Source: Candidatus Brocadia sp.
GTDB taxonomy: Bacteria; Planctomycetota; Brocadiia; Brocadiales; Brocadiaceae
Direction of reading: 5' to 3'
Length of the DNA stretch: 64,000 nucleotides
NCBI GenBank assembly: GCA_011525665.1
Contig: WYAU01000075.1
Span: 1-64,000 of the forward strand
The notes under the pieces were generated by a model that saw only the letters and a list, made by a program, of their open reading frames with translations, was not told the origin of the DNA and searched no databases. Positions within the stretch are counted from its first letter, which is position 1; each line of letters begins with the position of its first letter. Below are positions 1 through 64,000 of the stretch, piece by piece. Both the position numbers and the translations under genes were made by a program.

Positions 1-1
1 G

Positions 2-226
2 CTGCGCAGGGCGTGGACGAATTTTGATCTGACGATAGAAGAAGGTCTCAAACAATTGGTGACCATTTGTTCAATGGAAGTGAAGGTGAAAGGTCAAAAT
101 GCGCGTTGTCAGAAGACACCACGCCCAGGAGGGGGCAAGGGTCAAACCTTCATTTATCAATTATCGCATCCTTTTAAAGTTTTCAAGCTTACGTGGCAAG
201 GTATTTTTCGATTTATTCATCGGTAA
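2..226 (+). CDS. Transposase-like ORF, C-terminal fragment (partial)
   Basis: An open frame enters from the left edge of the window and runs 74 codons to a TAA. The encoded tail is basic and contains a stretch resembling the C-terminal end of IS4/IS1634-type transposases (W-T-N-x-D-x-T-I-E-E-G-L), followed by a Gly/Lys-rich linker. I assign it only as transposase-like by general resemblance; no catalytic residue lies in the visible part. The neighbouring PaREP1 gene and palindromic repeats fit an accessory, rearranged edge. It could instead be the end of an unrelated gene. The sequence to the left would decide. Confidence 0.4.
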   Translation: MRRAWTNFDLTIEEGLKQLVTICSMEVKVKGQNARCQKTPRPGGGKGQTFIYQLSHPFKVFKLTWQGIFRFIHR

Positions 227-271
227 ATTTCAATTGCCTCTTTTCGGCTTCTTCAATAAATTTTTGGTAGA

Positions 272-625
272 TTAGTTAAGGCTAAACCGGTTTCGCATCC
301 GTGTGACGAATTGCTTTATCGTCTTTGCGCCTTTTTTGACAGAATCTGGGTGTTCTGCGTTTTCATAGAAGTTTTGATGCAGCCCTTCCGCTATGAGGGA
401 TATGTTGTTGACGCTTTCGTCTTTGAGCTCCCGTGCAATTTCAGCCATGAAAAACTTTATACCCTCATGGGTTTTCAGCGTTTTCCTGCGTTGTGCGGCA
501 ATTGCTTTGACGATCGTGACCGTTGCGCCCCAGAGTTTTTCAGACGCCTGTGACAGATCGCCCTTACGTAGAAGTGTTTCAGCGTCATGTAAGTATTTTT
601 CGCTTAAATTTGTATATTTTTTCAT
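272..625 (-). CDS. PaREP1-family (HEPN-like) protein
   Basis: A 117-residue all-helical protein of the PaREP1/PaREP8 type. It shows the typical core A-x-x-L-L-x-K-G-D-x-x-Q-A-x-E-K-L-W-G-A followed by a second helical half with H-E-G-I. The family is small, common in archaea and thermophiles, related in fold to HEPN domains and without a firm biochemical role. I use the ATG at 625 (MKKYTN) because the longer GTG start at 643 would lie between the -35 and -10 of a good promoter. There is no Shine-Dalgarno sequence. A HEPN-type nuclease partner or toxin role is possible, but no MNT partner sits beside it. Confidence 0.6.
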   Translation of the reverse strand: MKKYTNLSEKYLHDAETLLRKGDLSQASEKLWGATVTIVKAIAAQRRKTLKTHEGIKFFMAEIARELKDESVNNISLIAEGLHQNFYENAEHPDSVKKGAKTIKQFVTRMRNRFSLN

Positions 626-631
626 GACTTT

Positions 632-659
632 ATTATAGCACACATAGTCGTATTTACAA
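632..659 (-). promoter_or_regulatory. Sigma70-like promoter of the PaREP1 gene, apparently leaderless
   Basis: On the minus strand TTGTAA (654-659) and a perfect TATAAT (632-637) are separated by 16 bp. The -10 box ends only 6 bp before the ATG at 625, so transcription would start at or next to the initiation codon. Confidence 0.65.
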
Positions 660-740
660 CCTTTCCCATTCTTTGTTATTGAATTTCGTGATCTTTCGTG
701 TATTTTGTGGGCAATAGGGTGGATTTGCTTATGGTTAATC

Positions 741-790
741 GTTCGACTGAGTGCGTTCGACTGAGCTCACGCCGAAGGCTCACGACGAAG
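741..790. repeat. Dispersed repeat with core GTTCGACTGAGCTCAC
   Basis: The motif GTTCGACTGAG occurs at 741-751 and again at 755-765, the second copy continuing through GCTCAC. The same 17-mer core returns at 1094-1110 inside another repeat. Repeats of this sort are common between genes and no coding function is seen. Confidence 0.6.
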
Positions 791-841
791 TCCGTCGTTC
801 AAGACCGGATTCAGCTTTTTGAAAGATATCTTTCAACTGCT

Positions 842-926
842 CACTCCCAAACGCCTGTTTGGGAGTGTAATGGACGAGAAACTCAGTTTCTCTGCAATTG
901 TGTTCCCAAACAGGAGTTTGGGAACA
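842..926. repeat. Triple-hairpin palindromic element
   Basis: There are three perfect inverted repeats in 85 bp. The first has 11-bp arms CACTCCCAAAC / GTTTGGGAGTG around GCCT (842-867). The second has 7-bp arms GAGAAAC / GTTTCTC around TCA (876-892). The third has 11-bp arms TGTTCCCAAAC / GTTTGGGAACA around AGGA (901-926). The outer two share the core CCCAAAC-N4-GTTTGGG. A 14-nt piece (TTTGGGAACAAGCA) recurs at 54589-54602. Confidence 0.75.
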
Positions 927-1062
927 AGCAGTGGTGGTTATTTAAGGACAATTTTCAAACGGCTAAAATGTTACAGAACTGGATTTCATGTCAGGCATGG
1001 AATGACAGCATGGGGAACATTTTCAAGCGGAAATTAACTATAATAAACACAAAAGAAAAGTT

Positions 1063-1155
1063 GTCATTGCGAGGGCGTTAGCCTGAAGCAATCGTTCGAC
1101 TGAGCTCACGACGACGTCTCAAGGGTGGGATTGCTTCGCTTTCGCTCGCAATGAC
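1063..1155. repeat. REP-like composite inverted repeat
   Basis: The outer arms GTCATTGCGAG (1063-1073) and CTCGCAATGAC (1145-1155) are perfect complements. The inner arms GAAGCAATC (1085-1093) and GATTGCTTC (1129-1137) are too. The GTTCGACTGAGCTCACG repeat (1094-1110) sits in the loop. The element lies downstream of purL and could act as a processing or termination structure. Confidence 0.75.
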
Positions 1156-1192
1156 TATTACATGTCAACTTATTTAAGACATTCACTATATT

Positions 1193-4057
1193 TTACCACC
1201 TCAGCGGCGCCTGCCACGCCTCTTTCAAGTCGGAAATATTTTCGTTAACAATGAGTTTGTTGTTTAAGTCATAGATTTTAAGTAGTGGATCTGATGTTAC
1301 CTTTCCTAAAAGCCCGCATGGAATGCCTTTCATTAACGTCTCAAATTGTTTCTGATGCTCAGGACGTATCTCAACAATAAAGCGGCTGTTTGATTCAGAA
1401 AAGAGAAGGGTGTCATTCCTGTGAATAGGCCCTTCTGTGACTACGCCAGAAAGGTTAAGCAACATGCCATAGCCTCCGGAAAAAGCCATTTCTGCGGCAG
1501 CAACGGCAAGACCGCCTTCGGAACAGTCATGACAGGACATTACAATCCTGCATTTTGTTGCCTGTGATAAGGCATTCATGATTTTTTTCCCCAAGGCTGC
1601 ATCTACCTTCGGGACGTTGTTCCCTTTGTACCCGTGGATATGATAATAGTGTGAACCGCCCAATTCTGGACGAGTGAGACCCACGATATAAATCAGGTTG
1701 CCAGGTTCTTTGGCATCCATTGATACTGCATTCCGAACATCTTCCATTATCGCAACTGCGGAAATAAGTAAAGTTGGTGGGATCACAATCGTTTCCTTAT
1801 CAGTAACGAATTCGTTATTCAGGCTGTCTTTCCCGGAAATAAACGGGGTTCCGTATGCGACTGCAATGTCATAGCAAGCCTGTGCAGCCCTCACGAGGCT
1901 GCCGAGACGGTCTGGTTTGTTGGTGTTGCCCCAGCAGAAGTTATCTAAAAGTGCAACCTGTCCTAAACTTCCGCCAACGGCTATGATCTGCCGCAGCGCC
2001 TCATCAATAGCGGAAGCGGCCATGTGATAAGGATCTATGTCGCCGTATCGGGGGTTCATCCCATTGGATACGATAATACCTTTCTTAGACCCCAGCACAG
2101 GGGTAGCAATACAGGCGTCGCCTGGTCCATCGTTATGAATTCCCTGAAGCGGTTTTAATACGCTTCCGCCCTGTACCTCGTGGTCGTATTGGCGTATGAC
2201 CCATTCCTTGCTGCAGACATTCCATGAAGAAAGTATCTTTTTTAAATCGGTTCCAAAATCTTCTTTTTCGGGTAGGGCAGGTTCCTCAAAGACAGGTTTA
2301 TGCCATGTGGCCTTGCGTTCCAGTCTTGGTATACCTTTGTGGAGAAAATCCATTTCTAGTTCGCCAACCAATTGGGAATTGTAAAACAGGCGCAATATTT
2401 TATCGTTTGTGAATCTTCCGATGACCGTTGCCTCAACGTTTTCTGCCTTAAATAGGTCAAGGATGTCGTCTTCTTTTTCCGGTGGAACGGCGAGTACCAT
2501 ACGTTCCTGTGCCTCCGAAATCCAGATTTCTGTGTAGGAAAGTCCTTCGTATTTCAGGGGTACCTTTTCTAAATTTACCATGGCCCCCAGGTCTTGACCC
2601 ATTTCTCCTACGGCAGAAGATAAACCTCCAGCACCACAATCGGTAATACAGTTGTAGAGCCCTTTATCACGGGCCTGTAAAAGCACGTCCAGTAACGCCT
2701 TTTCCGTTATGGCATTGCCGATCTGTACAGCACCGCCGGACATCTGTTCGGATTGTTCGTGTAACTCAGTTGAAGAGAACGTGGCTCCATGGATGCCGTC
2801 GCGTCCCGTCCTGCCACCGGCAACAACAATGAGGTCATTGGGATGGGCCTCTTTTTGACATTTATCTTTGGGTATAAGACCCACAGTTCCGCAAAAGACT
2901 AATGGATTGCCAATATATCGCTCATCAAAGAAGATAGCGCCGTTGGCAGTGGGGATGCCCATGCGGTTGCCATAATCTCTTACGCCGGCAACAACGCCCT
3001 TGAAAATTCTCTTTGGATGTAAAACGCCCTTGGGGATTTTATCCGGTGGGGTATCCGGGAGACCGAAACAAAATACATCCGTATTAAGGATGGGCTTCCC
3101 TCCCAATCCTGTGCCCATTATATCCCTGATTACACCCCCAACGCCTGTATTGGCGCCTCCATACGGTTCGATGGCGGACGGGTGGTTGTGGGTTTCTACC
3201 TTAAAACAAACATTGTAATAGTCATCAAACTGAACAATGCCCGCGTTGTCTTTAAACACAGAAACACACCAGGGTTTATTGAGTTCTTTTGTGGCCTTCA
3301 TGATGGTATTTTGCAAAAGATTGTCGATTCTATTCCCGTTGAAATCAATAATACCTTTGAAGGTTTTGTGGACGCAGTGTTCAGACCATGTCTGTGCAAT
3401 TGTTTCGAGTTCGATGTCGGTAGGTTCCCGGTTAATGGACTTATAATATTTTTGGATAGATTGCATCTCTGGTAAATTTAAGGATAACTGGCCACGGATA
3501 CTAATCTCTTCCAACTGTGTATTATCAGCATGTAATAACGGTACGGTCTGCTTTTTAAAGGCATACTGAATATTGCCATGATCGTAATTGGGTGTTTCGG
3601 GGTAAATAAAGACATCTTCTATCTTTGTGTTTGCAAGGACTTTGGTTGCTATGCTGCGGATTGCTTCATTGGATATATTCCCGTCGATTAGATACTTTTG
3701 TGCGGTTTTAACGCCATCGATGTTTATTCCTATATCACGAAGTGCCTTCAAAACCGATTGCTCGATAGGATCCATGACGCCGGGCTTACGGCTAATTTCG
3801 ACAATATGATGTCCCAAGTCCGCAATCCGAAATCCGAAGTCCGAAATCTGATAGTCTTGTGTAATCGTATCCACCAGGAGTTTTTGGGCAATGGTGTCCA
3901 GATCGTTTTTGCTTACATTCCCAAAAATGATATAGACCTGGCGGACCCTGACGTTTGTAACTCCCCGGAAACCAAATGTCTCAATGTCTGATCGTATATT
4001 GTTTCCTAAAGGATCGGGAAATTCGTTTTTAAAAAATACTTCAATTCTTGAGTACAT
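1193..4057 (-). CDS. purL: Phosphoribosylformylglycinamidine synthase, PurS-like/PurL fusion
   Basis: This is the glutamine-dependent, ATP-using fourth step of purine synthesis (FGAR to FGAM). The 954 residues fall between small PurL (about 740) and large PurL (about 1300). Residues 1-170 form two PurS-like units. The PurL core then shows the active-site S-E-H-C-V-H-K at 225-231 and an ATP-binding V-E-T-H-N-H-P segment with the G-G-A-N-T-G-V-G-G loop. No C-terminal glutaminase domain is present, so a separate PurQ is expected. ATG at 4057 lacks a clear Shine-Dalgarno sequence and lies 13 nt after the tyrA stop, suggesting co-transcription. Residues 69-81 are encoded by a 7-bp tandem repeat at the junction of the two PurS-like units. 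Confidence 0.95.
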   Translation of the reverse strand: MYSRIEVFFKNEFPDPLGNNIRSDIETFGFRGVTNVRVRQVYIIFGNVSKNDLDTIAQKLLVDTITQDYQISDFGFRIADLGHHIVEISRKPGVMDPIEQSVLKALRDIGINIDGVKTAQKYLIDGNISNEAIRSIATKVLANTKIEDVFIYPETPNYDHGNIQYAFKKQTVPLLHADNTQLEEISIRGQLSLNLPEMQSIQKYYKSINREPTDIELETIAQTWSEHCVHKTFKGIIDFNGNRIDNLLQNTIMKATKELNKPWCVSVFKDNAGIVQFDDYYNVCFKVETHNHPSAIEPYGGANTGVGGVIRDIMGTGLGGKPILNTDVFCFGLPDTPPDKIPKGVLHPKRIFKGVVAGVRDYGNRMGIPTANGAIFFDERYIGNPLVFCGTVGLIPKDKCQKEAHPNDLIVVAGGRTGRDGIHGATFSSTELHEQSEQMSGGAVQIGNAITEKALLDVLLQARDKGLYNCITDCGAGGLSSAVGEMGQDLGAMVNLEKVPLKYEGLSYTEIWISEAQERMVLAVPPEKEDDILDLFKAENVEATVIGRFTNDKILRLFYNSQLVGELEMDFLHKGIPRLERKATWHKPVFEEPALPEKEDFGTDLKKILSSWNVCSKEWVIRQYDHEVQGGSVLKPLQGIHNDGPGDACIATPVLGSKKGIIVSNGMNPRYGDIDPYHMAASAIDEALRQIIAVGGSLGQVALLDNFCWGNTNKPDRLGSLVRAAQACYDIAVAYGTPFISGKDSLNNEFVTDKETIVIPPTLLISAVAIMEDVRNAVSMDAKEPGNLIYIVGLTRPELGGSHYYHIHGYKGNNVPKVDAALGKKIMNALSQATKCRIVMSCHDCSEGGLAVAAAEMAFSGGYGMLLNLSGVVTEGPIHRNDTLLFSESNSRFIVEIRPEHQKQFETLMKGIPCGLLGKVTSDPLLKIYDLNNKLIVNENISDLKEAWQAPLRW
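3817..3851. repeat. Five 7-bp tandem units inside purL
   Basis: Consecutive heptamers read AGTCCGC, AATCCGA, AATCCGA, AGTCCGA, AATCTGA. The array stays in frame on the minus strand and encodes roughly I-S-D-F-G-F-R-I-A-D-L. Heptamer arrays of this kind are normally found between genes. Confidence 0.8.
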
Positions 4058-4070
4058 GGGATTTATTTGT

Positions 4071-4931
4071 TTATGCCTTGTTTTTTGAGTTGTTCTGAAA
4101 CACGCTATCGCGTGATAACTTTGCCTTTTTTAACCTGTCCAGGAGCAGAGTGTCGTTTTTCTTTAAAAGATCGTTTCTGAATCCGGCAAGCTCAGTCATA
4201 AATTGGTCAATTGATTTTATTACATTTTCACGGTTTTGATCAAAGATATTTATCCATAGCTCCGGGTCGCCGGACGCTACCCTTGTGGTATCCCTTAATC
4301 CGCTGGCGCCATAAACGAGATGTTCCTGTTTGATGGAATTCACCAGACATGAGGCAATCAGGTGGGGCAAGTGACTTACGTACGCAAGTATTTCATCATG
4401 TTGTTCCGGCTTTAAATATATTATTTTTGCTCCCAAAAGTTGCCACAGAGAAGAAATGGTTTCCAACCCCTTTGGATTTTTGTTTGAAGGCGTTATGATG
4501 CAATTGCAGCCGACAAAAAGGTCCGGTGATGCAAACTCAACGCCTCTTTGCTCTGAACCTGCAATCGGGTGCGCACCGATAAATGAGATGTCTTTCCTTA
4601 TATTATGGGTAATTTGTTGGACTATGTAATTCTTTGTGCTGCCTACATCGGTGAGGATAGCGTTACTTTTCATGAATGGGATAACTTTTTTTGCAGTATC
4701 AATAATCTGGTTTACCGATGTTGCAAGTATTACAATATCCGCATCTTTTACTGCCTCCTCAGGATTTAAAATCCCGATATCAATGGCAAGCATTTTAAGG
4801 GCATTTTCGATAGATGAAGCCCTGTGACCCACGCCAATAACGGTCTTTGCCAGATTTCTTTTTTTCAGTCCCAGGCCAATAGAGCCACCAATTAGTCCCG
4901 GACCAATGATACAGACGGTTCCGAATTGCAT
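4071..4931 (-). CDS. tyrA: Prephenate dehydrogenase
   Basis: A TyrA-family NAD(P)-dependent dehydrogenase that oxidises prephenate (or arogenate) in tyrosine synthesis. The 286-residue form begins at ATG 4931. A longer frame would need the TTG at 4976. The N-terminus carries the dinucleotide fold G-P-G-L-I-G-G-S (about residues 9-16). It is followed by T-D-V-G-S-T-K, the substrate-binding G-A-H-P-I-A-G-S-E motif and the helical S-H-L-P-H-L-I-A segment typical of the family. No ACT or chorismate mutase domain is fused. It directly precedes purL on the same strand. Confidence 0.92.
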   Translation of the reverse strand: MQFGTVCIIGPGLIGGSIGLGLKKRNLAKTVIGVGHRASSIENALKMLAIDIGILNPEEAVKDADIVILATSVNQIIDTAKKVIPFMKSNAILTDVGSTKNYIVQQITHNIRKDISFIGAHPIAGSEQRGVEFASPDLFVGCNCIITPSNKNPKGLETISSLWQLLGAKIIYLKPEQHDEILAYVSHLPHLIASCLVNSIKQEHLVYGASGLRDTTRVASGDPELWINIFDQNRENVIKSIDQFMTELAGFRNDLLKKNDTLLLDRLKKAKLSRDSVFQNNSKNKA

Positions 4932-5024
4932 GTAATCACTATCCACTGGAAAAATTTCTCTATTAAAGAAAAGCAAATGTTACCTATCGGGCATGTGTTT
5001 GTCAATATTTTAACGGGGCAGTGT

Positions 5025-5561
5025 CTATGTTGCACTGTGATCTATTCTAAACCACATTTCATAAAGGGGGATAAAGATGTATGCCCCAAAGCTCAGCATG
5101 AGGAGGATATTGGAGATGGTAAAGGTAATAACAAAATGAGGGGATGCGTATCGGATAAGCCATGGGGCTGCAAGATTCAATATAATCCCTGTAAATGACA
5201 CCCCATATATCGTAATCTTTAATCCCTCGCGCGTATGCGTCATCGCCATAATGCGGGAGAGAATAAATACGACGATGGGAATTGAAAAGCTATGTGTATG
5301 GGTAACTTCTAACAACTCCCGGTAGGTTTTCGGGAAAAACAGTCCTTCTTCGAGTTTTAATCTGTTTTCTTCTGCCGATAGGGGGGTATCGATTTCATCT
5401 TCTTCATCGCCACAATAGTACCGGATCGTTTTTTGTGCGGAAAAGCCGGTCCTCTCATAATAATTCAGGAAGCCAATGCCGATGGCAATGGCCATGATCG
5501 ATAGGAAAAAGGTAAAAAAAATCTTATTACTGATTGGAAGCGACCACATGCCACCGGACAT
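5025..5561 (-). CDS. Four-helix membrane protein with H-T-H-S-F motif
   Basis: A 178-residue integral membrane protein. It has one helix near residues 15-35, a soluble acidic stretch, then three helices from about residue 88 to the C-terminus. The motif T-H-T-H-S-F just before the second helix is histidine-rich and could bind heme or metal, which is inference. I recognise a general resemblance to small uncharacterised membrane proteins but assign no function. The start at ATG 5561 is set by a strong AGGAG six nt upstream. The gene overlaps the 3' end of the upstream FMN-binding/ApbE gene by 35 nt, so the two are translationally coupled and may form one membrane redox unit. Confidence 0.7.
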   Translation of the reverse strand: MSGGMWSLPISNKIFFTFFLSIMAIAIGIGFLNYYERTGFSAQKTIRYYCGDEEDEIDTPLSAEENRLKLEEGLFFPKTYRELLEVTHTHSFSIPIVVFILSRIMAMTHTREGLKITIYGVSFTGIILNLAAPWLIRYASPHFVITFTISNILLMLSFGAYIFIPLYEMWFRIDHSAT

Positions 5562-7317
5562 TGTCTTCTCCTTCAACACGGGTTTTTTTGAATTTATCTG
5601 TGAATCCCTTCGTCATATCAATCATGAGTTTTCCGTCCGTTCCCTCGTACGCAATCATGGCATGTGTATCAGGAATATTCCTGATAATCTCCATGCCCTT
5701 TTCAGCGCCGAGGACGAAGACAGTGGTTGAGAGTGCATCAACCTCCGTACCTGTAGGGGCTATGATTGTTACAGCAATTGTACCACTTACCGGCCTCCCT
5801 GTCCGGGGGTCGATGATGTGAGAGTACCGCTTCCCATTGATTTCAAAGAAACGTTCGTAATCCCCTGACGTGGCCGTGGCTTCATCCTTAAGTTCCAGAT
5901 AACCCAGGATCTCATTTTTGTCTCGCGGATGTTGTATGCCGATCTTCCACGCATTTTTGCCGTTGGGAGCGCCGAGTACGTAAATATTTCCGCCAAGATT
6001 AATGCAGGCATTGTTTATATCGTATTTCTTTATGATTTCCAGCGCCTTATCCACGGCATATCCCTTTCCAATAGCGCCCAGATCAATTTGGGTTTTTGCA
6101 TTTTTAAAAAATACGGTGCTTGGTTTTTGGGGATCGTTGCTTTTGTTTATTACAACATTTTTATAGGAGATGGCTGGTAAAAGCCTTTCTATTTCTTTAT
6201 TGGACGGTAAGTGTTCTTTCTCATTAAAAAATCCCCAAAGAGCAACGATAGGTGCGATAGTGACATCAAAGGCACCACTGCTCAGTTCACTATAATATTG
6301 CGATTGCTCAATCACACCAAGGAGTTCTCCCTGACAGGGAACAGGTGATTTTACTGCCTTTTTATTTAATTGAGAAAGTTCGCTATCATCTTTGTAATTA
6401 CTCATAATGCGGTCCATGCGTTCCATTTCATCCAACGCCTCTTCAATGGCCCTGCCTGCTGTTTTTTCATCATGTGAGTACACGGATACCTCAGCAAAGG
6501 TGCCCATAATCAAGCGAGTCTGTTTCAGCAATTTTACGTCAGAGGATGAATCCTTCCGGTCATTGTTTGCTTTTTGAATGTCAATTTCATTATTATTTCT
6601 GTTTTGAGATTTGTTCGCCCCGCTGTTGGGTTTTTCTTCTTCGGGTGTTACCAAATTTCCGTTTGCTAATTTAATATCATCCCCATTTCTTTTCCCGCTG
6701 AGGTAATATTCGTTAACGACAGCAAGTACCTTTCTTACGCCGGCGCACATATACTGCACTGACATGGTGGCCCCTGTGATATTAATTATGTCTTTGTTTA
6801 TACGGATCGGATTTTTGAGGGATTTGCCAATAAATTGGTAAAGGAAGCGTTTTCTGGCAATCTCTCCGCCGCGACTTTCGCGATAAACGAGGACAGCGAC
6901 GTTATCGATTTTCCCCTTCGGGCTTACAGAGACGATGAAGGTAAAGGGGTGAAACTTTCCAATCTCCTCCGTAATAATTGCATATCCCTTTACAACATCG
7001 TTCTTTTTTCCGGTGTAGACCCTAAATCCATCCTCATAGAGCCTTCTGGCAAGAAGTTTTTCAAGATGTTTTTTTTCTTCGGGAGTCATTATAAATTCAT
7101 CTGTTACAATCTCTTCACATTCGGGGAAGACAAAGGCAAGTGCCTGTTCTTCTGTGAGATAGGTCTGGAGCTGAAAATTATCGGACGGTTCAGCCTCTGT
7201 TTGCGCCTTTGCCGTAACGGAAATAAGGAAAATCTGAACGAACGGTAAAGAAAGAAATATTGTAAGTATGGAGAGGATGCGTTTTGTCATCATAATATAT
7301 TTGATCAAAGGGTTCAT
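5527..7317 (-). CDS. FMN-binding (NqrC/RnfG-like) domain fused to ApbE flavin transferase
   Basis: A 596-residue exported fusion protein. A hydrophobic signal or anchor (about 11-35) precedes an FMN-binding domain (about 75-205) with the flavinylation motif T-G-A-T at 181-184; in this family FMN is linked through phosphate to the last Thr. A polar Asn/Lys-rich linker (about 210-262) follows. Then comes an ApbE domain with the diagnostic D-L-G-A-I-G-K-G-Y, D-P-R-T-G-R-P-V and D-A-L-S-T-T motifs. ApbE transfers FMN from FAD to such Thr residues, so enzyme and substrate are on one chain. Start is ATG 7317, or less likely ATG 7293. The overlapping downstream membrane protein is its likely partner. 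Confidence 0.9.
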   Translation of the reverse strand: MNPLIKYIMMTKRILSILTIFLSLPFVQIFLISVTAKAQTEAEPSDNFQLQTYLTEEQALAFVFPECEEIVTDEFIMTPEEKKHLEKLLARRLYEDGFRVYTGKKNDVVKGYAIITEEIGKFHPFTFIVSVSPKGKIDNVAVLVYRESRGGEIARKRFLYQFIGKSLKNPIRINKDIINITGATMSVQYMCAGVRKVLAVVNEYYLSGKRNGDDIKLANGNLVTPEEEKPNSGANKSQNRNNNEIDIQKANNDRKDSSSDVKLLKQTRLIMGTFAEVSVYSHDEKTAGRAIEEALDEMERMDRIMSNYKDDSELSQLNKKAVKSPVPCQGELLGVIEQSQYYSELSSGAFDVTIAPIVALWGFFNEKEHLPSNKEIERLLPAISYKNVVINKSNDPQKPSTVFFKNAKTQIDLGAIGKGYAVDKALEIIKKYDINNACINLGGNIYVLGAPNGKNAWKIGIQHPRDKNEILGYLELKDEATATSGDYERFFEINGKRYSHIIDPRTGRPVSGTIAVTIIAPTGTEVDALSTTVFVLGAEKGMEIIRNIPDTHAMIAYEGTDGKLMIDMTKGFTDKFKKTRVEGEDNVRWHVVASNQ

Positions 7318-7415
7318 TTTTTAAAAAGTTGACGGGGGTGTTTCAGTAAGTTTCTGTGATACGTATTTGCCGCTTTTTGTGAAACCGGAAGGCTCTTCAA
7401 TTATAGCTTACGGAG

Positions 7416-7916
7416 CTATTGCGGAGTATTCACCTGATTATTGAGGATATTTTCCAGTCTTTCCAAAAACTCTTTCTCTATCATTCCATCTGAGGGAGTA
7501 CGATTCCACCGGTATGCCTGACTACCGCCAGGAGCCTTTTCTTCAATCTGGGTGTGTATGGAAACATAGGTTTTATTTTGGTCGTTAGTCACTTTAACGA
7601 AGAGACGATAACGTTCCTGCCATTTTCCTTCCAAAAGGAGTCCGGAAGTCCTTTTGGCCGACCAGCCTTTAACCCACTGGGTTCTTAAAAAGCCGTTTTC
7701 TTTATCCTGAATTTCAATGGGAATTCCTTCCGCTGACTGAATTACCGCATCCCATACCGTATCTGTATCACGGTCAAAATAGCGGGAAACAGTCGCCATA
7801 TTTCTCAGACTACGTCCCCTGGCGGCACATCCCGTGAAGTTGACAGTAACAATGGCAACCGCTAATAACCCGAGTATAATACTGTATCGGGTATTTGATA
7901 CCCTTTCGTACTTCAT
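7416..7916 (-). CDS. Putative lipoprotein, BamC-like character
   Basis: A 166-residue predicted lipoprotein. A signal helix (about 11-27) ends at F-T-G-C, so Cys30 is the likely lipidated residue. The mature part is a single alpha/beta domain (R-Y-F-D-R-D-x-x-x-V-W-D-A-V ... W-x-x-R-Y-R-L-F-V-K-V) recalling the helix-grip repeats of BamC/NlpB-type lipoproteins. That resemblance is by pattern only. It stands alone between the ApbE fusion and a thioredoxin-like gene, both also exported. Confidence 0.6.
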   Translation of the reverse strand: MKYERVSNTRYSIILGLLAVAIVTVNFTGCAARGRSLRNMATVSRYFDRDTDTVWDAVIQSAEGIPIEIQDKENGFLRTQWVKGWSAKRTSGLLLEGKWQERYRLFVKVTNDQNKTYVSIHTQIEEKAPGGSQAYRWNRTPSDGMIEKEFLERLENILNNQVNTPQ

Positions 7917-8025
7917 AAAGATAAAAATACTAACAGAAATAACAATCTTTTAGAAACACACGGAAAAGCAAAAACTCCTGTATACCCTCGACGAATGATT
8001 TCCCTTTCAGGCGCTATTTTTCCCC

Positions 8026-8496
8026 TTATTTCTTCAGCAATACGCTTATTTCATCATCAAACTCTTTTTCTGACACATAACCAATATGCGTATTGGCCAC
8101 TTTTCCATCTTTCCCGTAGACAAGAGTTGTCGGGTACGCCCGGAGGTTGTACGCCCCGGCAATATCTTCTCCTCCAAGGTAAACGGGATAATTAATACCC
8201 ATTTTCTTTATAAACGATGGAACTACTTCTGATCCGTTTTCGTCAAAGGCAATCCCGATAATCTCTACGTTTCCCTTATATTTATTGTAAAGATTTATAA
8301 AACCCGGTATCTCTTTTCTGCACGGAGGACACCAGGTTGCCCACAGATCAACAACGACCACCTTGCCCTTGTTCCGGTCAAGCAGGGTGTTTAATTCTGC
8401 AAGATTTATCGAATTAACGGAATCCCCAGCGCAGGTAATTACGGCGGGTATAGAGAGAACCATTACAAACAAAAAAACAAAACACCTGTGCTTCAT
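8026..8496 (-). CDS. TlpA/ResA-like exported thioredoxin
   Basis: A 156-residue thiol-disulfide protein. The N-terminus from ATG 8496 (M-K-H-R-C-F-V-F-L-F) is a signal peptide; a longer frame from 8526 would bury it. The thioredoxin fold carries W-A-T-W-C-P-P-C-R-K, the classic TlpA/ResA active site with Pro-Pro between the cysteines, and a cis-Pro region (A-Y-P-T-T). Family members keep apocytochrome c cysteines reduced for heme attachment, which suits an organism with c-type cytochromes. It is an ordinary CxxC enzyme, unlike the UxxC protein encoded at 21600-22169. Confidence 0.88.
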   Translation of the reverse strand: MKHRCFVFLFVMVLSIPAVITCAGDSVNSINLAELNTLLDRNKGKVVVVDLWATWCPPCRKEIPGFINLYNKYKGNVEIIGIAFDENGSEVVPSFIKKMGINYPVYLGGEDIAGAYNLRAYPTTLVYGKDGKVANTHIGYVSEKEFDDEISVLLKK

Positions 8497-8635
8497 GCTT
8501 ATTATTTTATTCACGACTTGCTCCATTCGTTAATGTGTAAGAGTTTTTTCACAAGCATTCAAATCCCAATGCCGGTGCATGGGTTAGTATTTTTGTACTG
8601 CGCTGTGTATTTCATGGTAAACGAATAATTGATTT

Positions 8636-11245
<2,610 letters not shown>

Positions 11246-11356
11246 CGTCTTGCTCTTTTTCGTTAACCCCTAAACATACTATTAAAATTCTGACTCCGGA
11301 AAAATCCACGTATCATTCTAAAGGTCACATTCCTGCGGCGGGGAAAATTACGGAGG

Positions 11357-12160
11357 TTAAATCTGTGGTTGCAACTGCAGAACATCAGACATACCATACA
11401 TCCCCGGAGGCTTTTTCGCCAGAAACTTTGCTGCACGGATGGCACCCCGTACAAACGTATCTCTGGTGTGTGCCCGATGGGTAATCTCTATGCGTTCTCC
11501 CAAACTGCCGAAAACAACCGTATGGTCGCCTATGACATCGCCGCAACGAATGGCATGTATACCGACCTGATTCGCAGGCCTCTCTCCGGTAATTCCGCTC
11601 CTGCCGTAAACAATGTCTTCCTTCATCTTTCTGCCTGTCGCTTCGCATATCTTTTCCGCGAGTCGCAAGGCCGTACCGCTGGGTGAATCTTTTTTAAACC
11701 TGTGGTGAGCCTCGATGATTTCAATGTCAAATTCCTTTTCCACCATCTTTGCCACCTGAGCAACAAGGGTAAACATAACGTTAACTCCCACACTCATATT
11801 CGGTGATACCAGGCACGGTATCAGCCGGGAGAAATGCATTATTTTTTCGTGGTGTTGTGGGTTTAATCCTGTTGTGCCGACGACAAGGGCAACGTTTTTC
11901 CTTGCACAAATCTCTCCGATGGCTATCACAGATTCGGGTGATGAAAAATCGATTAAAACGTCTGCATGCGCATCGAATGCCGTTGTTATTATGATACCGG
12001 TTTCTCCACAGCCGGCAATCAAACCCACGTCTTTGCCAAGTGACGGGTGACCCAGCCTCTCCAGGGCACCTGTCAATTTCAATTCCGGATCTTCAGTGAC
12101 AAGGGCAGCGATCCTGGACCCCATCCTTCCGCAAGCGCCATTAATTGCAATCTTAATCAT
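11357..12160 (-). CDS. dapB: 4-hydroxy-tetrahydrodipicolinate reductase
   Basis: Reduces the product of DapA with NAD(P)H in the lysine/diaminopimelate pathway, feeding peptidoglycan and protein synthesis. The 267-residue form starts at ATG 12160; a longer frame would need TTG 12178. It shows the dinucleotide loop N-G-A-C-G-R-M-G near the N-terminus, V-G-T-T-G-L, the E-A-H-H-R-F-K-K-D-S-P-S-G-T-A catalytic segment with its conserved HH and K, and the C-terminal R-x-x-F-x-x-G-A-I-R-A. All expected catalytic residues are present. It ends just after the rhodanese-unrelated rhomboid gene on the same strand. Confidence 0.96.
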   Translation of the reverse strand: MIKIAINGACGRMGSRIAALVTEDPELKLTGALERLGHPSLGKDVGLIAGCGETGIIITTAFDAHADVLIDFSSPESVIAIGEICARKNVALVVGTTGLNPQHHEKIMHFSRLIPCLVSPNMSVGVNVMFTLVAQVAKMVEKEFDIEIIEAHHRFKKDSPSGTALRLAEKICEATGRKMKEDIVYGRSGITGERPANQVGIHAIRCGDVIGDHTVVFGSLGERIEITHRAHTRDTFVRGAIRAAKFLAKKPPGMYGMSDVLQLQPQI

Positions 12161-12190
12161 ACGTTTACCCGGACGCAACTCGTATATGCA

Positions 12191-13072
12191 TTATTCTTTG
12201 CTCTTTTTATACCTCTTGCTGGCATTCTTGAGAAAACTCCGTTCTCTCCATGATAAGTTTCTTAAACCTTCGCGATTTACCTTGTCAAGTATCTCATCGA
12301 CCCTCGAGCGGAGTTCCTGCTCTTTCATAAGTTCCTTTTCATGCTGGTGTATCTGCCACTTTTTGAGGTAGTCTTCTACCCGATAGGAGTATCGAACAAA
12401 CAAGAATCCGTAAATAAGTCCGCCTAAATGTGCGAAGTGGGCAATATTGCCGGTTTTTGGAATAATACAGTTAAATATCGTAATGCCGGCAAAGATCATG
12501 ACCAGGTACTTTGCCTTCATGGGAAAGAAATAAAAAATGACTGTGCTGTTGGGAAAATACATGGCAAAGGCCACTTCAATGGCAAAGATTGCCCCGGACG
12601 CACCCAAAATGGGACTCCAGGGGGTAAATATACAACAGCATATTCCGGCAAAAATTCCCGCCGTAAAATAAAGGGTTAAAAATCTTTTGGAACCAAGTAC
12701 CCGCTCGACCTCACTGCCAAACATCCAGAGACCCAGCATGTTAAATATCAAATGCCAAGGGTCTGTTGTGCTGTGCAGGAACATGTATGTGAAAAACTGC
12801 CACAGCCATAAATGACCTACTGTGTCCGGTGGGTAAAGCCAGAACAGCTTTGTGAATTTATCAGAGGCGGGATAATACCACGGCAGTGCCGATGTTTGCC
12901 TCAATTGCTCGTCCGTTAAGATATTTATCATCTGCGACGACCACTGCAAACTCACCGTTGAAAACAACAGTTGAAGCATGAACACGCTGACATTGGCAAT
13001 AATTAAGATCATAATTATGCGTGTCCACTTGCTTCCGATAGTTATTCCGAAAGTGAGCCGATTGTTGCGCAT
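12191..13072 (-). CDS. Rhomboid-family intramembrane serine protease
   Basis: A 293-residue membrane protease with six predicted helices in residues 18-230. The catalytic dyad is visible: Ser159 in G-A-S-G-A and His215 in A-H-F-A-H-L-G-G. The H-x-x-x-N motif of helix 2 (H-L-I-F-N) is also conserved. A soluble C-terminal tail of about 60 charged residues ends the protein. It is close to dapB on the same strand (31 nt apart). Substrates cannot be predicted from context. Confidence 0.92.
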   Translation of the reverse strand: MRNNRLTFGITIGSKWTRIIMILIIANVSVFMLQLLFSTVSLQWSSQMINILTDEQLRQTSALPWYYPASDKFTKLFWLYPPDTVGHLWLWQFFTYMFLHSTTDPWHLIFNMLGLWMFGSEVERVLGSKRFLTLYFTAGIFAGICCCIFTPWSPILGASGAIFAIEVAFAMYFPNSTVIFYFFPMKAKYLVMIFAGITIFNCIIPKTGNIAHFAHLGGLIYGFLFVRYSYRVEDYLKKWQIHQHEKELMKEQELRSRVDEILDKVNREGLRNLSWRERSFLKNASKRYKKSKE

Positions 13073-13165
13073 TTCTAAACCGCCTGATAGGACATATTTA
13101 AAAAATATTCTGTATTTATACTAATCCTTTTCCACAAAAAGTCAAGAACGTAATATGGTGAGGAG

Positions 13166-14761
13166 TTACCCGGTGAACAGCCTTCTGAAAACGAACATTC
13201 CTCCGGTAAAAAGGATTATATTTGGGCCCCACAGGGCGGGTATCACGGGTACAAAGGTATCCTTTGCCAGCACCATTCCGGTTACCACCAGCGGGTAGTA
13301 CAGAAACAGCACCACCATAAAGCTGGCGCCGAACCCGATCATGAGGTGTCCGCTCCTGAGCATAATGCCAAGGGGAACGCCAATGATGACAAAGGGTATA
13401 CAGGAGAGCGCTTGGGAGAGCCTCTTGTGTATGGAAATATCGTTTTTACGCCGTAAGTCCTCTTTTTCGGCAACGGCTGATTCCTCCTCCAGGGCTTCGA
13501 TATCTTTTCGCAAGGCATCCCTCCAGATGTTTATTTCTGAAATGGCTTGAGAAAGAGAAGCAATTTTTTGCGTTTCTTCACGTTGTATTTCGCCGGCCGC
13601 AGCAACTTTTTTTTCGATGTTATAAATCCTTTGCTTCTCTCTCTCGATGGTTTCCTTTATCTGCATGATTTTTTTATCCCGGTCTTCACCCGTTAAAACG
13701 CCCGCCTTCATCTCTTTTTTCACGCGAATCAAATTTTCGTTGGCGACAAGGATATAATTTTTTGCTATCTTGCTCTCGTTCTCCAGACCTTCGATCTTTG
13801 ATGCCTGGCGCGCCAGGTTTTCGGTGGAACGCTTCAATTCCGCGGAGAGTTTGTCACGTTTCCGCGATAAATTGCCGAATTCGTTCCGGCCGTCTGTAAG
13901 TTCCTTCATCAGGGCATCCTTGTCTTTTTTTGAGTTCGACGGCGTTTTGGGATTTTTTGCCAATTCGTCGTTAATCTCGCTGTTATATTTGCAGAGTTGA
14001 AATACCGTCATATACTTTGAAGAAGATTCCCGTTTCTTTTCTTTCAGAGAGATTTCAAAGGTGGTTTCCCGGAAGACGCCCACGCGGGGAACCTCTTCCA
14101 GTTTTTTATAATTCGGTTTGAGAAATTCTCCACGATACAGCGTGAGGAGGATCTTGTTTTCTGCCTCATCCATTGTGATGGATCCCTCTTCGGCAAGGAT
14201 AACATTCGTTACGTAGTCATTTGCGTACTCGATCACTGCTATGTCTTTATTTTTGTCGTCCTCAACGCTGCCGATGTAAATTTGGTACGGATGCAGATCT
14301 ATTTTTTTCTGAAAGGTAGCCAGACGCCCTGCCAGAATGTTGTTAATAGCGCGTTCCTGCAGTAATATTATTTTATAACAGGACCGCGGCAAAATCTCGG
14401 CGGATAAGGCTAAAGTTATTATGCTGAAGATAACTCCTATTGCCAAAACGGGCGTAATTATTCTCAGTATATGAACGCCGCTTGTCTGGATGGCAATGAT
14501 TTCATGGTCGGCGCTCATGCGCCCGTATGTCATTGATGTGGCGGTAAGCAATGCCGAAGGTATGGAATAAGGAAATGCCTGAATAAAGAGGTGGGGTATA
14601 AGTACCCTCAGGGTAATAATATCAAGTCCTTTATGCAGCAGCTGAATGGAAAATCCCAGGAAGAGCAGCAACTCAAAACATGCTAAGGAAGGTAAAAACA
14701 TCCTGAACCATTCCGTCATGAGGTAGCGTTGTAGTGTTTTATGAACAAATACTCTGGACAT
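13166..14761 (-). CDS. LptF/LptG (YjgP/YjgQ) permease with coiled-coil insert
   Basis: An inner-membrane subunit of the lipopolysaccharide export ABC system. Three N-terminal helices (about 12-35, 55-80, 100-125) and three C-terminal helices (about 450-531) flank a periplasmic domain, the usual topology. The family is normally about 360 residues; this one has 531. The excess, roughly residues 245-430, is dominated by Lys/Glu/Arg heptads and predicted coiled coil (for example E-L-K-R-S-T-E-N-L-A). LptF and LptG cannot be told apart from this sequence. LptB/C/A partners are not nearby. Confidence 0.85.
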   Translation of the reverse strand: MSRVFVHKTLQRYLMTEWFRMFLPSLACFELLLFLGFSIQLLHKGLDIITLRVLIPHLFIQAFPYSIPSALLTATSMTYGRMSADHEIIAIQTSGVHILRIITPVLAIGVIFSIITLALSAEILPRSCYKIILLQERAINNILAGRLATFQKKIDLHPYQIYIGSVEDDKNKDIAVIEYANDYVTNVILAEEGSITMDEAENKILLTLYRGEFLKPNYKKLEEVPRVGVFRETTFEISLKEKKRESSSKYMTVFQLCKYNSEINDELAKNPKTPSNSKKDKDALMKELTDGRNEFGNLSRKRDKLSAELKRSTENLARQASKIEGLENESKIAKNYILVANENLIRVKKEMKAGVLTGEDRDKKIMQIKETIEREKQRIYNIEKKVAAAGEIQREETQKIASLSQAISEINIWRDALRKDIEALEEESAVAEKEDLRRKNDISIHKRLSQALSCIPFVIIGVPLGIMLRSGHLMIGFGASFMVVLFLYYPLVVTGMVLAKDTFVPVIPALWGPNIILFTGGMFVFRRLFTG

Positions 14762-14826
14762 TTTAAAAATTTCTTTTCATCTGTGGTTTTTTTTATAAAA
14801 ACCGGCCTGTAAACACCGGCGCGTGG

Positions 14827-16299
14827 TCATCCCAGGAATCTCCTCACCTTTCCTGCCGCAATCATGTTTTCTGTTACGGTTTCTTTCTTTCCGGAGAGGA
14901 TTGCCTGAATGATCTGGGAAGTATACTCGCTGTGAAGTATATTTTCGGTATGCTTTACCATGCCCAACACCTTCTCGATATCCCGCGCAATTTTCGGAGA
15001 TAGTAATTGTGTCACATCCCGGTTATAATACGATGCCACCGATGAAAGATCCTCCAGGAATGCGGGATAAGCGGTCTTGAGGAATAGCAAATCCTTTTCA
15101 GTCAGATAGTGCAATCCCAGCAGTTCCGGCGGTAGTCCAATCGAATAGAGCGAGGCGCAAAAAGAAATCACCCTCGGCAGGGTAATTCCTTCAACATTCC
15201 TTGAATAACCGAAAAGACCGATGTGAAGTTTACGCATTCTCCGTCGGGGAACAAATCTGGCGATCTCGTTAATTAAAGGAGCAAGCTCCTTTATCTGTTC
15301 CCGGTAAGCCGACGCCAATCTCTCCGTCATCTCCAGGGCTACTTCTTCTTCCATGAACGTTGGAACCGCCCTCACATGGTTATTAATCTTTTCAATGGCC
15401 TCCCTGACCTGTCCTTCATCATGGTCGTATTTGAATGCCGATTGTATTGTAAAGGTCTGAACACTGGGAAATTCCCTCAGGCATTCGTTCACACTTAACG
15501 GTGAGAGATTACCGCGAAAGAGATTGGATCCGAGTCCCAGGATGGGATAGAGGGGAATCTTTAGTCTTTCCTGCAACGCGTGCAACCGCTGCAAGGCAAT
15601 TTTCACCACAAGTATTGCAGGCAGCATGCCATAATTCAATGCGGGATCCGAACGGCCAAGGAATACCCTCTGATAGGGGAATTGCTTGTCCTGGAGATAA
15701 TTCTGCACCATGGTATCCGCAGAGAGCATATAAGGAATATCCTCGAATAACGGAATCACTTCCAGTGTCTCGGGCTTAAACTCACCAATCCACTCCCTTA
15801 TGGTAATATCATTCTGAAAACACTTCCTGTGTTGCTTTCCGACAACGAAATCTCGATAATAATAATACACCCGGTTAATTGTTTCCGTATTGGTCGTCAT
15901 GGGAAGAATGACTTCAAAGATGGGGGGTATGTTATCTTCTCCGTAAAACTGGCTTGCGGTGTCGTATGAACGCGGCGCGCTTTCCAGGGTTTCCAGAAGG
16001 ATCTTTGCTTCACTTTTTTCCACCATAGGGTTGGGAACACGTAAAGTAATGAAAACGTCCTTCCCGATCCTGCGTTTTTTGAAGTAATTGTCATAGCGGC
16101 TCAGCAGTTTCTTAATGACAAACTCATCGACTTCTTTTCCCTCACAATCCCACATCTGCTCGTCGCACCGCAGGTGTGAAAATACATAATATGCCTCTTT
16201 TATTTCATCCTCACCCAAAAAACACGTCCCCTCAGTAAAGAACGGCATGGTGACATTGTCCGGGTGCTGGGTACTCATTGTTCGTGGTATTTTTCTCAT
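14827..16299 (-). CDS. ppcA: Archaeal-type phosphoenolpyruvate carboxylase
   Basis: Fixes bicarbonate onto PEP to give oxaloacetate. The 490 residues match the short archaeal-type enzyme, which is about half the length of classical Ppc. Signature pieces are the N-terminal P-R-T-M-S-T-Q-H-P-D-N, the E-V-I-L-P-M-T segment and F-L-G-R-S-D-P-A-L-N-Y-G. Start at ATG 16299 has AGAGG eight nt upstream; a longer frame to 16365 lacks such a site. In an autotroph that makes acetyl-CoA and pyruvate by CO2 fixation it would supply oxaloacetate; that role is inferred. The 224-nt AT-rich gap before it is shared with the divergent greA gene. Confidence 0.93.
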   Translation of the reverse strand: MRKIPRTMSTQHPDNVTMPFFTEGTCFLGEDEIKEAYYVFSHLRCDEQMWDCEGKEVDEFVIKKLLSRYDNYFKKRRIGKDVFITLRVPNPMVEKSEAKILLETLESAPRSYDTASQFYGEDNIPPIFEVILPMTTNTETINRVYYYYRDFVVGKQHRKCFQNDITIREWIGEFKPETLEVIPLFEDIPYMLSADTMVQNYLQDKQFPYQRVFLGRSDPALNYGMLPAILVVKIALQRLHALQERLKIPLYPILGLGSNLFRGNLSPLSVNECLREFPSVQTFTIQSAFKYDHDEGQVREAIEKINNHVRAVPTFMEEEVALEMTERLASAYREQIKELAPLINEIARFVPRRRMRKLHIGLFGYSRNVEGITLPRVISFCASLYSIGLPPELLGLHYLTEKDLLFLKTAYPAFLEDLSSVASYYNRDVTQLLSPKIARDIEKVLGMVKHTENILHSEYTSQIIQAILSGKKETVTENMIAAGKVRRFLG

Positions 16300-16523
16300 G
16301 CCTGCAACCTCTTGTTTGTAATAAACAAATGTTTTCTCCAAATAATAAATTATATTATATAACATCGTATTTTCATTACATTATTTTAAAAATTACATTT
16401 TTAAATGCAATTCCATTTCTTACTTTCCTTATAAACCAAATAATTTTATAATAATGGTTTATAATTTCATTTTTAAACGGGATTTTGTTTTTTTTCCGTT
16501 ATAGAAGATTAGGAGAATAAAGT

Positions 16524-18749
16524 ATGTCCAATGAGTGTTCTGTTGCCGGGAATAATCTCGACATGAAAGAATTGATAACCCTTATCAACACAGAGCAGTA
16601 TGACAAACTGGAAGAAGCGTGGCTTGGAATTGTTGAGTGCAATAATAAAAATCTCCGGTCGCTTCTCGAAGTGGTAGACCTTCTCGCACGGCGGGAAGAA
16701 AAAAAGCGGGCGCACGATTTTCTGACGATGCTGGTGCCGCATTACCGGCAAAAAGGTCTCTATCTTGACACCCTGGAGGTATTAAAGAAAATACTGGAAT
16801 ATAACCCGAAAGAAAAAGGATTGGCGAAAGAGATTGCCGAATGTTATTCAAACATCTATAAGGACAGGCCTTATGCGAGGGAGTTAGTCGATAAAACGGG
16901 CATACAGACGGTGACGGATATTCGCAGCGCCATGAAAAAGCTGGAAAAGTACTTTTATCTCGATCAGGGTGATTACGTCTACCACAAGAGTTGGGGTGTA
17001 GGCCAGGTAGTATCTGTTGACCCCGAAGGTGAAAAAGTAAACATAAATTTTGAAAAAAAGGCAAATCACAGTATTTCTATGGATATTGCCCCGGATATAC
17101 TGCAGAAGCTACGTAATGATGATTTATTGGCGATGATTTACGCACGGAAAGATGTATTGGATAAAATGATTGAAGAAGATCCCGTGGGCTTGATTAAGCT
17201 AACCTTGAAATATTTTAAAGGAAAAGCATCGGTCTCTCAGGTAAAGAATCGGCTCATATCCGGTGTCATACTGCCTGAAGGATGGAGCAAGTGGTGGACT
17301 AGCACAAAAAAATTACTCAAAAAAGACCCCTATATAAAACTCACCGATGGCGCTCCCACCACGTCATTCCTGGAACTTCGCGTTTCCCCCCTGACGCACC
17401 ATCAAGAGATACTCGAAAAACTTGCCATCGCCGCGGATACCGGCAAAAAGATAGAAATTGCCAAAAAATACATTTCCGAAATGAAAGACACGGAAACATG
17501 CAGAGAGACCTTGGATGAAATTACAACTCTTTTTATAAAGGAAGCCGCTGCCGTGCAGGGAAAGAATCCCTCTCTTGCCGTTGAATGTTTCTTGCTCCTC
17601 GAAGAAATACAAAACTTCCTCAAAGGAGAGCCGGAGAAATATAAGGGCAATATTGAATCACTTATTCGTACGGCGGAAAATCTGCCGGAATTTGTAAACA
17701 CCATAGGTATCCTTGAATACAGAAAACGTATCCTCACGTTAATCAAACAGGTCAAGCCTGAACACTGGCAGGATGAATTTATATCCCTGTTTTTTGTTAA
17801 TAGTGGCAATCTGTGGGAATTCATTATCAAGGAGTTTATTGCAGAGAATAAGCAGCATGCCATCGAAGGGACGGCCTTAAAATTATTCAACCAATTTAAC
17901 GCATATCCTGAGCACTACATCTGGTTTTGCAAAAATGGCATGCAGGGGCGGTACCCCGGACTTTATAAGAACATCGATCCCGCACTCATGTTTAACCGGT
18001 TAATAGAGTTATCAGATAATATCTATTTTAAGATACAAAAAGGGCGCGACGGGGATTTAAAGACCATAATCACAAAGATAAAAAATCTCTTGGAGGATAA
18101 AGGCACCGATTATGCCATAGGCATTCTGAATGATGCAAATGCTGAAAGCATTTTTAACGTTGTCTCCCGCAGCAAGGGAATGGAGGATTGGTTTAAGGTT
18201 TCTATCGAGAGCGTCATACAAGACCGTTATCCGGAACTATTCGAGATGCCGGGTCTCCCGAGACTCGATGAGAGCAAGATCTACGTCACGAGAGAAGGAT
18301 ATGAGAAGAAAAAGAAAGAATTTGACCATCTGATGAACGTGGAGTTTGCAGAAAATGCGCGTGACCTCGGAGAAGCGATAAGCCGGGGAGATCTGCGTGA
18401 AAATGCAGAGTATAAAGCTGCGCGGGAAAAGCAGGCCATGCTCGTGGAAAAGGCGGAACGGATGAAGGCGGAATTACAGAAGGTTGTCATCATTGATCCG
18501 CATTCCATTCATGCGGATGCAGCCGCACCAGGCACAAAAGTTACTTTGCGGCACGAGGGAAAGGCGGAAGTGGAGATCTATACCATACTTGGTCCCTGGG
18601 ATGTGGACATCGAAAAAGGCATTATCTCCTACCTCTCACCCATCGGAAAGGGGCTGCTCCACAGAAAGGCAGGCGAAAGGGTCACAATTAAACTCCCGGA
18701 GGGTGAATCCACTTACGAAATTATGAAAATTGAAAAGGCCTTATTATAA
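16524..18749 (+). CDS. greA: Long GreA/GreB-type transcription elongation factor
   Basis: Only the last ~150 of 741 residues are GreA-like. They comprise the coiled coil (V-T-R-E-G-Y-E-K-K ... E-A-I-S-R-G-D-L-R-E-N-A-E-Y-K-A-A-R-E), with the acidic tip residues that stimulate RNA polymerase transcript cleavage, and the C-terminal FKBP-like domain. The ~590-residue N-terminal part is helical, with a small beta domain around Y-H-K-S-W-G-V-G-Q-V-V (about 150-190). The same architecture is known in the ~715-residue GreA of Chlamydia, so it is a PVC-superphylum marker. AGGAG lies eight nt before the ATG. What the N-terminal part binds is unknown. Confidence 0.9.
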   Translation: MSNECSVAGNNLDMKELITLINTEQYDKLEEAWLGIVECNNKNLRSLLEVVDLLARREEKKRAHDFLTMLVPHYRQKGLYLDTLEVLKKILEYNPKEKGLAKEIAECYSNIYKDRPYARELVDKTGIQTVTDIRSAMKKLEKYFYLDQGDYVYHKSWGVGQVVSVDPEGEKVNINFEKKANHSISMDIAPDILQKLRNDDLLAMIYARKDVLDKMIEEDPVGLIKLTLKYFKGKASVSQVKNRLISGVILPEGWSKWWTSTKKLLKKDPYIKLTDGAPTTSFLELRVSPLTHHQEILEKLAIAADTGKKIEIAKKYISEMKDTETCRETLDEITTLFIKEAAAVQGKNPSLAVECFLLLEEIQNFLKGEPEKYKGNIESLIRTAENLPEFVNTIGILEYRKRILTLIKQVKPEHWQDEFISLFFVNSGNLWEFIIKEFIAENKQHAIEGTALKLFNQFNAYPEHYIWFCKNGMQGRYPGLYKNIDPALMFNRLIELSDNIYFKIQKGRDGDLKTIITKIKNLLEDKGTDYAIGILNDANAESIFNVVSRSKGMEDWFKVSIESVIQDRYPELFEMPGLPRLDESKIYVTREGYEKKKKEFDHLMNVEFAENARDLGEAISRGDLRENAEYKAAREKQAMLVEKAERMKAELQKVVIIDPHSIHADAAAPGTKVTLRHEGKAEVEIYTILGPWDVDIEKGIISYLSPIGKGLLHRKAGERVTIKLPEGESTYEIMKIEKALL

Positions 18750-18769
18750 GTCTGCCTTCTCTTATATTT

Positions 18770-19381
18770 TTACTTTTTTTGCAACCGGAGTCCAATTTCT
18801 GCAAGCCTGCGCCCTAAAGCACGGCATATTATAGCCTCATGCTGGTCAATTTCCCGCTGGCTGTCCTGTCCTGCGATATGACCGGGTCCGTATGGGGAAC
18901 CACCGCCCTGTGTAGTAAATAATTCTTTTACGGAGTAGGGTACACCCACAAGGATCATGCCGAGATGCAAGAGAGGGGCCATGAGGGTAAGAATCGTTGT
19001 TTCCTGTCCTCCGTGAAGACTTGCGGTAGAGACAAAGATGCCAGCCGTCTTGCCTTCTAATTCCCCTGCAAACCACAGTGATGTAAGTTGGTCAATCTGG
19101 TTTTTCAATTGTGCAGACACGTTTCCAAACCTGGTCGGTGTCCCAAAAGCAATGGCCCCGGCCTCCCTGAAATCGTCCAATGTAACCTGGGGTATATCTT
19201 TCTGCATTTCTCTCCCTGCCTTCATATCCTCACGGGACTCAATAACAGATGCAGGAATCAGTTCCTGAACCTTGCGGATAACAGGTTCTGCCCCTTTGAT
19301 TTCCCTGACTCCCTCTGCCACAAATTTCGCCATCTTGAATACGTTGCCGTAAGTGCTGTAATAGACAATGAGTACTTTCAT
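18770..19381 (-). CDS. wrbA: NAD(P)H:quinone oxidoreductase, WrbA type
   Basis: A flavodoxin-like FMN enzyme of 203 residues that reduces quinones by two electrons. The FMN phosphate loop Y-Y-S-T-Y-G-N near the N-terminus, P-T-R-F-G-N (about 80-85) and the S-x-x-S-L-H-G-G-Q-E-T segment are typical of WrbA. AAGGG precedes the ATG. It converges on greA with 20 nt between stop codons. The next gene upstream on the strand is an NmrA-like NAD(P)-binding protein, so the two may act together in redox or stress responses; that is inference. Confidence 0.92.
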   Translation of the reverse strand: MKVLIVYYSTYGNVFKMAKFVAEGVREIKGAEPVIRKVQELIPASVIESREDMKAGREMQKDIPQVTLDDFREAGAIAFGTPTRFGNVSAQLKNQIDQLTSLWFAGELEGKTAGIFVSTASLHGGQETTILTLMAPLLHLGMILVGVPYSVKELFTTQGGGSPYGPGHIAGQDSQREIDQHEAIICRALGRRLAEIGLRLQKK

Positions 19382-19441
19382 AAGTTTTCCCTTTTTGATT
19401 ATGATTGCTTTGAAAGTTAAATACGAATGTGCTTCCTCAAA

Positions 19442-20314
19442 TCATGCTTTACCCCAACCAGTCTTACGCAGCCACGTTTCTAATGTCATCAACTGAGGGT
19501 GCAGACCCCGTAATGCTGGAATATCCGCCTGGAAGCCCTTTTCATTGAACCACTGGAACATTAAGGCCAAATCTTCGCTGAAACTTCTAACCTGCTCGAT
19601 AGACATTTCTACAAAGCGAACGGGCCGACCCATTACCCGGCTAAATATTTCTGACGCCTGGACCATTGTCATCTCATCTCCGGCTAATTCGATCGCTTTC
19701 CCAGTAAAGTTATTGGGTTTTTCGAAAGCCATAGCGACGAATGTACCCAGGTCTTCTGCAGCGAGCATCTGTAATGATTTATCAGGTCGGATTGCTAACG
19801 ATAGCGTACCCCCAAGGATAGATTGCTGGAGATTGAACAAAGGCGAATTAAAGTTATACATAAAAAAGACCGGACGGAAGATGGTTGCAGCCAACTCTAA
19901 AGTACGAATATATTGTTCAATCTCCCACTTGCTCTCAAAGTGAGGGATACCGGTATTCCGCTCGGCACCCGCGACAGAGCTATATACAAGGTGTTCAATT
20001 CCCGTTGCTTTTGCAACATCTGCCAGGGTTTTGCCCTGCCGTATCTCCCCTGCGGTGCCTTGTTCCATAAAGGCTTGCACACTGAAAACCCCATAAACCC
20101 CCTTTAACGCCTGATCCACTGACGCTCGATCATCGAGGTCACCCCTTACTACCTGAACACCTTTTTCTGCCAATGCCCGTGCCGCAGGCTTGGACGGATC
20201 GCGGGTAATGGCCCGTACAGACCAGCCGCTAGCCAACAGGCTGCGTGCTACAGCACCTCCCTGGCTACCTGTGGCACCCGTTACCAGGACTATCTTTCCC
20301 TTATTATTGATCAC
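19442..20314 (-). CDS. NmrA-like NAD(P)-binding protein
   Basis: A 290-residue atypical short-chain dehydrogenase/NmrA family protein. The dinucleotide loop is V-T-G-A-T-G-S-Q-G-G near the N-terminus, followed by R-D-x-S-K-P-A and a V-R-G-D-L-D-D motif. There is no clear Y-x-x-x-K catalytic pair in the usual place, so it may sense redox ratio or act as a quinone/NAD(P)H reductase. The start is a GTG at 20314, supported by AAGGA seven nt upstream. It lies 60 nt upstream of wrbA in the same direction. Confidence 0.85.
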   Translation of the reverse strand: MINNKGKIVLVTGATGSQGGAVARSLLASGWSVRAITRDPSKPAARALAEKGVQVVRGDLDDRASVDQALKGVYGVFSVQAFMEQGTAGEIRQGKTLADVAKATGIEHLVYSSVAGAERNTGIPHFESKWEIEQYIRTLELAATIFRPVFFMYNFNSPLFNLQQSILGGTLSLAIRPDKSLQMLAAEDLGTFVAMAFEKPNNFTGKAIELAGDEMTMVQASEIFSRVMGRPVRFVEMSIEQVRSFSEDLALMFQWFNEKGFQADIPALRGLHPQLMTLETWLRKTGWGKA

Positions 20315-20404
20315 AATTGATTCCTTTCTCTGCCCGCCAACTCTTTCAATGCTTTAATCGCAGACATTCTTGGCCACGCGATGTGATTATCCCGTATTTG
20401 CTTA

Positions 20405-21469
20405 TCATTCCTCATCCGGCCTGACTTTAGATTCCTCCGGGACGATCTCAAGAACGAGTTTTTCAGAACGTCGGATAATGTTTAGCTGCGATTCCACCCC
20501 GATCCGATGCTCGGAGAGGAGCTTGTGCAAGTCATCTACGCTCTGAACCGGCTGGTCATCAAGACCTATAATTACATCCCCTTCCCGTAAGCCGGCCCTT
20601 TGGGCAGGGCTGTTGTCCTCAACCGCAATGACCAGTACGCCACTCTCGGCCGGTAAGTTATGGAAAAGCACAAGGCGGCGGTGGAGGAAAATGCTTTGCC
20701 CTGCTACACCAATGTAACCACGGCGGATTTTCCCATCCTTGATAAGCCGTGTCGCAACGAATTTAACCGTGTCAACCGCGATGGCGAAACAGAGGCCTTG
20801 TGCACCCTGGATGATGGCGGTATTGACGCCAATGACTTCTCCACGGGAATTGACGAGCGGACCTCCTGAATTGCCGGGATTGAGTGCGGCATCGGTTTGG
20901 ATGATGCTGTCTATCAACCTCCCGGAACGTGACCGGAGTGAGCGTCCGAGTGCACTTACCACACCGGCAGTTACGGTACATTGAAAGCCATAGGGGTTGC
21001 CAATGGCAATTACGAGCTGGCCTACACGAATAGACTGTGAGTCACCTAAACGTGCATATGCCAGGTCCGGGGCCTGAATTCTGATTACTGCTAAATCTGT
21101 ATCGGGATCATCACCGATCATATCTGCAGAAAAACGACGGCCATCCGAAAGTGTCACTTCAATTTGACCAGCATTATGCACCACGTGGCTGTTGGTGAGA
21201 ATAAATCCATCCGGCGTAAAAATGAACCCCGAGCCGCTGCCAATCATCTGTTGTGACATACGCGGATGAACAGCTTGCCGTTCATTCATTAACTGACGGA
21301 CATTAATATTCACCACTGCCGGGATAACCTTCTCTGATGCACTAACGACGGCCTTTGAATAGGCATCAAGAATCTCTTCATCTGCAGGGGCAACAGCTTC
21401 AGATACCCGCGAACCATCCGGCCCGATTCCCTTGGTAGACACTGTCTGAAAAAGAGGCTCCACAATCAT
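20405..21469 (-). CDS. HtrA/DegP-like trypsin-family protease with one PDZ domain
   Basis: A 354-residue serine protease with the triad His95 (T-N-S-H-V-V), Asp125 (D-T-D-L-A-V) and Ser201 (G-N-S-G-G-P). A single PDZ domain follows at about 255-345 (A-G-L-R-E-G-D-V-I). Unlike most HtrA proteins it has no signal peptide or N-terminal membrane helix, so a cytoplasmic location is suggested. The ATG at 21469 has AAGGA only two nt away; GTG at 21463 is better spaced and equally possible. It lies downstream of the selenoprotein pair, separated by a 20-bp perfect hairpin, so it is probably a separate unit. Confidence 0.9.
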   Translation of the reverse strand: MIVEPLFQTVSTKGIGPDGSRVSEAVAPADEEILDAYSKAVVSASEKVIPAVVNINVRQLMNERQAVHPRMSQQMIGSGSGFIFTPDGFILTNSHVVHNAGQIEVTLSDGRRFSADMIGDDPDTDLAVIRIQAPDLAYARLGDSQSIRVGQLVIAIGNPYGFQCTVTAGVVSALGRSLRSRSGRLIDSIIQTDAALNPGNSGGPLVNSRGEVIGVNTAIIQGAQGLCFAIAVDTVKFVATRLIKDGKIRRGYIGVAGQSIFLHRRLVLFHNLPAESGVLVIAVEDNSPAQRAGLREGDVIIGLDDQPVQSVDDLHKLLSEHRIGVESQLNIIRRSEKLVLEIVPEESKVRPDEE

Positions 21470-21517
21470 CTTCCTTTATAATATTACCTTATAAAAGTTC
21501 TTTTTTAGTAAGTCTTA

Positions 21518-21560
21518 CCCCCCTCTGTCCCCTCCTTACGAAGGAGGGGACAGAGGGGGG
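21518..21560. repeat. 20-bp perfect hairpin, possible terminator of the selenoprotein operon
   Basis: Arms at 21518-21537 and 21541-21560 are perfectly complementary (C6-TCTGTCCCCTCCTT and its complement) around ACG. No T-run follows on the minus strand, so it is not a canonical intrinsic terminator. A shorter relative (CCCCTCCCTT-G-AAGGGAGGGG) is at 33010-33030, so this is a dispersed palindrome family. Confidence 0.7.
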
Positions 21561-21599
21561 GGGTTGATTTGGCTGCGGCATCCAGTTCCAGGCAATATG

Positions 21600-22169
21600 T
21601 TATAAAAGCCGATAGGGATGCGCACGCTTTGTCCACTCACTCTCAGGATACCTGGCCTGAAGTTGTTCGTAAGCTTCCTTAAGTCCCTTTGGATTTTTCG
21701 TGTCCTTGTATAAACACACACCTTTCAGGTAAATTGCCTCAGGTGCTGAACTACTTTTAGGAAAATCAGACAAAATCTTCTCCAGGATTGAAAGCGCCTC
21801 TTTGAATGTATTCAAGTCAAAATGGACCTTTGCAATACCCAGCAATAATGAAGGGACCAATTCTTCGGGGGAAAGAAAACCAACCGTCCTGTGGTGCTCT
21901 TTACCTTCTGTATCAAGTATTATAAGGGTCGGAGTCCACTTCAGATTAAAATCGGTGGCCAGGGGTTGAGCATCATAACGGGCACGGAGTGGAATTACCG
22001 AGCTATTAATAAATTCAGCAACATTTTTATTTGGATACGAAACTGCATCCATCTGTTGACAACCGATTCAGCCTGGATTAAAGAAATCAAGTAGCACAGG
22101 CTTTTTCTCTGATCGTGCCTTTGAGAGTGCCATGTCCATCTGCGATTCCCAGGTAATTTTGTTTTCCAT
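21600..22169 (-). CDS. Selenoprotein: thioredoxin-fold protein with UxxC motif and TPR tail
   Basis: Reading the in-frame TGA at 22070-22068 as selenocysteine gives a 189-residue protein. It runs from ATG 22169 (AAGGAGG seven nt upstream) through L-L-D-F-F-N-P-G-U34-I-G-C37-Q-Q-M. Sec34 occupies the first cysteine position of a thioredoxin CxxC. The fold continues with a W-T-P-T-L-I-I-L-D cis-Pro segment, typical of thioredoxin-like thiol reductases. A C-terminal ~75-residue TPR-like region follows. A SECIS-type hairpin starts 16 nt after the UGA. The start is 23 nt after the rhodanese stop, so the two are one operon. No signal peptide; cytoplasmic. Without Sec insertion only a 33-residue peptide would form. 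A cytoplasmic redox partner of the upstream Sec-rhodanese is the simplest inference. Confidence 0.9.
22032..22051 (-). promoter_or_regulatory. Bacterial SECIS element of the thioredoxin-like gene
   Basis: In the minus-strand mRNA a 5-bp stem UGGAU/AUCCA closes a 10-nt loop that begins with G (GCAGUUUCGU). The loop starts 21 nt after the UGA, identical to the spacing in the upstream gene and within the 16-37 nt window of bacterial SECIS elements. Confidence 0.75.
22068..22070 (-). other. UGA selenocysteine codon (Sec34)
   Basis: In-frame TGA at the first redox-active position of the thioredoxin motif, giving U-I-G-C. Coding similarity to the thioredoxin fold continues without a break on both sides. 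Confidence 0.88.
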
Positions 22170-22192
22170 AATCTTGCCTCCTTATAGTAAAG

Positions 22193-22513
22193 TTATGGTT
22201 CAATAGGATAGCCAGCCTTTTTCCATCCATTAACGCCACCACCAAGGGCCTTTGCAAGCTGGTATCCCTTCTTTATAAATTCCGCTGCCAGACCGGCAGC
22301 GCTTGCTTCTTTTGGTCAGCCGCAGTAAAAGACGATTTCCTGATCTTTTGATAATGACACTAACCGTGATTTGAATTCCTGTAGTGAAATCGCTCCCTGT
22401 AGTTTCATTTGCCTGAACGTTGCCTCGTCGTCATATGCGCAGACGAGGAGTGTTGTGCCTGATTTCACCTTTTCATAAACTTCTTGCGGAGTAACGCGTA
22501 AGGGTTCTGTCAT
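22193..22513 (-). CDS. Selenoprotein: rhodanese-like sulfurtransferase with active-site Sec
   Basis: A single-domain rhodanese of 106 residues when the TGA at 22318-22316 is read as selenocysteine. The catalytic loop then reads I-V-F-Y-C-G-U66-P-K-E-A-S-A-A, matching the Y-C-x-C-P-x-E-x-x-S-A loop of rhodaneses, with Sec in place of the sulfur-accepting cysteine. The C-terminal half, encoded after the UGA, is a complete rhodanese end (A-L-G-G-G-V-N-G-W-K-K-A-G-Y-P). ATG 22513 is preceded by GGGAGGTG. A perfect 7-bp SECIS hairpin follows the UGA. It is first in an operon with the Sec-thioredoxin and sits behind a cyclic-dinucleotide riboswitch. Sulfur or selenium transfer, or peroxide-type redox chemistry, are possible roles; the substrate is unknown. 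Confidence 0.92.
22283..22301 (-). promoter_or_regulatory. Bacterial SECIS element of the rhodanese gene
   Basis: In the minus-strand mRNA a perfect 7-bp stem CGCUGCC/GGCAGCG closes the loop GGUCU, the same loop sequence as E. coli fdhF. The loop begins 21 nt after the UGA. Stem, loop and spacing all meet the bacterial SECIS rule. Confidence 0.9.
22316..22318 (-). other. UGA selenocysteine codon (Sec66)
   Basis: In-frame TGA at the catalytic cysteine position of the rhodanese loop, between Y-C-G and P-K-E. Confidence 0.9.
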
Positions 22514-22550
22514 TAAACACCTCCCATTCTTTGCAAAAAATTAGCGGGTT

Positions 22551-22608
22551 AAAAACAAAAAAGCCTTACTGCAAAGATGTTCTGTAAAACATCTTCGGCA
22601 GTAAGGCT
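22551..22608 (-). terminator. Intrinsic terminator of the riboswitch expression platform
   Basis: On the minus strand AGCCTTACTGC (22608-22598) pairs perfectly with GCAGTAAGGCT (22572-22562), and inside it AAGATGTT pairs with AACATCTT around a short loop. TTTTTTGTTTTT follows at 22562-22551. The 5' arm is also the 3' part of the riboswitch aptamer, so the two folds exclude each other. Ligand binding should therefore favour read-through into the selenoprotein genes. Confidence 0.88.
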
Positions 22609-22713
22609 GTCTTTTTATAAGCCGTTTAAACTGTTTAAACGGCTTGTAAGATCCTTTACTTTGCGTCCCCTGATTACTCAGGATTTGCCTTTATCGGAAT
22701 GTTTTTGCTAGTA
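22593..22713 (-). ncRNA. GEMM-I cyclic-dinucleotide riboswitch (c-di-GMP-I class)
   Basis: The minus-strand RNA carries the GEMM-I hallmarks in order. These are A-A-A-G-G-C-A-A-A; then P2 CCUGA/UCAGG closed by the GNRA-type tetraloop GUAA; then the invariant G-G-G-A-C-G-C-A-A-A-G. Next come GGAUCUUA and a variable P3 hairpin with a perfect 12-bp stem (AAGCCGUUUAAA and complement, 22619-22645). The closing G-A-C-A-G-C-C-U-U-A-C-U-G-C-C-G-A-A-G follows. The aptamer 3' end overlaps the terminator. The ligand could be c-di-GMP or, if it belongs to the GEMM-Ib subclass, 3',3'-cGAMP; I do not assign which. Downstream genes are the Sec-rhodanese and Sec-thioredoxin. Confidence 0.9.
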
Positions 22714-22884
22714 CAACACTATCTGTAAAAAGCCATTCTTTTAAACCTGATATTTATATAGCATGCATTGTCACTTATCTCAAGCAAAAAACATAAAAGA
22801 AGTTAAAATTACTATTGCACTATTCCACTTTTATATGGTCAAATAAGAAATTAAAATTTTAATTTATCAATCCAGATGGACCAA

Positions 22885-22891
22885 AAGGAGG
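22885..22891 (+). promoter_or_regulatory. Shine-Dalgarno sequence that sets a CTG start
   Basis: AAGGAGG with seven nt to CTG at 22899. No ATG, GTG or TTG in the protease frame lies at a suitable distance. Confidence 0.8.
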
Positions 22892-22898
22892 TTTTGTC

Positions 22899-24158
22899 CT
22901 GAACGCGTACCTTGCTCTCATCCTTTGCCTTTACATTCTCAAAGAATCCTTTGAATACGGGATTCAGTATCTCAATCTTTGTCACATGAGAAAGTTTGGC
23001 GCAACTGTCCCGCCTGAATTTGAGGGAAAGATAGACGAATCGCTGCTGAAAAAAACAATTGACTACGAAACAGAAAAAACCCGTTTCAGCTTTATCTCGT
23101 CAATATTCAGTAATATTGTTACGATGCTGTTCTTCTTCGGTGGGCTGCTGAATATCTATAATTCATGGATTGCATCACTGCACCTGCCGTTTATCCTTTC
23201 GGGAGGGTTGTTCTTTTTGCTTTTGGCCTGTGGCACCGAATTCCTGTCTGTACCTTTCAGCCTTTACCATACCTTTAAGATAGAAAATAAATACGGATTT
23301 AACACCATGACCCCGCGACTCTGGATATCCGATTTCATAAAAGCGCTCCTGATTTCGACAATAATGATGTCCCTGGTGACATTTGCAGGGTTCTGTCTCA
23401 TTCAGTGGAGCCCCCATTACTGGTGGTTCTGGGTATGGGGTTTTCTCTTTATCTTCAGCATCTTTATTATGTACATATCCCCTTACGTCATTGAGCCCCT
23501 CTTTAATAAATTCACTCCCATTGAAGACGACTCGTTAAAAGAAAGAATCGTTCAATTAACGGCTAAGGCCGGTATTCATGCAAGCAGGATTCTCAGGATA
23601 GATGCATCAAAGAGAAGCAAACACACCAACGCCTATTTTACCGGTATTGGAAATACGAAGAGGGTCGTCTTTTACGACACCCTGCTTGAGGGCATGAACC
23701 ACAATGAAATCCTCGCCGTACTGGCGCATGAGATCGGGCACTGGAAGAAAAGGCATGTGCTGAAAATGATCACTGCATTTGAAGTGTTTTCCTTTATAGC
23801 CCTTTATCTTTCATACAAGGTTATCCAAAGCGACGCCCTTTTAACGATCTTTCACATTCATACAAATACACTCTTTTCAAAGTTTATAATCCTTGCATTC
23901 CTTGCAGATATTCTCTTGTTACCGTTTACACCCTGTGTGAGCCATTTTATGAGGAGGCATGAGAGGCAGGCAGACAGGGTTTCGTATGAACTCACGAAAG
24001 ATTCGGAGGGCATGGTAAGTGCCCTTGTAAAACTTTCAAAAGAGAATCTTACCAATCTTTATCCCCACCCTCTTTATGTTACTCTGTACTATTCACACCC
24101 GCCTATCCTGGAGAGAATCCGATATCTTAAAGGATTTTCACATAATAAATTAGGATAA
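22899..24158 (+). CDS. M48-family (Ste24-like) membrane metalloprotease, CTG start
   Basis: A zinc protease of the CAAX prenyl protease 1 type, 419 residues. H-E-I-G-H at 277-281 is the zinc motif, and E-R-Q-A-D downstream supplies the third ligand. Several transmembrane helices lie at about 1-20, 65-110, 145-200 and 290-345. The first ATG (22986) would remove most of the first helix. In-frame codons continue upstream to a CTG at 22899, which has a perfect AAGGAGG (22885-22891) seven nt away. I therefore choose the CTG start. It is transcribed away from the riboswitch operon. Prenylated substrates are not expected in bacteria, so the role is probably membrane protein quality control. Confidence 0.88.
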   Translation: MNAYLALILCLYILKESFEYGIQYLNLCHMRKFGATVPPEFEGKIDESLLKKTIDYETEKTRFSFISSIFSNIVTMLFFFGGLLNIYNSWIASLHLPFILSGGLFFLLLACGTEFLSVPFSLYHTFKIENKYGFNTMTPRLWISDFIKALLISTIMMSLVTFAGFCLIQWSPHYWWFWVWGFLFIFSIFIMYISPYVIEPLFNKFTPIEDDSLKERIVQLTAKAGIHASRILRIDASKRSKHTNAYFTGIGNTKRVVFYDTLLEGMNHNEILAVLAHEIGHWKKRHVLKMITAFEVFSFIALYLSYKVIQSDALLTIFHIHTNTLFSKFIILAFLADILLLPFTPCVSHFMRRHERQADRVSYELTKDSEGMVSALVKLSKENLTNLYPHPLYVTLYYSHPPILERIRYLKGFSHNKLG

Positions 24159-24347
24159 AATCTAGCGGGGATGAAGTGTCAGATGAAAGACTGCAAAAAT
24201 AGTCCCAAAATCCTTCGGAATTAACTATTTGACATTAAGATACTACTTTGATAGATTGAGTTTTCAAATATTTATGACTTAGAGTTTTCCCAAGCAGAAC
24301 AGAACACTTTGAAATCAACGCTTATCTCCCACTATTATTTTAATATC

Positions 24348-26051
24348 GTGAGTATAAAAAAACAATTCTGGATATATTTCTTGCTGGCCACCCTTCCCAT
24401 AGCATGCAGAACCCCTTATTATGCCGGAGTGGAAAAGAAGCCCCAAAAGGGGTATCTGAATTCGATTACCAATAAGTTTACCGGAGCGGCCACACCGGAG
24501 CAGCATAAGGCCCTGGGTATTTCCTCCTTTAAAAAAGGGATGATCGAAGATGCCCTGGAGGAATTGAAGCTGGCCGCCGAAGGGATAAAAGAAGATGGTG
24601 AATTGCGCCATTATTTGGGAAAGGCCTATTATGAAAATGACAAATTTGATGAGGCCATTGCCGAGTTGCTTGCAGCCCTATCGTACTATCAACCGGATCA
24701 AACGGCAGAAAGGGCAGATGCATACAGTGATCTTGGTCGCGCCTACAAAAAAAAGGATGCGGTTGCGGAATCCCTCTCGGCGTTGAAAGAAAGTATTGAA
24801 CTGAATCCTTCTGTCGCGGATACGAACTATAATCTGGCGCTTCTCTATTATGAAGAAGATATGCTGAACGAATGTATCACGTATCTCAAAAGGGTGATCA
24901 AACTTGATCCAAAAGAAGCCGATGCACATTTTATGCTGGGGTTAGCATATTATAAAAAGAAATCGATTGATAAGGCCATGAATGAGTTCCGGCAAACGAT
25001 TGATTTAAATCCCCGGGACGCACATGCTCACAATTATCTCGGTATACTGTATTATGAAACGGGCGATCTCGAAAACTCAATCAGTGAACACAAAGCCGCC
25101 ATCCAGATGGAGAGAAATTATGCCGAGGCTTATAATAATCTGGGAGTTGCGTTCTATGCAAAGGGTGATCTCCGTGAGGCTGCGGACGCTTTCAGAAAGG
25201 TTTTGGAATTAGAGCCAAAATTTGCAGAAGCGCATTATAATCTCGGGCTTATCTACAGCGAAGAAGGCAAGGCTGAAGATGCCATATCCTCACTGGAAAA
25301 GGCAATCAATCTTAATCCAAAAATCGCGGAGGCATACTTTAAACTGGGTGAGGTTTATACGGAAAGGGACATGTCCGAGGAGGCTTTGTCCGAGTACAGT
25401 AAGGCCATCGATCTCAAACCGGACTATGCGGAGGCATATTATAATTGTGGCGAACTCTACGCTGCCAAAGGGAAACACGACAAATCTATTGTTGCCTGGA
25501 AGAAGACCATCGAACTCAATCCCCGGAATACGGATGCCTATTTTAATCTGGGAGTGGCATATTATAACCAGAACAGGCCGGAGAAGGCCATTTCGATGTG
25601 GAACAAAGTTCTGGAAATAAGTCCGACCGATTACGATGCATTGTCCGGCCTTGCTGATGTATATGATATGCAGGGTTCCCTGGACAAGGCTATAAATACG
25701 TGGGAAAAGATCATTGAAACGCATGCTGGTCGTGCAGAAATATACTACAAATTGGGCAATGCCTATGCGAAAAAAAATATGCACACGACCGCTATTCCTT
25801 ATTGGGAAAAGGCGGTAGAAATCGATCCAAATCTTGTAAACGCCTCGTACAATCTTGGGCTTGTTTACCAAAAGATCGGCAAGGAGGATGAAGCCATTGA
25901 AGCCTTTAAAAAGGTTTTGGATATCGATGCGGATGACATCGACGCGCATAAGAATTTAGGTGCGCTTTACCAGAAGAAGGGCATGCATGTTGAGGCCGAA
26001 TCGGAGTTCGCTATCTGCAGTAAATTACAATCCGATCAGGAGATTGAATGA
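24348..26051 (+). CDS. TPR-repeat lipoprotein
   Basis: Begins with M-S-I-K-K-Q-F-W-I-Y-F-L-L-A-T-L-P-I-A-C from a GTG at 24348, a lipoprotein signal with Cys20 as the lipidated residue. An alternative TTG at 24309 would lengthen the N-region. From about residue 45 onward it consists of roughly 15 consecutive 34-residue TPRs with the usual A-x-x-x-L-G-x-x-Y and A-I-x-x-x-x-x-A-I-x-L-x-P pattern. Such proteins are scaffolds, often in envelope biogenesis or large complexes. No partner can be named. It converges on the DEAD-box helicase gene with 27 nt between stops. Confidence 0.87.
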   Translation: MSIKKQFWIYFLLATLPIACRTPYYAGVEKKPQKGYLNSITNKFTGAATPEQHKALGISSFKKGMIEDALEELKLAAEGIKEDGELRHYLGKAYYENDKFDEAIAELLAALSYYQPDQTAERADAYSDLGRAYKKKDAVAESLSALKESIELNPSVADTNYNLALLYYEEDMLNECITYLKRVIKLDPKEADAHFMLGLAYYKKKSIDKAMNEFRQTIDLNPRDAHAHNYLGILYYETGDLENSISEHKAAIQMERNYAEAYNNLGVAFYAKGDLREAADAFRKVLELEPKFAEAHYNLGLIYSEEGKAEDAISSLEKAINLNPKIAEAYFKLGEVYTERDMSEEALSEYSKAIDLKPDYAEAYYNCGELYAAKGKHDKSIVAWKKTIELNPRNTDAYFNLGVAYYNQNRPEKAISMWNKVLEISPTDYDALSGLADVYDMQGSLDKAINTWEKIIETHAGRAEIYYKLGNAYAKKNMHTTAIPYWEKAVEIDPNLVNASYNLGLVYQKIGKEDEAIEAFKKVLDIDADDIDAHKNLGALYQKKGMHVEAESEFAICSKLQSDQEIE

Positions 26052-26078
26052 TTTCCCAAATTTCTCATGCGGGAAATC

Positions 26079-27689
26079 TCATCTTTTTGCCCGTTCAACA
26101 ATGGGTCTTTTCCCACCCTTTTTCTTTTTAAAGTTATTCAGGATTAATTCTGCTTCTTCAAAAGGAACCGTTATAAAAGAGAATTTATCGAATATCTGAA
26201 TGTCTTTTATTTTTTCGCTATGGACTTCAGCTTGCTGTTTAATGAAAGTTATTAATTTCTTCGGGGTTATGCCATCGGTTTTCCCCAGCGCCACAAAGAG
26301 CCTTGTCGTTCCTTTTTTATCTATTGAGACGTCTCTGATTTCGCTATAACTGCTTTCCTCCAGTTCATCCTGAAAGGAGTACTTTAAAAGGGCTGCCAGG
26401 ACTTTTTCTGCCTCATTTCCCGTTAGCATTTCCTGTGCAAGTCTCAGATACCCGTTAGTATCTCCCGATTGCATAATATGGGCAACTTCCGCTTTTATCC
26501 TGGATTTTTTTTGATGTATCACATCCGCTATCTTTGGCAGTTTTTCTTTCCGGATATCGGTTTTTGCAATCTTTTTAATAAAAATCAGTCTTCTGTATTC
26601 ATCGGGTGTCACAAAAGTTATAGCAGTCCCTTCCTTCCCGGCCCTCCCCGTTCTTCCCACCCGATGCACATAGTATTCGGGATCCTGAGGCAGGGAGTAA
26701 TTTATAACATGTGTTAAGTTATGAATATCAATACCCCTTGCAGCAACGTCCGTTGCAATCAGGATGTTGACTCTTTTTTTTCTAAATTTATTTAAAATAA
26801 ATTCCCTCTGGTTTTGAGACATATCTCCGTGCAACGCCTCTGCATCATAGCCCCTTTCTATGAGTTTGTTTGCAATAGTATCCACATCAACCTTCGTTCT
26901 GCAAAATATCAGGCCGTAGAATTCGTGTTCGATGTCTATGATCCTGCATAATGCATCAAATTTATCTGAGGGTGCCACTTCAAAATAGATTTGATCCGTC
27001 AGATGCGTCGTGAGCTGCTCTTTTTTTACCCCGAGTATCTCATATTTTTTCATATACCTTTCCGCTATACCGATGATTTTTTGAGGCATTGTGGCGGAAA
27101 AGAGCAGTGTCCTTTTTTGCGAACCGGTATTTTTTATAATTTTTTCCACATCGTCAATAAATCCCATATTTAACATTTCATCGGCTTCGTCCAGGACTAA
27201 ATGCGATATGCTTTCCAGTTTCAAGCTTTTTCTCTCCAGATGATCCAGTATCCTTCCCGGAGTCCCCACCACAACATCCACCCCTTTTTTCAGTCTTCTC
27301 AGTTGTTCTTCTATCGACTGGCCCCCGTAGATAGGTACTATCTGCAGCTTTTTTTCTCCCTTCAGGGAGTTCAATTCTTCCGAGACCTGAATGGCCAGTT
27401 CTCGTGTTGGAACGAGAATGAGCGCCTGAATAGCCTTTGCCTTTTCTTTTACCCTTTCAAGTATGGGAAGTCCGAACGCTGCGGTCTTTCCCGTTCCTGT
27501 CTGAGCCTGCCCGATAATATCTACTTCTCCCTTCATGAGGACCGGAATGGTCTTTTGCTGGATTGGGGTAGGCTCTTCGAAGCCTTTTTTCTCTAATGCC
27601 TTTAATGTGTTTTCCGATAAACCCAGTATTCTAAATTTTTCTAATTTTTCCATAATATATTTTTCCGATTTTAATATTTTCTGACTCAT
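26079..27689 (-). CDS. deaD: DEAD-box RNA helicase, DeaD/CsdA type
   Basis: An ATP-dependent RNA unwinding enzyme of 536 residues. The Q motif (F-E-E-P-T-P-I-Q), motif I A-Q-T-G-T-G-K-T, D-E-A-D, S-A-T and H-R-V-G-R-T-G-R-A-G are all intact. The C-terminal ~75 residues form a DbpA/CsdA RNA-binding domain (I-R-D-V-S-I-D-K-K-G), followed by a basic tail. This layout is typical of helicases acting in ribosome assembly or cold adaptation. The start is uncertain: ATG 27689 or ATG 27653, neither with a clear ribosome-binding site. Confidence 0.93.
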   Translation of the reverse strand: MSQKILKSEKYIMEKLEKFRILGLSENTLKALEKKGFEEPTPIQQKTIPVLMKGEVDIIGQAQTGTGKTAAFGLPILERVKEKAKAIQALILVPTRELAIQVSEELNSLKGEKKLQIVPIYGGQSIEEQLRRLKKGVDVVVGTPGRILDHLERKSLKLESISHLVLDEADEMLNMGFIDDVEKIIKNTGSQKRTLLFSATMPQKIIGIAERYMKKYEILGVKKEQLTTHLTDQIYFEVAPSDKFDALCRIIDIEHEFYGLIFCRTKVDVDTIANKLIERGYDAEALHGDMSQNQREFILNKFRKKRVNILIATDVAARGIDIHNLTHVINYSLPQDPEYYVHRVGRTGRAGKEGTAITFVTPDEYRRLIFIKKIAKTDIRKEKLPKIADVIHQKKSRIKAEVAHIMQSGDTNGYLRLAQEMLTGNEAEKVLAALLKYSFQDELEESSYSEIRDVSIDKKGTTRLFVALGKTDGITPKKLITFIKQQAEVHSEKIKDIQIFDKFSFITVPFEEAELILNNFKKKKGGKRPIVERAKR

Positions 27690-28194
27690 TCACCACGAAT
27701 TTATTCAGTAAAATGCATGAGTATAACAAATACGTTGTACCTCTCAGCTGGGGTCGATGATGCTCTCTGTTATTGACCTTGTAGTTATAAAAGGCGGTGT
27801 GGCATGCCTGTTTACAGGAGTGAATCTAAATGAGTTTCTCTTCCCGTCCTTTATAATTTCTGGAAGAATTCCATAAAAATAAGGGGGGCTCCCGGATTTT
27901 TCTGCTGGATGCAAAGTTCTACTTTGAATTTTTCTGACCCTTGCAATCTGTTGTGGAACATGACGGAAGGCATACTGTATTTCACAGAGTTTTTGCGAAA
28001 TGCCACCTCAAGAATACACACCTTTTAAAGCTGGCTGACAGATATTGAAGTGATTATTATAGTTGAAGTTTTCCCTGATTGTCAAGGATTTAACTTGAGA
28101 AGATTTCAGGAATGGCTTATAGTGTTAGGGTAAGTTTTTGTACAAGAATATTAAAAAATACATTTTTGTCTAACGTTATCTCTTGTTGCACAGT
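27690..28194. other. Intergenic spacer, about 500 bp
   Basis: Lies between two divergent genes. I see no convincing open frame, repeat or RNA motif. It probably holds promoters for the helicase and the ABC transporter, but no box pair stands out. Confidence 0.5.
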
Positions 28195-29724
28195 ATGGCG
28201 AGGTATAAGCTTTTTATGATTCGGAGCATGGGTGTGCTGCAGATTTTTTTCACTGTGTTTTTTTTGCCCATAACCAGTGCATTTGCATATCAGGATACCC
28301 TGGAAAAAATAAGGGGCTCCGGGGTGATAACCTGGGGATTTGACGCAGAGGGAGGGGCTCCGTATGTCTTTCACGATTCCATACATCCTTCCAGACTCAT
28401 CGGTTTTGAGGTGGAGATTGTTGAGGCCATTGCCAGGGAATTGGGGGTAAAGGTGCAGTATTTCCAGAACACATGGGACAGCATCCTGCTTTCCCTCCAG
28501 CGCGGGGATTTTGATATTGCGCTTAATGGCATCGAGATTACCCCGGAGAGAGAACAATCCGTATTGTTTACCCGCCCGTACTATGTATATGCCGAGCAGA
28601 TCGTTGTTCGCGCCTCCGACAATCGTATTAATCGCCGGGAAGACCTTCGGGGCAAAAAGGTTGGCACCTTGTACAACACGGAGGCGAAACGTCTGCTTGA
28701 AGAGATGGGAGACGTTTCCGTTACTATTTACAGCGGACAGGTGGAACCTTTCAGAGATCTTTCTTTAAACCGTGTTGATGCCGTTTTTGTGGATTTGCCC
28801 ATTGCGTCTTACTATGCCATGCCCAACCCGCAGTTGCGTATGGTGGGGGGGCCTGTGGGTGAAGGGTATTATGGTATTGCCCTCAGGAAGGAAGACAGAG
28901 CCCTGGCAGAGGAGTTGAACAAAATCATTGAGCGGCTTTTAAGATCGGGGGAATTACAAAAGATCTATAGCCGCTGGGGGTTATGGAATACCTCGCAGGA
29001 GAAGCTTTTTTTGCATGAGGGGCTTTTATTAAAGTACACGGAAAGCCCTCCCTCCGTTTCTGAAAAGGCGCCCGTGGCGGTAACGAAATTTCTGCCTACC
29101 TTGCTGAAAGGTGCTTTGGTCACCATAGGAATTTCCGTTGTGTCCATGATGCTGGCCATTATTCTGGGACTTGTCCTGGCAGTCATGAGACTGTACGGCA
29201 ATAAATGGTTACAGATGATTTCTGCGGCGTATATCGAGATTTACCGCGGCACGCCACTTCTTATACAGTTATATATCTTATATTACGGTTTGCCGAACAT
29301 CGGTATCGCCATGAGCGCCTTTGCCGCTGCCATTTTTGGGTTAGGCATGAACTATGCCGCTTATGAGGCGGAGATTTACCGGGCAGGTATCCAGGCTATT
29401 CCGGGGGGGCAAACCGAGGCGGCGCGATCACTGGGCATGTCGCGGCGATTAACCCTGAAGCGGGTCATCCTGCCCCAGGCACTGCGTCTTACCATACCAC
29501 CCATGACCAATGATTTTATTGCCTTGTTCAAGGATTCGTCACTGGTCTCTGTTATTGCCATAACGGAACTCACGAAGAGTTATGGCATGTTGGCATCTGC
29601 CTCAATGAATTTTTTCAAACTGGGAATTATTACCGCGCTCCTCTATTTTGGCATGAGTTATCCCCTTTCCCTGTATGCCAGAAAATGGGAAAAAAAGTTA
29701 AGATTGTATGATAGAAATTTATAA
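28195..29724 (+). CDS. Polar amino acid ABC transporter: binding protein fused to permease
   Basis: One chain of 509 residues. A signal peptide (about 1-30) is followed by a type-II periplasmic binding domain (about 35-260; [11 protein letters not shown]). A HisM/GlnP-type permease domain (about 295-509) comes next, with the [11 protein letters not shown] loop and the E-A-A-R-S-L-G-M-S coupling helix. The binding protein is therefore tethered to the membrane. Start at ATG 28195 or ATG 28216. It overlaps the ATPase gene by 17 nt. Substrate is probably glutamine, glutamate, histidine or another polar amino acid. Confidence 0.92.
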
Positions 29725-30481
29725 GTTATTCAAGGAATACGATCATAAACCCCTTTTCAAAGGATTGAATGTCTCAATAGAAAGAGGGGCGGTTATTACC
29801 ATTATTGGACCGTCTGGCAGTGGGAAGAGCACTCTTTTGCGATGTATTAACGGATTGGAAACATTTCAAAAAGGGTACATATCTGTTGATGGTCAAAAGC
29901 TCTGTGGTGTTTGCGAACAAGATTACCGTAAGGAGCAAGAAAAGCTCCCGATAAAAAACATCCGCAGGAAGGTGGGAATGGTCTTTCAGCAATTTAATCT
30001 TTTTCCACACATGACAGTGCTTCGCAATATAACCACAGCGCCGGTTTTTGTATTGGGTGTTGATCCGGCTGAGGCTGAGTCAAATGCCCTTGTTTTACTC
30101 AGGAAGGTTCATCTGGAGGAAAATGTCCACAAATATCCCGGACAACTATCAGGCGGAGAACAACAAAGGGTAGCCATTGCCCGCGCCCTGGCAATGAAAC
30201 CTGAAGTGATGCTCTTTGATGAACCGACGTCTTCCCTGGATCCTGAGATGATCGAAGAGGTGCTCCTGGTTATGAAGGACCTGGTGTCGGAAGGGATGAC
30301 GATCGTACTCGCAACACACGAAATGGGATTTGCGCGGGACGTTTCCACCCGGGTGATCTTTCTTGATAAAGGGGAAATTGTGGAAGAGGGCAGTCCGAAA
30401 GAGATGTTTTCCCGCCCTCAAAACGACCGGACAAAGGCGTTCCTCAGTCGTCTTATGGGAAGGGAGCGTGGCTTGTGCTGA
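29708..30481 (+). CDS. glnQ: Polar amino acid ABC transporter ATP-binding protein
   Basis: A 257-residue ABC ATPase. It shows Walker [11 protein letters not shown]-loop Q-Q-F-N-L-F-P-H, signature [10 protein letters not shown], Walker [12 protein letters not shown] and the switch His in A-T-H-E-M. It matches the GlnQ/HisP subfamily. The 17-nt overlap with the fused binding protein/permease indicates translational coupling, so the two genes make a complete importer. Confidence 0.94.
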
Positions 30482-30674
30482 TCCGGACGGAATGTATTTA
30501 TATTAATTCCCGGTATAAACCATCCGCTGCGCGATAATCATGCCTCCGGCGAATACTTTGTCCTTATGGGAAATTGTAATTAAAGAAGATCCCTGAAGGC
30601 GATATATCATTAAAAAAGGTAAATATCAGGCGATTATTTCAAATTTGCCGTGCTCAGATAGTGAGCAAATTCTT

Positions 30675-31745
30675 TCACACAATGTGGACAACCCTGTCTC
30701 CTTTCGTAACTTCGCCAATAACCGTACCCGGTTCTTTTGCTTGCCTCAGATCTTTTAAGACAGTTTTCACATCAGATTTGGATACAATCAACACCATACC
30801 GATGCCCATATTAAAAACATGCAACATCTCCTGATCATTAATGTCACCAACATCTTGAATGATTTTAAATATCTTTGGGATATTCCATCTGTTTATTTCC
30901 AGTTTAACAGCACAGCCGTCTGGCAGGATGCGTGGTATATTATCCAGGAGACCACCGCCGGTAATATGAGCCATCCCCTTTACGATCTTTTTTGTTTTAT
31001 GCTTATGTAATAGGTTCGAGATAGGTTTCACATATATCTTCGTCGGCCGTATCAGTTCTTCTCCTAAAGTAGTATGTAATCCATAGTGAGCAAGTTTCTG
31101 GGTTATCTTCATCTTTTCCTTGTCAAAGAAGATCTTTCTCACCAGGGAAAATCCATTGCTATGAATACCGTTTGAACTTAAACCGATAACCACATCTCCG
31201 GGTTTTATCGTTTTACCATGGATAATCCGGTCCTTTTCTACAACGCCCACCACGAAACCTGCAATATCATATTCCCCTGCAGGGTAAAATCCCGGCATCT
31301 CCGGTGTTTCACCGCCAATGAGGGCGCAACCCGCCTGACGGCATCCTTCTGTAATTCCATCTATTACTTCATGCAGGACCTTCGGAACAATCTTGCTGCT
31401 TGCCAGATAATCCAGGAGAAAGAGGGGTTCTGCCCCTAATACTACGATGTCGTTGGCGCACATAGCGACAAGGTCGATTCCAATAGTATCATGCTTGTTC
31501 ATCATAAAGGCGATCTTTAATTTGGTGCCTACACCGTCAGTAGACGAAACAAGCACAGGTTGGCGATATTTCTTCTGTCGGGAGTTTAAAGTAAATAGTC
31601 CCCCGAAGCCATCGGGATTTTCAATCACCCTCGGGCCAAAGGTCGTTTGCATTTTTGAGTAAATGTCCGTGGTGAATTGACCTTTTATGTCAATATCAAC
31701 ACCGGCATTTTTGTAAGAAAGTCCTTTTTTTGTTTTTTTTGTCAT
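30675..31745 (-). CDS. purM: Phosphoribosylformylglycinamidine cyclo-ligase (AIR synthetase)
   Basis: Fifth step of purine synthesis, ATP-dependent closure of the imidazole ring, acting right after PurL. The 356-residue form from ATG 31745 begins M-T-K-K-T-K-K-G-L-S-Y-K-N-A-G-V-D-I-D; an upstream extension to 31814 is not needed. Typical pieces include S-S-T-D-G-V-G-T-K, the C-A-N-D-I loop, G-G-E-T-P-E-M-P-G-F and G-G-G-L-L-D-N-I-P-R. It is not linked to purL, which is nearly 27 kb away. Confidence 0.96.
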   Translation of the reverse strand: MTKKTKKGLSYKNAGVDIDIKGQFTTDIYSKMQTTFGPRVIENPDGFGGLFTLNSRQKKYRQPVLVSSTDGVGTKLKIAFMMNKHDTIGIDLVAMCANDIVVLGAEPLFLLDYLASSKIVPKVLHEVIDGITEGCRQAGCALIGGETPEMPGFYPAGEYDIAGFVVGVVEKDRIIHGKTIKPGDVVIGLSSNGIHSNGFSLVRKIFFDKEKMKITQKLAHYGLHTTLGEELIRPTKIYVKPISNLLHKHKTKKIVKGMAHITGGGLLDNIPRILPDGCAVKLEINRWNIPKIFKIIQDVGDINDQEMLHVFNMGIGMVLIVSKSDVKTVLKDLRQAKEPGTVIGEVTKGDRVVHIV

Positions 31746-31908
31746 AAGGTATCCACTGGAAAGCAAGGGCGAACGGTAATTCACCCTTATAACAATTACG
31801 TTAAACACGGACAAACTTCGCTTGTCCCTGCCAACCCAAAACCCGCTTATTAAAAATGAAAATTTCTATACTATTAAATGAATATTTTTTTCTCTGTGTC
31901 TTTGCGGT

Positions 31909-32919
31909 TCATTTTTCCTTCCATGAAGGCCTTATTGATCCCACCCTGCCTTTACAAAAACCCAGATACATACCATACACATAGGCAAATTCACGAACAA
32001 GGGGCAAGAGAGTGAGCGCTGATAACGTTTTTAACGATGCGCTGTCTCCGGTTCTTGCGATAACGATCGCACCTAATGGAAGGTATAAGAGTGTCAACGA
32101 ACTTAATAAAAGTAAGGAGATTAAGCCAGGCACGGAGTACACGCGCGTTCCATACGGTATTGTTGCCAGAAATGTCAAAAGGCTTGAAAAAAGCGCAATA
32201 AATGTCAAGGGACGTATCCATAATTTTACATTGAATGACATTCGTTCACGAAATTTCAGTCCCATGGCATATCCCCAGTAAAACTTTCTCTTCCAAATGC
32301 CTGACCATGTGTCAGGATAGTGGGTACTCACTATATTGTTGGGATCATAAACAACCTTTCCTATCCTGCTTAATTTCCATCCCAACTCGGAATCTTCACT
32401 CCACCATGAATGTTCATTAAAACCTCCCAAATCCAATAGTGCGTCCCTGCGAATGGCGGAATTAACACCGGACAGCTTATTGGGAACAAGTGACTTCCTG
32501 AATACCCCATTCAATATTTGATCCAGAATACTCGTTGCATTTGCCAGGGGTTTATCCTTGTTTTGGGCCTGATAAGCTCCGCCTGCTGCGACCACCCCCG
32601 GTCTTTCGAAATGTGGTTTGAATCTATGTAACCAATCAGCGGGTACAACCGTATCGGCATCCGTTGTGATAATAACATCACCGGTAGCCATGTGTAATCC
32701 GGAATTTAACGCCGCTGCCCTTCCGCCATTCTTTTCCCGTCTGACCAGAATCACACCTTTATCCAGAAATCTCTCGATGTTCTGTATTGTATGATCGGCC
32801 GAGGCATCGTCAATAACAATAATCTCCTTGTCGGTATAATGAAGTGAAACGAGGGAATTTAAGCAGGATGAGATAGATTGTTCCTCATTGTACGCCGGGA
32901 CGAGAATGGAAAATTTCAT
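31909..32919 (-). CDS. Family 2 glycosyltransferase, membrane-anchored
   Basis: A GT2 enzyme of 336 residues that transfers sugar from a nucleotide sugar. The N-terminal GT-A fold has V-P-A-Y-N-E-E, the D-D-A-S-A-D-H region, the metal site T-D-A-D-T-V and the acceptor-side motif W-S-E-D-S-E-L-G-W-K. Two or three hydrophobic helices (about 250-320) anchor the C-terminus. Start at ATG 32919 is preferred, with AAGGGG upstream; the longer frame runs into a palindromic repeat. It is next to a radical SAM gene, so a role in surface glycan or lipid modification is plausible. Confidence 0.87.
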   Translation of the reverse strand: MKFSILVPAYNEEQSISSCLNSLVSLHYTDKEIIVIDDASADHTIQNIERFLDKGVILVRREKNGGRAAALNSGLHMATGDVIITTDADTVVPADWLHRFKPHFERPGVVAAGGAYQAQNKDKPLANATSILDQILNGVFRKSLVPNKLSGVNSAIRRDALLDLGGFNEHSWWSEDSELGWKLSRIGKVVYDPNNIVSTHYPDTWSGIWKRKFYWGYAMGLKFRERMSFNVKLWIRPLTFIALFSSLLTFLATIPYGTRVYSVPGLISLLLLSSLTLLYLPLGAIVIARTGDSASLKTLSALTLLPLVREFAYVYGMYLGFCKGRVGSIRPSWKEK

Positions 32920-32929
32920 CAGAAATTTC

Positions 32930-33030
32930 CCCTTACCCAGGCCTTCTCCCACAAGAGGAGAAAGGATTTTTCTCTTCTGTCATTAAGGTTGCACAGGGAG
33001 TTCAATATTCCCCTCCCTTGAAGGGAGGGG
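32930..33030. repeat. Two palindromic repeat elements between glycosyltransferase and radical SAM genes
   Basis: An imperfect inverted repeat (GGCCTTCTCC-CACAA-GAGGAGAAAGG) spans about 32939-32964. A perfect one, CCCCTCCCTT/AAGGGAGGGG, spans 33010-33030. Both resemble dispersed intergenic palindromes seen in many bacteria; the second is related to 21518-21560. Confidence 0.65.
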
Positions 33031-33092
33031 TGTAGAGAAAGGTGAAAAATATTTATACCCTTTTGTGATTTGTTGTACATAAAATCATATCT

Positions 33093-34514
33093 CTAAAAGA
33101 GCTTCCGAAACATGGCCTTTAAGGAATCCAGGGAACCCAATCTGCGTATGTTTTTCAGGATAAAACGGGGTGTTAAAAAAAACTCAAAGTTGGCACGGCG
33201 TACGGCGTTTTCCAATTCAGCCTTGCCAAGGTGAGGATAGGCAATGTTGGCCTCTTTTGCCACATTGACGGGTTTATAATCTCCATAAACAAAGAGTTTG
33301 TTTTCTTTGGCAATTTTATAAAATTCCGTGCCGGGGAAAGGGTTGGCAATGTTATACATGACCTGATCTACCTTCAGCCGTTTGACCTCTTCCATGTTCT
33401 TCTTAATAGTTGCCGCTGTCTCCTGTGGCGATGCACCAAGCATAATATTGATCTTTGCATTAATACCATATTTCTTAACCAATTTTATAGCTTCTTCATT
33501 TTTCCTGACGTCAATGTCTTTCCTGACATAATCCAGTATCTCCTGATTAAATGATTCGACACCGAGATCGATAAACTTGCAGTGTGCCGCCGCCATCGCC
33601 TTTACAATAGGTTCGTTCAGATGGTCTGATCTCGCTGAGCAACCCCACACGATACCCAGGTCTTTAATACCCTCACAAATTTTAATCGTCCGTTCTTCAC
33701 CCCACACAAACTGGTCGTCCTGTACGTTCACGGCCTTGTAACCCAGGGATTTAAGCAATTTGAATTCCTCAATTACATTTTCCGGAGACCTCTTTTTTAC
33801 TGCGGGTTTCTTGCCAACATGGTGTTTGTATTCAAGTTCCCGCGAAAAACTCAAAGAAGATGGAACACAATAGATACACCGGTACGAGCAACCCCTTGAT
33901 GTACAAACAGCGGTAAAGGGTCTTTTCCCTAACTTGGGGTTGTAATAGACATCCCTTTCTTCCAGGAGATGTCTGGCGGGGAAGGGGAGTGCGTCCAGGT
34001 CTTCTATCGGTTCTCGATTGGCATTATGGATGATTTCGTTGTTGGTTCTAAAAGATACGCTTTTTATGCTTTCGATAGATGATTTGGCTTCCAGCGCCTT
34101 TACCAGATCAAGCATCGTGTATTCAGGTTCACCCCTGACGACATAGGTATTATCATCCACCACAAACTCTGCGGGTCTATCGGATGGAGCTGGTCCAAAA
34201 AAGATAATAGGCACGTCTCCCCGGATCTCCCGGATGTCTCTGAGCGCCTGGAAATCCGCGTTTTGGGAGAGATTGACGGAATAGAAGCTGTATACATCGC
34301 TCAGGTCTTCTTTCAGAAATGCCAGAAAATGTCCCCCATCCCACTTCTTAATCGTTGTTTCGATGTATTTGACATCAAAACCTTCTTTCTCCAGGACGGC
34401 GGCAGCGTTCAGGAGAAAGACGTTTGGGACATAATAGAGCAGATAGGCGCAACCGGCAACCCGCTCGGGGATTTTTCCATCAATAGGGGGTGGTACGAGA
34501 AAGGTAATTTTCAT
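33093..34514 (-). CDS. B12-binding-domain radical SAM protein
   Basis: A 473-residue class B-like radical SAM protein. An N-terminal cobalamin-binding-like Rossmann domain (about 1-150) precedes a TIM-barrel domain with the 4Fe-4S motif C-S-Y-R-C-I-Y-C (about 205-212). Family members perform methylations and ring or lipid chemistry, as in HpnP, HpnJ or BchE relatives. The substrate is not predictable. It precedes a glycosyltransferase on the same strand and follows a nucleotidyltransferase pair with only one nt between stop and start, so it may be transcribed with both. It is less similar to the two other radical SAM proteins in the window than those two are to each other. Confidence 0.88.
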   Translation of the reverse strand: MKITFLVPPPIDGKIPERVAGCAYLLYYVPNVFLLNAAAVLEKEGFDVKYIETTIKKWDGGHFLAFLKEDLSDVYSFYSVNLSQNADFQALRDIREIRGDVPIIFFGPAPSDRPAEFVVDDNTYVVRGEPEYTMLDLVKALEAKSSIESIKSVSFRTNNEIIHNANREPIEDLDALPFPARHLLEERDVYYNPKLGKRPFTAVCTSRGCSYRCIYCVPSSLSFSRELEYKHHVGKKPAVKKRSPENVIEEFKLLKSLGYKAVNVQDDQFVWGEERTIKICEGIKDLGIVWGCSARSDHLNEPIVKAMAAAHCKFIDLGVESFNQEILDYVRKDIDVRKNEEAIKLVKKYGINAKINIMLGASPQETAATIKKNMEEVKRLKVDQVMYNIANPFPGTEFYKIAKENKLFVYGDYKPVNVAKEANIAYPHLGKAELENAVRRANFEFFLTPRFILKNIRRLGSLDSLKAMFRKLF

Positions 34515-34515
34515 A

Positions 34516-34980
34516 TCAGTTATTTTTTTTCTTCCTGATTTTCTTCAATCTTTTAACGTCTATCAAGTCTTGGTCTCTTCCTGTTGCTATTTTATTTTTT
34601 ATTAATTGTTTCTTCCCAATAAAATATACAGGTATATGAGAACTTCCAAAAATACCCCGCGTTTTGTTCTTCCAGATTTCTTTCCAGCCTACTCCTGTAA
34701 TAGAGGTTAGTATGTCTATTCTGTTCGGTTCATAGCCAAGCTGAAATACCAATCCGGGGGTACAAAAATCATCGACTTTCACATCTAAGGCGCCAAACCC
34801 AAACTCTTTCAATACGGCAACGATTTTCCCGGCGTTTTCCTTTGAAATATCTATTAAAACATCCAAATCTCCCGTTGCCCTCGGCCGTGAATGTGCAGCC
34901 ACGGCATGGGCGCCGACTACCACATACTTAACTTTGTGACAGCTTAACAATTTTAAGAACTCTCTGTAATCGCTGCTCAT
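34516..34980 (-). CDS. DUF6036-type nucleotidyltransferase
   Basis: A 154-residue minimal nucleotidyltransferase-fold protein. The core V-V-V-G-A-H-A-V-A-A-H-S-R-P-R-A-T-G-D-L-D-V carries the G-x-(10-13)-D-x-D type motif, with D-L-D as the metal-binding pair. The C-terminus is strongly basic (K-R-L-K-K-I-R-K-K-K). AAGGA lies upstream of the ATG. It overlaps the preceding 72-residue gene by 53 nt. Such pairs recur in genomes and look like toxin-antitoxin or nucleotidyl-transfer modules; that is inference. Confidence 0.78.
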   Translation of the reverse strand: MSSDYREFLKLLSCHKVKYVVVGAHAVAAHSRPRATGDLDVLIDISKENAGKIVAVLKEFGFGALDVKVDDFCTPGLVFQLGYEPNRIDILTSITGVGWKEIWKNKTRGIFGSSHIPVYFIGKKQLIKNKIATGRDQDLIDVKRLKKIRKKKNN

Positions 34981-35146
34981 GCAAGTTCGTTCCTTGTACT
35001 TCGTAGAAATTTTTCATGATTTGCTCCATAGCGTCTATTTTCTGCTTTATGGATTTGGATGCCCAATATCTCAAGGCATCCTCCTCCTGCTTTTTATCAT
35101 CCGTTAATCTGTAGGTTTTGAAATTTGTCAATTTATTTTTGATCAT
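34928..35146 (-). CDS. Small antitoxin-like partner of the nucleotidyltransferase
   Basis: A 72-residue charged, mostly helical protein with the recurring core Y-W-A-S-K-S-I-K-Q-K-I-D-A-M-E followed by a C-terminal R-L-Q-R-V-L-K-I-V. Proteins with the same Y-W-x-x-K-x-x-x-x-K/R-L/I-x-A pattern commonly sit just upstream of DUF6036 nucleotidyltransferases. Its 3' end overlaps the downstream gene by 53 nt, implying coupled translation. Functional assignment as an antitoxin is inference. Confidence 0.68.
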   Translation of the reverse strand: MIKNKLTNFKTYRLTDDKKQEEDALRYWASKSIKQKIDAMEQIMKNFYEVQGTNLHEQRLQRVLKIVKLSQS

Positions 35147-35499
35147 TTTTAGTGAAGCATGAATTCTATAATAATTTTATTCTCGGTATTTGCTGACGAC
35201 CATAACCAATCTTTGGGATGCTCTACATGCAATTTTAAGACCCTTTTATGCTTTTAACGTGGTTTAGGGAGCCAGAAAGTATTTCGAAACGATTGCACGC
35301 TTTTTGTTGGGTGCACCTTGCTTCACCCAACCTTTACCCGAGAAGCTCATTTAAAATATTAATCTGTCGATAGATAAGGATTTGATTTGAAAAATATATC
35401 ACGACTGTCTCATATTTACAAGGTAAAAGAACTGCAAACCGTACGGCTGGGCGCACTTCGTACAAAAATGCGAAAGTTCTAAGGCTAGAAACAAAATTT
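35147..35499. other. Intergenic spacer with one hairpin repeat
   Basis: About 350 bp. The only structure I find is GTTGGGTG (35306-35313) paired with CACCCAAC (35324-35331), a common dispersed hairpin. No gene or RNA motif is seen otherwise. Confidence 0.55.
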
Positions 35500-36216
35500 T
35501 TACAACCCTTGCGTCTTCACAAGCAGATCGACGACGAGCCTAAATTCATCACTGGTGAACCAATCTTTTTGAAATTTTTCTCTGACCCGTACACGCATAT
35601 CCGCAACACAATCTTCCCAATCCCGCCGGGATTTTCGCTCTAAAAGTATCCTCCCTGCTTCATGGCATACAAGGCATTTTTCTACCAGGATCTGAGCAGC
35701 TACATCGTCTCGCATCATCTTTCCCCTTTCGGCAAGATACTCTGTAAGGGTCGGAATGTCTTCATCCAGGAATAATTCAGGTGCATTTTCACGCATCCGC
35801 AAGACCGTTTCCTCCCATTCTCCCTTTGTCTTGTTCTGCTTCAGTATCCTGTTTATGTTATGACACCTTGTACATCGGTCAACAAAAAGTATATGTATGT
35901 CTGTATATTTCTTCGGTTGAGACGTTACGACTATCGTGTTCCTTCTTCCATGGACGATTTCATCAATGATCTGTGCGCCCTCTTCCCTTGTAATCCATGC
36001 GGGGCTTTTTCCCATCATTCGGGTGACACACATCCGCCATTCATTTTCCGTTTTAGGCTCCGCAAATACCCGCTCAAGAGTATGGCATTTTGAACATTTT
36101 TCTTCATAGAGAAATTGGGGTGCTTGGTATTGAAATTTTTCGTGATTTTCCTGTGCTTGGCTATGGCTTAAGGAAATTAGCAAACATACTATTGGTAACG
36201 ATATAAAATCCTTCAT
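35500..36216 (-). CDS. Exported triheme c-type cytochrome built from three repeats
   Basis: A 238-residue protein with a signal peptide (about 1-22) and three C-x-x-C-H heme sites: C41-H45, C115-H119 and C181-H185. Each module also has Trp at H+15 (W60, W134, W200) and Met at H+22 (M67, M141, M207), so Met is the likely distal ligand and the protein arose by triplication of a ~70-residue unit. It would carry electrons in the periplasm or, in an anammox cell, the anammoxosome. No redox partner gene is adjacent, so its electron donor and acceptor are unknown. Confidence 0.88.
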   Translation of the reverse strand: MKDFISLPIVCLLISLSHSQAQENHEKFQYQAPQFLYEEKCSKCHTLERVFAEPKTENEWRMCVTRMMGKSPAWITREEGAQIIDEIVHGRRNTIVVTSQPKKYTDIHILFVDRCTRCHNINRILKQNKTKGEWEETVLRMRENAPELFLDEDIPTLTEYLAERGKMMRDDVAAQILVEKCLVCHEAGRILLERKSRRDWEDCVADMRVRVREKFQKDWFTSDEFRLVVDLLVKTQGL

Positions 36217-36437
36217 TCTTTTTTATCGTTCTTTGCGCCTTTGTGTGATTAATTCTCTTGTTTGTAAAAAATATCTTTGTTTACAATGTCAAAATGTTAT
36301 TTGCAGGGTAATCATCATGTAAAGCCGGTTTTACAGTAATCGCTCTTAATAAAGTAAATATAAACCTTTCAGAGAATATTCGCAAGGTAAAACCGGATTT
36401 GTTGCTGAATGGAAAAAAATATTTTTATAGTTTTTTA

Positions 36438-36466
36438 TTGACCCTATGAAAATATATTTTTATAAA
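36438..36466 (+). promoter_or_regulatory. Sigma70-like promoter
   Basis: TTGACC (36438-36443) and TATAAA (36461-36466) are 17 bp apart, upstream of the lipoprotein gene. Transcription would begin near 36473 and leave a leader of about 130 nt. The rest of the 36217-36601 spacer shows no other feature. Confidence 0.6.
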
Positions 36467-36601
36467 GGGGTATGTATGTTTTGCTTAATTACGTATGGAC
36501 CATGATGTTGCCGCATGGAAAATAAGCGGAATGAGAAAACCTGGTGTGACGGTACTCGTAAAATTGGGAGAAATAAAGAAGGGTGCTTTTACGGAGGGTT
36601 T

Positions 36602-37195
36602 ATGAATAGGCTAATGGTGTTTTTGACCCTGGTGGTATGTATTTTGTGTCTTGGATGTAAGACGATTTCCACAAGCGTGACAAATGTAGACATAGATGTT
36701 CCTTCCCGCGATGTAAAGACTCTGGCCGTGATGCGCTTTGACGACAAACTTCTCCAGGAAAAGACAGTGAAGGGTTTTTTCATAAAGACGATGAGTAATC
36801 CGGATGCGGGGGAGATGCTTGCGGATATAATGATCAGTGAGTTGTCAAGATGGGGAAAATATGAAATTTTTTCTCGTTCTGAGATCAAGGATAAGATATG
36901 GGCTGTTGGCGCCAAGGAGCAAGAACTGGTCAGACGCAGGGATTACAGGACACTGGGAAAGATGTTAAAGGTGGACGCTGTGGTCATGGGGAAGATACAT
37001 GCATTTGACTTGTCTAGAATGCCAGTCTATGAGCGGGGTAATGTGTCTTTTACGGCCGAATGTATCGATACAAAAAATGGCAAGATTCTATGGAGCTTAG
37101 AAGCGAGCGAAACCGCTCCTTATAAGGATGAGATTGAAATAGCCGGCAAAGTCATCAGGGATGCGGTCGAAAGACTTAAAAAGGAGGCGGAATAA
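36602..37195 (+). CDS. Putative lipoprotein, CsgG/GNA1162-like
   Basis: A 197-residue protein from ATG 36602, preceded by GGAGG. The signal ends at L-C-L-G-C, giving a lipidated Cys17. The mature part (K-T-L-A-V-M-R-F-D-D ... A-D-I-M-I-S-E-L-S-R-W-G-K-Y-E-I-F-S-R-S-E ... L-K-V-D-A-V-V-M-G-K-I) follows the pattern of CsgG/FlgP/GNA1162-type periplasmic domains used in outer-membrane assembly or secretion. The exact family is not certain and no secretion genes are nearby. Confidence 0.72.
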   Translation: MNRLMVFLTLVVCILCLGCKTISTSVTNVDIDVPSRDVKTLAVMRFDDKLLQEKTVKGFFIKTMSNPDAGEMLADIMISELSRWGKYEIFSRSEIKDKIWAVGAKEQELVRRRDYRTLGKMLKVDAVVMGKIHAFDLSRMPVYERGNVSFTAECIDTKNGKILWSLEASETAPYKDEIEIAGKVIRDAVERLKKEAE

Positions 37196-37198
37196 AGG

Positions 37199-37222
37199 AG
37201 AGACGTAGTACACTACGTCTCT
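37199..37222. terminator. Hairpin between convergent genes
   Basis: A perfect 10-bp stem AGAGACGTAG/CTACGTCTCT around TACA begins 4 nt after the lipoprotein stop codon. A second small stem with a T7 run follows at about 37227-37252. It is either a terminator or a dispersed repeat. Confidence 0.5.
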
Positions 37223-37240
37223 ACAGATAACGATAAATTG

Positions 37241-37402
37241 TTATTTTTTTGCGCATTTACAAACCACACCCTCTTTGATCTCTGTATGGCAGTTTCCACA
37301 TCGATAACAATAGTTTTCCTCGTCCCAGTAAGTTTTCAGCGTATGACTTTCATCAAAGAATACACCTTTGGGGTTCTTGCCCCAATGTCCGACTCTTTTC
37401 AT
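37241..37402 (-). CDS. Small cysteine-rich (zinc-ribbon-like) protein
   Basis: A 53-residue protein starting at ATG 37402, fixed by AGGAGG six nt upstream. The C-terminal half carries C-Y-R-C-G-N-C-H and V-C-K-C, five cysteines and a histidine, most likely a zinc or Fe-S site. C-G-N-C-H formally matches a heme c motif, but there is no signal peptide, so heme is unlikely. No function is known to me. Confidence 0.65.
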   Translation of the reverse strand: MKRVGHWGKNPKGVFFDESHTLKTYWDEENYCYRCGNCHTEIKEGVVCKCAKK

Positions 37403-37594
37403 TGCAATCCTCCTTTTTAACGATGTATTTTGCTTCGTGGTGCCAATACCTCTTGAAACCTCATATCCGGCCATCGAAATACAGTGTAGAGGCTACAAAA
37501 CACTGATGCGGGCGCATAAAAAACAATAGCACCGATGCCGCCTATTGTGGAAAGTTCTTGGTTTACTTTTGCTTTAGGCAACAGGTATTTCCTG

Positions 37595-37963
37595 TTAAGT
37601 ATGATTTCCCAGTCTTTTTGATATCTCCCCCAAAAGTCTTTCTTTATTAAATGGTTTTTCTAAAAAAGAGACATTTCCTAATGCCTGGAAGCATCGATAC
37701 GTTTTTTCATCAAGCGCAGATGCCATGATAATTGGCACGTCTTTATATCGGATATCCTTTCTCAGCATCGCAAAAACCCTGTCTCCGGTAACTCCTTCCA
37801 TCAGGATGTCCAGGATTACCAGATCATATTTCTTTTCCTTTGCCTTTTTGAGTCCCTCGTCCGCATTTGGGGTAAGGGTAACCGTAAATTGTTCCCCGTG
37901 CAACATGTCCTTATAAAATTCCTGCATTTCCATATCGTCTTCTATGATCAACAACTCTTTCAT
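37595..37963 (-). CDS. Single-domain response regulator (CheY-like)
   Basis: A 122-residue receiver domain with the acidic pair E-D-D at the N-terminus, the phospho-acceptor Asp in L-V-I-L-D-I-L-M and the conserved Lys in L-E-K-P-F. No output domain is attached. It is encoded about 200 nt downstream of a sensor kinase on the same strand, the likely phosphodonor. Confidence 0.9.
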   Translation of the reverse strand: MKELLIIEDDMEMQEFYKDMLHGEQFTVTLTPNADEGLKKAKEKKYDLVILDILMEGVTGDRVFAMLRKDIRYKDVPIIMASALDEKTYRCFQALGNVSFLEKPFNKERLLGEISKRLGNHT

Positions 37964-38159
37964 TCTTCTCCGGCTCCTTTGAAAAGATTTTTATCGGTGC
38001 CTCGTAAAGTTCAAGTTTATCGCACTGTTTTCAACTCCAGACACAGGGCGGTAAAGATGCCGAATTTCAATGGTCCTATCAATACGGAGAGGCAATTTTC
38101 ACCTGGCGAAGGCGTTGCCGAATGTTCTTCGATTCAATTATCCCCCCCGATTTTATTCA

Positions 38160-39767
38160 TTACGCGGTCATTCCAGATAAATTCGTAGAACCCGAACTGT
38201 GGTTTGTCTTTATTGGCAAGGTGAATTTGAACCGCGAACCCTTTCCCTTCCCTTCTGATTCTACCCAAATCCTGCCTTTGTGCATCTGTATAATGTTTTT
38301 ACAGATAGCAAGCCCTATTCCCGATCCGTATGCAGAAGGTGTTTCCTTATAAAATTTCTCAAATACCCGCTTTTTTATTTCATCTTCCAATCCCCTGCCC
38401 TTGTCTTCTACCGTTAATTCAATGGAATCGGGAAGTATCCTTCCTGATACAATGATTTCATCCCCTTCTGTGAACTTTATAGCGTTGTCCACCAGATGGG
38501 TTATCAGGTGGTATATCTTGTCGCGGTCCGCTGTAATAAAGGGGATATTGGAGGGCAGATGGTGACTGAGAGTGTTCCCTTTTTTACCAGCAATATCCGC
38601 CATTTCATTGACAATTTGTTTCACCAGGTCAGTAAGTGAAATATCCGATAATTTCAATGGCTCCATTCCCGATTCCAATTTGGACATATCGAGGATGTTT
38701 TTGATGGAATTTTTCAACCGGTTGACATTATTTCTGAGCACATCCTGAATTTGAAACCCCCTTGTGTGCGTATTTCCACTTTCTGTCTTCAGGGAGCGTT
38801 CAAACATATCAATAGCCATTTCAATCTTCGCAACAGGCGTCTTTAATTCATGGGTGACATCCCGGATCAGATTGTCTTTCAGTTCCTCCAATTTTTTCCT
38901 TTCCGTAATGTCACGGCAAAAACCTTCAATTCCGATGACATTATTTCCTTCTTTAATGGGAAGCACTTCAATAGACAACCAGAGGATACGGCCTTCTTTA
39001 TGAATGATCCGAAACTCAAGATCCATCAAACTGTTTTTTGAGCCGCACAATATCTGGGTGATCTCGCGCTGCACCCTCTCCTGGTCTTCCCCATGGCATA
39101 AGGAGAGACCGTAGCCTCTATTGTTATAAAACCGGTCGACCGGGTAGCCGGTGATCTTTTCCACAGAAGGACTCATCAGGAAAAATTCGCCATCCCTCTT
39201 ACACTCAAAGATAATATCAGGAGAACTTTCGATAACTGCTCTGTATTTTTCCTCGGCCTCTTTTGTTTTGTTAAAAAGCCGTGTGTTTTCGATTGCCATA
39301 GCTAATTGAGGGGCAATTTGCGAGAAAAAATTGATATGTTTCTTTGAATAATAGTCCCTTCGTTTGCTCCCAAAATTTACGCTGCCTATTACGTTTTCTT
39401 TATACTCAAGCGGATACCCGAGCCTGGAACGGATTCCTTCTTTAAACAATACCGTATCGGTAAGAAAACGGCCTTTCGATGTGTCATCCACAATAACGGG
39501 TTCACGAAATTGAACGACTCGTTTCATCAGGCTTCCCTCCATGGGATACAGGACGCCTTCTTTGAGTGCCGTGTATTCGTAATCTTTTGATAACACAAAG
39601 TTTTCGTATAAATTATTATCATCCGTAATCAGCGTGACGCTCAGCCGGTCAAAATTGATCACTTTTGAAAGTTCCTGGCTCATTGTCTGGTAAACATCCC
39701 GAATGTCCAGGCTCGAGAAGATAATTCTGTTGATGTTAAGGAGTACCTCTTTTTTGTTGATAAACAC
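38160..39767 (-). CDS. GAF-PAS sensor histidine kinase
   Basis: A 535-residue cytoplasmic kinase without transmembrane segments. It has a GAF domain (about 10-165) and a PAS domain with PAC (about 170-290). The HisKA helix follows with phosphorylatable His in D-V-T-H-E-L-K-T-P, then an HATPase domain (N box D-N-A-I-K-F, G1 D-K-G-R-G-L, G2 G-S-G-I-G-L-A). The sensed signal is soluble but unknown. Its downstream response regulator is the likely target. Confidence 0.92.
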   Translation of the reverse strand: MFINKKEVLLNINRIIFSSLDIRDVYQTMSQELSKVINFDRLSVTLITDDNNLYENFVLSKDYEYTALKEGVLYPMEGSLMKRVVQFREPVIVDDTSKGRFLTDTVLFKEGIRSRLGYPLEYKENVIGSVNFGSKRRDYYSKKHINFFSQIAPQLAMAIENTRLFNKTKEAEEKYRAVIESSPDIIFECKRDGEFFLMSPSVEKITGYPVDRFYNNRGYGLSLCHGEDQERVQREITQILCGSKNSLMDLEFRIIHKEGRILWLSIEVLPIKEGNNVIGIEGFCRDITERKKLEELKDNLIRDVTHELKTPVAKIEMAIDMFERSLKTESGNTHTRGFQIQDVLRNNVNRLKNSIKNILDMSKLESGMEPLKLSDISLTDLVKQIVNEMADIAGKKGNTLSHHLPSNIPFITADRDKIYHLITHLVDNAIKFTEGDEIIVSGRILPDSIELTVEDKGRGLEDEIKKRVFEKFYKETPSAYGSGIGLAICKNIIQMHKGRIWVESEGKGKGSRFKFTLPIKTNHSSGSTNLSGMTA

Positions 39768-39773
39768 GGTCTT

Positions 39774-40307
39774 CTATTTTATGAGTTCTTGTAAGACTTT
39801 TTCGTAAGTCTGATAGGCCTTTAAATCGAACAGGACAAAACGCACCAGACGGATATCAGTATGGGTTTTTAAATAGTGTATCACGGTTTTTAAGGCTATC
39901 GTGGCTGCTTCATTTAGCGGGTAACCATAAGCTCCGGTGCTGATAGAAGGAAATGCCACACTCCTGAGTTTATAGCGAGAAGCAAGGTTAAGGCTGTTAT
40001 TGTAAGCATTTGCCAGCAATTCCGCTTCCTGCCGCTTTCCATCGTGGTAGACAGGGCCCACGGTATGAATTACGTACTTTGCCTTCAAATTTCCTCCTGT
40101 GGTAATGCGCGCCTCACCGGTGGGACATCCTCCCAATTTTCTGCATTCCTCGAGGATTTCAGGGCCTCCCGCTTTGTGGATTGCCCCATCCACCCCGCCG
40201 CCACCCAAAAGGGTTGTATTTGCCGCATTGACTATGGCATCCGTCTCCTGCCCGGTAATGTCTCCTTCAACAAGCTCTAACACGGAATTATTAAGAGTGA
40301 CTTTCAT
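39774..40307 (-). CDS. Macrodomain O-acetyl-ADP-ribose deacetylase
   Basis: A 177-residue macrodomain of the YmdB/MacroD type. G-D-I-T, the D-A-I-V-N-A-A-N loop, G-G-G-G-V-D-G-A-I and the phosphate-binding S-I-S-T-G-A-Y-G-Y-P loop are present. Such proteins hydrolyse O-acetyl-ADP-ribose or remove ADP-ribose. I start at ATG 40307; the same frame stays open upstream only as antisense to the nitroreductase. It lies immediately downstream of the sensor kinase gene's complement, but no functional link is evident. Confidence 0.92.
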   Translation of the reverse strand: MKVTLNNSVLELVEGDITGQETDAIVNAANTTLLGGGGVDGAIHKAGGPEILEECRKLGGCPTGEARITTGGNLKAKYVIHTVGPVYHDGKRQEAELLANAYNNSLNLASRYKLRSVAFPSISTGAYGYPLNEAATIALKTVIHYLKTHTDIRLVRFVLFDLKAYQTYEKVLQELIK

Positions 40308-40614
40308 TATTATTACCCCGGAAATAAGCTGTCTTGCAAAGCGCCTCGTCAAATTATCACAACCGCAGAGGTAACAGACTCTTCTCTTTTTATTAAAAAC
40401 AAAGATTCGGGAACTGCTCCACGCCATTTTAATAACTTGTTTCGGAGTAATTGTCAAGAGCAAAAACCTTGAAATCTGAAATGACTTATGAAATAATTCA
40501 ATAGTTTCTTCTGCAGAGGGGGTGCGGGGAGATTGTCCTGCAAGACTGAAAAACGTAAATAAGGGAATGTATTTACAGGAAAACAATAATGCACGAGGGG
40601 GATTATAAAAAATT

Positions 40615-41250
40615 ATGGATGTCAGAGATGCTATTCGCAAAAGGCGCAGTATCAGAAAATTCAAGCCGGACCCTGTGTCTGACGAATTAATAGTACAACT
40701 TTTGGAGAGTGCACGTCTTGCTCCGTCGGGTTCAAACACACAGCCGTGGCGATTTATTGTTGTTAGGGATGCCGAAACACGGCAAAAATTACAGATGGCT
40801 TCATATAACCAGCGCCACGTTGGGCAGGCCCCCCTGATTATTGCCTGTTGTGCGGATATCAGGGCTTTCGGCGAATTCCCGGAACGGATTGATGAACTTA
40901 TCGCTGCAGGCGCACTGCCGGCGAAGAGCCGTGAGGTTTTTGTCCCGTCATTAAAAAAGGGTGAAATGAGCGCCGATCTGAAATGGCATCTGCTCATTGC
41001 CGCTACAGGGAATACGGATATCGCCATTGAACATATGGTGCTTCAGGCCGTAGAGTTTGGGCTGGGAACGTGCTGGGTAAGATGGTTTGATGATAATAAG
41101 GTCAGGGAAATACTCGAAATTCCGAAAAGCATTGAACTCATTGCCCTCCTCCCTATAGGCTATCCTGCTGAAGAACCGCCCCAAAGACCCAGATTTGATC
41201 TAAGCAAGGTTGTCTATTATGAAAAATATGGAAAGGGTGTGAATTCCTAA
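40615..41250 (+). CDS. Nitroreductase-family flavoprotein
   Basis: A 211-residue FMN enzyme. The N-terminal R-K-R-R-S-I-R-K-F and the P-S-G-S-N-T-Q-P-W-R-F segment are the family's FMN-binding signatures, and the C-terminal A-L-L-P-I-G-Y-P-A-E-E-P is typical. Reduces nitro compounds, quinones or similar with NAD(P)H; natural substrate unknown. It stands alone, divergent from the macrodomain gene. Confidence 0.9.
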   Translation: MDVRDAIRKRRSIRKFKPDPVSDELIVQLLESARLAPSGSNTQPWRFIVVRDAETRQKLQMASYNQRHVGQAPLIIACCADIRAFGEFPERIDELIAAGALPAKSREVFVPSLKKGEMSADLKWHLLIAATGNTDIAIEHMVLQAVEFGLGTCWVRWFDDNKVREILEIPKSIELIALLPIGYPAEEPPQRPRFDLSKVVYYEKYGKGVNS

Positions 41251-41405
41251 GTTTCCGGGAATATGCAATTGGGAAGGGCGTTCAAACGACTTGCGCATTT
41301 TATTAACAGGAGTTGTTTGTTCGCAACAGTCCTGTCTCTGGCATTTATGTAAATGCAATTTTACGAAACGCTGAGGGGGGAGAATGTTAGAAACGCGGCA
41401 ACAAC

Positions 41406-42152
41406 CTATTTTTCTTGCGTAGACTTCATCTTTTCTTTCGCTATTTCAATATTGAATTTTGCCTCAAGATTTTCAGTGTCAATTACCAGCACTTCCTCCC
41501 ACTTGGCAATTGCTTCTTTATAATTTCCATCCCGGTAAAGAGTGAGGGCATCATCCAATAGTTTTTGCAATGCTTCTTTTTCCTGACTTGCAACGATTGA
41601 CTCTATTTTTTTATCTTCTTCTGATTTTCTTTCGGATGTTGCCTGTTTAATCATTTCTCGTCCCTGCTCAACCATCTCTTTCGCTTCTTCTTTCATGGCA
41701 TCGGCCTGCTGATCAATCTTCGAACCAATAAGACGTGACCGCTGTGTCTGAAGGCTTATGAGTTGGTTTTGCAAATCGATTTTTGCCTTTTCAATTTCCC
41801 CTAGTCTTTTTTCAATATCCGTTATACTTTTTTGCGTCTCGGTGAGAATGGCCTCAAAAGAACTATCCTTCAACTCAACCCGGGAGTTTAAACTATCCAG
41901 ATAGCCCTGAAGCTTCGAGTAGCTTGTATCCGTATCTGCAGCCCTTTGTGAAAGCTCTTCAACGCGCTTTCCAAGATTTTGAGCTACGGTATCTAGCTCC
42001 GATATCCCCTCCTCGAATTCCTGCATCCTTTGATCAATCGAGGACAAACGCTCCTCATGCACCTTCGATGTTTTTGTGGAAAGTCCTGTGCATCCAACGG
42101 TTAATGAAGATATACCTAAAATTATAAAAAGGAATGGAATATTTTTCTTCAT
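41406..42152 (-). CDS. Coiled-coil lipoprotein with C-terminal TPR
   Basis: A 248-residue lipoprotein from ATG 42152, with AAGGA six nt upstream. The lipobox is L-T-V-G-C. Most of the mature chain (about 30-195) is heptad-rich coiled coil. The last ~50 residues contain one TPR-like hairpin (L-T-L-Y-R-D-G-N-Y-K-E-A-I-A-K-W). The shape recalls YbgF/CpoB, the Tol-Pal associated protein, though a longer coil and single TPR make this uncertain. Confidence 0.7.
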   Translation of the reverse strand: MKKNIPFLFIILGISSLTVGCTGLSTKTSKVHEERLSSIDQRMQEFEEGISELDTVAQNLGKRVEELSQRAADTDTSYSKLQGYLDSLNSRVELKDSSFEAILTETQKSITDIEKRLGEIEKAKIDLQNQLISLQTQRSRLIGSKIDQQADAMKEEAKEMVEQGREMIKQATSERKSEEDKKIESIVASQEKEALQKLLDDALTLYRDGNYKEAIAKWEEVLVIDTENLEAKFNIEIAKEKMKSTQEK

Positions 42153-42198
42153 ACAGTATCCTTTTGACCTTATTTCCAGAAGAGGGCACAAAAGATGC

Positions 42199-42798
42199 CT
42201 ATTTCATCTTTGAAAGGTTAAAATCAAATAAGGTTTCATCGCCCCCAGGAGCGACAACAGCAAGGGTAATAAGCGAATTTAAGTCAACACCTTTTGTCGG
42301 AAATTTAAAGACCAAACGGGCTGAATGGGAGGGGGAATCTGGCCAAAATTCGCTGGCTTCCGCTAATTCGGGTATAAACTCAAACTCGGGTTGTATCACA
42401 TCATCTTTATAGTACAGCTTGGCTGAATAATATTTTGAGAAATTGTAATCATCGCCATAAACTGTCACTGAAAAGGTAAACGTATCCCCGATTTCAGCCG
42501 CCAGATGAATATCCCTGATTGTAAATTCTTTACGTTCCACGGCAGCTTTTCTTGACTTATAGGCAACATTGTGGAAAGGTGTAAATAATGTTGCGGATCC
42601 CTTGCCTTTATCTTGAGAAATAGTCCAGGGTCTTGAAAAGGCAGCAATACCTATGTTTTTGTTTTTCTGTCCGTATTCGATGGCTTCCTGTGCTTGTTCC
42701 ATCGTCAAGGGTAAATAAATAGCATGAACTGATTTTAAAGCAAACAAAGATACAACCAGACAAAAAAGATATGGTAACGGAATTATCTTTATGGTCAC
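42199..42798 (-). CDS. Secreted protein of unknown function
   Basis: A 199-residue protein with a signal peptide ending near S-V-H-A. I use GTG 42798, with AAGGA about ten nt upstream, rather than TTG 42825. The mature part has a helical start (M-E-Q-A-Q-E-A-I-E-Y-G) and then mostly beta strands. I do not recognise the family. It lies 46 nt upstream of the coiled-coil lipoprotein gene on the same strand, so both may serve the envelope. Confidence 0.6.
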   Translation of the reverse strand: MTIKIIPLPYLFCLVVSLFALKSVHAIYLPLTMEQAQEAIEYGQKNKNIGIAAFSRPWTISQDKGKGSATLFTPFHNVAYKSRKAAVERKEFTIRDIHLAAEIGDTFTFSVTVYGDDYNFSKYYSAKLYYKDDVIQPEFEFIPELAEASEFWPDSPSHSARLVFKFPTKGVDLNSLITLAVVAPGGDETLFDFNLSKMK

Positions 42799-42906
42799 GA
42801 ATTTTTCATCCTTAAACAGAACCAATAACTGTACCTGAAATTTCTATACTACAAAAATCTTCCTCAGCTTACCCCGGGGAAGATTACACAAGATTTGTTC
42901 TTATGA

Positions 42907-43179
42907 TCATTCAGCAGACTGCTCTGTTGCAGCCTCTTCATCCGGAGCCGGCTCGGATGTCGCTTCAGCAGCTTTTTCCTCTTCTGCGGATGGTTTTACG
43001 ACATAATTCCTTCCCGTTTTCATGAGGCTTGCACCGCACACAATAAACATAATACCAAATACAACCGCACCGACAAAACAGAGCACACCACCTATAGTAT
43101 TAACAAACCCTTCTACTTTTTGATTGCTCATGATCTTTTCAGACTTTTCTGTAATTACGTGATTCAACTTGTCTATCAT
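42907..43179 (-). CDS. Small membrane protein with acidic tail
   Basis: A 90-residue protein with two closely spaced hydrophobic segments in about 27-52 and an Ala/Glu-rich C-terminal tail. AGGAGG lies ten nt before the ATG at 43179 and four nt before a GTG at 43185; the ATG is slightly preferred. No family is recognised. The following 43190-43343 stretch contains overlapping short inverted repeats (GGCAGGT/ACCTGCC and AGTGGCA/TGCCACT). Confidence 0.62.
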   Translation of the reverse strand: MIDKLNHVITEKSEKIMSNQKVEGFVNTIGGVLCFVGAVVFGIMFIVCGASLMKTGRNYVVKPSAEEEKAAEATSEPAPDEEAATEQSAE

Positions 43180-43343
43180 TGTCACACTTCCTCCTCATTT
43201 ATTTTTATAGCATTGCTAAAAAGTAACCCGACGTTCAATGAATTTCATGGCCGCCTTCGCAGTGGCAGGTTTACTTTGCCACTACCTGCCGAATGCCTGT
43301 GATTCAAACGGATACTACTTTGCCTTTCAATGAATTCATTTGT

Positions 43344-44135
43344 TTAAGGCTTCACTAAAGTGTTATATCGGGACAATTCCCTATCAGCATCTTCCTTCAT
43401 TCCCTTTTCACGATAAAGGGACTCAAGATTTTTATAGGCCTTTACGTACTTTGGATTAATGGCAATGGCCTTTTTGTACTCGCTGATTTGTTTTTCGTAC
43501 ATCTTTTTTTCCCCGTACACAATTCCTAAATTAAAGTGAGCCTCGGCGCATTTGGGATTTAAGTCAAGTACTTTATTGTATTGAAGAATTTCATCATCCA
43601 ACAAACCCTTTTTCCCATAAGAAACGCCCAAATTGAAATATGCGTCAATATACTCCGGGTCGATTTCGATTGCTTTTTTATATGCCGCGATAGATTCGTC
43701 ATACATTTCCTTTTCACGATAGGCATGCCCAAGATTATACAGCGCCTCGAAATTTTCGGAATCAAGTTCAATGACTCTTTGGTACGTCCTGATCTCGTCA
43801 TCAATCATTCCTTTTGCGCCGTAGGCAATTCCCAGATTAAAGTAAGCATCTCTATAATTTTGGTCTATTTCAATTGCCTTTTTATATGCGGAAATCTCTT
43901 CATCAAACAGCTTCTTCTTGCTGTACGCTACACCTAAATTATTATAAGCCTTTGCAGAATAACAATTTATTTCAATTGCTCTTTTATATTCTACAATCGC
44001 ATCATCGATCATGCCTCCCTTGTTATACTCGTTTCCCATCTGATAATGCACATCAAAGTCTCCGAAGCTCTCCGCACTGTAGCTATTTACAGCACACAAA
44101 AAGTGTAGAAAAATAACAAAAATAGTCTTTTTCAT
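43344..44135 (-). CDS. Exported TPR protein
   Basis: A 263-residue protein starting at ATG 44135, where M-K-K-T-I-F-V-I-F-L-H-F-L-C-A begins a signal peptide. From about residue 25 it consists of six to seven canonical TPRs, each with N-L-G-x-A/V-Y and A-I-E-I-D. Reading the frame upstream to 44264 would overlap the next gene and bury the signal. It is a scaffold of unknown partner, similar in style to the larger TPR lipoprotein near 25 kb. Confidence 0.85.
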   Translation of the reverse strand: MKKTIFVIFLHFLCAVNSYSAESFGDFDVHYQMGNEYNKGGMIDDAIVEYKRAIEINCYSAKAYNNLGVAYSKKKLFDEEISAYKKAIEIDQNYRDAYFNLGIAYGAKGMIDDEIRTYQRVIELDSENFEALYNLGHAYREKEMYDESIAAYKKAIEIDPEYIDAYFNLGVSYGKKGLLDDEILQYNKVLDLNPKCAEAHFNLGIVYGEKKMYEKQISEYKKAIAINPKYVKAYKNLESLYREKGMKEDADRELSRYNTLVKP

Positions 44136-44163
44136 AAAGCAAACCGAGATATTTCTTTCACAA

Positions 44164-44445
44164 TCAAGCATCATAAAACCAGTACGGCTTTTCTGTCTCT
44201 GTGCAAATCTCATGTACGATGTTATAAAATTCTGTTTTAGTAAGGTCATCAAGCTTCTTGCCATATTTCTTTATGACCTGATTAAACTCTGCAATCTTCT
44301 CAACAAGATTCTCATGGGTTTCGGCAGAACCTCCCCAAATGTAAAAATTTTCCCCTGTGGTGATTCTCTTGTGATTGTCCGTGTTATCAAAGGCAAAACC
44401 ACACAGGATGGAATTTCCCGTGGACAAATTTTCCTGACTATTCAA
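44164..44445 (-). CDS. Small protein of unknown function, TTG start
   Basis: A 93-residue soluble protein with no recognised domain, ending in E-K-P-Y-W-F-Y-D-A. The TTG at 44445 is supported by AAGGA eight nt upstream and there is no upstream ATG in frame. It is 28 nt upstream of the exported TPR gene, in the same direction. Confidence 0.55.
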   Translation of the reverse strand: MNSQENLSTGNSILCGFAFDNTDNHKRITTGENFYIWGGSAETHENLVEKIAEFNQVIKKYGKKLDDLTKTEFYNIVHEICTETEKPYWFYDA

Positions 44446-44797
44446 ACCGTTATTCCTTTCGATTGAATATTGCCGTGCCTCTTATGAAGGTATTGAAAAA
44501 ATCGTCTAAAGAATACCATTCCATAAAAAAAATGTCAAGCTAATATGCCCGCCCTTCCCTCTGCGGGAAATGGCGTTCTTAAAAACTTTACTGATGAATT
44601 ATCTTTGTGGATTATAGCAGACACACCGAAAAACATATTAGGCTTTATTTGCTCTGTGATGCGCTGTATTTGTTTTTTGTAGGGATTTATTATATGACGG
44701 TAAAACGGTAAATACTTTGCGGCGGCTGAGACACGGCTGTGCCCGGATGCAGAAATCCGGAATTCGGTATTTACAACGCCTGCATATCTTCTTCTCT
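44446..44797. other. Intergenic spacer, about 350 bp
   Basis: No open frame, hairpin or RNA motif that I would defend. It follows the mgtE stop codon on the minus strand. Confidence 0.5.
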
Positions 44798-46162
44798 CTA
44801 TGAAGCAGACGGGGAAAGCATCCTGCTGGCGATTTCAAAGTAAATAACAAGCCCCGTGGCGTCTAACAGCGTGGCAATGAGCGGTGCAGAGACGAAGGCC
44901 GGGTCCAGTTTTAGGAATCTGAAAAATAAAGGAATGGCCACACCTACAATATTTCCCACACTCACTACAATACACAGGGAGACGCCCACCGTCAAAGCGA
45001 GTGTTATCTGTCTTAATGATATGGCCGCAATGGCAAAGGCGATAAAACCCATGATGAATCCCAGTGAAATGCCAACCTTTAATTCGCGAAATATGATCCG
45101 CCACCATTCTCTGGATTTTACTTCTCCGGTAGCCAATGCCCGAATGATCAGTGTCGACGATTGTGAGCCGGTATTACCCCCGGAGCCGGTAAGCATCGGG
45201 ATAAAATAGGCAAGTGCGATTACCGAACTCAGGACTCCTGAATAACTTTTCAGTATGGTTTGTGATATGGTCGCGGCAATTACGAGGATGACCAACCAGG
45301 AGACGCGGTTAATTACCCGCTTTGAAAACCCTACTCGAAAATATTCTTCCTCGGTAGTTTGTATGCCGGCCATCCTCTGAAAGTCTTCCGTCACTTCTTC
45401 TTGCACAACGTCTAATACGTCATCCACGGTGACGATCCCCACCAGCCTGTCCTCATTGTCCACCACAGGAACGGCAAGGATATCGTACTTTTGAACTACC
45501 TGAACTGCTTTTTCCTGGTCATCTGTGGTATGGACATAAAAAACATTCTCATTCATGATATCCTTAATGAGCTGATCAGGATTGGCAAGTATGATATTTT
45601 TCAGTGAAGCAACGCCGCGGAGTTTTTTTGTTTCATCGACTATGTAACAGATATAAATCGTTTCCCGGTTTGGTCCCGTTTTACGGATGTGTTCCAGCGC
45701 CCTTGCCACGGTCATATCCACCGGAAGATCTACATATTCCGTTGTCATGATGCGACCCGCAGAGTTATGGGGATAGTTCAGGAGTTCATTGGCCTCCCTT
45801 CGGTCTACGGGCGGGAGAAGTTTTAAAAGTTTTTCTACGACATGGGCCGGCAATTCATCAAAGAGTTGCGTACGGTCATCCGGCTGCATTTGCACCAAGA
45901 TTTCTTTTACATGCTGCTCAGTAAACTGTTTGAGAAGTTCTTCCTGTTCAATGGGTTCAAATAGGGCAAAGACCTCGGAAATCTTGTTTTTGTCAAGCAG
46001 TCTGAAGCCCATCACGCGCTCTGCAGGGTTGAGTTCCCTAAGGATGTCTACGATATCCGCAGGATGGCGCTCCCGGAGAAAGTCCCGCAGTCCTTTGAAA
46101 TCCTTGGTCTCAATAAGTTCCTTGATTTCAGGGATAAATATCTTTGTCCACTGCAGTTCCAT
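44798..46162 (-). CDS. mgtE: Magnesium transporter MgtE
   Basis: A 454-residue Mg2+ channel. The N-terminal helical domain (about 1-125; D-I-V-D-I-L-R-E-L) is followed by two CBS domains (about 130-265) that sense cytosolic Mg2+. Five transmembrane helices (about 285-450) carry the selectivity segment M-L-T-G-S-G-G-N-T-G. All expected parts are present. No M-box riboswitch was recognised in the 391-nt spacer upstream (46163-46553), which otherwise looks empty. Confidence 0.95.
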   Translation of the reverse strand: MELQWTKIFIPEIKELIETKDFKGLRDFLRERHPADIVDILRELNPAERVMGFRLLDKNKISEVFALFEPIEQEELLKQFTEQHVKEILVQMQPDDRTQLFDELPAHVVEKLLKLLPPVDRREANELLNYPHNSAGRIMTTEYVDLPVDMTVARALEHIRKTGPNRETIYICYIVDETKKLRGVASLKNIILANPDQLIKDIMNENVFYVHTTDDQEKAVQVVQKYDILAVPVVDNEDRLVGIVTVDDVLDVVQEEVTEDFQRMAGIQTTEEEYFRVGFSKRVINRVSWLVILVIAATISQTILKSYSGVLSSVIALAYFIPMLTGSGGNTGSQSSTLIIRALATGEVKSREWWRIIFRELKVGISLGFIMGFIAFAIAAISLRQITLALTVGVSLCIVVSVGNIVGVAIPLFFRFLKLDPAFVSAPLIATLLDATGLVIYFEIASRMLSPSAS

Positions 46163-46553
46163 GTGAATATTTGAGATAGTAAGTGTCGTGCGGAATTACG
46201 TGAGAAAGCGCAAAAACAGTCTGGCTATGGACAGCCTATATCCGATTTATCAACGTCCGAATACGCTCATGAATGTCAATAGTGAAACGAAATCCGGTAC
46301 GGGGAGAATGGACTTCACCTTTTGTACCGTGCAAAACCGTCTTTTTACGTATGTTTTTAACTCTCCCTTAAATTCCTGGAGGCAGATCAATACAGTCTGT
46401 CCGAGAATACATTGCCATCTACACTATAAACTTTATTTTGTGTCTGTTACAACAATTGATTACTATGTAGCATTGCCTTGCGCCGCAAAATAATTCTTGT
46501 ACAATCTGAATAGAGGCGTCCTGTTGCTCCTTTGCTGCGTTAAGATATAATTT

Positions 46554-47744
46554 TTACTCAACTTTTTCTACTCCCAGGGCCTTTGCCATGCCCAGAAGCG
46601 TCCTTCCCAGTAGTGAACGTTTCATTTCGATCGCATGAAAATCGCACACCTCATCACAGCAAAAACACCCAATACATTTCTTTTTATCAACAATTACCTT
46701 GCCATTTTCCTTTGACATGGCACCGGCAGGACAATTCCTTACACATTCGTAACATTGCGTGCAGTTCGAATGGTTTACCGTAGAGAATGTGGAACACGTG
46801 CTATCAAACATCAAGGCCAGCAAAAAATCCGGCAGATACTTTCCTGCAAAATCCTGGGCACCGCTGGAAGGCTTTTGAAAATCCGGGACGGATACATTAT
46901 TGATAGTTTCACCGACAACATCGATGGTATCCAGATCACCTATACCTAAACCGCGTTGGTGAGCAAACCGGATAGTCGGCACGGCCATGGGCTCAAATCC
47001 GATAATACTGCTGGCTACGGCATCCATAGCAACACTGTCCTTACTGGCAAGGATCAATCCGACCTTTTTGGGCTGGCCGGCATTGGGACCGTTTCCCTCC
47101 ATGCCTATAATAGCATCCATAATAATAAGATGCGGCGGTACCATCTGATAAATGTCTACCAGCGCTTTTGCAAATACCGTAGGTTTTGGAGCAATTAAAT
47201 GTACGTTCTTTTTGCCGTTCCCGGGAATGCTGCCCAGCATATTTTTTATTGCGCCTGTGTATTGCGTCAAACCATGTGTCTTGAGTTTTGGTACCGAGAC
47301 CACAAAGTCCACCGTCCGCAGCGTCCTGGCGATACGAAATTTATCTAGGACCTCATAATCACTGTTGTGAACGTCAATATATTCGTCCTTATCAAAGTTA
47401 ACGATTTTTGCCCCGGTGTCCTCCGCAATTTCATTGATGCGGGTGATGCGAAAGGCATTAAAGGTAGATGCGTTTTTTACACTGCCTGATGAGTCTCCGA
47501 GATAAACCTCACATCCGAAGTCCTCTTGAAATATTTTAACAAGCGCCCTGACTACCGCAGGGTGGGTGTTAACAGCCCTTTCCGGGGGTTGAGAGGAAGA
47601 GAGAAGATTGAGCTTTAAAAGTACCTTCATACTTGGCCTAATCAGCTTGTCAATGCCGCTCATGAAGCTTAAAGCCTTATGTATGGCATGATAGACCTTT
47701 TCTAATTCATAATCATCGCATTTAACAACCGATACGGTAGGCAT
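46554..47744 (-). CDS. DUF362 protein with two 4Fe-4S motifs
   Basis: A 396-residue protein. An N-terminal DUF362 domain (about 1-300; L-K-L-N-L-L, G-D-S-S-G, V-P-K-L-K-T-H) is followed by a bacterial-type ferredoxin domain with C-T-Q-C-Y-E-C-x-x-x-C-P and C-I-G-C-F-C-C-x-x-x-C. Start at ATG 47744 has AGAGG seven nt upstream. Family members are presumed electron carriers or cofactor enzymes; none is assigned with certainty. Confidence 0.9.
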   Translation of the reverse strand: MPTVSVVKCDDYELEKVYHAIHKALSFMSGIDKLIRPSMKVLLKLNLLSSSQPPERAVNTHPAVVRALVKIFQEDFGCEVYLGDSSGSVKNASTFNAFRITRINEIAEDTGAKIVNFDKDEYIDVHNSDYEVLDKFRIARTLRTVDFVVSVPKLKTHGLTQYTGAIKNMLGSIPGNGKKNVHLIAPKPTVFAKALVDIYQMVPPHLIIMDAIIGMEGNGPNAGQPKKVGLILASKDSVAMDAVASSIIGFEPMAVPTIRFAHQRGLGIGDLDTIDVVGETINNVSVPDFQKPSSGAQDFAGKYLPDFLLALMFDSTCSTFSTVNHSNCTQCYECVRNCPAGAMSKENGKVIVDKKKCIGCFCCDEVCDFHAIEMKRSLLGRTLLGMAKALGVEKVE

Positions 47745-48081
47745 AGAAAAACCTCTTAAAAATTTTCCATAAACCACAGCTTCAGTTTTTTTAGAAAGGC
47801 TAGGATATAAATACCAATGTCTTAAACCAGTAACATTTTCATTGGCTGCAAAGTCCTGTTAAACGGATTAAAAACCAGACCAGGTTTCAATTAGTAACGA
47901 TCTGATTGCTCGTTTACGTAAACAGTATGCAGTTGGCAATAAATGCGCCACATTTGCTTACCACCAACTGCCAGATGTCTAATGTTTTCTGTATCCTTTT
48001 GGTTTTGGCAATGCCGTACCAGGGTGTTATTATACCCAATTCCTAACTATAGCAAAGTAATGGAATATTACAACAAAATAC
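47745..48081. other. Intergenic spacer with short palindromes
   Basis: About 340 bp. It holds the perfect palindrome GTTTACGTAAAC (47912-47923) and a longer imperfect hairpin GCAGTTGG ... CCAACTGC at about 47928-47972. The palindrome could be an operator; no regulator is assigned. Confidence 0.45.
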
Positions 48082-49545
48082 TTAAAAGAATTTGTTCATG
48101 GCCTCTGCCCTTGCCATATCCCTTTTGTACAATTCCATTTCACTCAGGTTATTTCCAAACAGCCTGTTTTTTAGTCTCAGGAATGGCCTCCTGAAATAAT
48201 GCCTGTAATAATAGGCAAGGGGGTAATTTTTAATAAAGGCAGGTGTGGTGCAAATATAATTGGCATGTTTTTTGTTATACTTCCACCTGAGAAACTGGAG
48301 GTCTTCGGGGCTTAAATACTGCGTCTTAACGTTTGCCCAAAAGCAGTTGTATCGGCTATAATCAAACATATTTGTTATCAGCCCCGCATTCAGCAACTCT
48401 TCACGCATGCCTGTCCTGGGATAGGGTGTTAGTATCTGGTCTGCAAAAAAGTCTATCTGTAAATTGACAAAAAATTCATAGTTTCTGGCAATGTCCTCTT
48501 CCCTGTCATTCGGGTTCCCGATGATCATACCGCCTACGATCATAATATTCTGTTCATGCAATCGCTTGACGGCGAGTTTGGTTTTTTCAATGATATTTCC
48601 CTTCTTCATAAGCCTCAAATTTTCTTCTGAAACATTTTCGATACCAAGGAAAACGATTCGGAAACCAGCCTTTGCCATCTTTTCCACAAGGGTATTCGAG
48701 GAAGCGATCCCGGTGCTGCTTGCCTGGATGATATAACGGATATCATTATGCCCGGCATCAACGATAGCATCACAGAGGGCCTCAAATCCTTTAATGTCTA
48801 ACGTAAAATTATCATCAGAAAAGATAATGAAGTTTGCGCCATGCTGTTTGGCATCGACAATATCCTCAAGGATCCTTTCAGTGCTAAACCTGCGGAACGT
48901 TTTTCCGTACATCTTGTCCATACTGCAAAAATTGCAGGGCATAACACAACCACGGGAGGATTCCACGATGTCGAGGGTAAAACCATAATATCGATATCCC
49001 TTCCATATCCGCCTGGAACGATCCGGGATTTTTATCTTCGCGAGGTCTTCCAAAGGACGTGGACTATTATGGATGAAAAAGCCATTATTCCGAAACGAAA
49101 CACCCGGAATACTTTCTACAGCTCCTTTGCCGTTTATGGCGTCCAATACTTCCTGAAAACACAAATCCCCTTCACCGCGAATGAGAAAATCAAAGGGGTC
49201 GGACTCTTCACTCTTGCATACTTCGTCATACATGAGCGTGGCATGGTAGCCGCCCAGAACAATTTTAATATCTTTATTGATATTTTTAATGAGACTTGCT
49301 ATTCTCCGGGCTGTGGCAAATTGGAAGCTCATAGCCGTTAGTCCTACAACGTCCGGCCGATATGTTGCAATTAATTCCCTGACAGTTTCAGCGACCCGGT
49401 CCCTCCGCAAGATAAGATCAGCGATGTAAACGTTGTGACCCTCAATATTGCCGGCGATCGATGAAATTGCGAGGTTGGGAGGTTTCCACCGCTTGGCATT
49501 AAAGTGAGGGGCGCAATCCGGCATGGATATTAAGAGAATGTTCAT
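48082..49545 (-). CDS. B12-binding-domain radical SAM protein (paralog A)
   Basis: A 487-residue protein. The cobalamin-binding-like domain (about 1-150; P-D-V-V-G-L-T-A-M-S-F-Q-F) lacks the usual D-x-H-x-x-G. The radical SAM barrel has S-S-R-G-C-V-M-P-C-N-F-C-S-M at about 195-208. It shares long stretches with the protein encoded at 55222-56697, including the N-terminal M-P-D-x-x-P-x-F and the S-P-E-D-L-Q-F-L-R-W-K-Y segment. The two are recent paralogs, probably acting on related lipid-like or aromatic substrates; exact chemistry unknown. Confidence 0.88.
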   Translation of the reverse strand: MNILLISMPDCAPHFNAKRWKPPNLAISSIAGNIEGHNVYIADLILRRDRVAETVRELIATYRPDVVGLTAMSFQFATARRIASLIKNINKDIKIVLGGYHATLMYDEVCKSEESDPFDFLIRGEGDLCFQEVLDAINGKGAVESIPGVSFRNNGFFIHNSPRPLEDLAKIKIPDRSRRIWKGYRYYGFTLDIVESSRGCVMPCNFCSMDKMYGKTFRRFSTERILEDIVDAKQHGANFIIFSDDNFTLDIKGFEALCDAIVDAGHNDIRYIIQASSTGIASSNTLVEKMAKAGFRIVFLGIENVSEENLRLMKKGNIIEKTKLAVKRLHEQNIMIVGGMIIGNPNDREEDIARNYEFFVNLQIDFFADQILTPYPRTGMREELLNAGLITNMFDYSRYNCFWANVKTQYLSPEDLQFLRWKYNKKHANYICTTPAFIKNYPLAYYYRHYFRRPFLRLKNRLFGNNLSEMELYKRDMARAEAMNKFF

Positions 49546-49759
49546 AAGTGTTTTTTACCTGTTTTTTGTGTCTCGAAGTCTTCGGATTTTTTTTGTCTTT
49601 GATTTTACCAGCATTTCCAGGTCATTCAAGGAAATTTACTTCTTGAGACAGAAAGCGGCTTGAGGGAAAAATTGATCAGTTTAAAGAGGGAATTGACGTC
49701 ATGATTTACATGCTGGCAGGTATGAGAACGGCGAAAACGTTTCTTCGCGCCTTGAACTC

Positions 49760-52414
49760 TTAAGAGGCCATCACAGGAGTGGAATATAATCCTGATGAAT
49801 CTTTATTATCATGAATCATGTACATCGTGTTCTGAGCCATCTGTTGTTCAAGCGCATGGGCAGGCAATGGTTTCGAGAATAAATACCCCTGAACCTCGTC
49901 ACATTGCATTTGTTTAAGTAAAGAGAGTTGGTCTGCAGTCTCAACCCCTTCTGCAGTAACCCTGAATTTCAGGCTCTTCGCCATGGCAATGACAGACGCA
50001 ACAATCGTCTTATCGTCCGGATTTCTCACGATATCCCGAACAAAATACGGACTGAATTTAAGCTTGTTGACGGGAAATATTTTGAGATACCGCAAAGAAG
50101 AAAAGCCCTCGCCGAAATCGTCTATGGCGAGTTGAATGCCCAGTTCGCTTAACTTTTTTAATTTCTGAATAGTAGTTTCAACATCCTGCATGGCTATGCT
50201 TTCTGTAATTTCCAGCCCCAGAAAATGCGGGCTTAAACCGGTTTTTATTAATATTGACTTAATCTTTTCTACCAGGTCTTGTTTCTGAAATGTAAGAACC
50301 GAGAGGTTCACTGCCACGCACACGGGCTGAAATCCCGCATCCTGCCATGTCTTGTTTTGCGTGCAGGCGGTCTGCAACACCCATTCATCTAATGAAATAA
50401 TCAGCCTGGTGTCTTCCGCATACGAGAGAAACTCAGACGGAGAAATAAGTCCCCGTTCAGGGTGCTGCCAGCGTACTAACGCTTCCATTCCGATGGTTTG
50501 TCCGGTATTGATGTCCATTTGCGGTTGAAAGTATACGATAAATTCTCTGTGCTCCAGCGCCCGGCGAATATCTGTCTCCATCGTCATCCTTTTATAGGAT
50601 TTGAGGTTCATTGACGGAATGTAAAGCTGATAGTTGTTTCTTCCCTGTTCCTTGGCATCATACATAGCGGCATCGGCATTTTTCAGCAGGGTCTCAACAT
50701 CCGTACCGTTATCGGGGTAGAGGGCAACTCCGACACTTGCAGTAGCGTAAAGCTCTTGTCCGCTGATTATCCATGGTTGTTTGAAGATATTGAGGATTTT
50801 CCGCGCGATAATGTGCACGTTCTCCGGTCGGGTAATTCCCGTTATGAGCAAAGCGAATTCATCGCCGCCGAGCCGTGCAACGGTATCGTCATCACGGACA
50901 CATTTTTTCAGTTTTTCAGCAATGCCGCCCAGTAATCTGTCTCCAAAGGTATGTCCCAGCGTGTCATTAATGATCTTGAACCTGTCCAGATCGAGAAACA
51001 TTACAGCCAGTATCTCTTTCGTGCGATGTGCATGAGCTATCGCAAGAGTAAGGCGATCGTTGAACAATAATCTGTTGGGTAAATCGGTAAGGGGATCGTG
51101 AAAGGCTATATGCCTGATTTTTTCTTCCGCCTGCTTGCGTTCAGTTATATCCCTGAAAATGCCCATCACATATGTTTTTCCGGCAATGGTTATCAGTGAT
51201 GAGTTAACATCAACATAAAAAATACTATTGTCTTTTCTTTTCATCGGTACATTGCGGGCAAGCGTATCTTTACTCCGTGCGTGTTTTTCAAACGCATCGA
51301 TTACGTATGATAAAGCTTCCCGGGGATGAATATCCATAATGGTGAGCCTTTCGATCTCTTCCGTGGTGTATCCCAGCATCTGGCAAATCTTTTTATTTCC
51401 CGTATAGAGTTTTTTGGTCTCTGCGTCAGCCATGAGTATTCCGTCATTTGCACTGTCAAATATGGTCTTAAATCTATTTTCAGATTTAACGAGTTCCTCC
51501 TGATTTTGTTTGTGAACAATGCCCAGCGCGACTATATCTGCAACTGATGCCAATGCCTTGAGTGTAAATTCAGTTACCGGCCTGCGGGAAAACATTGCGA
51601 TAACACCGACAAGGCGATTACCTGCCATGAGGGGATATCCGGCAAAGGCGACCATTCCCTCCCGCTTGGCCCAATCCTTGTTACTGACGTGAGGATCATT
51701 GAGAACGGAGTTGGTCAGATGTTGCTTGCGTTCCCGGGCGATATAACCGATCTTGAATTTTCCAACCGGTATTCGGCTATGGGCTCCGTCTCTATGAGTA
51801 TACATGCCGGCGCTTGCCTGTAATTCCAAGACATTTTCTCCTTCGTGCAGTGTCCAGATACGGGCAAACGCTGCATGCAGATGATTAACCACGGCCTCTG
51901 CGCAATGTCGGAGAATTTCTTGCAACGTACCGCCCCGGGTAAGCGCAATGCTTACGTCCTTGACAAATGTCGTCAAACGCATCCGTTCCGCTAATTCCGC
52001 CGTTCGCTTCTGTTCTGTTATGTTTCGCCAGATGCTCATGATGACACCGGCATCCTCAGTTCCAACCCTCTCAACAAAAGAGGCATTAACGCTGAGGTAT
52101 CTTGTCCCATTCGGGGATGTTAACACAAACTCCACATCATGGCACGAGCCTTCGGCGTGAACATGATTCTCCATTTCGACCCAGCGTTTGGGTCCGTCGG
52201 GGCTGATCTGTGCTAACCAGAGGAATAAATTCGTTTCAAGTACATCACATCGCTGCTTTCCAAAGAAATCGCAAAAGGATTCATTGGCTATTATGATAGT
52301 ATGCGTTGCGTCAGTAATGACTATCCCATCAGCCGATGCGCGCAGCAGCGTCTCAAAGAACTCAATTGTCCGCTGTGATGCTTCAATTTTGCTTCTTTCG
52401 TACAGTTTGCTCAT
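49760..52414 (-). CDS. PAS-GAF-PAS-GGDEF-EAL cyclic-di-GMP enzyme
   Basis: A 884-residue soluble protein. It has PAS (about 15-140), GAF (about 145-300) and PAS (about 305-430) sensor domains, then a diguanylate cyclase domain with R-L-G-G-D-E-F and an intact I-site R-D-D-D five residues before it. An EAL domain closes the protein (E-A-L-V-R-W, N-L-S, L-E-I-T-E-S, D-D-F-G, E-G-V-E). The usual L-K-x-D segment reads L-K-F-S, so its Asp is replaced although the Lys is kept. Synthesis of c-di-GMP is likely; hydrolysis may be impaired. A GEMM riboswitch is elsewhere in the window. Confidence 0.92.
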   Translation of the reverse strand: MSKLYERSKIEASQRTIEFFETLLRASADGIVITDATHTIIIANESFCDFFGKQRCDVLETNLFLWLAQISPDGPKRWVEMENHVHAEGSCHDVEFVLTSPNGTRYLSVNASFVERVGTEDAGVIMSIWRNITEQKRTAELAERMRLTTFVKDVSIALTRGGTLQEILRHCAEAVVNHLHAAFARIWTLHEGENVLELQASAGMYTHRDGAHSRIPVGKFKIGYIARERKQHLTNSVLNDPHVSNKDWAKREGMVAFAGYPLMAGNRLVGVIAMFSRRPVTEFTLKALASVADIVALGIVHKQNQEELVKSENRFKTIFDSANDGILMADAETKKLYTGNKKICQMLGYTTEEIERLTIMDIHPREALSYVIDAFEKHARSKDTLARNVPMKRKDNSIFYVDVNSSLITIAGKTYVMGIFRDITERKQAEEKIRHIAFHDPLTDLPNRLLFNDRLTLAIAHAHRTKEILAVMFLDLDRFKIINDTLGHTFGDRLLGGIAEKLKKCVRDDDTVARLGGDEFALLITGITRPENVHIIARKILNIFKQPWIISGQELYATASVGVALYPDNGTDVETLLKNADAAMYDAKEQGRNNYQLYIPSMNLKSYKRMTMETDIRRALEHREFIVYFQPQMDINTGQTIGMEALVRWQHPERGLISPSEFLSYAEDTRLIISLDEWVLQTACTQNKTWQDAGFQPVCVAVNLSVLTFQKQDLVEKIKSILIKTGLSPHFLGLEITESIAMQDVETTIQKLKKLSELGIQLAIDDFGEGFSSLRYLKIFPVNKLKFSPYFVRDIVRNPDDKTIVASVIAMAKSLKFRVTAEGVETADQLSLLKQMQCDEVQGYLFSKPLPAHALEQQMAQNTMYMIHDNKDSSGLYSTPVMAS

Positions 52415-52423
52415 GATAATTTT

Positions 52424-54532
52424 TTACCAGAGAGTGTTCGCTTTGGACATCTTAACGGCGCAGTATTTAAATTGCGGCTGCTGTGAATGAATATCGTAAG
52501 CCGGATTACAGACCAGGTTGGCGAGTTTGCCGTTGCCTGCGGATGCGCTGCCATAATGGAAACTCATGGAGACGGTACCAGCGAGTATACGATCTTTGAT
52601 GGAGGCGATCCCTCTTACATTGCCTCGGCGTGAAGATATCACGACTTCCTCGCCTTCAGTAATTCCAAGACGAGCGGCGTCAGCCGGATGAATCTCTATT
52701 ATGTTGTCCGGAGCGATATTATTAAGGTGTGAGATACGACGGGTACGGGTGCCGGTATTGAAGTGACAGGCAAGGCGTCCGGTAATGAGAACGAATGGGT
52801 ATTCACTATCGGTTGCTTCTGCAGGTTCACCGTTTTCACGGGCAAGGAGTGCGGCGCGGCCGTCAGGTCTGAAAAATCGCAGATCGGTAAATAACCGGGG
52901 TGTGCCGGGATGATCGACTTCGGGGCAGGGCAGTTGGAGGCCTGTTTTATCACGAAGGCGGTTATAATTTACACCGCCCATGTCACATATGCGCCCCCGC
53001 GTGATTCCCTTCCATTCCTCGAATACTTCCTCGGATGAGACATAAGGAAATTCATTGTGGAACCCCATAGCCCTGGCTACTGTCCAGATGATCTCACAGT
53101 CGGATTTTGCCAAGCCCGGCGGATCAATAATTTTTTCTGCCAGTTCAATACGTCTTTCCGAAGAAATAAACGTACCTGTCTTTTCACACCACTGGGTGCC
53201 GGCGAGGACTGCGTCTGCCAGGAGCGTCGTTTCTGTGGGATGGAATATATCCTGAACAATGAGGACATCTGCCTTCGAAAGCCCCTCCTCGACCCATCGT
53301 GTATGGGGAAGGGACGCAGCGGGGTTGGAAGACATAATCCATAATGCACGTATTTCGCCGGAATGGAGACCGTGGATAATGTCTATGATCGATCGGCCCG
53401 GTGTGGGCTGAATTTTTCCAACCGGAATATTCCAGAATTTAGCAACCTCGTGTCTGTGGATGGGATTGGTAACCATTCGCATGCCTGGTAAGAGATGTGC
53501 CAGCGCTCCGACCCAGCGACATCCCATTGTGTTAGCTTCGCCGGTAATTGAAAGTGGTCCTGCTCCCGTACGACAAAAATTGCCCGTTAACAAGGATAAA
53601 TTATGCAAAGTATTATTTTTAAAAACTGCCCCGGGTGATTGGTTGTATCCTTGAAACCAGAAGGTTAACATTGCCTTCGCCTTTCCGATGAGCCGTGCAG
53701 CCTCGTAAATTTGTTTTTCGGGGCAGCCGGTTATCTGAGCAACAAAAGATGGAGGGTATTTTCTCATCTTTTCTGTGAGATCGCTCAGGCCGGAAGTATA
53801 ATGTTTTAGAAATTCTTTATCGATATATCCCTCTTTTAAAAGTACATGGGCAATGGCATTATTGAGGGCAACGTCCGTACCCGGTCTGATCTGAAGGTAG
53901 ATATCTGCCATTGCTGCGGTCTCTGTTTTGCGCGGATCAACAACAATAATCTTTGAGTCTTTTTTCCTCCTCGCCGAGCATATACGGCGAAACAAAACGG
54001 GTACTGACACTGCCATATTGTTGCCTGCTATAAAAAACAGATCGGCCCCTTCGACATCCGCGTAACAGGTGGGAGGCGCGTCGGCGCCAAGGGTGGAAAT
54101 AAAACCCATTGCCGTACTTGCCATGCACAGGCGGGCAGTCGATTCTACGTGGTTAGAACCAATGGCTCCTTTCATAAGCTTGTTTATGAGGTAGTACTCC
54201 TCGGTAAAACAAGCCGCACCTCCAAAAAATGCAATTGAACCAGGGCCGTATTCCTTTATGATACGGTTGAGCCGATCGGCGATGAACGCAATAACCTTAT
54301 CCCAGCCAGCGGGTATCAACTCATCATTACAACGAATCAATGGTTGTGTCAAACGCTCCTTGGCTCTAAAGAGCGGAGGATAATGCGCAGGCAATGCGCA
54401 GATGTCTCCGTCATTAACGGGATGGCCCTTCATTCCATGGATTTTAACAATCCTTCCTTCTTCGACCCCGACCATCAGACCGCAGCCTAAACCACAATAG
54501 GGACACGTTGATTTCTTCCATTGAACGGCCAT
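52424..54532 (-). CDS. Molybdopterin oxidoreductase, NasA-like catalytic subunit
   Basis: A 702-residue Mo-bisMGD enzyme from ATG 54532, with AAGGG upstream. The 4Fe-4S ligands are Cys10, 13, 17 and 45 (C-x2-C-x3-C-x27-C). Cys136 in R-L-C-M-A-S-T is the likely Mo ligand, as in assimilatory or periplasmic nitrate reductases and Cys-type formate dehydrogenases. The C-terminal molydopterin dinucleotide-binding domain ends with S-F-H-Y-G and N-P-A-Y-D. There is no Tat signal, so it is cytoplasmic. No electron-transfer subunit is adjacent. NasA or formate dehydrogenase-like; the choice is open. Confidence 0.88.
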   Translation of the reverse strand: MAVQWKKSTCPYCGLGCGLMVGVEEGRIVKIHGMKGHPVNDGDICALPAHYPPLFRAKERLTQPLIRCNDELIPAGWDKVIAFIADRLNRIIKEYGPGSIAFFGGAACFTEEYYLINKLMKGAIGSNHVESTARLCMASTAMGFISTLGADAPPTCYADVEGADLFFIAGNNMAVSVPVLFRRICSARRKKDSKIIVVDPRKTETAAMADIYLQIRPGTDVALNNAIAHVLLKEGYIDKEFLKHYTSGLSDLTEKMRKYPPSFVAQITGCPEKQIYEAARLIGKAKAMLTFWFQGYNQSPGAVFKNNTLHNLSLLTGNFCRTGAGPLSITGEANTMGCRWVGALAHLLPGMRMVTNPIHRHEVAKFWNIPVGKIQPTPGRSIIDIIHGLHSGEIRALWIMSSNPAASLPHTRWVEEGLSKADVLIVQDIFHPTETTLLADAVLAGTQWCEKTGTFISSERRIELAEKIIDPPGLAKSDCEIIWTVARAMGFHNEFPYVSSEEVFEEWKGITRGRICDMGGVNYNRLRDKTGLQLPCPEVDHPGTPRLFTDLRFFRPDGRAALLARENGEPAEATDSEYPFVLITGRLACHFNTGTRTRRISHLNNIAPDNIIEIHPADAARLGITEGEEVVISSRRGNVRGIASIKDRILAGTVSMSFHYGSASAGNGKLANLVCNPAYDIHSQQPQFKYCAVKMSKANTLW

Positions 54533-55221
54533 ATTAACCCTTAAACCCAAAACAGACCAGGGACATAATGCTCGTTTCCAGGCCACTATTTGGGAACAAG
54601 CAAAATTGATTTTTTGAATCCCTTATAAAGTCAAAATTCTAGGGCGTGAAATGATTTCCCCGTCAAACAGGGAATCGAAACAACAATTGCCTGTTAAAGC
54701 AATTTATGTACCCACGCGGTGGTTATTCTGAAGACAGTTATTGAGTTTACCCGGCAAAAGATATTAATAAGCATTTTAATAAATACAACTAAAAGGTTTA
54801 TCATGACATTAAAGGCCACTTCGTAACATTAATATTTAAGAGGCTCACAGTATATTTATTGCTGAGTAAACCCAATAACCATTTTTTTACTACAAAAATG
54901 CCCACAAGTTTCTCTAACAGTAAAAAATATAAACAAAAGTGTGCATTGTGGTTGAATATATGAACAACTGATGGAGGCTTCATAATAATCGTTTGTCGTT
55001 TGTTGTGACGCGGTTTGAAAATGTAGCACAAAAGGGTTGTTATAGCATCTTCCCGTAGTCCTTCTCCGGAACCTAACAGGATTCCAAAAAGAACACGTTT
55101 TTTACAGAACTGGCCAATGGTGTTAGGCTATGTGTGGCTATTGGATGTTGATGGAGGGAGGATGAAATTATTGTAAAGCGGCTGTATCAGAATAATAAAG
55201 GCCATTTGCCGCGTCAGTATG
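54533..55221. other. Long spacer with repeat remnants
   Basis: About 690 bp without a defensible gene. It includes the 14-nt TTTGGGAACAAGCA shared with the repeat at 917-930 and a 36-nt CRISPR-repeat-like stretch (54646-54681). The rest is AT-rich and featureless. Confidence 0.55.
54646..54681. repeat. Single CRISPR-repeat-like sequence, isolated
   Basis: A 36-nt stretch ending in GGGAATCGAAAC, with a dyad GATTTCCCC ... GGGAATC interrupted by a one-base bulge. The length and the GAAAC end resemble class 1 CRISPR repeats. Only one copy is seen, with no second repeat at spacer distance and no cas gene. Confidence 0.25.
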
Positions 55222-56697
55222 TCAATAAGGCTTAAAAAAATTGTTCATCTCAGCAAATCTTTTCATATCTTTTTCAAAAATATCGCGCTCTGTCTTTCCG
55301 ATTAAGGCGATAAAATTTTTAATCCGGTAATACGGTCTCAAAATCAATACCCGCAAAAGATTAACCATGGCAAAATTAGCCCTAAAGACCGGAGTTGTCT
55401 TAAAAAAAGTGGAGTATTTCCGTTTATACTTCCACCGCAAAAACTGCAAGTCTTCCGGTGAAAGGTGCTTCGTCCTGACGTTTGCCCAAAAGCCATTGTA
55501 CTTGCGGTAATCGGTAGCATTGGTAACGAGCCCTTCCTGGATTAAAATATCCCTCATGCCGGTTTTCGGATAAGGAGTAATGATCTGTTCGCCATAAAAA
55601 TCAATATTGGCCCTGTCAAAGAATTCAAAATTCTGGGCAATGTCTTCTTCTTTATCTTCTGCATGTCCGAGAATCATGCCCCCTACAATAAGAATATTAT
55701 TGTCGTGCAGGTACTCTATTGCCCGTTTCGTCTTTTCCAGCATGTTCCCTTTATTCATCAACTTCAGGTTCCGTTCGGACACGTTTTCGATTCCGAGGAA
55801 TACAATCTGTATCCCCGCCTGGGCCATTTTTCTGGCTAATGTCGGGGAAGATGCTATGCCTGCCGTGCTTGCCTGAACGATATAACGGAGGTCACTGTGC
55901 CCTGCGTCTACAATTGCATTACATAAAGACTCAAACCTTTTTACATTTAAGGTGATATTGTCATCCGCAAAGGCTATGTATCGTGCCCCGGATTTTTTGG
56001 CGTTTGCAATGTCCTGCATAACACGTTCAAAGCTGTATGTCCTGAAGGTGCGCCCGTACATGCGGTTCATACTGCAAAAATTACACGTCATTGTACACCC
56101 GCGGGACGTTTCGACCATATCCAGTTCTTTTCCGGAAAAAAGGTATCCACTCCAGATACGCGCATCCCGGCGCGGCAGTTGTAATGTCTCCAGGTCCTCC
56201 AGGGGTCGTGGTGGATTATGCAAAAAGTTGCCGTTACACCGGTAGGACAAGCCGGGAACATCTTTCCATGACCGCTTTCCTTCAATGGCATCCAGCATAT
56301 CGCTGAAGGTTTTTTCTCCCTCCCCGCGGACAATGTAATCGAAGGGTTCACCATCATCGGAAGAAGCGATTTCTTCATACATGAGGGTGGCATGATAACC
56401 GCCAATGGCTATTTTAATCTCTTTCTGCATGCGTTTGATAAATGCCGCAATCTTCCGGGCCGTGTCGAATTGGAAGGTCATTGCGCTCAACCCCACAACA
56501 TCGGGCTGATAATCCTCAATGGCCTTTTTTATCGAGGAGGGCAAGGTCTTCCTTTTAAGTACCAGATCCGCGAGCGCTACTTCATGGTGTGAGCGTATAT
56601 TCCCCGCTAGGGAAGAAATAGCCAGATTTGGCGCCCTCCATGTCTTTGCAGAGAACTGGGGAACGGTGTCGGGCATAGAAAACAATACAACTTTCAT
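55222..56697 (-). CDS. B12-binding-domain radical SAM protein (paralog B)
   Basis: A 491-residue paralog of the protein at 48082-49545. It has the same layout, with S-R-G-C-T-M-T-C-N-F-C-S-M at about 195-207 and the shared N-terminal V-V-G-L-S-A-M-T-F-Q-F. The cobalamin domain again lacks D-x-H-x-x-G. Its neighbour on the same strand is an alkaline phosphatase-superfamily protein. Substrate unknown; a role in unusual membrane lipids is only a guess. Confidence 0.88.
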   Translation of the reverse strand: MKVVLFSMPDTVPQFSAKTWRAPNLAISSLAGNIRSHHEVALADLVLKRKTLPSSIKKAIEDYQPDVVGLSAMTFQFDTARKIAAFIKRMQKEIKIAIGGYHATLMYEEIASSDDGEPFDYIVRGEGEKTFSDMLDAIEGKRSWKDVPGLSYRCNGNFLHNPPRPLEDLETLQLPRRDARIWSGYLFSGKELDMVETSRGCTMTCNFCSMNRMYGRTFRTYSFERVMQDIANAKKSGARYIAFADDNITLNVKRFESLCNAIVDAGHSDLRYIVQASTAGIASSPTLARKMAQAGIQIVFLGIENVSERNLKLMNKGNMLEKTKRAIEYLHDNNILIVGGMILGHAEDKEEDIAQNFEFFDRANIDFYGEQIITPYPKTGMRDILIQEGLVTNATDYRKYNGFWANVRTKHLSPEDLQFLRWKYKRKYSTFFKTTPVFRANFAMVNLLRVLILRPYYRIKNFIALIGKTERDIFEKDMKRFAEMNNFFKPY

Positions 56698-57100
56698 AAT
56701 TAATAGTGAGCCAAAAATAAATTGTGAGAAAAAATTAAATATACATTTCCGGAAGATGGCTTTAGGGCTTTGCGGCGGCTTAGCCGCGGCCGGGAAGGAT
56801 AATGATCCCCTCCGGCAAGCGCGCGGGGAAGGAGAAATAGATCGTCGCCGGGGCCTCGCTGGACGTCACCCACTCTTTCCTCCCTTTCTCCACCTATAAA
56901 AAACGGCAGCAAGATTTCTCCAATGATGGCGCGGACCCCTGGCTGAGTCAAGGAAATTTTGATAAGCGAGAGCTTTTTTATACTCCGTGACTGTTTTCCG
57001 TGGGCCGACCGGGACAATTCTCCTTTAATTAAAAAGATATCCCCTTGCGTGCCCATACCGCGTAACCCTGCGTTTTAATCTCTGCTGTTTTGTTAAACGA
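56698..57100. other. GC-rich spacer of unknown origin
   Basis: About 400 bp. The part at 56760-56870 is clearly richer in G+C than its surroundings (runs such as GCGGCGGC and CCGCGGCC). A minus-strand frame of about 118 codons exists but has no ribosome-binding site or recognisable domain. I leave it unannotated. Confidence 0.4.
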
Positions 57101-58768
57101 TTACCCCATATACCCCAATCCCTTCAGCCTCTCACATATCTTGGCTTCTTCCTCCCGTGAAACATCGCGGGTGGCATCATCTGCTCTATTTGCCTGGATA
57201 ACCTGGTACTCAACGGCCTTTCGTTTATTGGTGAGAATATCCGTCAATACCTTGCCATCCATATACGTGGGAATTTGTTTGTTCAGAAGGTAAAGGACGG
57301 TGGGGACGATATCTGTAATTTCCGGATTGAACACGCGATGGTTTTTTTTAATGTCTTTTCCTATGGCGATGAAGATTCCGTGTTGCCTGTGACAGCCTGA
57401 GCGAAACAGCCTATACTGTGTGGCGGGCATGAGCAACTCCTGGGCAAAGCCGATCTGCATGACATAACCCTCTGCCATGTCAATGATCAGGTCAGGGGCA
57501 TTCTGCGTGCAATCTCCTTTATAAACTTCTTCCCGTTTATAGACTTTTCGGATAATACTTTGAGATGTTTCCGGATCTTTTACAGAGTAGAGTTTTTCAA
57601 TTATCTGATCCCGGAGAACTTCGTATTCCTTTCCCGGTTCAACAGTACCTTCCTGCTGACGGCCCTTGAGATTGATCCAGACGTTCTGTCCCGACAGAGA
57701 ACAGAAATACGCCTTTGTTTGTTGCCAATCGATATTTCCCAGCCCCGTATCTATCGCCGGGGTAAGCGACTTAAGTCGCAGCCAATCGGGAACGATGTGA
57801 TCAACCCATTGTCCGATACCCATTCTGTACGTAAACTTTTTCAGGGTAGTTTTCATTGTTCTTAATATTTCGGTATTAACAGCTATCGGCGGTCTTGGTT
57901 TTTGTTTTAAGATACCGATATCGCGAAAATAGTTGTTGATATAAAAATCCTTGTGCAGCCCCCCAAACCCATGATCTGAGACGATTATGAGGGTAGAATC
58001 TTCTGAGATAGTGTCCACAAATCGCTTCATAACGGTATCGAGATGTTGGTAGTAATCTTCAATGGCGTTTTTGTATTTTGGGGATTCTTTAGGATCATGA
58101 AAGGGATGGTCTGTCTCCATATGGCGCCAGAAAAAATGCTGTAAACGGTCTAATTCATCAAACACGGCCATAAAAAGATCGGGGTCATATTTATTGTAGA
58201 GATAATGGATGGCCTTTTCCTGCATATTCGTTGCCTTATAGAGCTCGTCAAGAAAGGCGCCCTCCTTTCCGCACATAATCGTTCCTACGTCGATACTGAA
58301 CTGCAATCCATGTAAAGAGTGTTTTAACTCTTCTTTAAGGCCGGACGGGTATATAAAATTCGAGTTAGTATCAGGGATGCCAAGACCCGCAACCATAAAA
58401 CCGTTAACAGCTTCCGGGGGATAGGTCATGGGCACGTTAAAGATGCCTGATCTCATGTTGTAGGAGTTGAGAATGTTCCAGATGGCGGGTGTCTTTCTAT
58501 CATTGGAGGTAACGTTTCTCATTTCGTAGGTGTCGTTACGGATGGTAAAAAAGTCGAATATATTGTGTTTGCCGGGGTTTACACCGGTAAAGGCAGACGT
58601 CCAGGCAGGGGCGCTAAGGGGGGGTATGGTGCTATTTAAATTTCCATAGCTACCGTTCTCAGTAAAATATTTAAATGTGGGCAATTTCCCTTTGCGAATC
58701 ATAGGATGAATAACATCCCATGTAGCGCCATCCAGACCAATGATGACAATTTTTTTTAATTTATCCAT
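57101..58768 (-). CDS. Alkaline phosphatase-superfamily phosphodiesterase
   Basis: A 555-residue type I phosphodiesterase/nucleotide pyrophosphatase-like protein. Metal-site motifs are visible: I-G-L-D-G-A-T-W at the N-terminus, A-P-A-W-T-S-A-F-T-G with the likely nucleophile Thr or Ser, and V-S-D-H-G-F-G-G (about 250). No signal peptide, so it is cytoplasmic. Related proteins occur widely in archaea and planctomycetes and may act on phospholipid-like or nucleotide phosphodiesters. It begins 2 nt after pyrF, implying an operon. Confidence 0.88.
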   Translation of the reverse strand: MDKLKKIVIIGLDGATWDVIHPMIRKGKLPTFKYFTENGSYGNLNSTIPPLSAPAWTSAFTGVNPGKHNIFDFFTIRNDTYEMRNVTSNDRKTPAIWNILNSYNMRSGIFNVPMTYPPEAVNGFMVAGLGIPDTNSNFIYPSGLKEELKHSLHGLQFSIDVGTIMCGKEGAFLDELYKATNMQEKAIHYLYNKYDPDLFMAVFDELDRLQHFFWRHMETDHPFHDPKESPKYKNAIEDYYQHLDTVMKRFVDTISEDSTLIIVSDHGFGGLHKDFYINNYFRDIGILKQKPRPPIAVNTEILRTMKTTLKKFTYRMGIGQWVDHIVPDWLRLKSLTPAIDTGLGNIDWQQTKAYFCSLSGQNVWINLKGRQQEGTVEPGKEYEVLRDQIIEKLYSVKDPETSQSIIRKVYKREEVYKGDCTQNAPDLIIDMAEGYVMQIGFAQELLMPATQYRLFRSGCHRQHGIFIAIGKDIKKNHRVFNPEITDIVPTVLYLLNKQIPTYMDGKVLTDILTNKRKAVEYQVIQANRADDATRDVSREEEAKICERLKGLGYMG

Positions 58769-58770
58769 AT

Positions 58771-59730
58771 TTACGAGTTAAGAATCTTTCTTATTTCATC
58801 ATTCATCTTTACTACCGCTTCCCGGGTGGCGTCTTTCCATGCATTCATACCGTATTTTTCCTTCCAGGGGGACATAGTGTATGCATAAAGGATGGAACGG
58901 GAGGCGTTAATAATGGCTCCAAGCCCATCCGGGTTAAAACAATGCGCTATATCCCTTGCCGTGGCGCCTTGGGCGCCGTAACCGGGTACAAGAAAGTAGG
59001 CCGCCGGCATAATACTTCGTACTGTCGATATCTCGTGTGAAAAGGTAGCGCCCACGACTGCACCCACCGCACTGTATCCTTGTTTGCCAATTAATCCGTT
59101 TCCCCACGCATGCGTCTTTTCTGCAATGATTTCGTAAAGTTTTTTTCCTCCACACATGAGGTCTTGGAATTCACCGGAGTCTGGATTTGACGTTTTTACA
59201 AGGACAAATATTCCTTTGTTATGTTTTTCTGCCGTTTGGAGAAAGGGGAGCATGCTGTCGGTCCCAAAAAAAGGGTTAACGGTTATGGCATCAGCGGCAA
59301 AAGGAGTTTCTATCATACGGTCTATGTGCACCTCTCCTATGTGGGCATCGGCATATGCCTCAGCCGTGCTGGGGACGTCTCCCCTTTTCACATCGCCAAT
59401 TACCAGTAATTCCTTTTGTTTAGCGTATTTAATGGTTTCTGCATATGCCCAGATACCCCACCAGCCGTAAAGTTCGTAAAATGCAATCTGCGGTTTGACG
59501 ATGCCGACAAGCGGCGTGATAAGATCGATAACTTGCATGTTAAATTCCAGGATGACACGTGCGGCATATTCAAGACCCTGTTTTTGCGAAACGGGAAGCT
59601 TGTGCTTGGTGGCATCGGGGATGAGGTTGAAGTGGGGGTCTAAACCCACGACTACACAGCTGTTTTTCTTGCGGATGACTGTAATAAGCTGGTCGGCGAA
59701 ATTTTCTCTGCTGTGGGAGACTGCAGCCAA
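58771..59730 (-). CDS. pyrF: Orotidine 5'-phosphate decarboxylase
   Basis: Last step of UMP synthesis. A 319-residue long-type enzyme (PyrF type 2). It contains V-G-L-D-P-H-F, the catalytic D-V-K-R-G-D-V segment with the Lys and Asp, and V-P-G-Y-G-A-Q-G near the phosphate-binding end. The TTG at 59730 is the start: AAGGG lies eight nt upstream. The gene is 36 nt downstream of trpG on the same strand. Confidence 0.94.
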   Translation of the reverse strand: MAAVSHSRENFADQLITVIRKKNSCVVVGLDPHFNLIPDATKHKLPVSQKQGLEYAARVILEFNMQVIDLITPLVGIVKPQIAFYELYGWWGIWAYAETIKYAKQKELLVIGDVKRGDVPSTAEAYADAHIGEVHIDRMIETPFAADAITVNPFFGTDSMLPFLQTAEKHNKGIFVLVKTSNPDSGEFQDLMCGGKKLYEIIAEKTHAWGNGLIGKQGYSAVGAVVGATFSHEISTVRSIMPAAYFLVPGYGAQGATARDIAHCFNPDGLGAIINASRSILYAYTMSPWKEKYGMNAWKDATREAVVKMNDEIRKILNS

Positions 59731-59765
59731 TTTTGTTTCCCTTGTTTTCGATGCCGCGTGAGTAT

Positions 59766-60329
59766 TTAAAGTGCCAGAAAATTTTTAAGAAGTTTTGGAC
59801 CTTCTTCGGTCAAAAATGATTCAGGGTGAAACTGTACCCCCTCTAGTGGATATTCTTTATGACGAATACCCATAATCTCATCATTATCAGCCCGTGCCGT
59901 AATCTCGAGACAATTGGGCAGGGTGTCTTCTTTGACAATAAGAGAATGATACCGGGTCGCTTCAAAAGGATTGGAAAGCCCTTTATAGATGGTTTTACTG
60001 TCATGCTTTATCATTGATGTCTTGCCGTGCATAAGTCTTCGTGCACGAACTACTTCAGCCCCGTATGTGTATGCAATACATTGATGGCCAAGACACACGC
60101 CGAGGATTGGTATCTTTCCTGAAAAGTGTTTTATAATATCATTGGAAATACCCGCTTCTTTGGGCGTGCATGGTCCTGGAGAAATAATGATATGATCGGG
60201 CCTCTTTTCCTCAACTTCCTCAAGACGGACCTTGTCATTTCGGAATACTGCCATCCTTGCGCCAAATGCGCCAATTTGTTGAACTAAATTATAGGTGAAC
60301 GAATCGTAATTATCGACAATGATTACCAT
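59766..60329 (-). CDS. trpG: Anthranilate/aminodeoxychorismate synthase glutaminase subunit
   Basis: A 187-residue class I glutamine amidotransferase. The nucleophile Cys is in G-V-C-L-G-H-Q, and the catalytic His and Glu are in V-Q-F-H-P-E-S. It supplies ammonia to TrpE or PabB; the two types cannot be separated from sequence alone, so pabA is equally possible. No trpE/pabB is in the window. It leads a short minus-strand run with pyrF and the phosphodiesterase. Confidence 0.92.
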   Translation of the reverse strand: MVIIVDNYDSFTYNLVQQIGAFGARMAVFRNDKVRLEEVEEKRPDHIIISPGPCTPKEAGISNDIIKHFSGKIPILGVCLGHQCIAYTYGAEVVRARRLMHGKTSMIKHDSKTIYKGLSNPFEATRYHSLIVKEDTLPNCLEITARADNDEIMGIRHKEYPLEGVQFHPESFLTEEGPKLLKNFLAL

Positions 60330-60451
60330 AGCATAATTTCCTTCCGAGAAATGTTAGCAAAATAAATTTTGAATATCAAAGAGATTTTGAGTAATAATTA
60401 AACATATTTCTTGCATCCACACGCCGTGGTTGCCAACACGGGAAAAACAAC

Positions 60452-60480
60452 TTGACAATACTCACTTATTTTGCTAAAAT
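60452..60480 (+). promoter_or_regulatory. Consensus sigma70-like promoter
   Basis: TTGACA (60452-60457), 17 bp, TAAAAT (60475-60480). One of the best box pairs in the window. Transcription would begin near 60487, upstream of nusA. Confidence 0.75.
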
Positions 60481-60486
60481 TTTGCT

Positions 60487-60619
60487 ACATTGTATTAACC
60501 GTTGAATGACACGGGGATAAGAGAGATGCGTTATCCTTAAAGTGCTTTGTATAGTTGTAATCAAATGGCTAAGGAAGGCGATAGGAGTTAAAAGTGGGGT
60601 ATCCCCACTTTTTTGTTTT
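60487..60619 (+). ncRNA. Candidate leader or small RNA upstream of nusA
   Basis: Bounded by the promoter above and an intrinsic terminator, about 133 nt. An internal hairpin GGATAA...TTATCC (about 60513-60534) is seen. No open frame of useful length with a ribosome-binding site exists inside it. It may attenuate the nusA-infB operon or be a stand-alone RNA; I do not recognise a known family. Confidence 0.45.
60590..60619 (+). terminator. Intrinsic terminator before nusA
   Basis: AAAAGTGGGG (60590-60599), loop TAT, CCCCACTTTT (60603-60612), then TTGTTTT. A 10-bp perfect stem with a T-rich tail, 73 nt before the nusA start. Confidence 0.82.
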
Positions 60620-60692
60620 AGGGAGTGTAATTTTTCTCAATAAGATGTTTTCCTCCGGTCTTTAAATTACCGGCTTAAATTAGAAGGTATTT

Positions 60693-61766
60693 ATGGATAA
60701 AGAAAGTTTACTGCGTTTAGTAGATAGTTTGCACAGGGATAAAGAAATTGCCAAAGATGTGGTGTTTCAGGGTATAGAGGCAGCTTTGACTACTGCAGCC
60801 CGGAAACATTTTAAATCCCAGGAATCGGTTTCTATTCAAATTGATAGAAATACGGGAGAGATTTTGGCGAGGGAGGGTGACCGTAAAATTGATCCTTCCG
60901 AATTAGGCAGGATTACGGCGCAAACCGCGAAACAAGTTATCATTCAGAAGATACGAGAGGCGGAACGGGATGTCGTTTATGAGGATTTTGTTAGCAGGAG
61001 GGGTGCCATTGTCAGCGGCACTGTTCAGAGGTTTGAAGGCTCAACGATAATCGTTAACCTTGGTAAAACAGAAGGCATCCTGCATAAATCGGAACAAATT
61101 GACGATGAACATTATAATACAAATGAACGGGTCAGAGCGATTGTTTTTGATGTGAAAAAAGTGGGAACGCGGGTAAGGATATTGCTTTCACGGACGCATC
61201 CCGATTTTGTCCGGAGGCTTTTTGAATTGGAAGTGCCGGAAATAGCAGAAAATACAATTGAGATTAAGGCGCTGGCAAGGGAGCCGGGACATAGGACCAA
61301 GATTGCCGTATCTTCCAGTGACCCAAACGTGGATTGCGTTGGTGCTTGTGTGGGCGTGCGTGGTTCCCGGATCAAGAATATTGTGGATGAATTAAACGGA
61401 GAAAAGATTGATATTATCAGGTGGAGCGATGAACCGGAAGTGTTGCTGCCTAACGCCCTGAAGCCGGCGGAAGTTTCGGGAATTATTTTGTCAGCCGAGA
61501 ATCAGGTTGCAACCATTGTGGTGCCAAATGATCAACTTTCTCTGGCAATCGGGAAGAGGGGGCAGAATGTGCGCCTTGCTTCGCGTTTAACGTCATGGGA
61601 TATAGATATTATCACGGAATCTGAATTTGAGGAGAGACAGAAGGCGGGAGCCGCCGGGCTTGCGGAGGCGGCGGAATCGAATAAAAGGCCTTCTGATAAT
61701 TCAAAGGCAGTAAACGCGGAGACGGCCGGGCATGTGAAAACGGTTGAGGAAGAAGAGAACGTGTGA
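60693..61766 (+). CDS. nusA: Transcription termination/antitermination factor NusA
   Basis: A 357-residue RNA polymerase-binding factor. It has an N-terminal domain, an S1 domain (about 130-200; G-A-I-V-S-G-T-V-Q-R-F), and two KH domains with G-V-R-G-S-R-I and G-K-R-G-Q-N-V-R-L-A-S. There is no C-terminal acidic repeat of the E. coli type, only a short low-complexity Glu/Ala tail. The usual rimP gene is missing directly upstream; a leader RNA with terminator takes its place. infB follows after 40 nt, the standard order. Confidence 0.96.
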   Translation: MDKESLLRLVDSLHRDKEIAKDVVFQGIEAALTTAARKHFKSQESVSIQIDRNTGEILAREGDRKIDPSELGRITAQTAKQVIIQKIREAERDVVYEDFVSRRGAIVSGTVQRFEGSTIIVNLGKTEGILHKSEQIDDEHYNTNERVRAIVFDVKKVGTRVRILLSRTHPDFVRRLFELEVPEIAENTIEIKALAREPGHRTKIAVSSSDPNVDCVGACVGVRGSRIKNIVDELNGEKIDIIRWSDEPEVLLPNALKPAEVSGIILSAENQVATIVVPNDQLSLAIGKRGQNVRLASRLTSWDIDIITESEFEERQKAGAAGLAEAAESNKRPSDNSKAVNAETAGHVKTVEEEENV

Positions 61767-61806
61767 AATATTTATGAATAGTATTTTCATTATCGTAGGA
61801 GTGTAA

Positions 61807-64000
61807 ATGGGGAAAATTCGGATCAGTTTACTTGCTAAAGAACTTGGGGTTAAGAGCAGCCTGTTAATTGAAAAGTGTCATGAAAAGGGGCTGACGCACA
61901 TTACGCACCATGCGAATACGCTGGTTCCCGAGCAGGCGGAAATGATAAAAAAATTGTTCCAGCCGGGCGCAAAGGCGACTCCTGTGAAGGAAGAACCTCA
62001 AGCCGAAGGAGTTTTCTCCCCCCGCGCCGTTGAACAAAAGAAGGACGATAAGGCGACATTGCAAGCCGGCGGTGGGGTAAAAGTTGTTCAGCCAAGCAAG
62101 ATTGTGAGAATTCCCAAAAGCGCTCCCCCCCAGCAACAGCGGGTTGTAAAAATGACGCCGGTAAAAACATTCTGGAAGAAAAAGCAGCCGCATGGTGTTG
62201 TACCCTTCAGAAAAAAAGAACAGAGAGGGGAGGTTTTTGAATCAAAAAAACCGGCAGTTAAAGAAAAGGAGGCGAAGGTTATCATGGAGCCTCCGATAAC
62301 GGTAAAAGACCTTTCCTCCAAGTTGGGAATTCGCGCAAATGAGATTATTGCCAAATTGCTCCTCGAGCACAATGTGCGCTCAACGATTAATCAGATATTG
62401 ACCGAAGATGTTGTCCAACTGTTAGGCATTGAATACGGGGTGGAGATTGAAATTCGAAAAAAAGAGACCACGAAAGAATATGATTTTGTGGCTGAGCAGG
62501 TGTCTACAAAGGCGGAGGATATGGTGTATCGGGCGCCAATTGTGACTTTTTTGGGGCATGTTGACCATGGGAAAACTTCGCTTCTTGATAGTATCCGTCA
62601 GACGAATGTCGCTGCGGGGGAAGTGGGTGGCATTACACAGCATATCGGCGCGTATAAAGTGGAAATGCACGGGAAGCACATAGTTTTTCTTGATACGCCG
62701 GGCCATGAGGCATTTACGGCAATGCGGGCAAGGGGGGCAAATATTACCGATATCGTGGTGCTCGTTGTGGCGGCCGACGATGGGGTAATGCCTCAGACGG
62801 AAGAGGCATTGAATCATGCCAAAGCCGCCAATGTGCCAATTGTTGTCGCTGTGAATAAAATTGATAAGCCGGGCGCCAACTCATTGCGGGTCAAACAGCA
62901 ACTTGCAAGCCTGGATTTAATTCCTGAAGAATGGGGGGGGAAGACGCAGTTTGTTGAGACTTCAGCCGTCGCGAAAAAGGGAATTGATACCCTGCTTGAA
63001 AGGCTTTTGTTGGAGTCGGAGATCCTGGAGCTTAAAGCAAATCCTAAAAATCCGGCGCGCGGTGTTGTATTAGAGGCCCACTTGAGTGAAGGGCGGGGAG
63101 TGATTGCCAATGTCTTGATACAGGATGGTACCCTGCGTCAAGGGGATATTATCCTTTGTGGTAAAACTTTTGGGAGGGCACGCCTCATCACGACCGATCG
63201 GGGAGTCGAGGTACAAGAGGCGGGCCCATCAACACCGGTATCCGTCTCTGATTTTTCCGAAGTCCCGGAGGCCGGAGATAAATTTTACGTTGTCAGGGAT
63301 ATACAAAGGGCGAGAGAGTTTGCTCAGGAAAGACAAAAGAAAGAACGCGAAACCTCCCTGATAAAATACCAGCATGTTACGCTGGATAGCCTGTATACAA
63401 AAATTGCCGAGGGAAATGTAAAGGAGATCAAGATAATATTAAAGGCTGATTATAAGGGTTCGGTTGAAGTGCTTAAGAAAGCTTTAGAAGAACTTTCAAC
63501 TCCGGAAATTAAAGTGAGGATATTGCATTGCGGTGTTGGCGGTATTACGGAGTCGGACGTGCTTCTGGCTGATGCATCGGACGCCATTGTGATCGGATTT
63601 TATGTGACAACCGAGGACAAGGCGCGTATCTTGGCGGAAGAAAAAGGGGTTGATGTCAGGCTCTACAAAATTATCTACGATGCAACAAACGAAATAAAAG
63701 CTGCAATGGAAGGTATGTTAGAGCCTGAATCTAAAGAGGTTGTATTAGGACAGGTTGAGATACGGCAAGTTTACAATATTTCAAAAATTGGCAACGTTGC
63801 AGGGTGTTATGTGAAAAACGGTAAAATCACGAGGAATTCTTCCGTCCGTTTGATTCGGGATAACATTATTATTTATGACGGAAAATTGGAGTCTTTAAAG
63901 ATAGTGAAAGACGATGTCAGAGAGGTCAGGGCGGGATTCGAATGCGGACTAAAAATTGCCAATTATGATGACATTAAAGTGGGAGATATTGTGGAGGCAT
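61807..64000 (+). CDS. infB: Translation initiation factor IF-2 (3' end outside window)
   Basis: Start ATG 61807 with AGGAG five nt upstream. About 731 codons are visible before the window ends. An N-terminal helical IF2_N module (about 1-50) and a low-complexity linker rich in K/P/Q precede a second IF2_N module (about 165-215). The GTPase domain has G-H-V-D-H-G-K-T (about 250), D-T-P-G-H and N-K-I-D, followed by the beta-barrel domains. It places initiator tRNA on the ribosome with GTP. Only the final part of the C-terminal fMet-tRNA-binding domain is missing. Confidence 0.96.

Follow-up and report, generated by a model that had tools for sequence, protein, structure and literature searches.

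The DNA analysed here is a stretch of 64,000 nucleotides from the anammox planctomycete Candidatus Brocadia sp., referred to as the window. On its minus strand two short genes follow each other, each interrupted by one in-frame UGA codon, behind a leader which resembles a riboswitch. Are these genes broken, or do they encode selenoproteins, and, in the latter case, which signal would switch them on and for what purpose? Taken as a whole, the locus is fairly likely to be a c-di-GMP-gated selenoprotein operon.

Two genes with in-frame UGA codons

The first gene (Rho, 22193..22513, minus strand) encodes a rhodanese-like predicted selenoprotein of 106 aa with the motif FYC-G-U, and is preceded by a ribosome-binding site, GGGAGGTG, at 22518..22525 (minus strand). 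The second (Trx, 21600..22169, minus strand) encodes a predicted selenoprotein of 189 aa, composed of a DsbD-gamma-like thioredoxin domain and a TPR region, with the motif U-I-G-C. As described in the initial annotation, the two genes are 23 nt apart and each reading frame contains one TGA, with no further stop: it corresponds to residue 66 in Rho (22316..22318) and to residue 34 in Trx (22068..22070), both on the minus strand. Both genes are split by standard gene callers, in agreement with the expectation that an ordinary gene finder would truncate them.

A search of the 3.63 Mb host genome for the selenocysteine (Sec) machinery, as proposed in the initial annotation, identified all of the components sought: a tRNA-Sec, encoded by selC (67.8 bits, anticodon tca), selA, selB, and selD, which contains a TGA of its own (locus L110). 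Absence of the machinery is therefore excluded. Among the relatives, the Kuenenia-like genome G020 has neither a selB over cut-off nor a tRNA-Sec, and carries Cys at the Sec site of Rho; G003 is also devoid of a selB over cut-off and of tRNA-Sec; its rhodanese homologue contains a TGA. A tRNA-Sec but no selB over cut-off was found in G009, and no tRNA-Sec in G014; in these two cases, the missing parts may be assembly gaps.

The UGA codons are conserved at the same sites, and not replaced by random codons, in all of the 14 close Sec-form copies of Rho, as well as in 13/13 close copies of Trx and in 8/8 of the non-anammox Trx orthologues examined, which are 59-71% identical. Some database names in this set (Bacillota, a Proteobacteria MAG) are possibly mis-binned, and sequences, rather than names, were relied upon. 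The dN/dS values on the two sides of the UGA range from 0.05 to 0.28 for Rho and from 0.01 to 0.26 for Trx, and indicate purifying selection on both sides.

The UGAs might alternatively be ordinary nonsense mutations, or assembly errors, within decaying genes, and Rho is indeed decaying in three relatives, by an extra TAA or by loss of the N-terminus. Against such an explanation stand the conservation of the UGA in independent assemblies, extending for Trx beyond the anammox lineage, the purifying selection 3' of the codon, the covarying hairpins described below and the Sec machinery of the genome. Decay is hence regarded as extremely improbable, and comparative sequence evidence refutes it for Trx and for those Rho copies that are intact. 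Rho and Trx are almost certainly selenoproteins, with selenium incorporation predicted at both UGA codons.

SECIS hairpins

A SECIS-type hairpin had been proposed after each UGA, and both candidates show covariation. That of Rho (22283..22301, minus strand) exposes the loop GGUCU, and that of Trx (22033..22050, minus strand) the loop AGUUUC, so that a G falls within the first two loop positions in both, as in bacterial SECIS elements. The loops had been placed exactly 21 nt downstream of the UGA; this distance holds for Rho, and for Trx when only the four outer pairs are considered, but becomes 23 nt when all six pairs are formed.

For Trx, a common six-pair stem was evaluated on 36 sequences, including close, distant and paralogous ones: 97.2% of the cells are paired, 12 cells show double changes, and the covariation score was reached by none of 500 shuffles. 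Within this stem, the third base of a Tyr codon (UAU/UAC, a synonymous change) tracks an Asp/Gly codon on the opposite side. For Rho, the close set alone is indecisive, the score being attained by 32 of 500 shuffles; after the addition of four distant planctomycete sequences, the test, performed on a six-pair stem from which the weakest outer pair was left out, gave 97.2% of paired cells, 4 double-change cells and 0/500 shuffles. The Rho loop is invariably GGUC[U/A/G]; the SECIS loop of E. coli fdhF is GGUCU as well.

The rhodanese-like protein

The Rho sequence matches the rhodanese domain PF00581 with 34.2 bits (3.6e-8), above the gathering threshold of 22.2. Its AlphaFold model (pLDDT 87.5) predicts a strand at residues 59-63, followed by C64 in the place of the canonical Cys and by Sec at position 66; the best fold match of the model is GlpE (Z 16.1, rmsd 2.3, 103 residues), and persulfide enzymes are found among the other matches. 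Where rhodaneses usually feature DVR, Rho reads CAY. The suggestion that each UGA occupies a catalytic cysteine position thus applies to Trx, where Sec aligns with the first Cys of the DsbD-gamma CxxC motif, and not to Rho, where C64 is retained and Sec is found at +2.

In other Planctomycetota the corresponding motif is CxU, CxC or UxU, while one weaker match (L197) reads CDS. This alternation of Cys and Sec at two sites, [C/U]-x-[C/U], is what is seen when the two residues replace each other in a redox pair. It speaks, together with the replacement of DVR by CAY, against Rho being a true sulfurtransferase that carries persulfide instead of acting as a thiol oxidoreductase. Since a sulfurtransferase would also account for the rhodanese fold with GlpE as top structural match, for the conserved canonical Cys position and for the persulfide enzymes among the fold matches, this function is kept as a possible, though not a favoured, alternative to the thiol oxidoreductase reading. 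The [C/U]-x-[C/U] rhodaneses, UxU forms included, offer a natural series on the contribution of Sec to the rhodanese fold.

The CxU motif and the small rhodanese domain are shared with the CxU rhodanese selenoprotein family NF041203 (rhodanese_LYCAU), which corresponds to "rhodanese form 3" in PMC13188914. Each of the 12 Rho proteins aligned gives a match to this model; the window protein, with 65.3 bits against a curated cut-off of 115, is related to the family without being a filed member. Differently from that family, the relatives of Rho also comprise UxU and CxC forms. The UxU rhodaneses L194 and L196, from other Planctomycetota, have Sec at two of three consecutive residues, and both possess a GGUC-loop hairpin like that of Rho. 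In the Brocadia genome G003, the TGA of the rhodanese homologue (L084) stands for the first of the two paired residues (FYUACP), where Sec is also found in the UxU forms.

The thioredoxin-TPR protein

Trx matches PF13098 (Thioredoxin_2) with 47 bits (3.6e-12), above the gathering value of 27, and TPR_6 at 8.1e-9; the alignment with DsbD-gamma derives from the DsbD matches in PDB. No obvious signal peptide was detected. The Trx-TPR model is of moderate confidence only (pLDDT 74.9). Its fold matches include YbbN (3qou), a Trx-TPR chaperedoxin, whose full-length match is poor (rmsd 13.8). In CnoX/YbbN a Trx domain precedes TPR-like helices, as modelled for the window protein; the latter differs in its predicted active-site Sec, and the sequence-family search reported no match to this chaperedoxin. 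The Thioredoxin_2 domain and the replacement of the first Cys by Sec are common to the UxxC selenoproteins of PF13098, named "thiol:disulfide interchange protein" in PMC13188914, from which Trx differs by the TPR region that follows the thioredoxin domain and by a conserved C-terminal sequence of its own, WTKRAYPYRLL.

Another family of Trx-TPR genes with a UGA, less closely related, was also observed, in the host genome (G000:C87:4738-5277) and at L022-L038. The covarying SECIS is common to both families, and the distant one at times forms tandem pairs (G013, G024, G030).

The predicted riboswitch leader

The leader was searched by using covariance models on the whole window. The GEMM-I aptamer of the initial annotation was recovered at 22593..22698 (minus strand), with 61.3 bits against RF03167 (gathering score 59, E 4.9e-12) and 61.7 bits against the parent RF01051 (gathering score 35), the match that had been called for. 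The best Rfam model for this aptamer is c-di-GMP-I-GGC. Minor matches to mir-4680, mir-3688 and PyrR are far under their gathering scores and were discarded as chance.

The overlapping intrinsic terminator was likewise confirmed. It spans 22557..22608 (minus strand), and consists of a 47-nt hairpin (22562-22608) and a T-run, with a folding energy of -29.0 kcal/mol; this long terminator was missed by a simple terminator scan and revealed by folding. Its 5' arm, 22593-22608, is AGCCTTACTGCCGAAG, a stretch that also serves the aptamer as its 3' strand. GEMM-I aptamers are also located 5' of Rho/Trx at six further loci (L069, L071, L072, L074, L077, L081), where the same overlap was found by folding, with terminators between -18.8 and -27.4 kcal/mol, for a total of seven loci with this design. 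The aptamer and terminator folds are mutually exclusive, and the ligand should therefore block termination: the architecture of the leader predicts what is probably a ligand-ON switch. A mobile-looking palindrome, GGGCGTATTGCAATACGCCC, lies within the variable loop of the aptamer in L071, and between terminator and gene in L077.

As to the ligand, c-di-GMP and cGAMP had both been considered. Position 20 of the aptamer is a G (AAAGGCAAA), as in the listed aptamers of the host genome; we take this position to be G in c-di-GMP binders and A in the cGAMP-binding GEMM-Ib RNAs. Since the aptamer has G where GEMM-Ib has A, c-di-GMP is the expected ligand, and its assignment, predicted from the sequence, is highly likely. 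Binding of 3',3'-cGAMP could be envisaged, as GEMM-Ib aptamers are closely related and extracellular metal respiration in Geobacter is under cGAMP signalling control (PMC6456294); both the G at position 20, in the window and in the listed aptamers of the genome, and the top Rfam model make it improbable. In keeping with c-di-GMP as the predicted ligand, we note 20 GGDEF domain matches in the host genome.

Aptamer and expression platform are those of known c-di-GMP-I riboswitches with an overlapping terminator, from which the window leader differs in that its target genes encode predicted selenoproteins. No GEMM element was found before Trx in the Jettenia loci examined or in the non-anammox homologues, nor before the rhodaneses of the other Planctomycetota examined; riboswitch control of Rho/Trx was found only in Brocadia and in one sister genus.

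Distribution and pairing of the two genes

The Rho-Trx arrangement, whose conservation in related genomes was to be checked, is kept in several Brocadia species and in one sister genus. Rho adjoins Trx in eight loci, with spacers of 23 to about 240 nt; in three of these, Rho is damaged. Degraded copies of Rho occur in G001, G008 and G009, and four other genomes (G010 and Jettenia) have no Rho beside Trx, whereas Trx is intact in all of them. The two genes are apart in Jettenia (G015, G022, G026), and Rho is found without a close copy of Trx in G013 and G021. A Sec-rhodanese was also sought beside the non-anammox Trx genes and not found; weaker CxU rhodaneses occur elsewhere in two such genomes.

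These data bear on the proposal that the two proteins form an obligate pair, in which the Sec of Trx would reduce a selenenylsulfide of Rho. UxxC thioredoxins are in principle able to reduce selenenylsulfides, and the adjacency in eight loci, the three with damaged Rho included, is consistent with such a pair. On the other side, Rho and Trx are separated in Jettenia, Rho occurs without a close copy of Trx in two genomes, and Trx remains in genomes with a broken Rho or none; as Rho is repeatedly lost while Trx persists, an obligate couple is doubtful and must be rated unlikely. Direct reduction of Rho by Trx, as put forward in the initial annotation, is similarly unlikely.

Gene neighbourhood and proposed function

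Downstream of Trx, on the same strand, the window contains an HtrA/Deg-type serine protease with PDZ (20405..21469, PF13365 2.1e-36; degP_htrA_DO 1.2e-97, under the cut-off of this model), an NmrA-like NAD(P)-binding protein (19442..20314, PF05368 2.2e-68) and a WrbA NAD(P)H:quinone oxidoreductase (18770..19381, TIGR01755 1.7e-57, above cut-off). HtrA is also present in the clusters of L070, L071 and L077, and WrbA in these as well as in L080. Pirin, a YcaC-like (isochorismatase-type) hydrolase, HtrA and WrbA recur around Rho/Trx in the anammox loci. Elsewhere, Hsp20 and Lon come after Trx in three Desulfobulbaceae loci, and a glutaredoxin and the catalytic chain of ferredoxin-thioredoxin reductase (FTR) in L100.

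Gene order and strand suggest that the transcription unit probably extends past Trx into these redox and protein-quality genes, HtrA being a probable member. A shared Trx-HtrA transcript is uncertain, because the two genes are separated by a gap of 130 nt containing a palindrome. The palindrome (21518-21560, 20-bp) is present in one copy in the window, and is not followed by a T-run on the minus strand. Neighbours and folds point to redox and protein-quality stress.

In the proposed mechanism, the leader would form the strong terminator when ligand is absent, and transcription would halt ahead of the genes; c-di-GMP would hold the strand shared by aptamer (3' side) and terminator (5' arm) within the aptamer, and polymerase would read on, as the mutually exclusive pairing suggests. 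SelB and Sec-tRNA would then decode one UGA per gene, aided by the hairpin just 3' of it, a step with strong comparative support. The products would be a small protein of rhodanese fold, in which C-x-U forms the redox pair, and a DsbD-gamma-like UxxC thioredoxin with a C-terminal TPR, of chaperedoxin-like build. The two genes would head a cluster with pirin, the YcaC-like hydrolase, HtrA and the quinone reductase WrbA, and from this company the most likely role would be thiol/quinone redox repair tied to protein quality control, in the attached or granule state in which c-di-GMP is high. The chances that the locus serves such a redox/proteostasis stress role are about even.

The initial annotation had a cyclic dinucleotide gating a selenium-dependent redox couple: riboswitch and selenoproteins stand, cGAMP is unlikely, the strict couple is unsupported and the unit is probably longer. 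More tentatively, c-di-GMP may directly control selenium-dependent redox repair, a seleno-chaperedoxin and a Sec-rhodanese of the unusual [C/U]-x-[C/U] type being switched on when anammox bacteria go sessile. If true, this would tie the synthesis of selenoproteins to signalling in biofilms. High c-di-GMP is expected in the granules inhabited by anammox bacteria, and selenium supply is thus predicted to affect the redox robustness of wastewater-treatment granules.

Relation to known systems

Precedents exist for CxU rhodaneses, for UxxC thioredoxins, for selenoprotein operons (grdAB, Sao, Tso) and for c-di-GMP-I switches (PMC13188914; PMC7266159). None of the parts is new in kind, and what is new, within the literature searched, is the combination; the statement that no described system combines these parts is borne out within the same limits. 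No cyclic-dinucleotide (second-messenger) riboswitch controlling selenoprotein genes was found in the literature searched, and the word riboswitch is absent from PMC13188914. Among the papers matching anammox and selenocysteine, the one consulted, which is the most anammox-centred, mentions selenocysteine in a reference title only.

The Tso operon of three selenoproteins (TsoB, NF045694) resembles the window in having multiple selenoprotein genes per operon, with rhodanese and DsbD-like parts. TsoB is a single fused protein with UxxxxU, whereas Rho and Trx are encoded by separate genes; the window proteins match it weakly, with 18 and 45 bits against a cut-off of 805, and do not belong to this family.

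Other c-di-GMP-I aptamers of the host genome

The host genome (G000) contains 35 c-di-GMP-I aptamers (L128, L142-L170), and members of the genus between 20 and 56. Tandem aptamers occur at C17:10676/10963 and 8997/9212. The protein encoded downstream of L157 is without a Pfam match and looks, by eye, like a contractile tail sheath. Genes located 3' of other aptamers encode a GGDEF protein (L156), a NapC-like cytochrome (L128), a sigma-54 activator (L152), a UDP-GlcNAc 2-epimerase (L167) and a PRC-barrel protein (L160).
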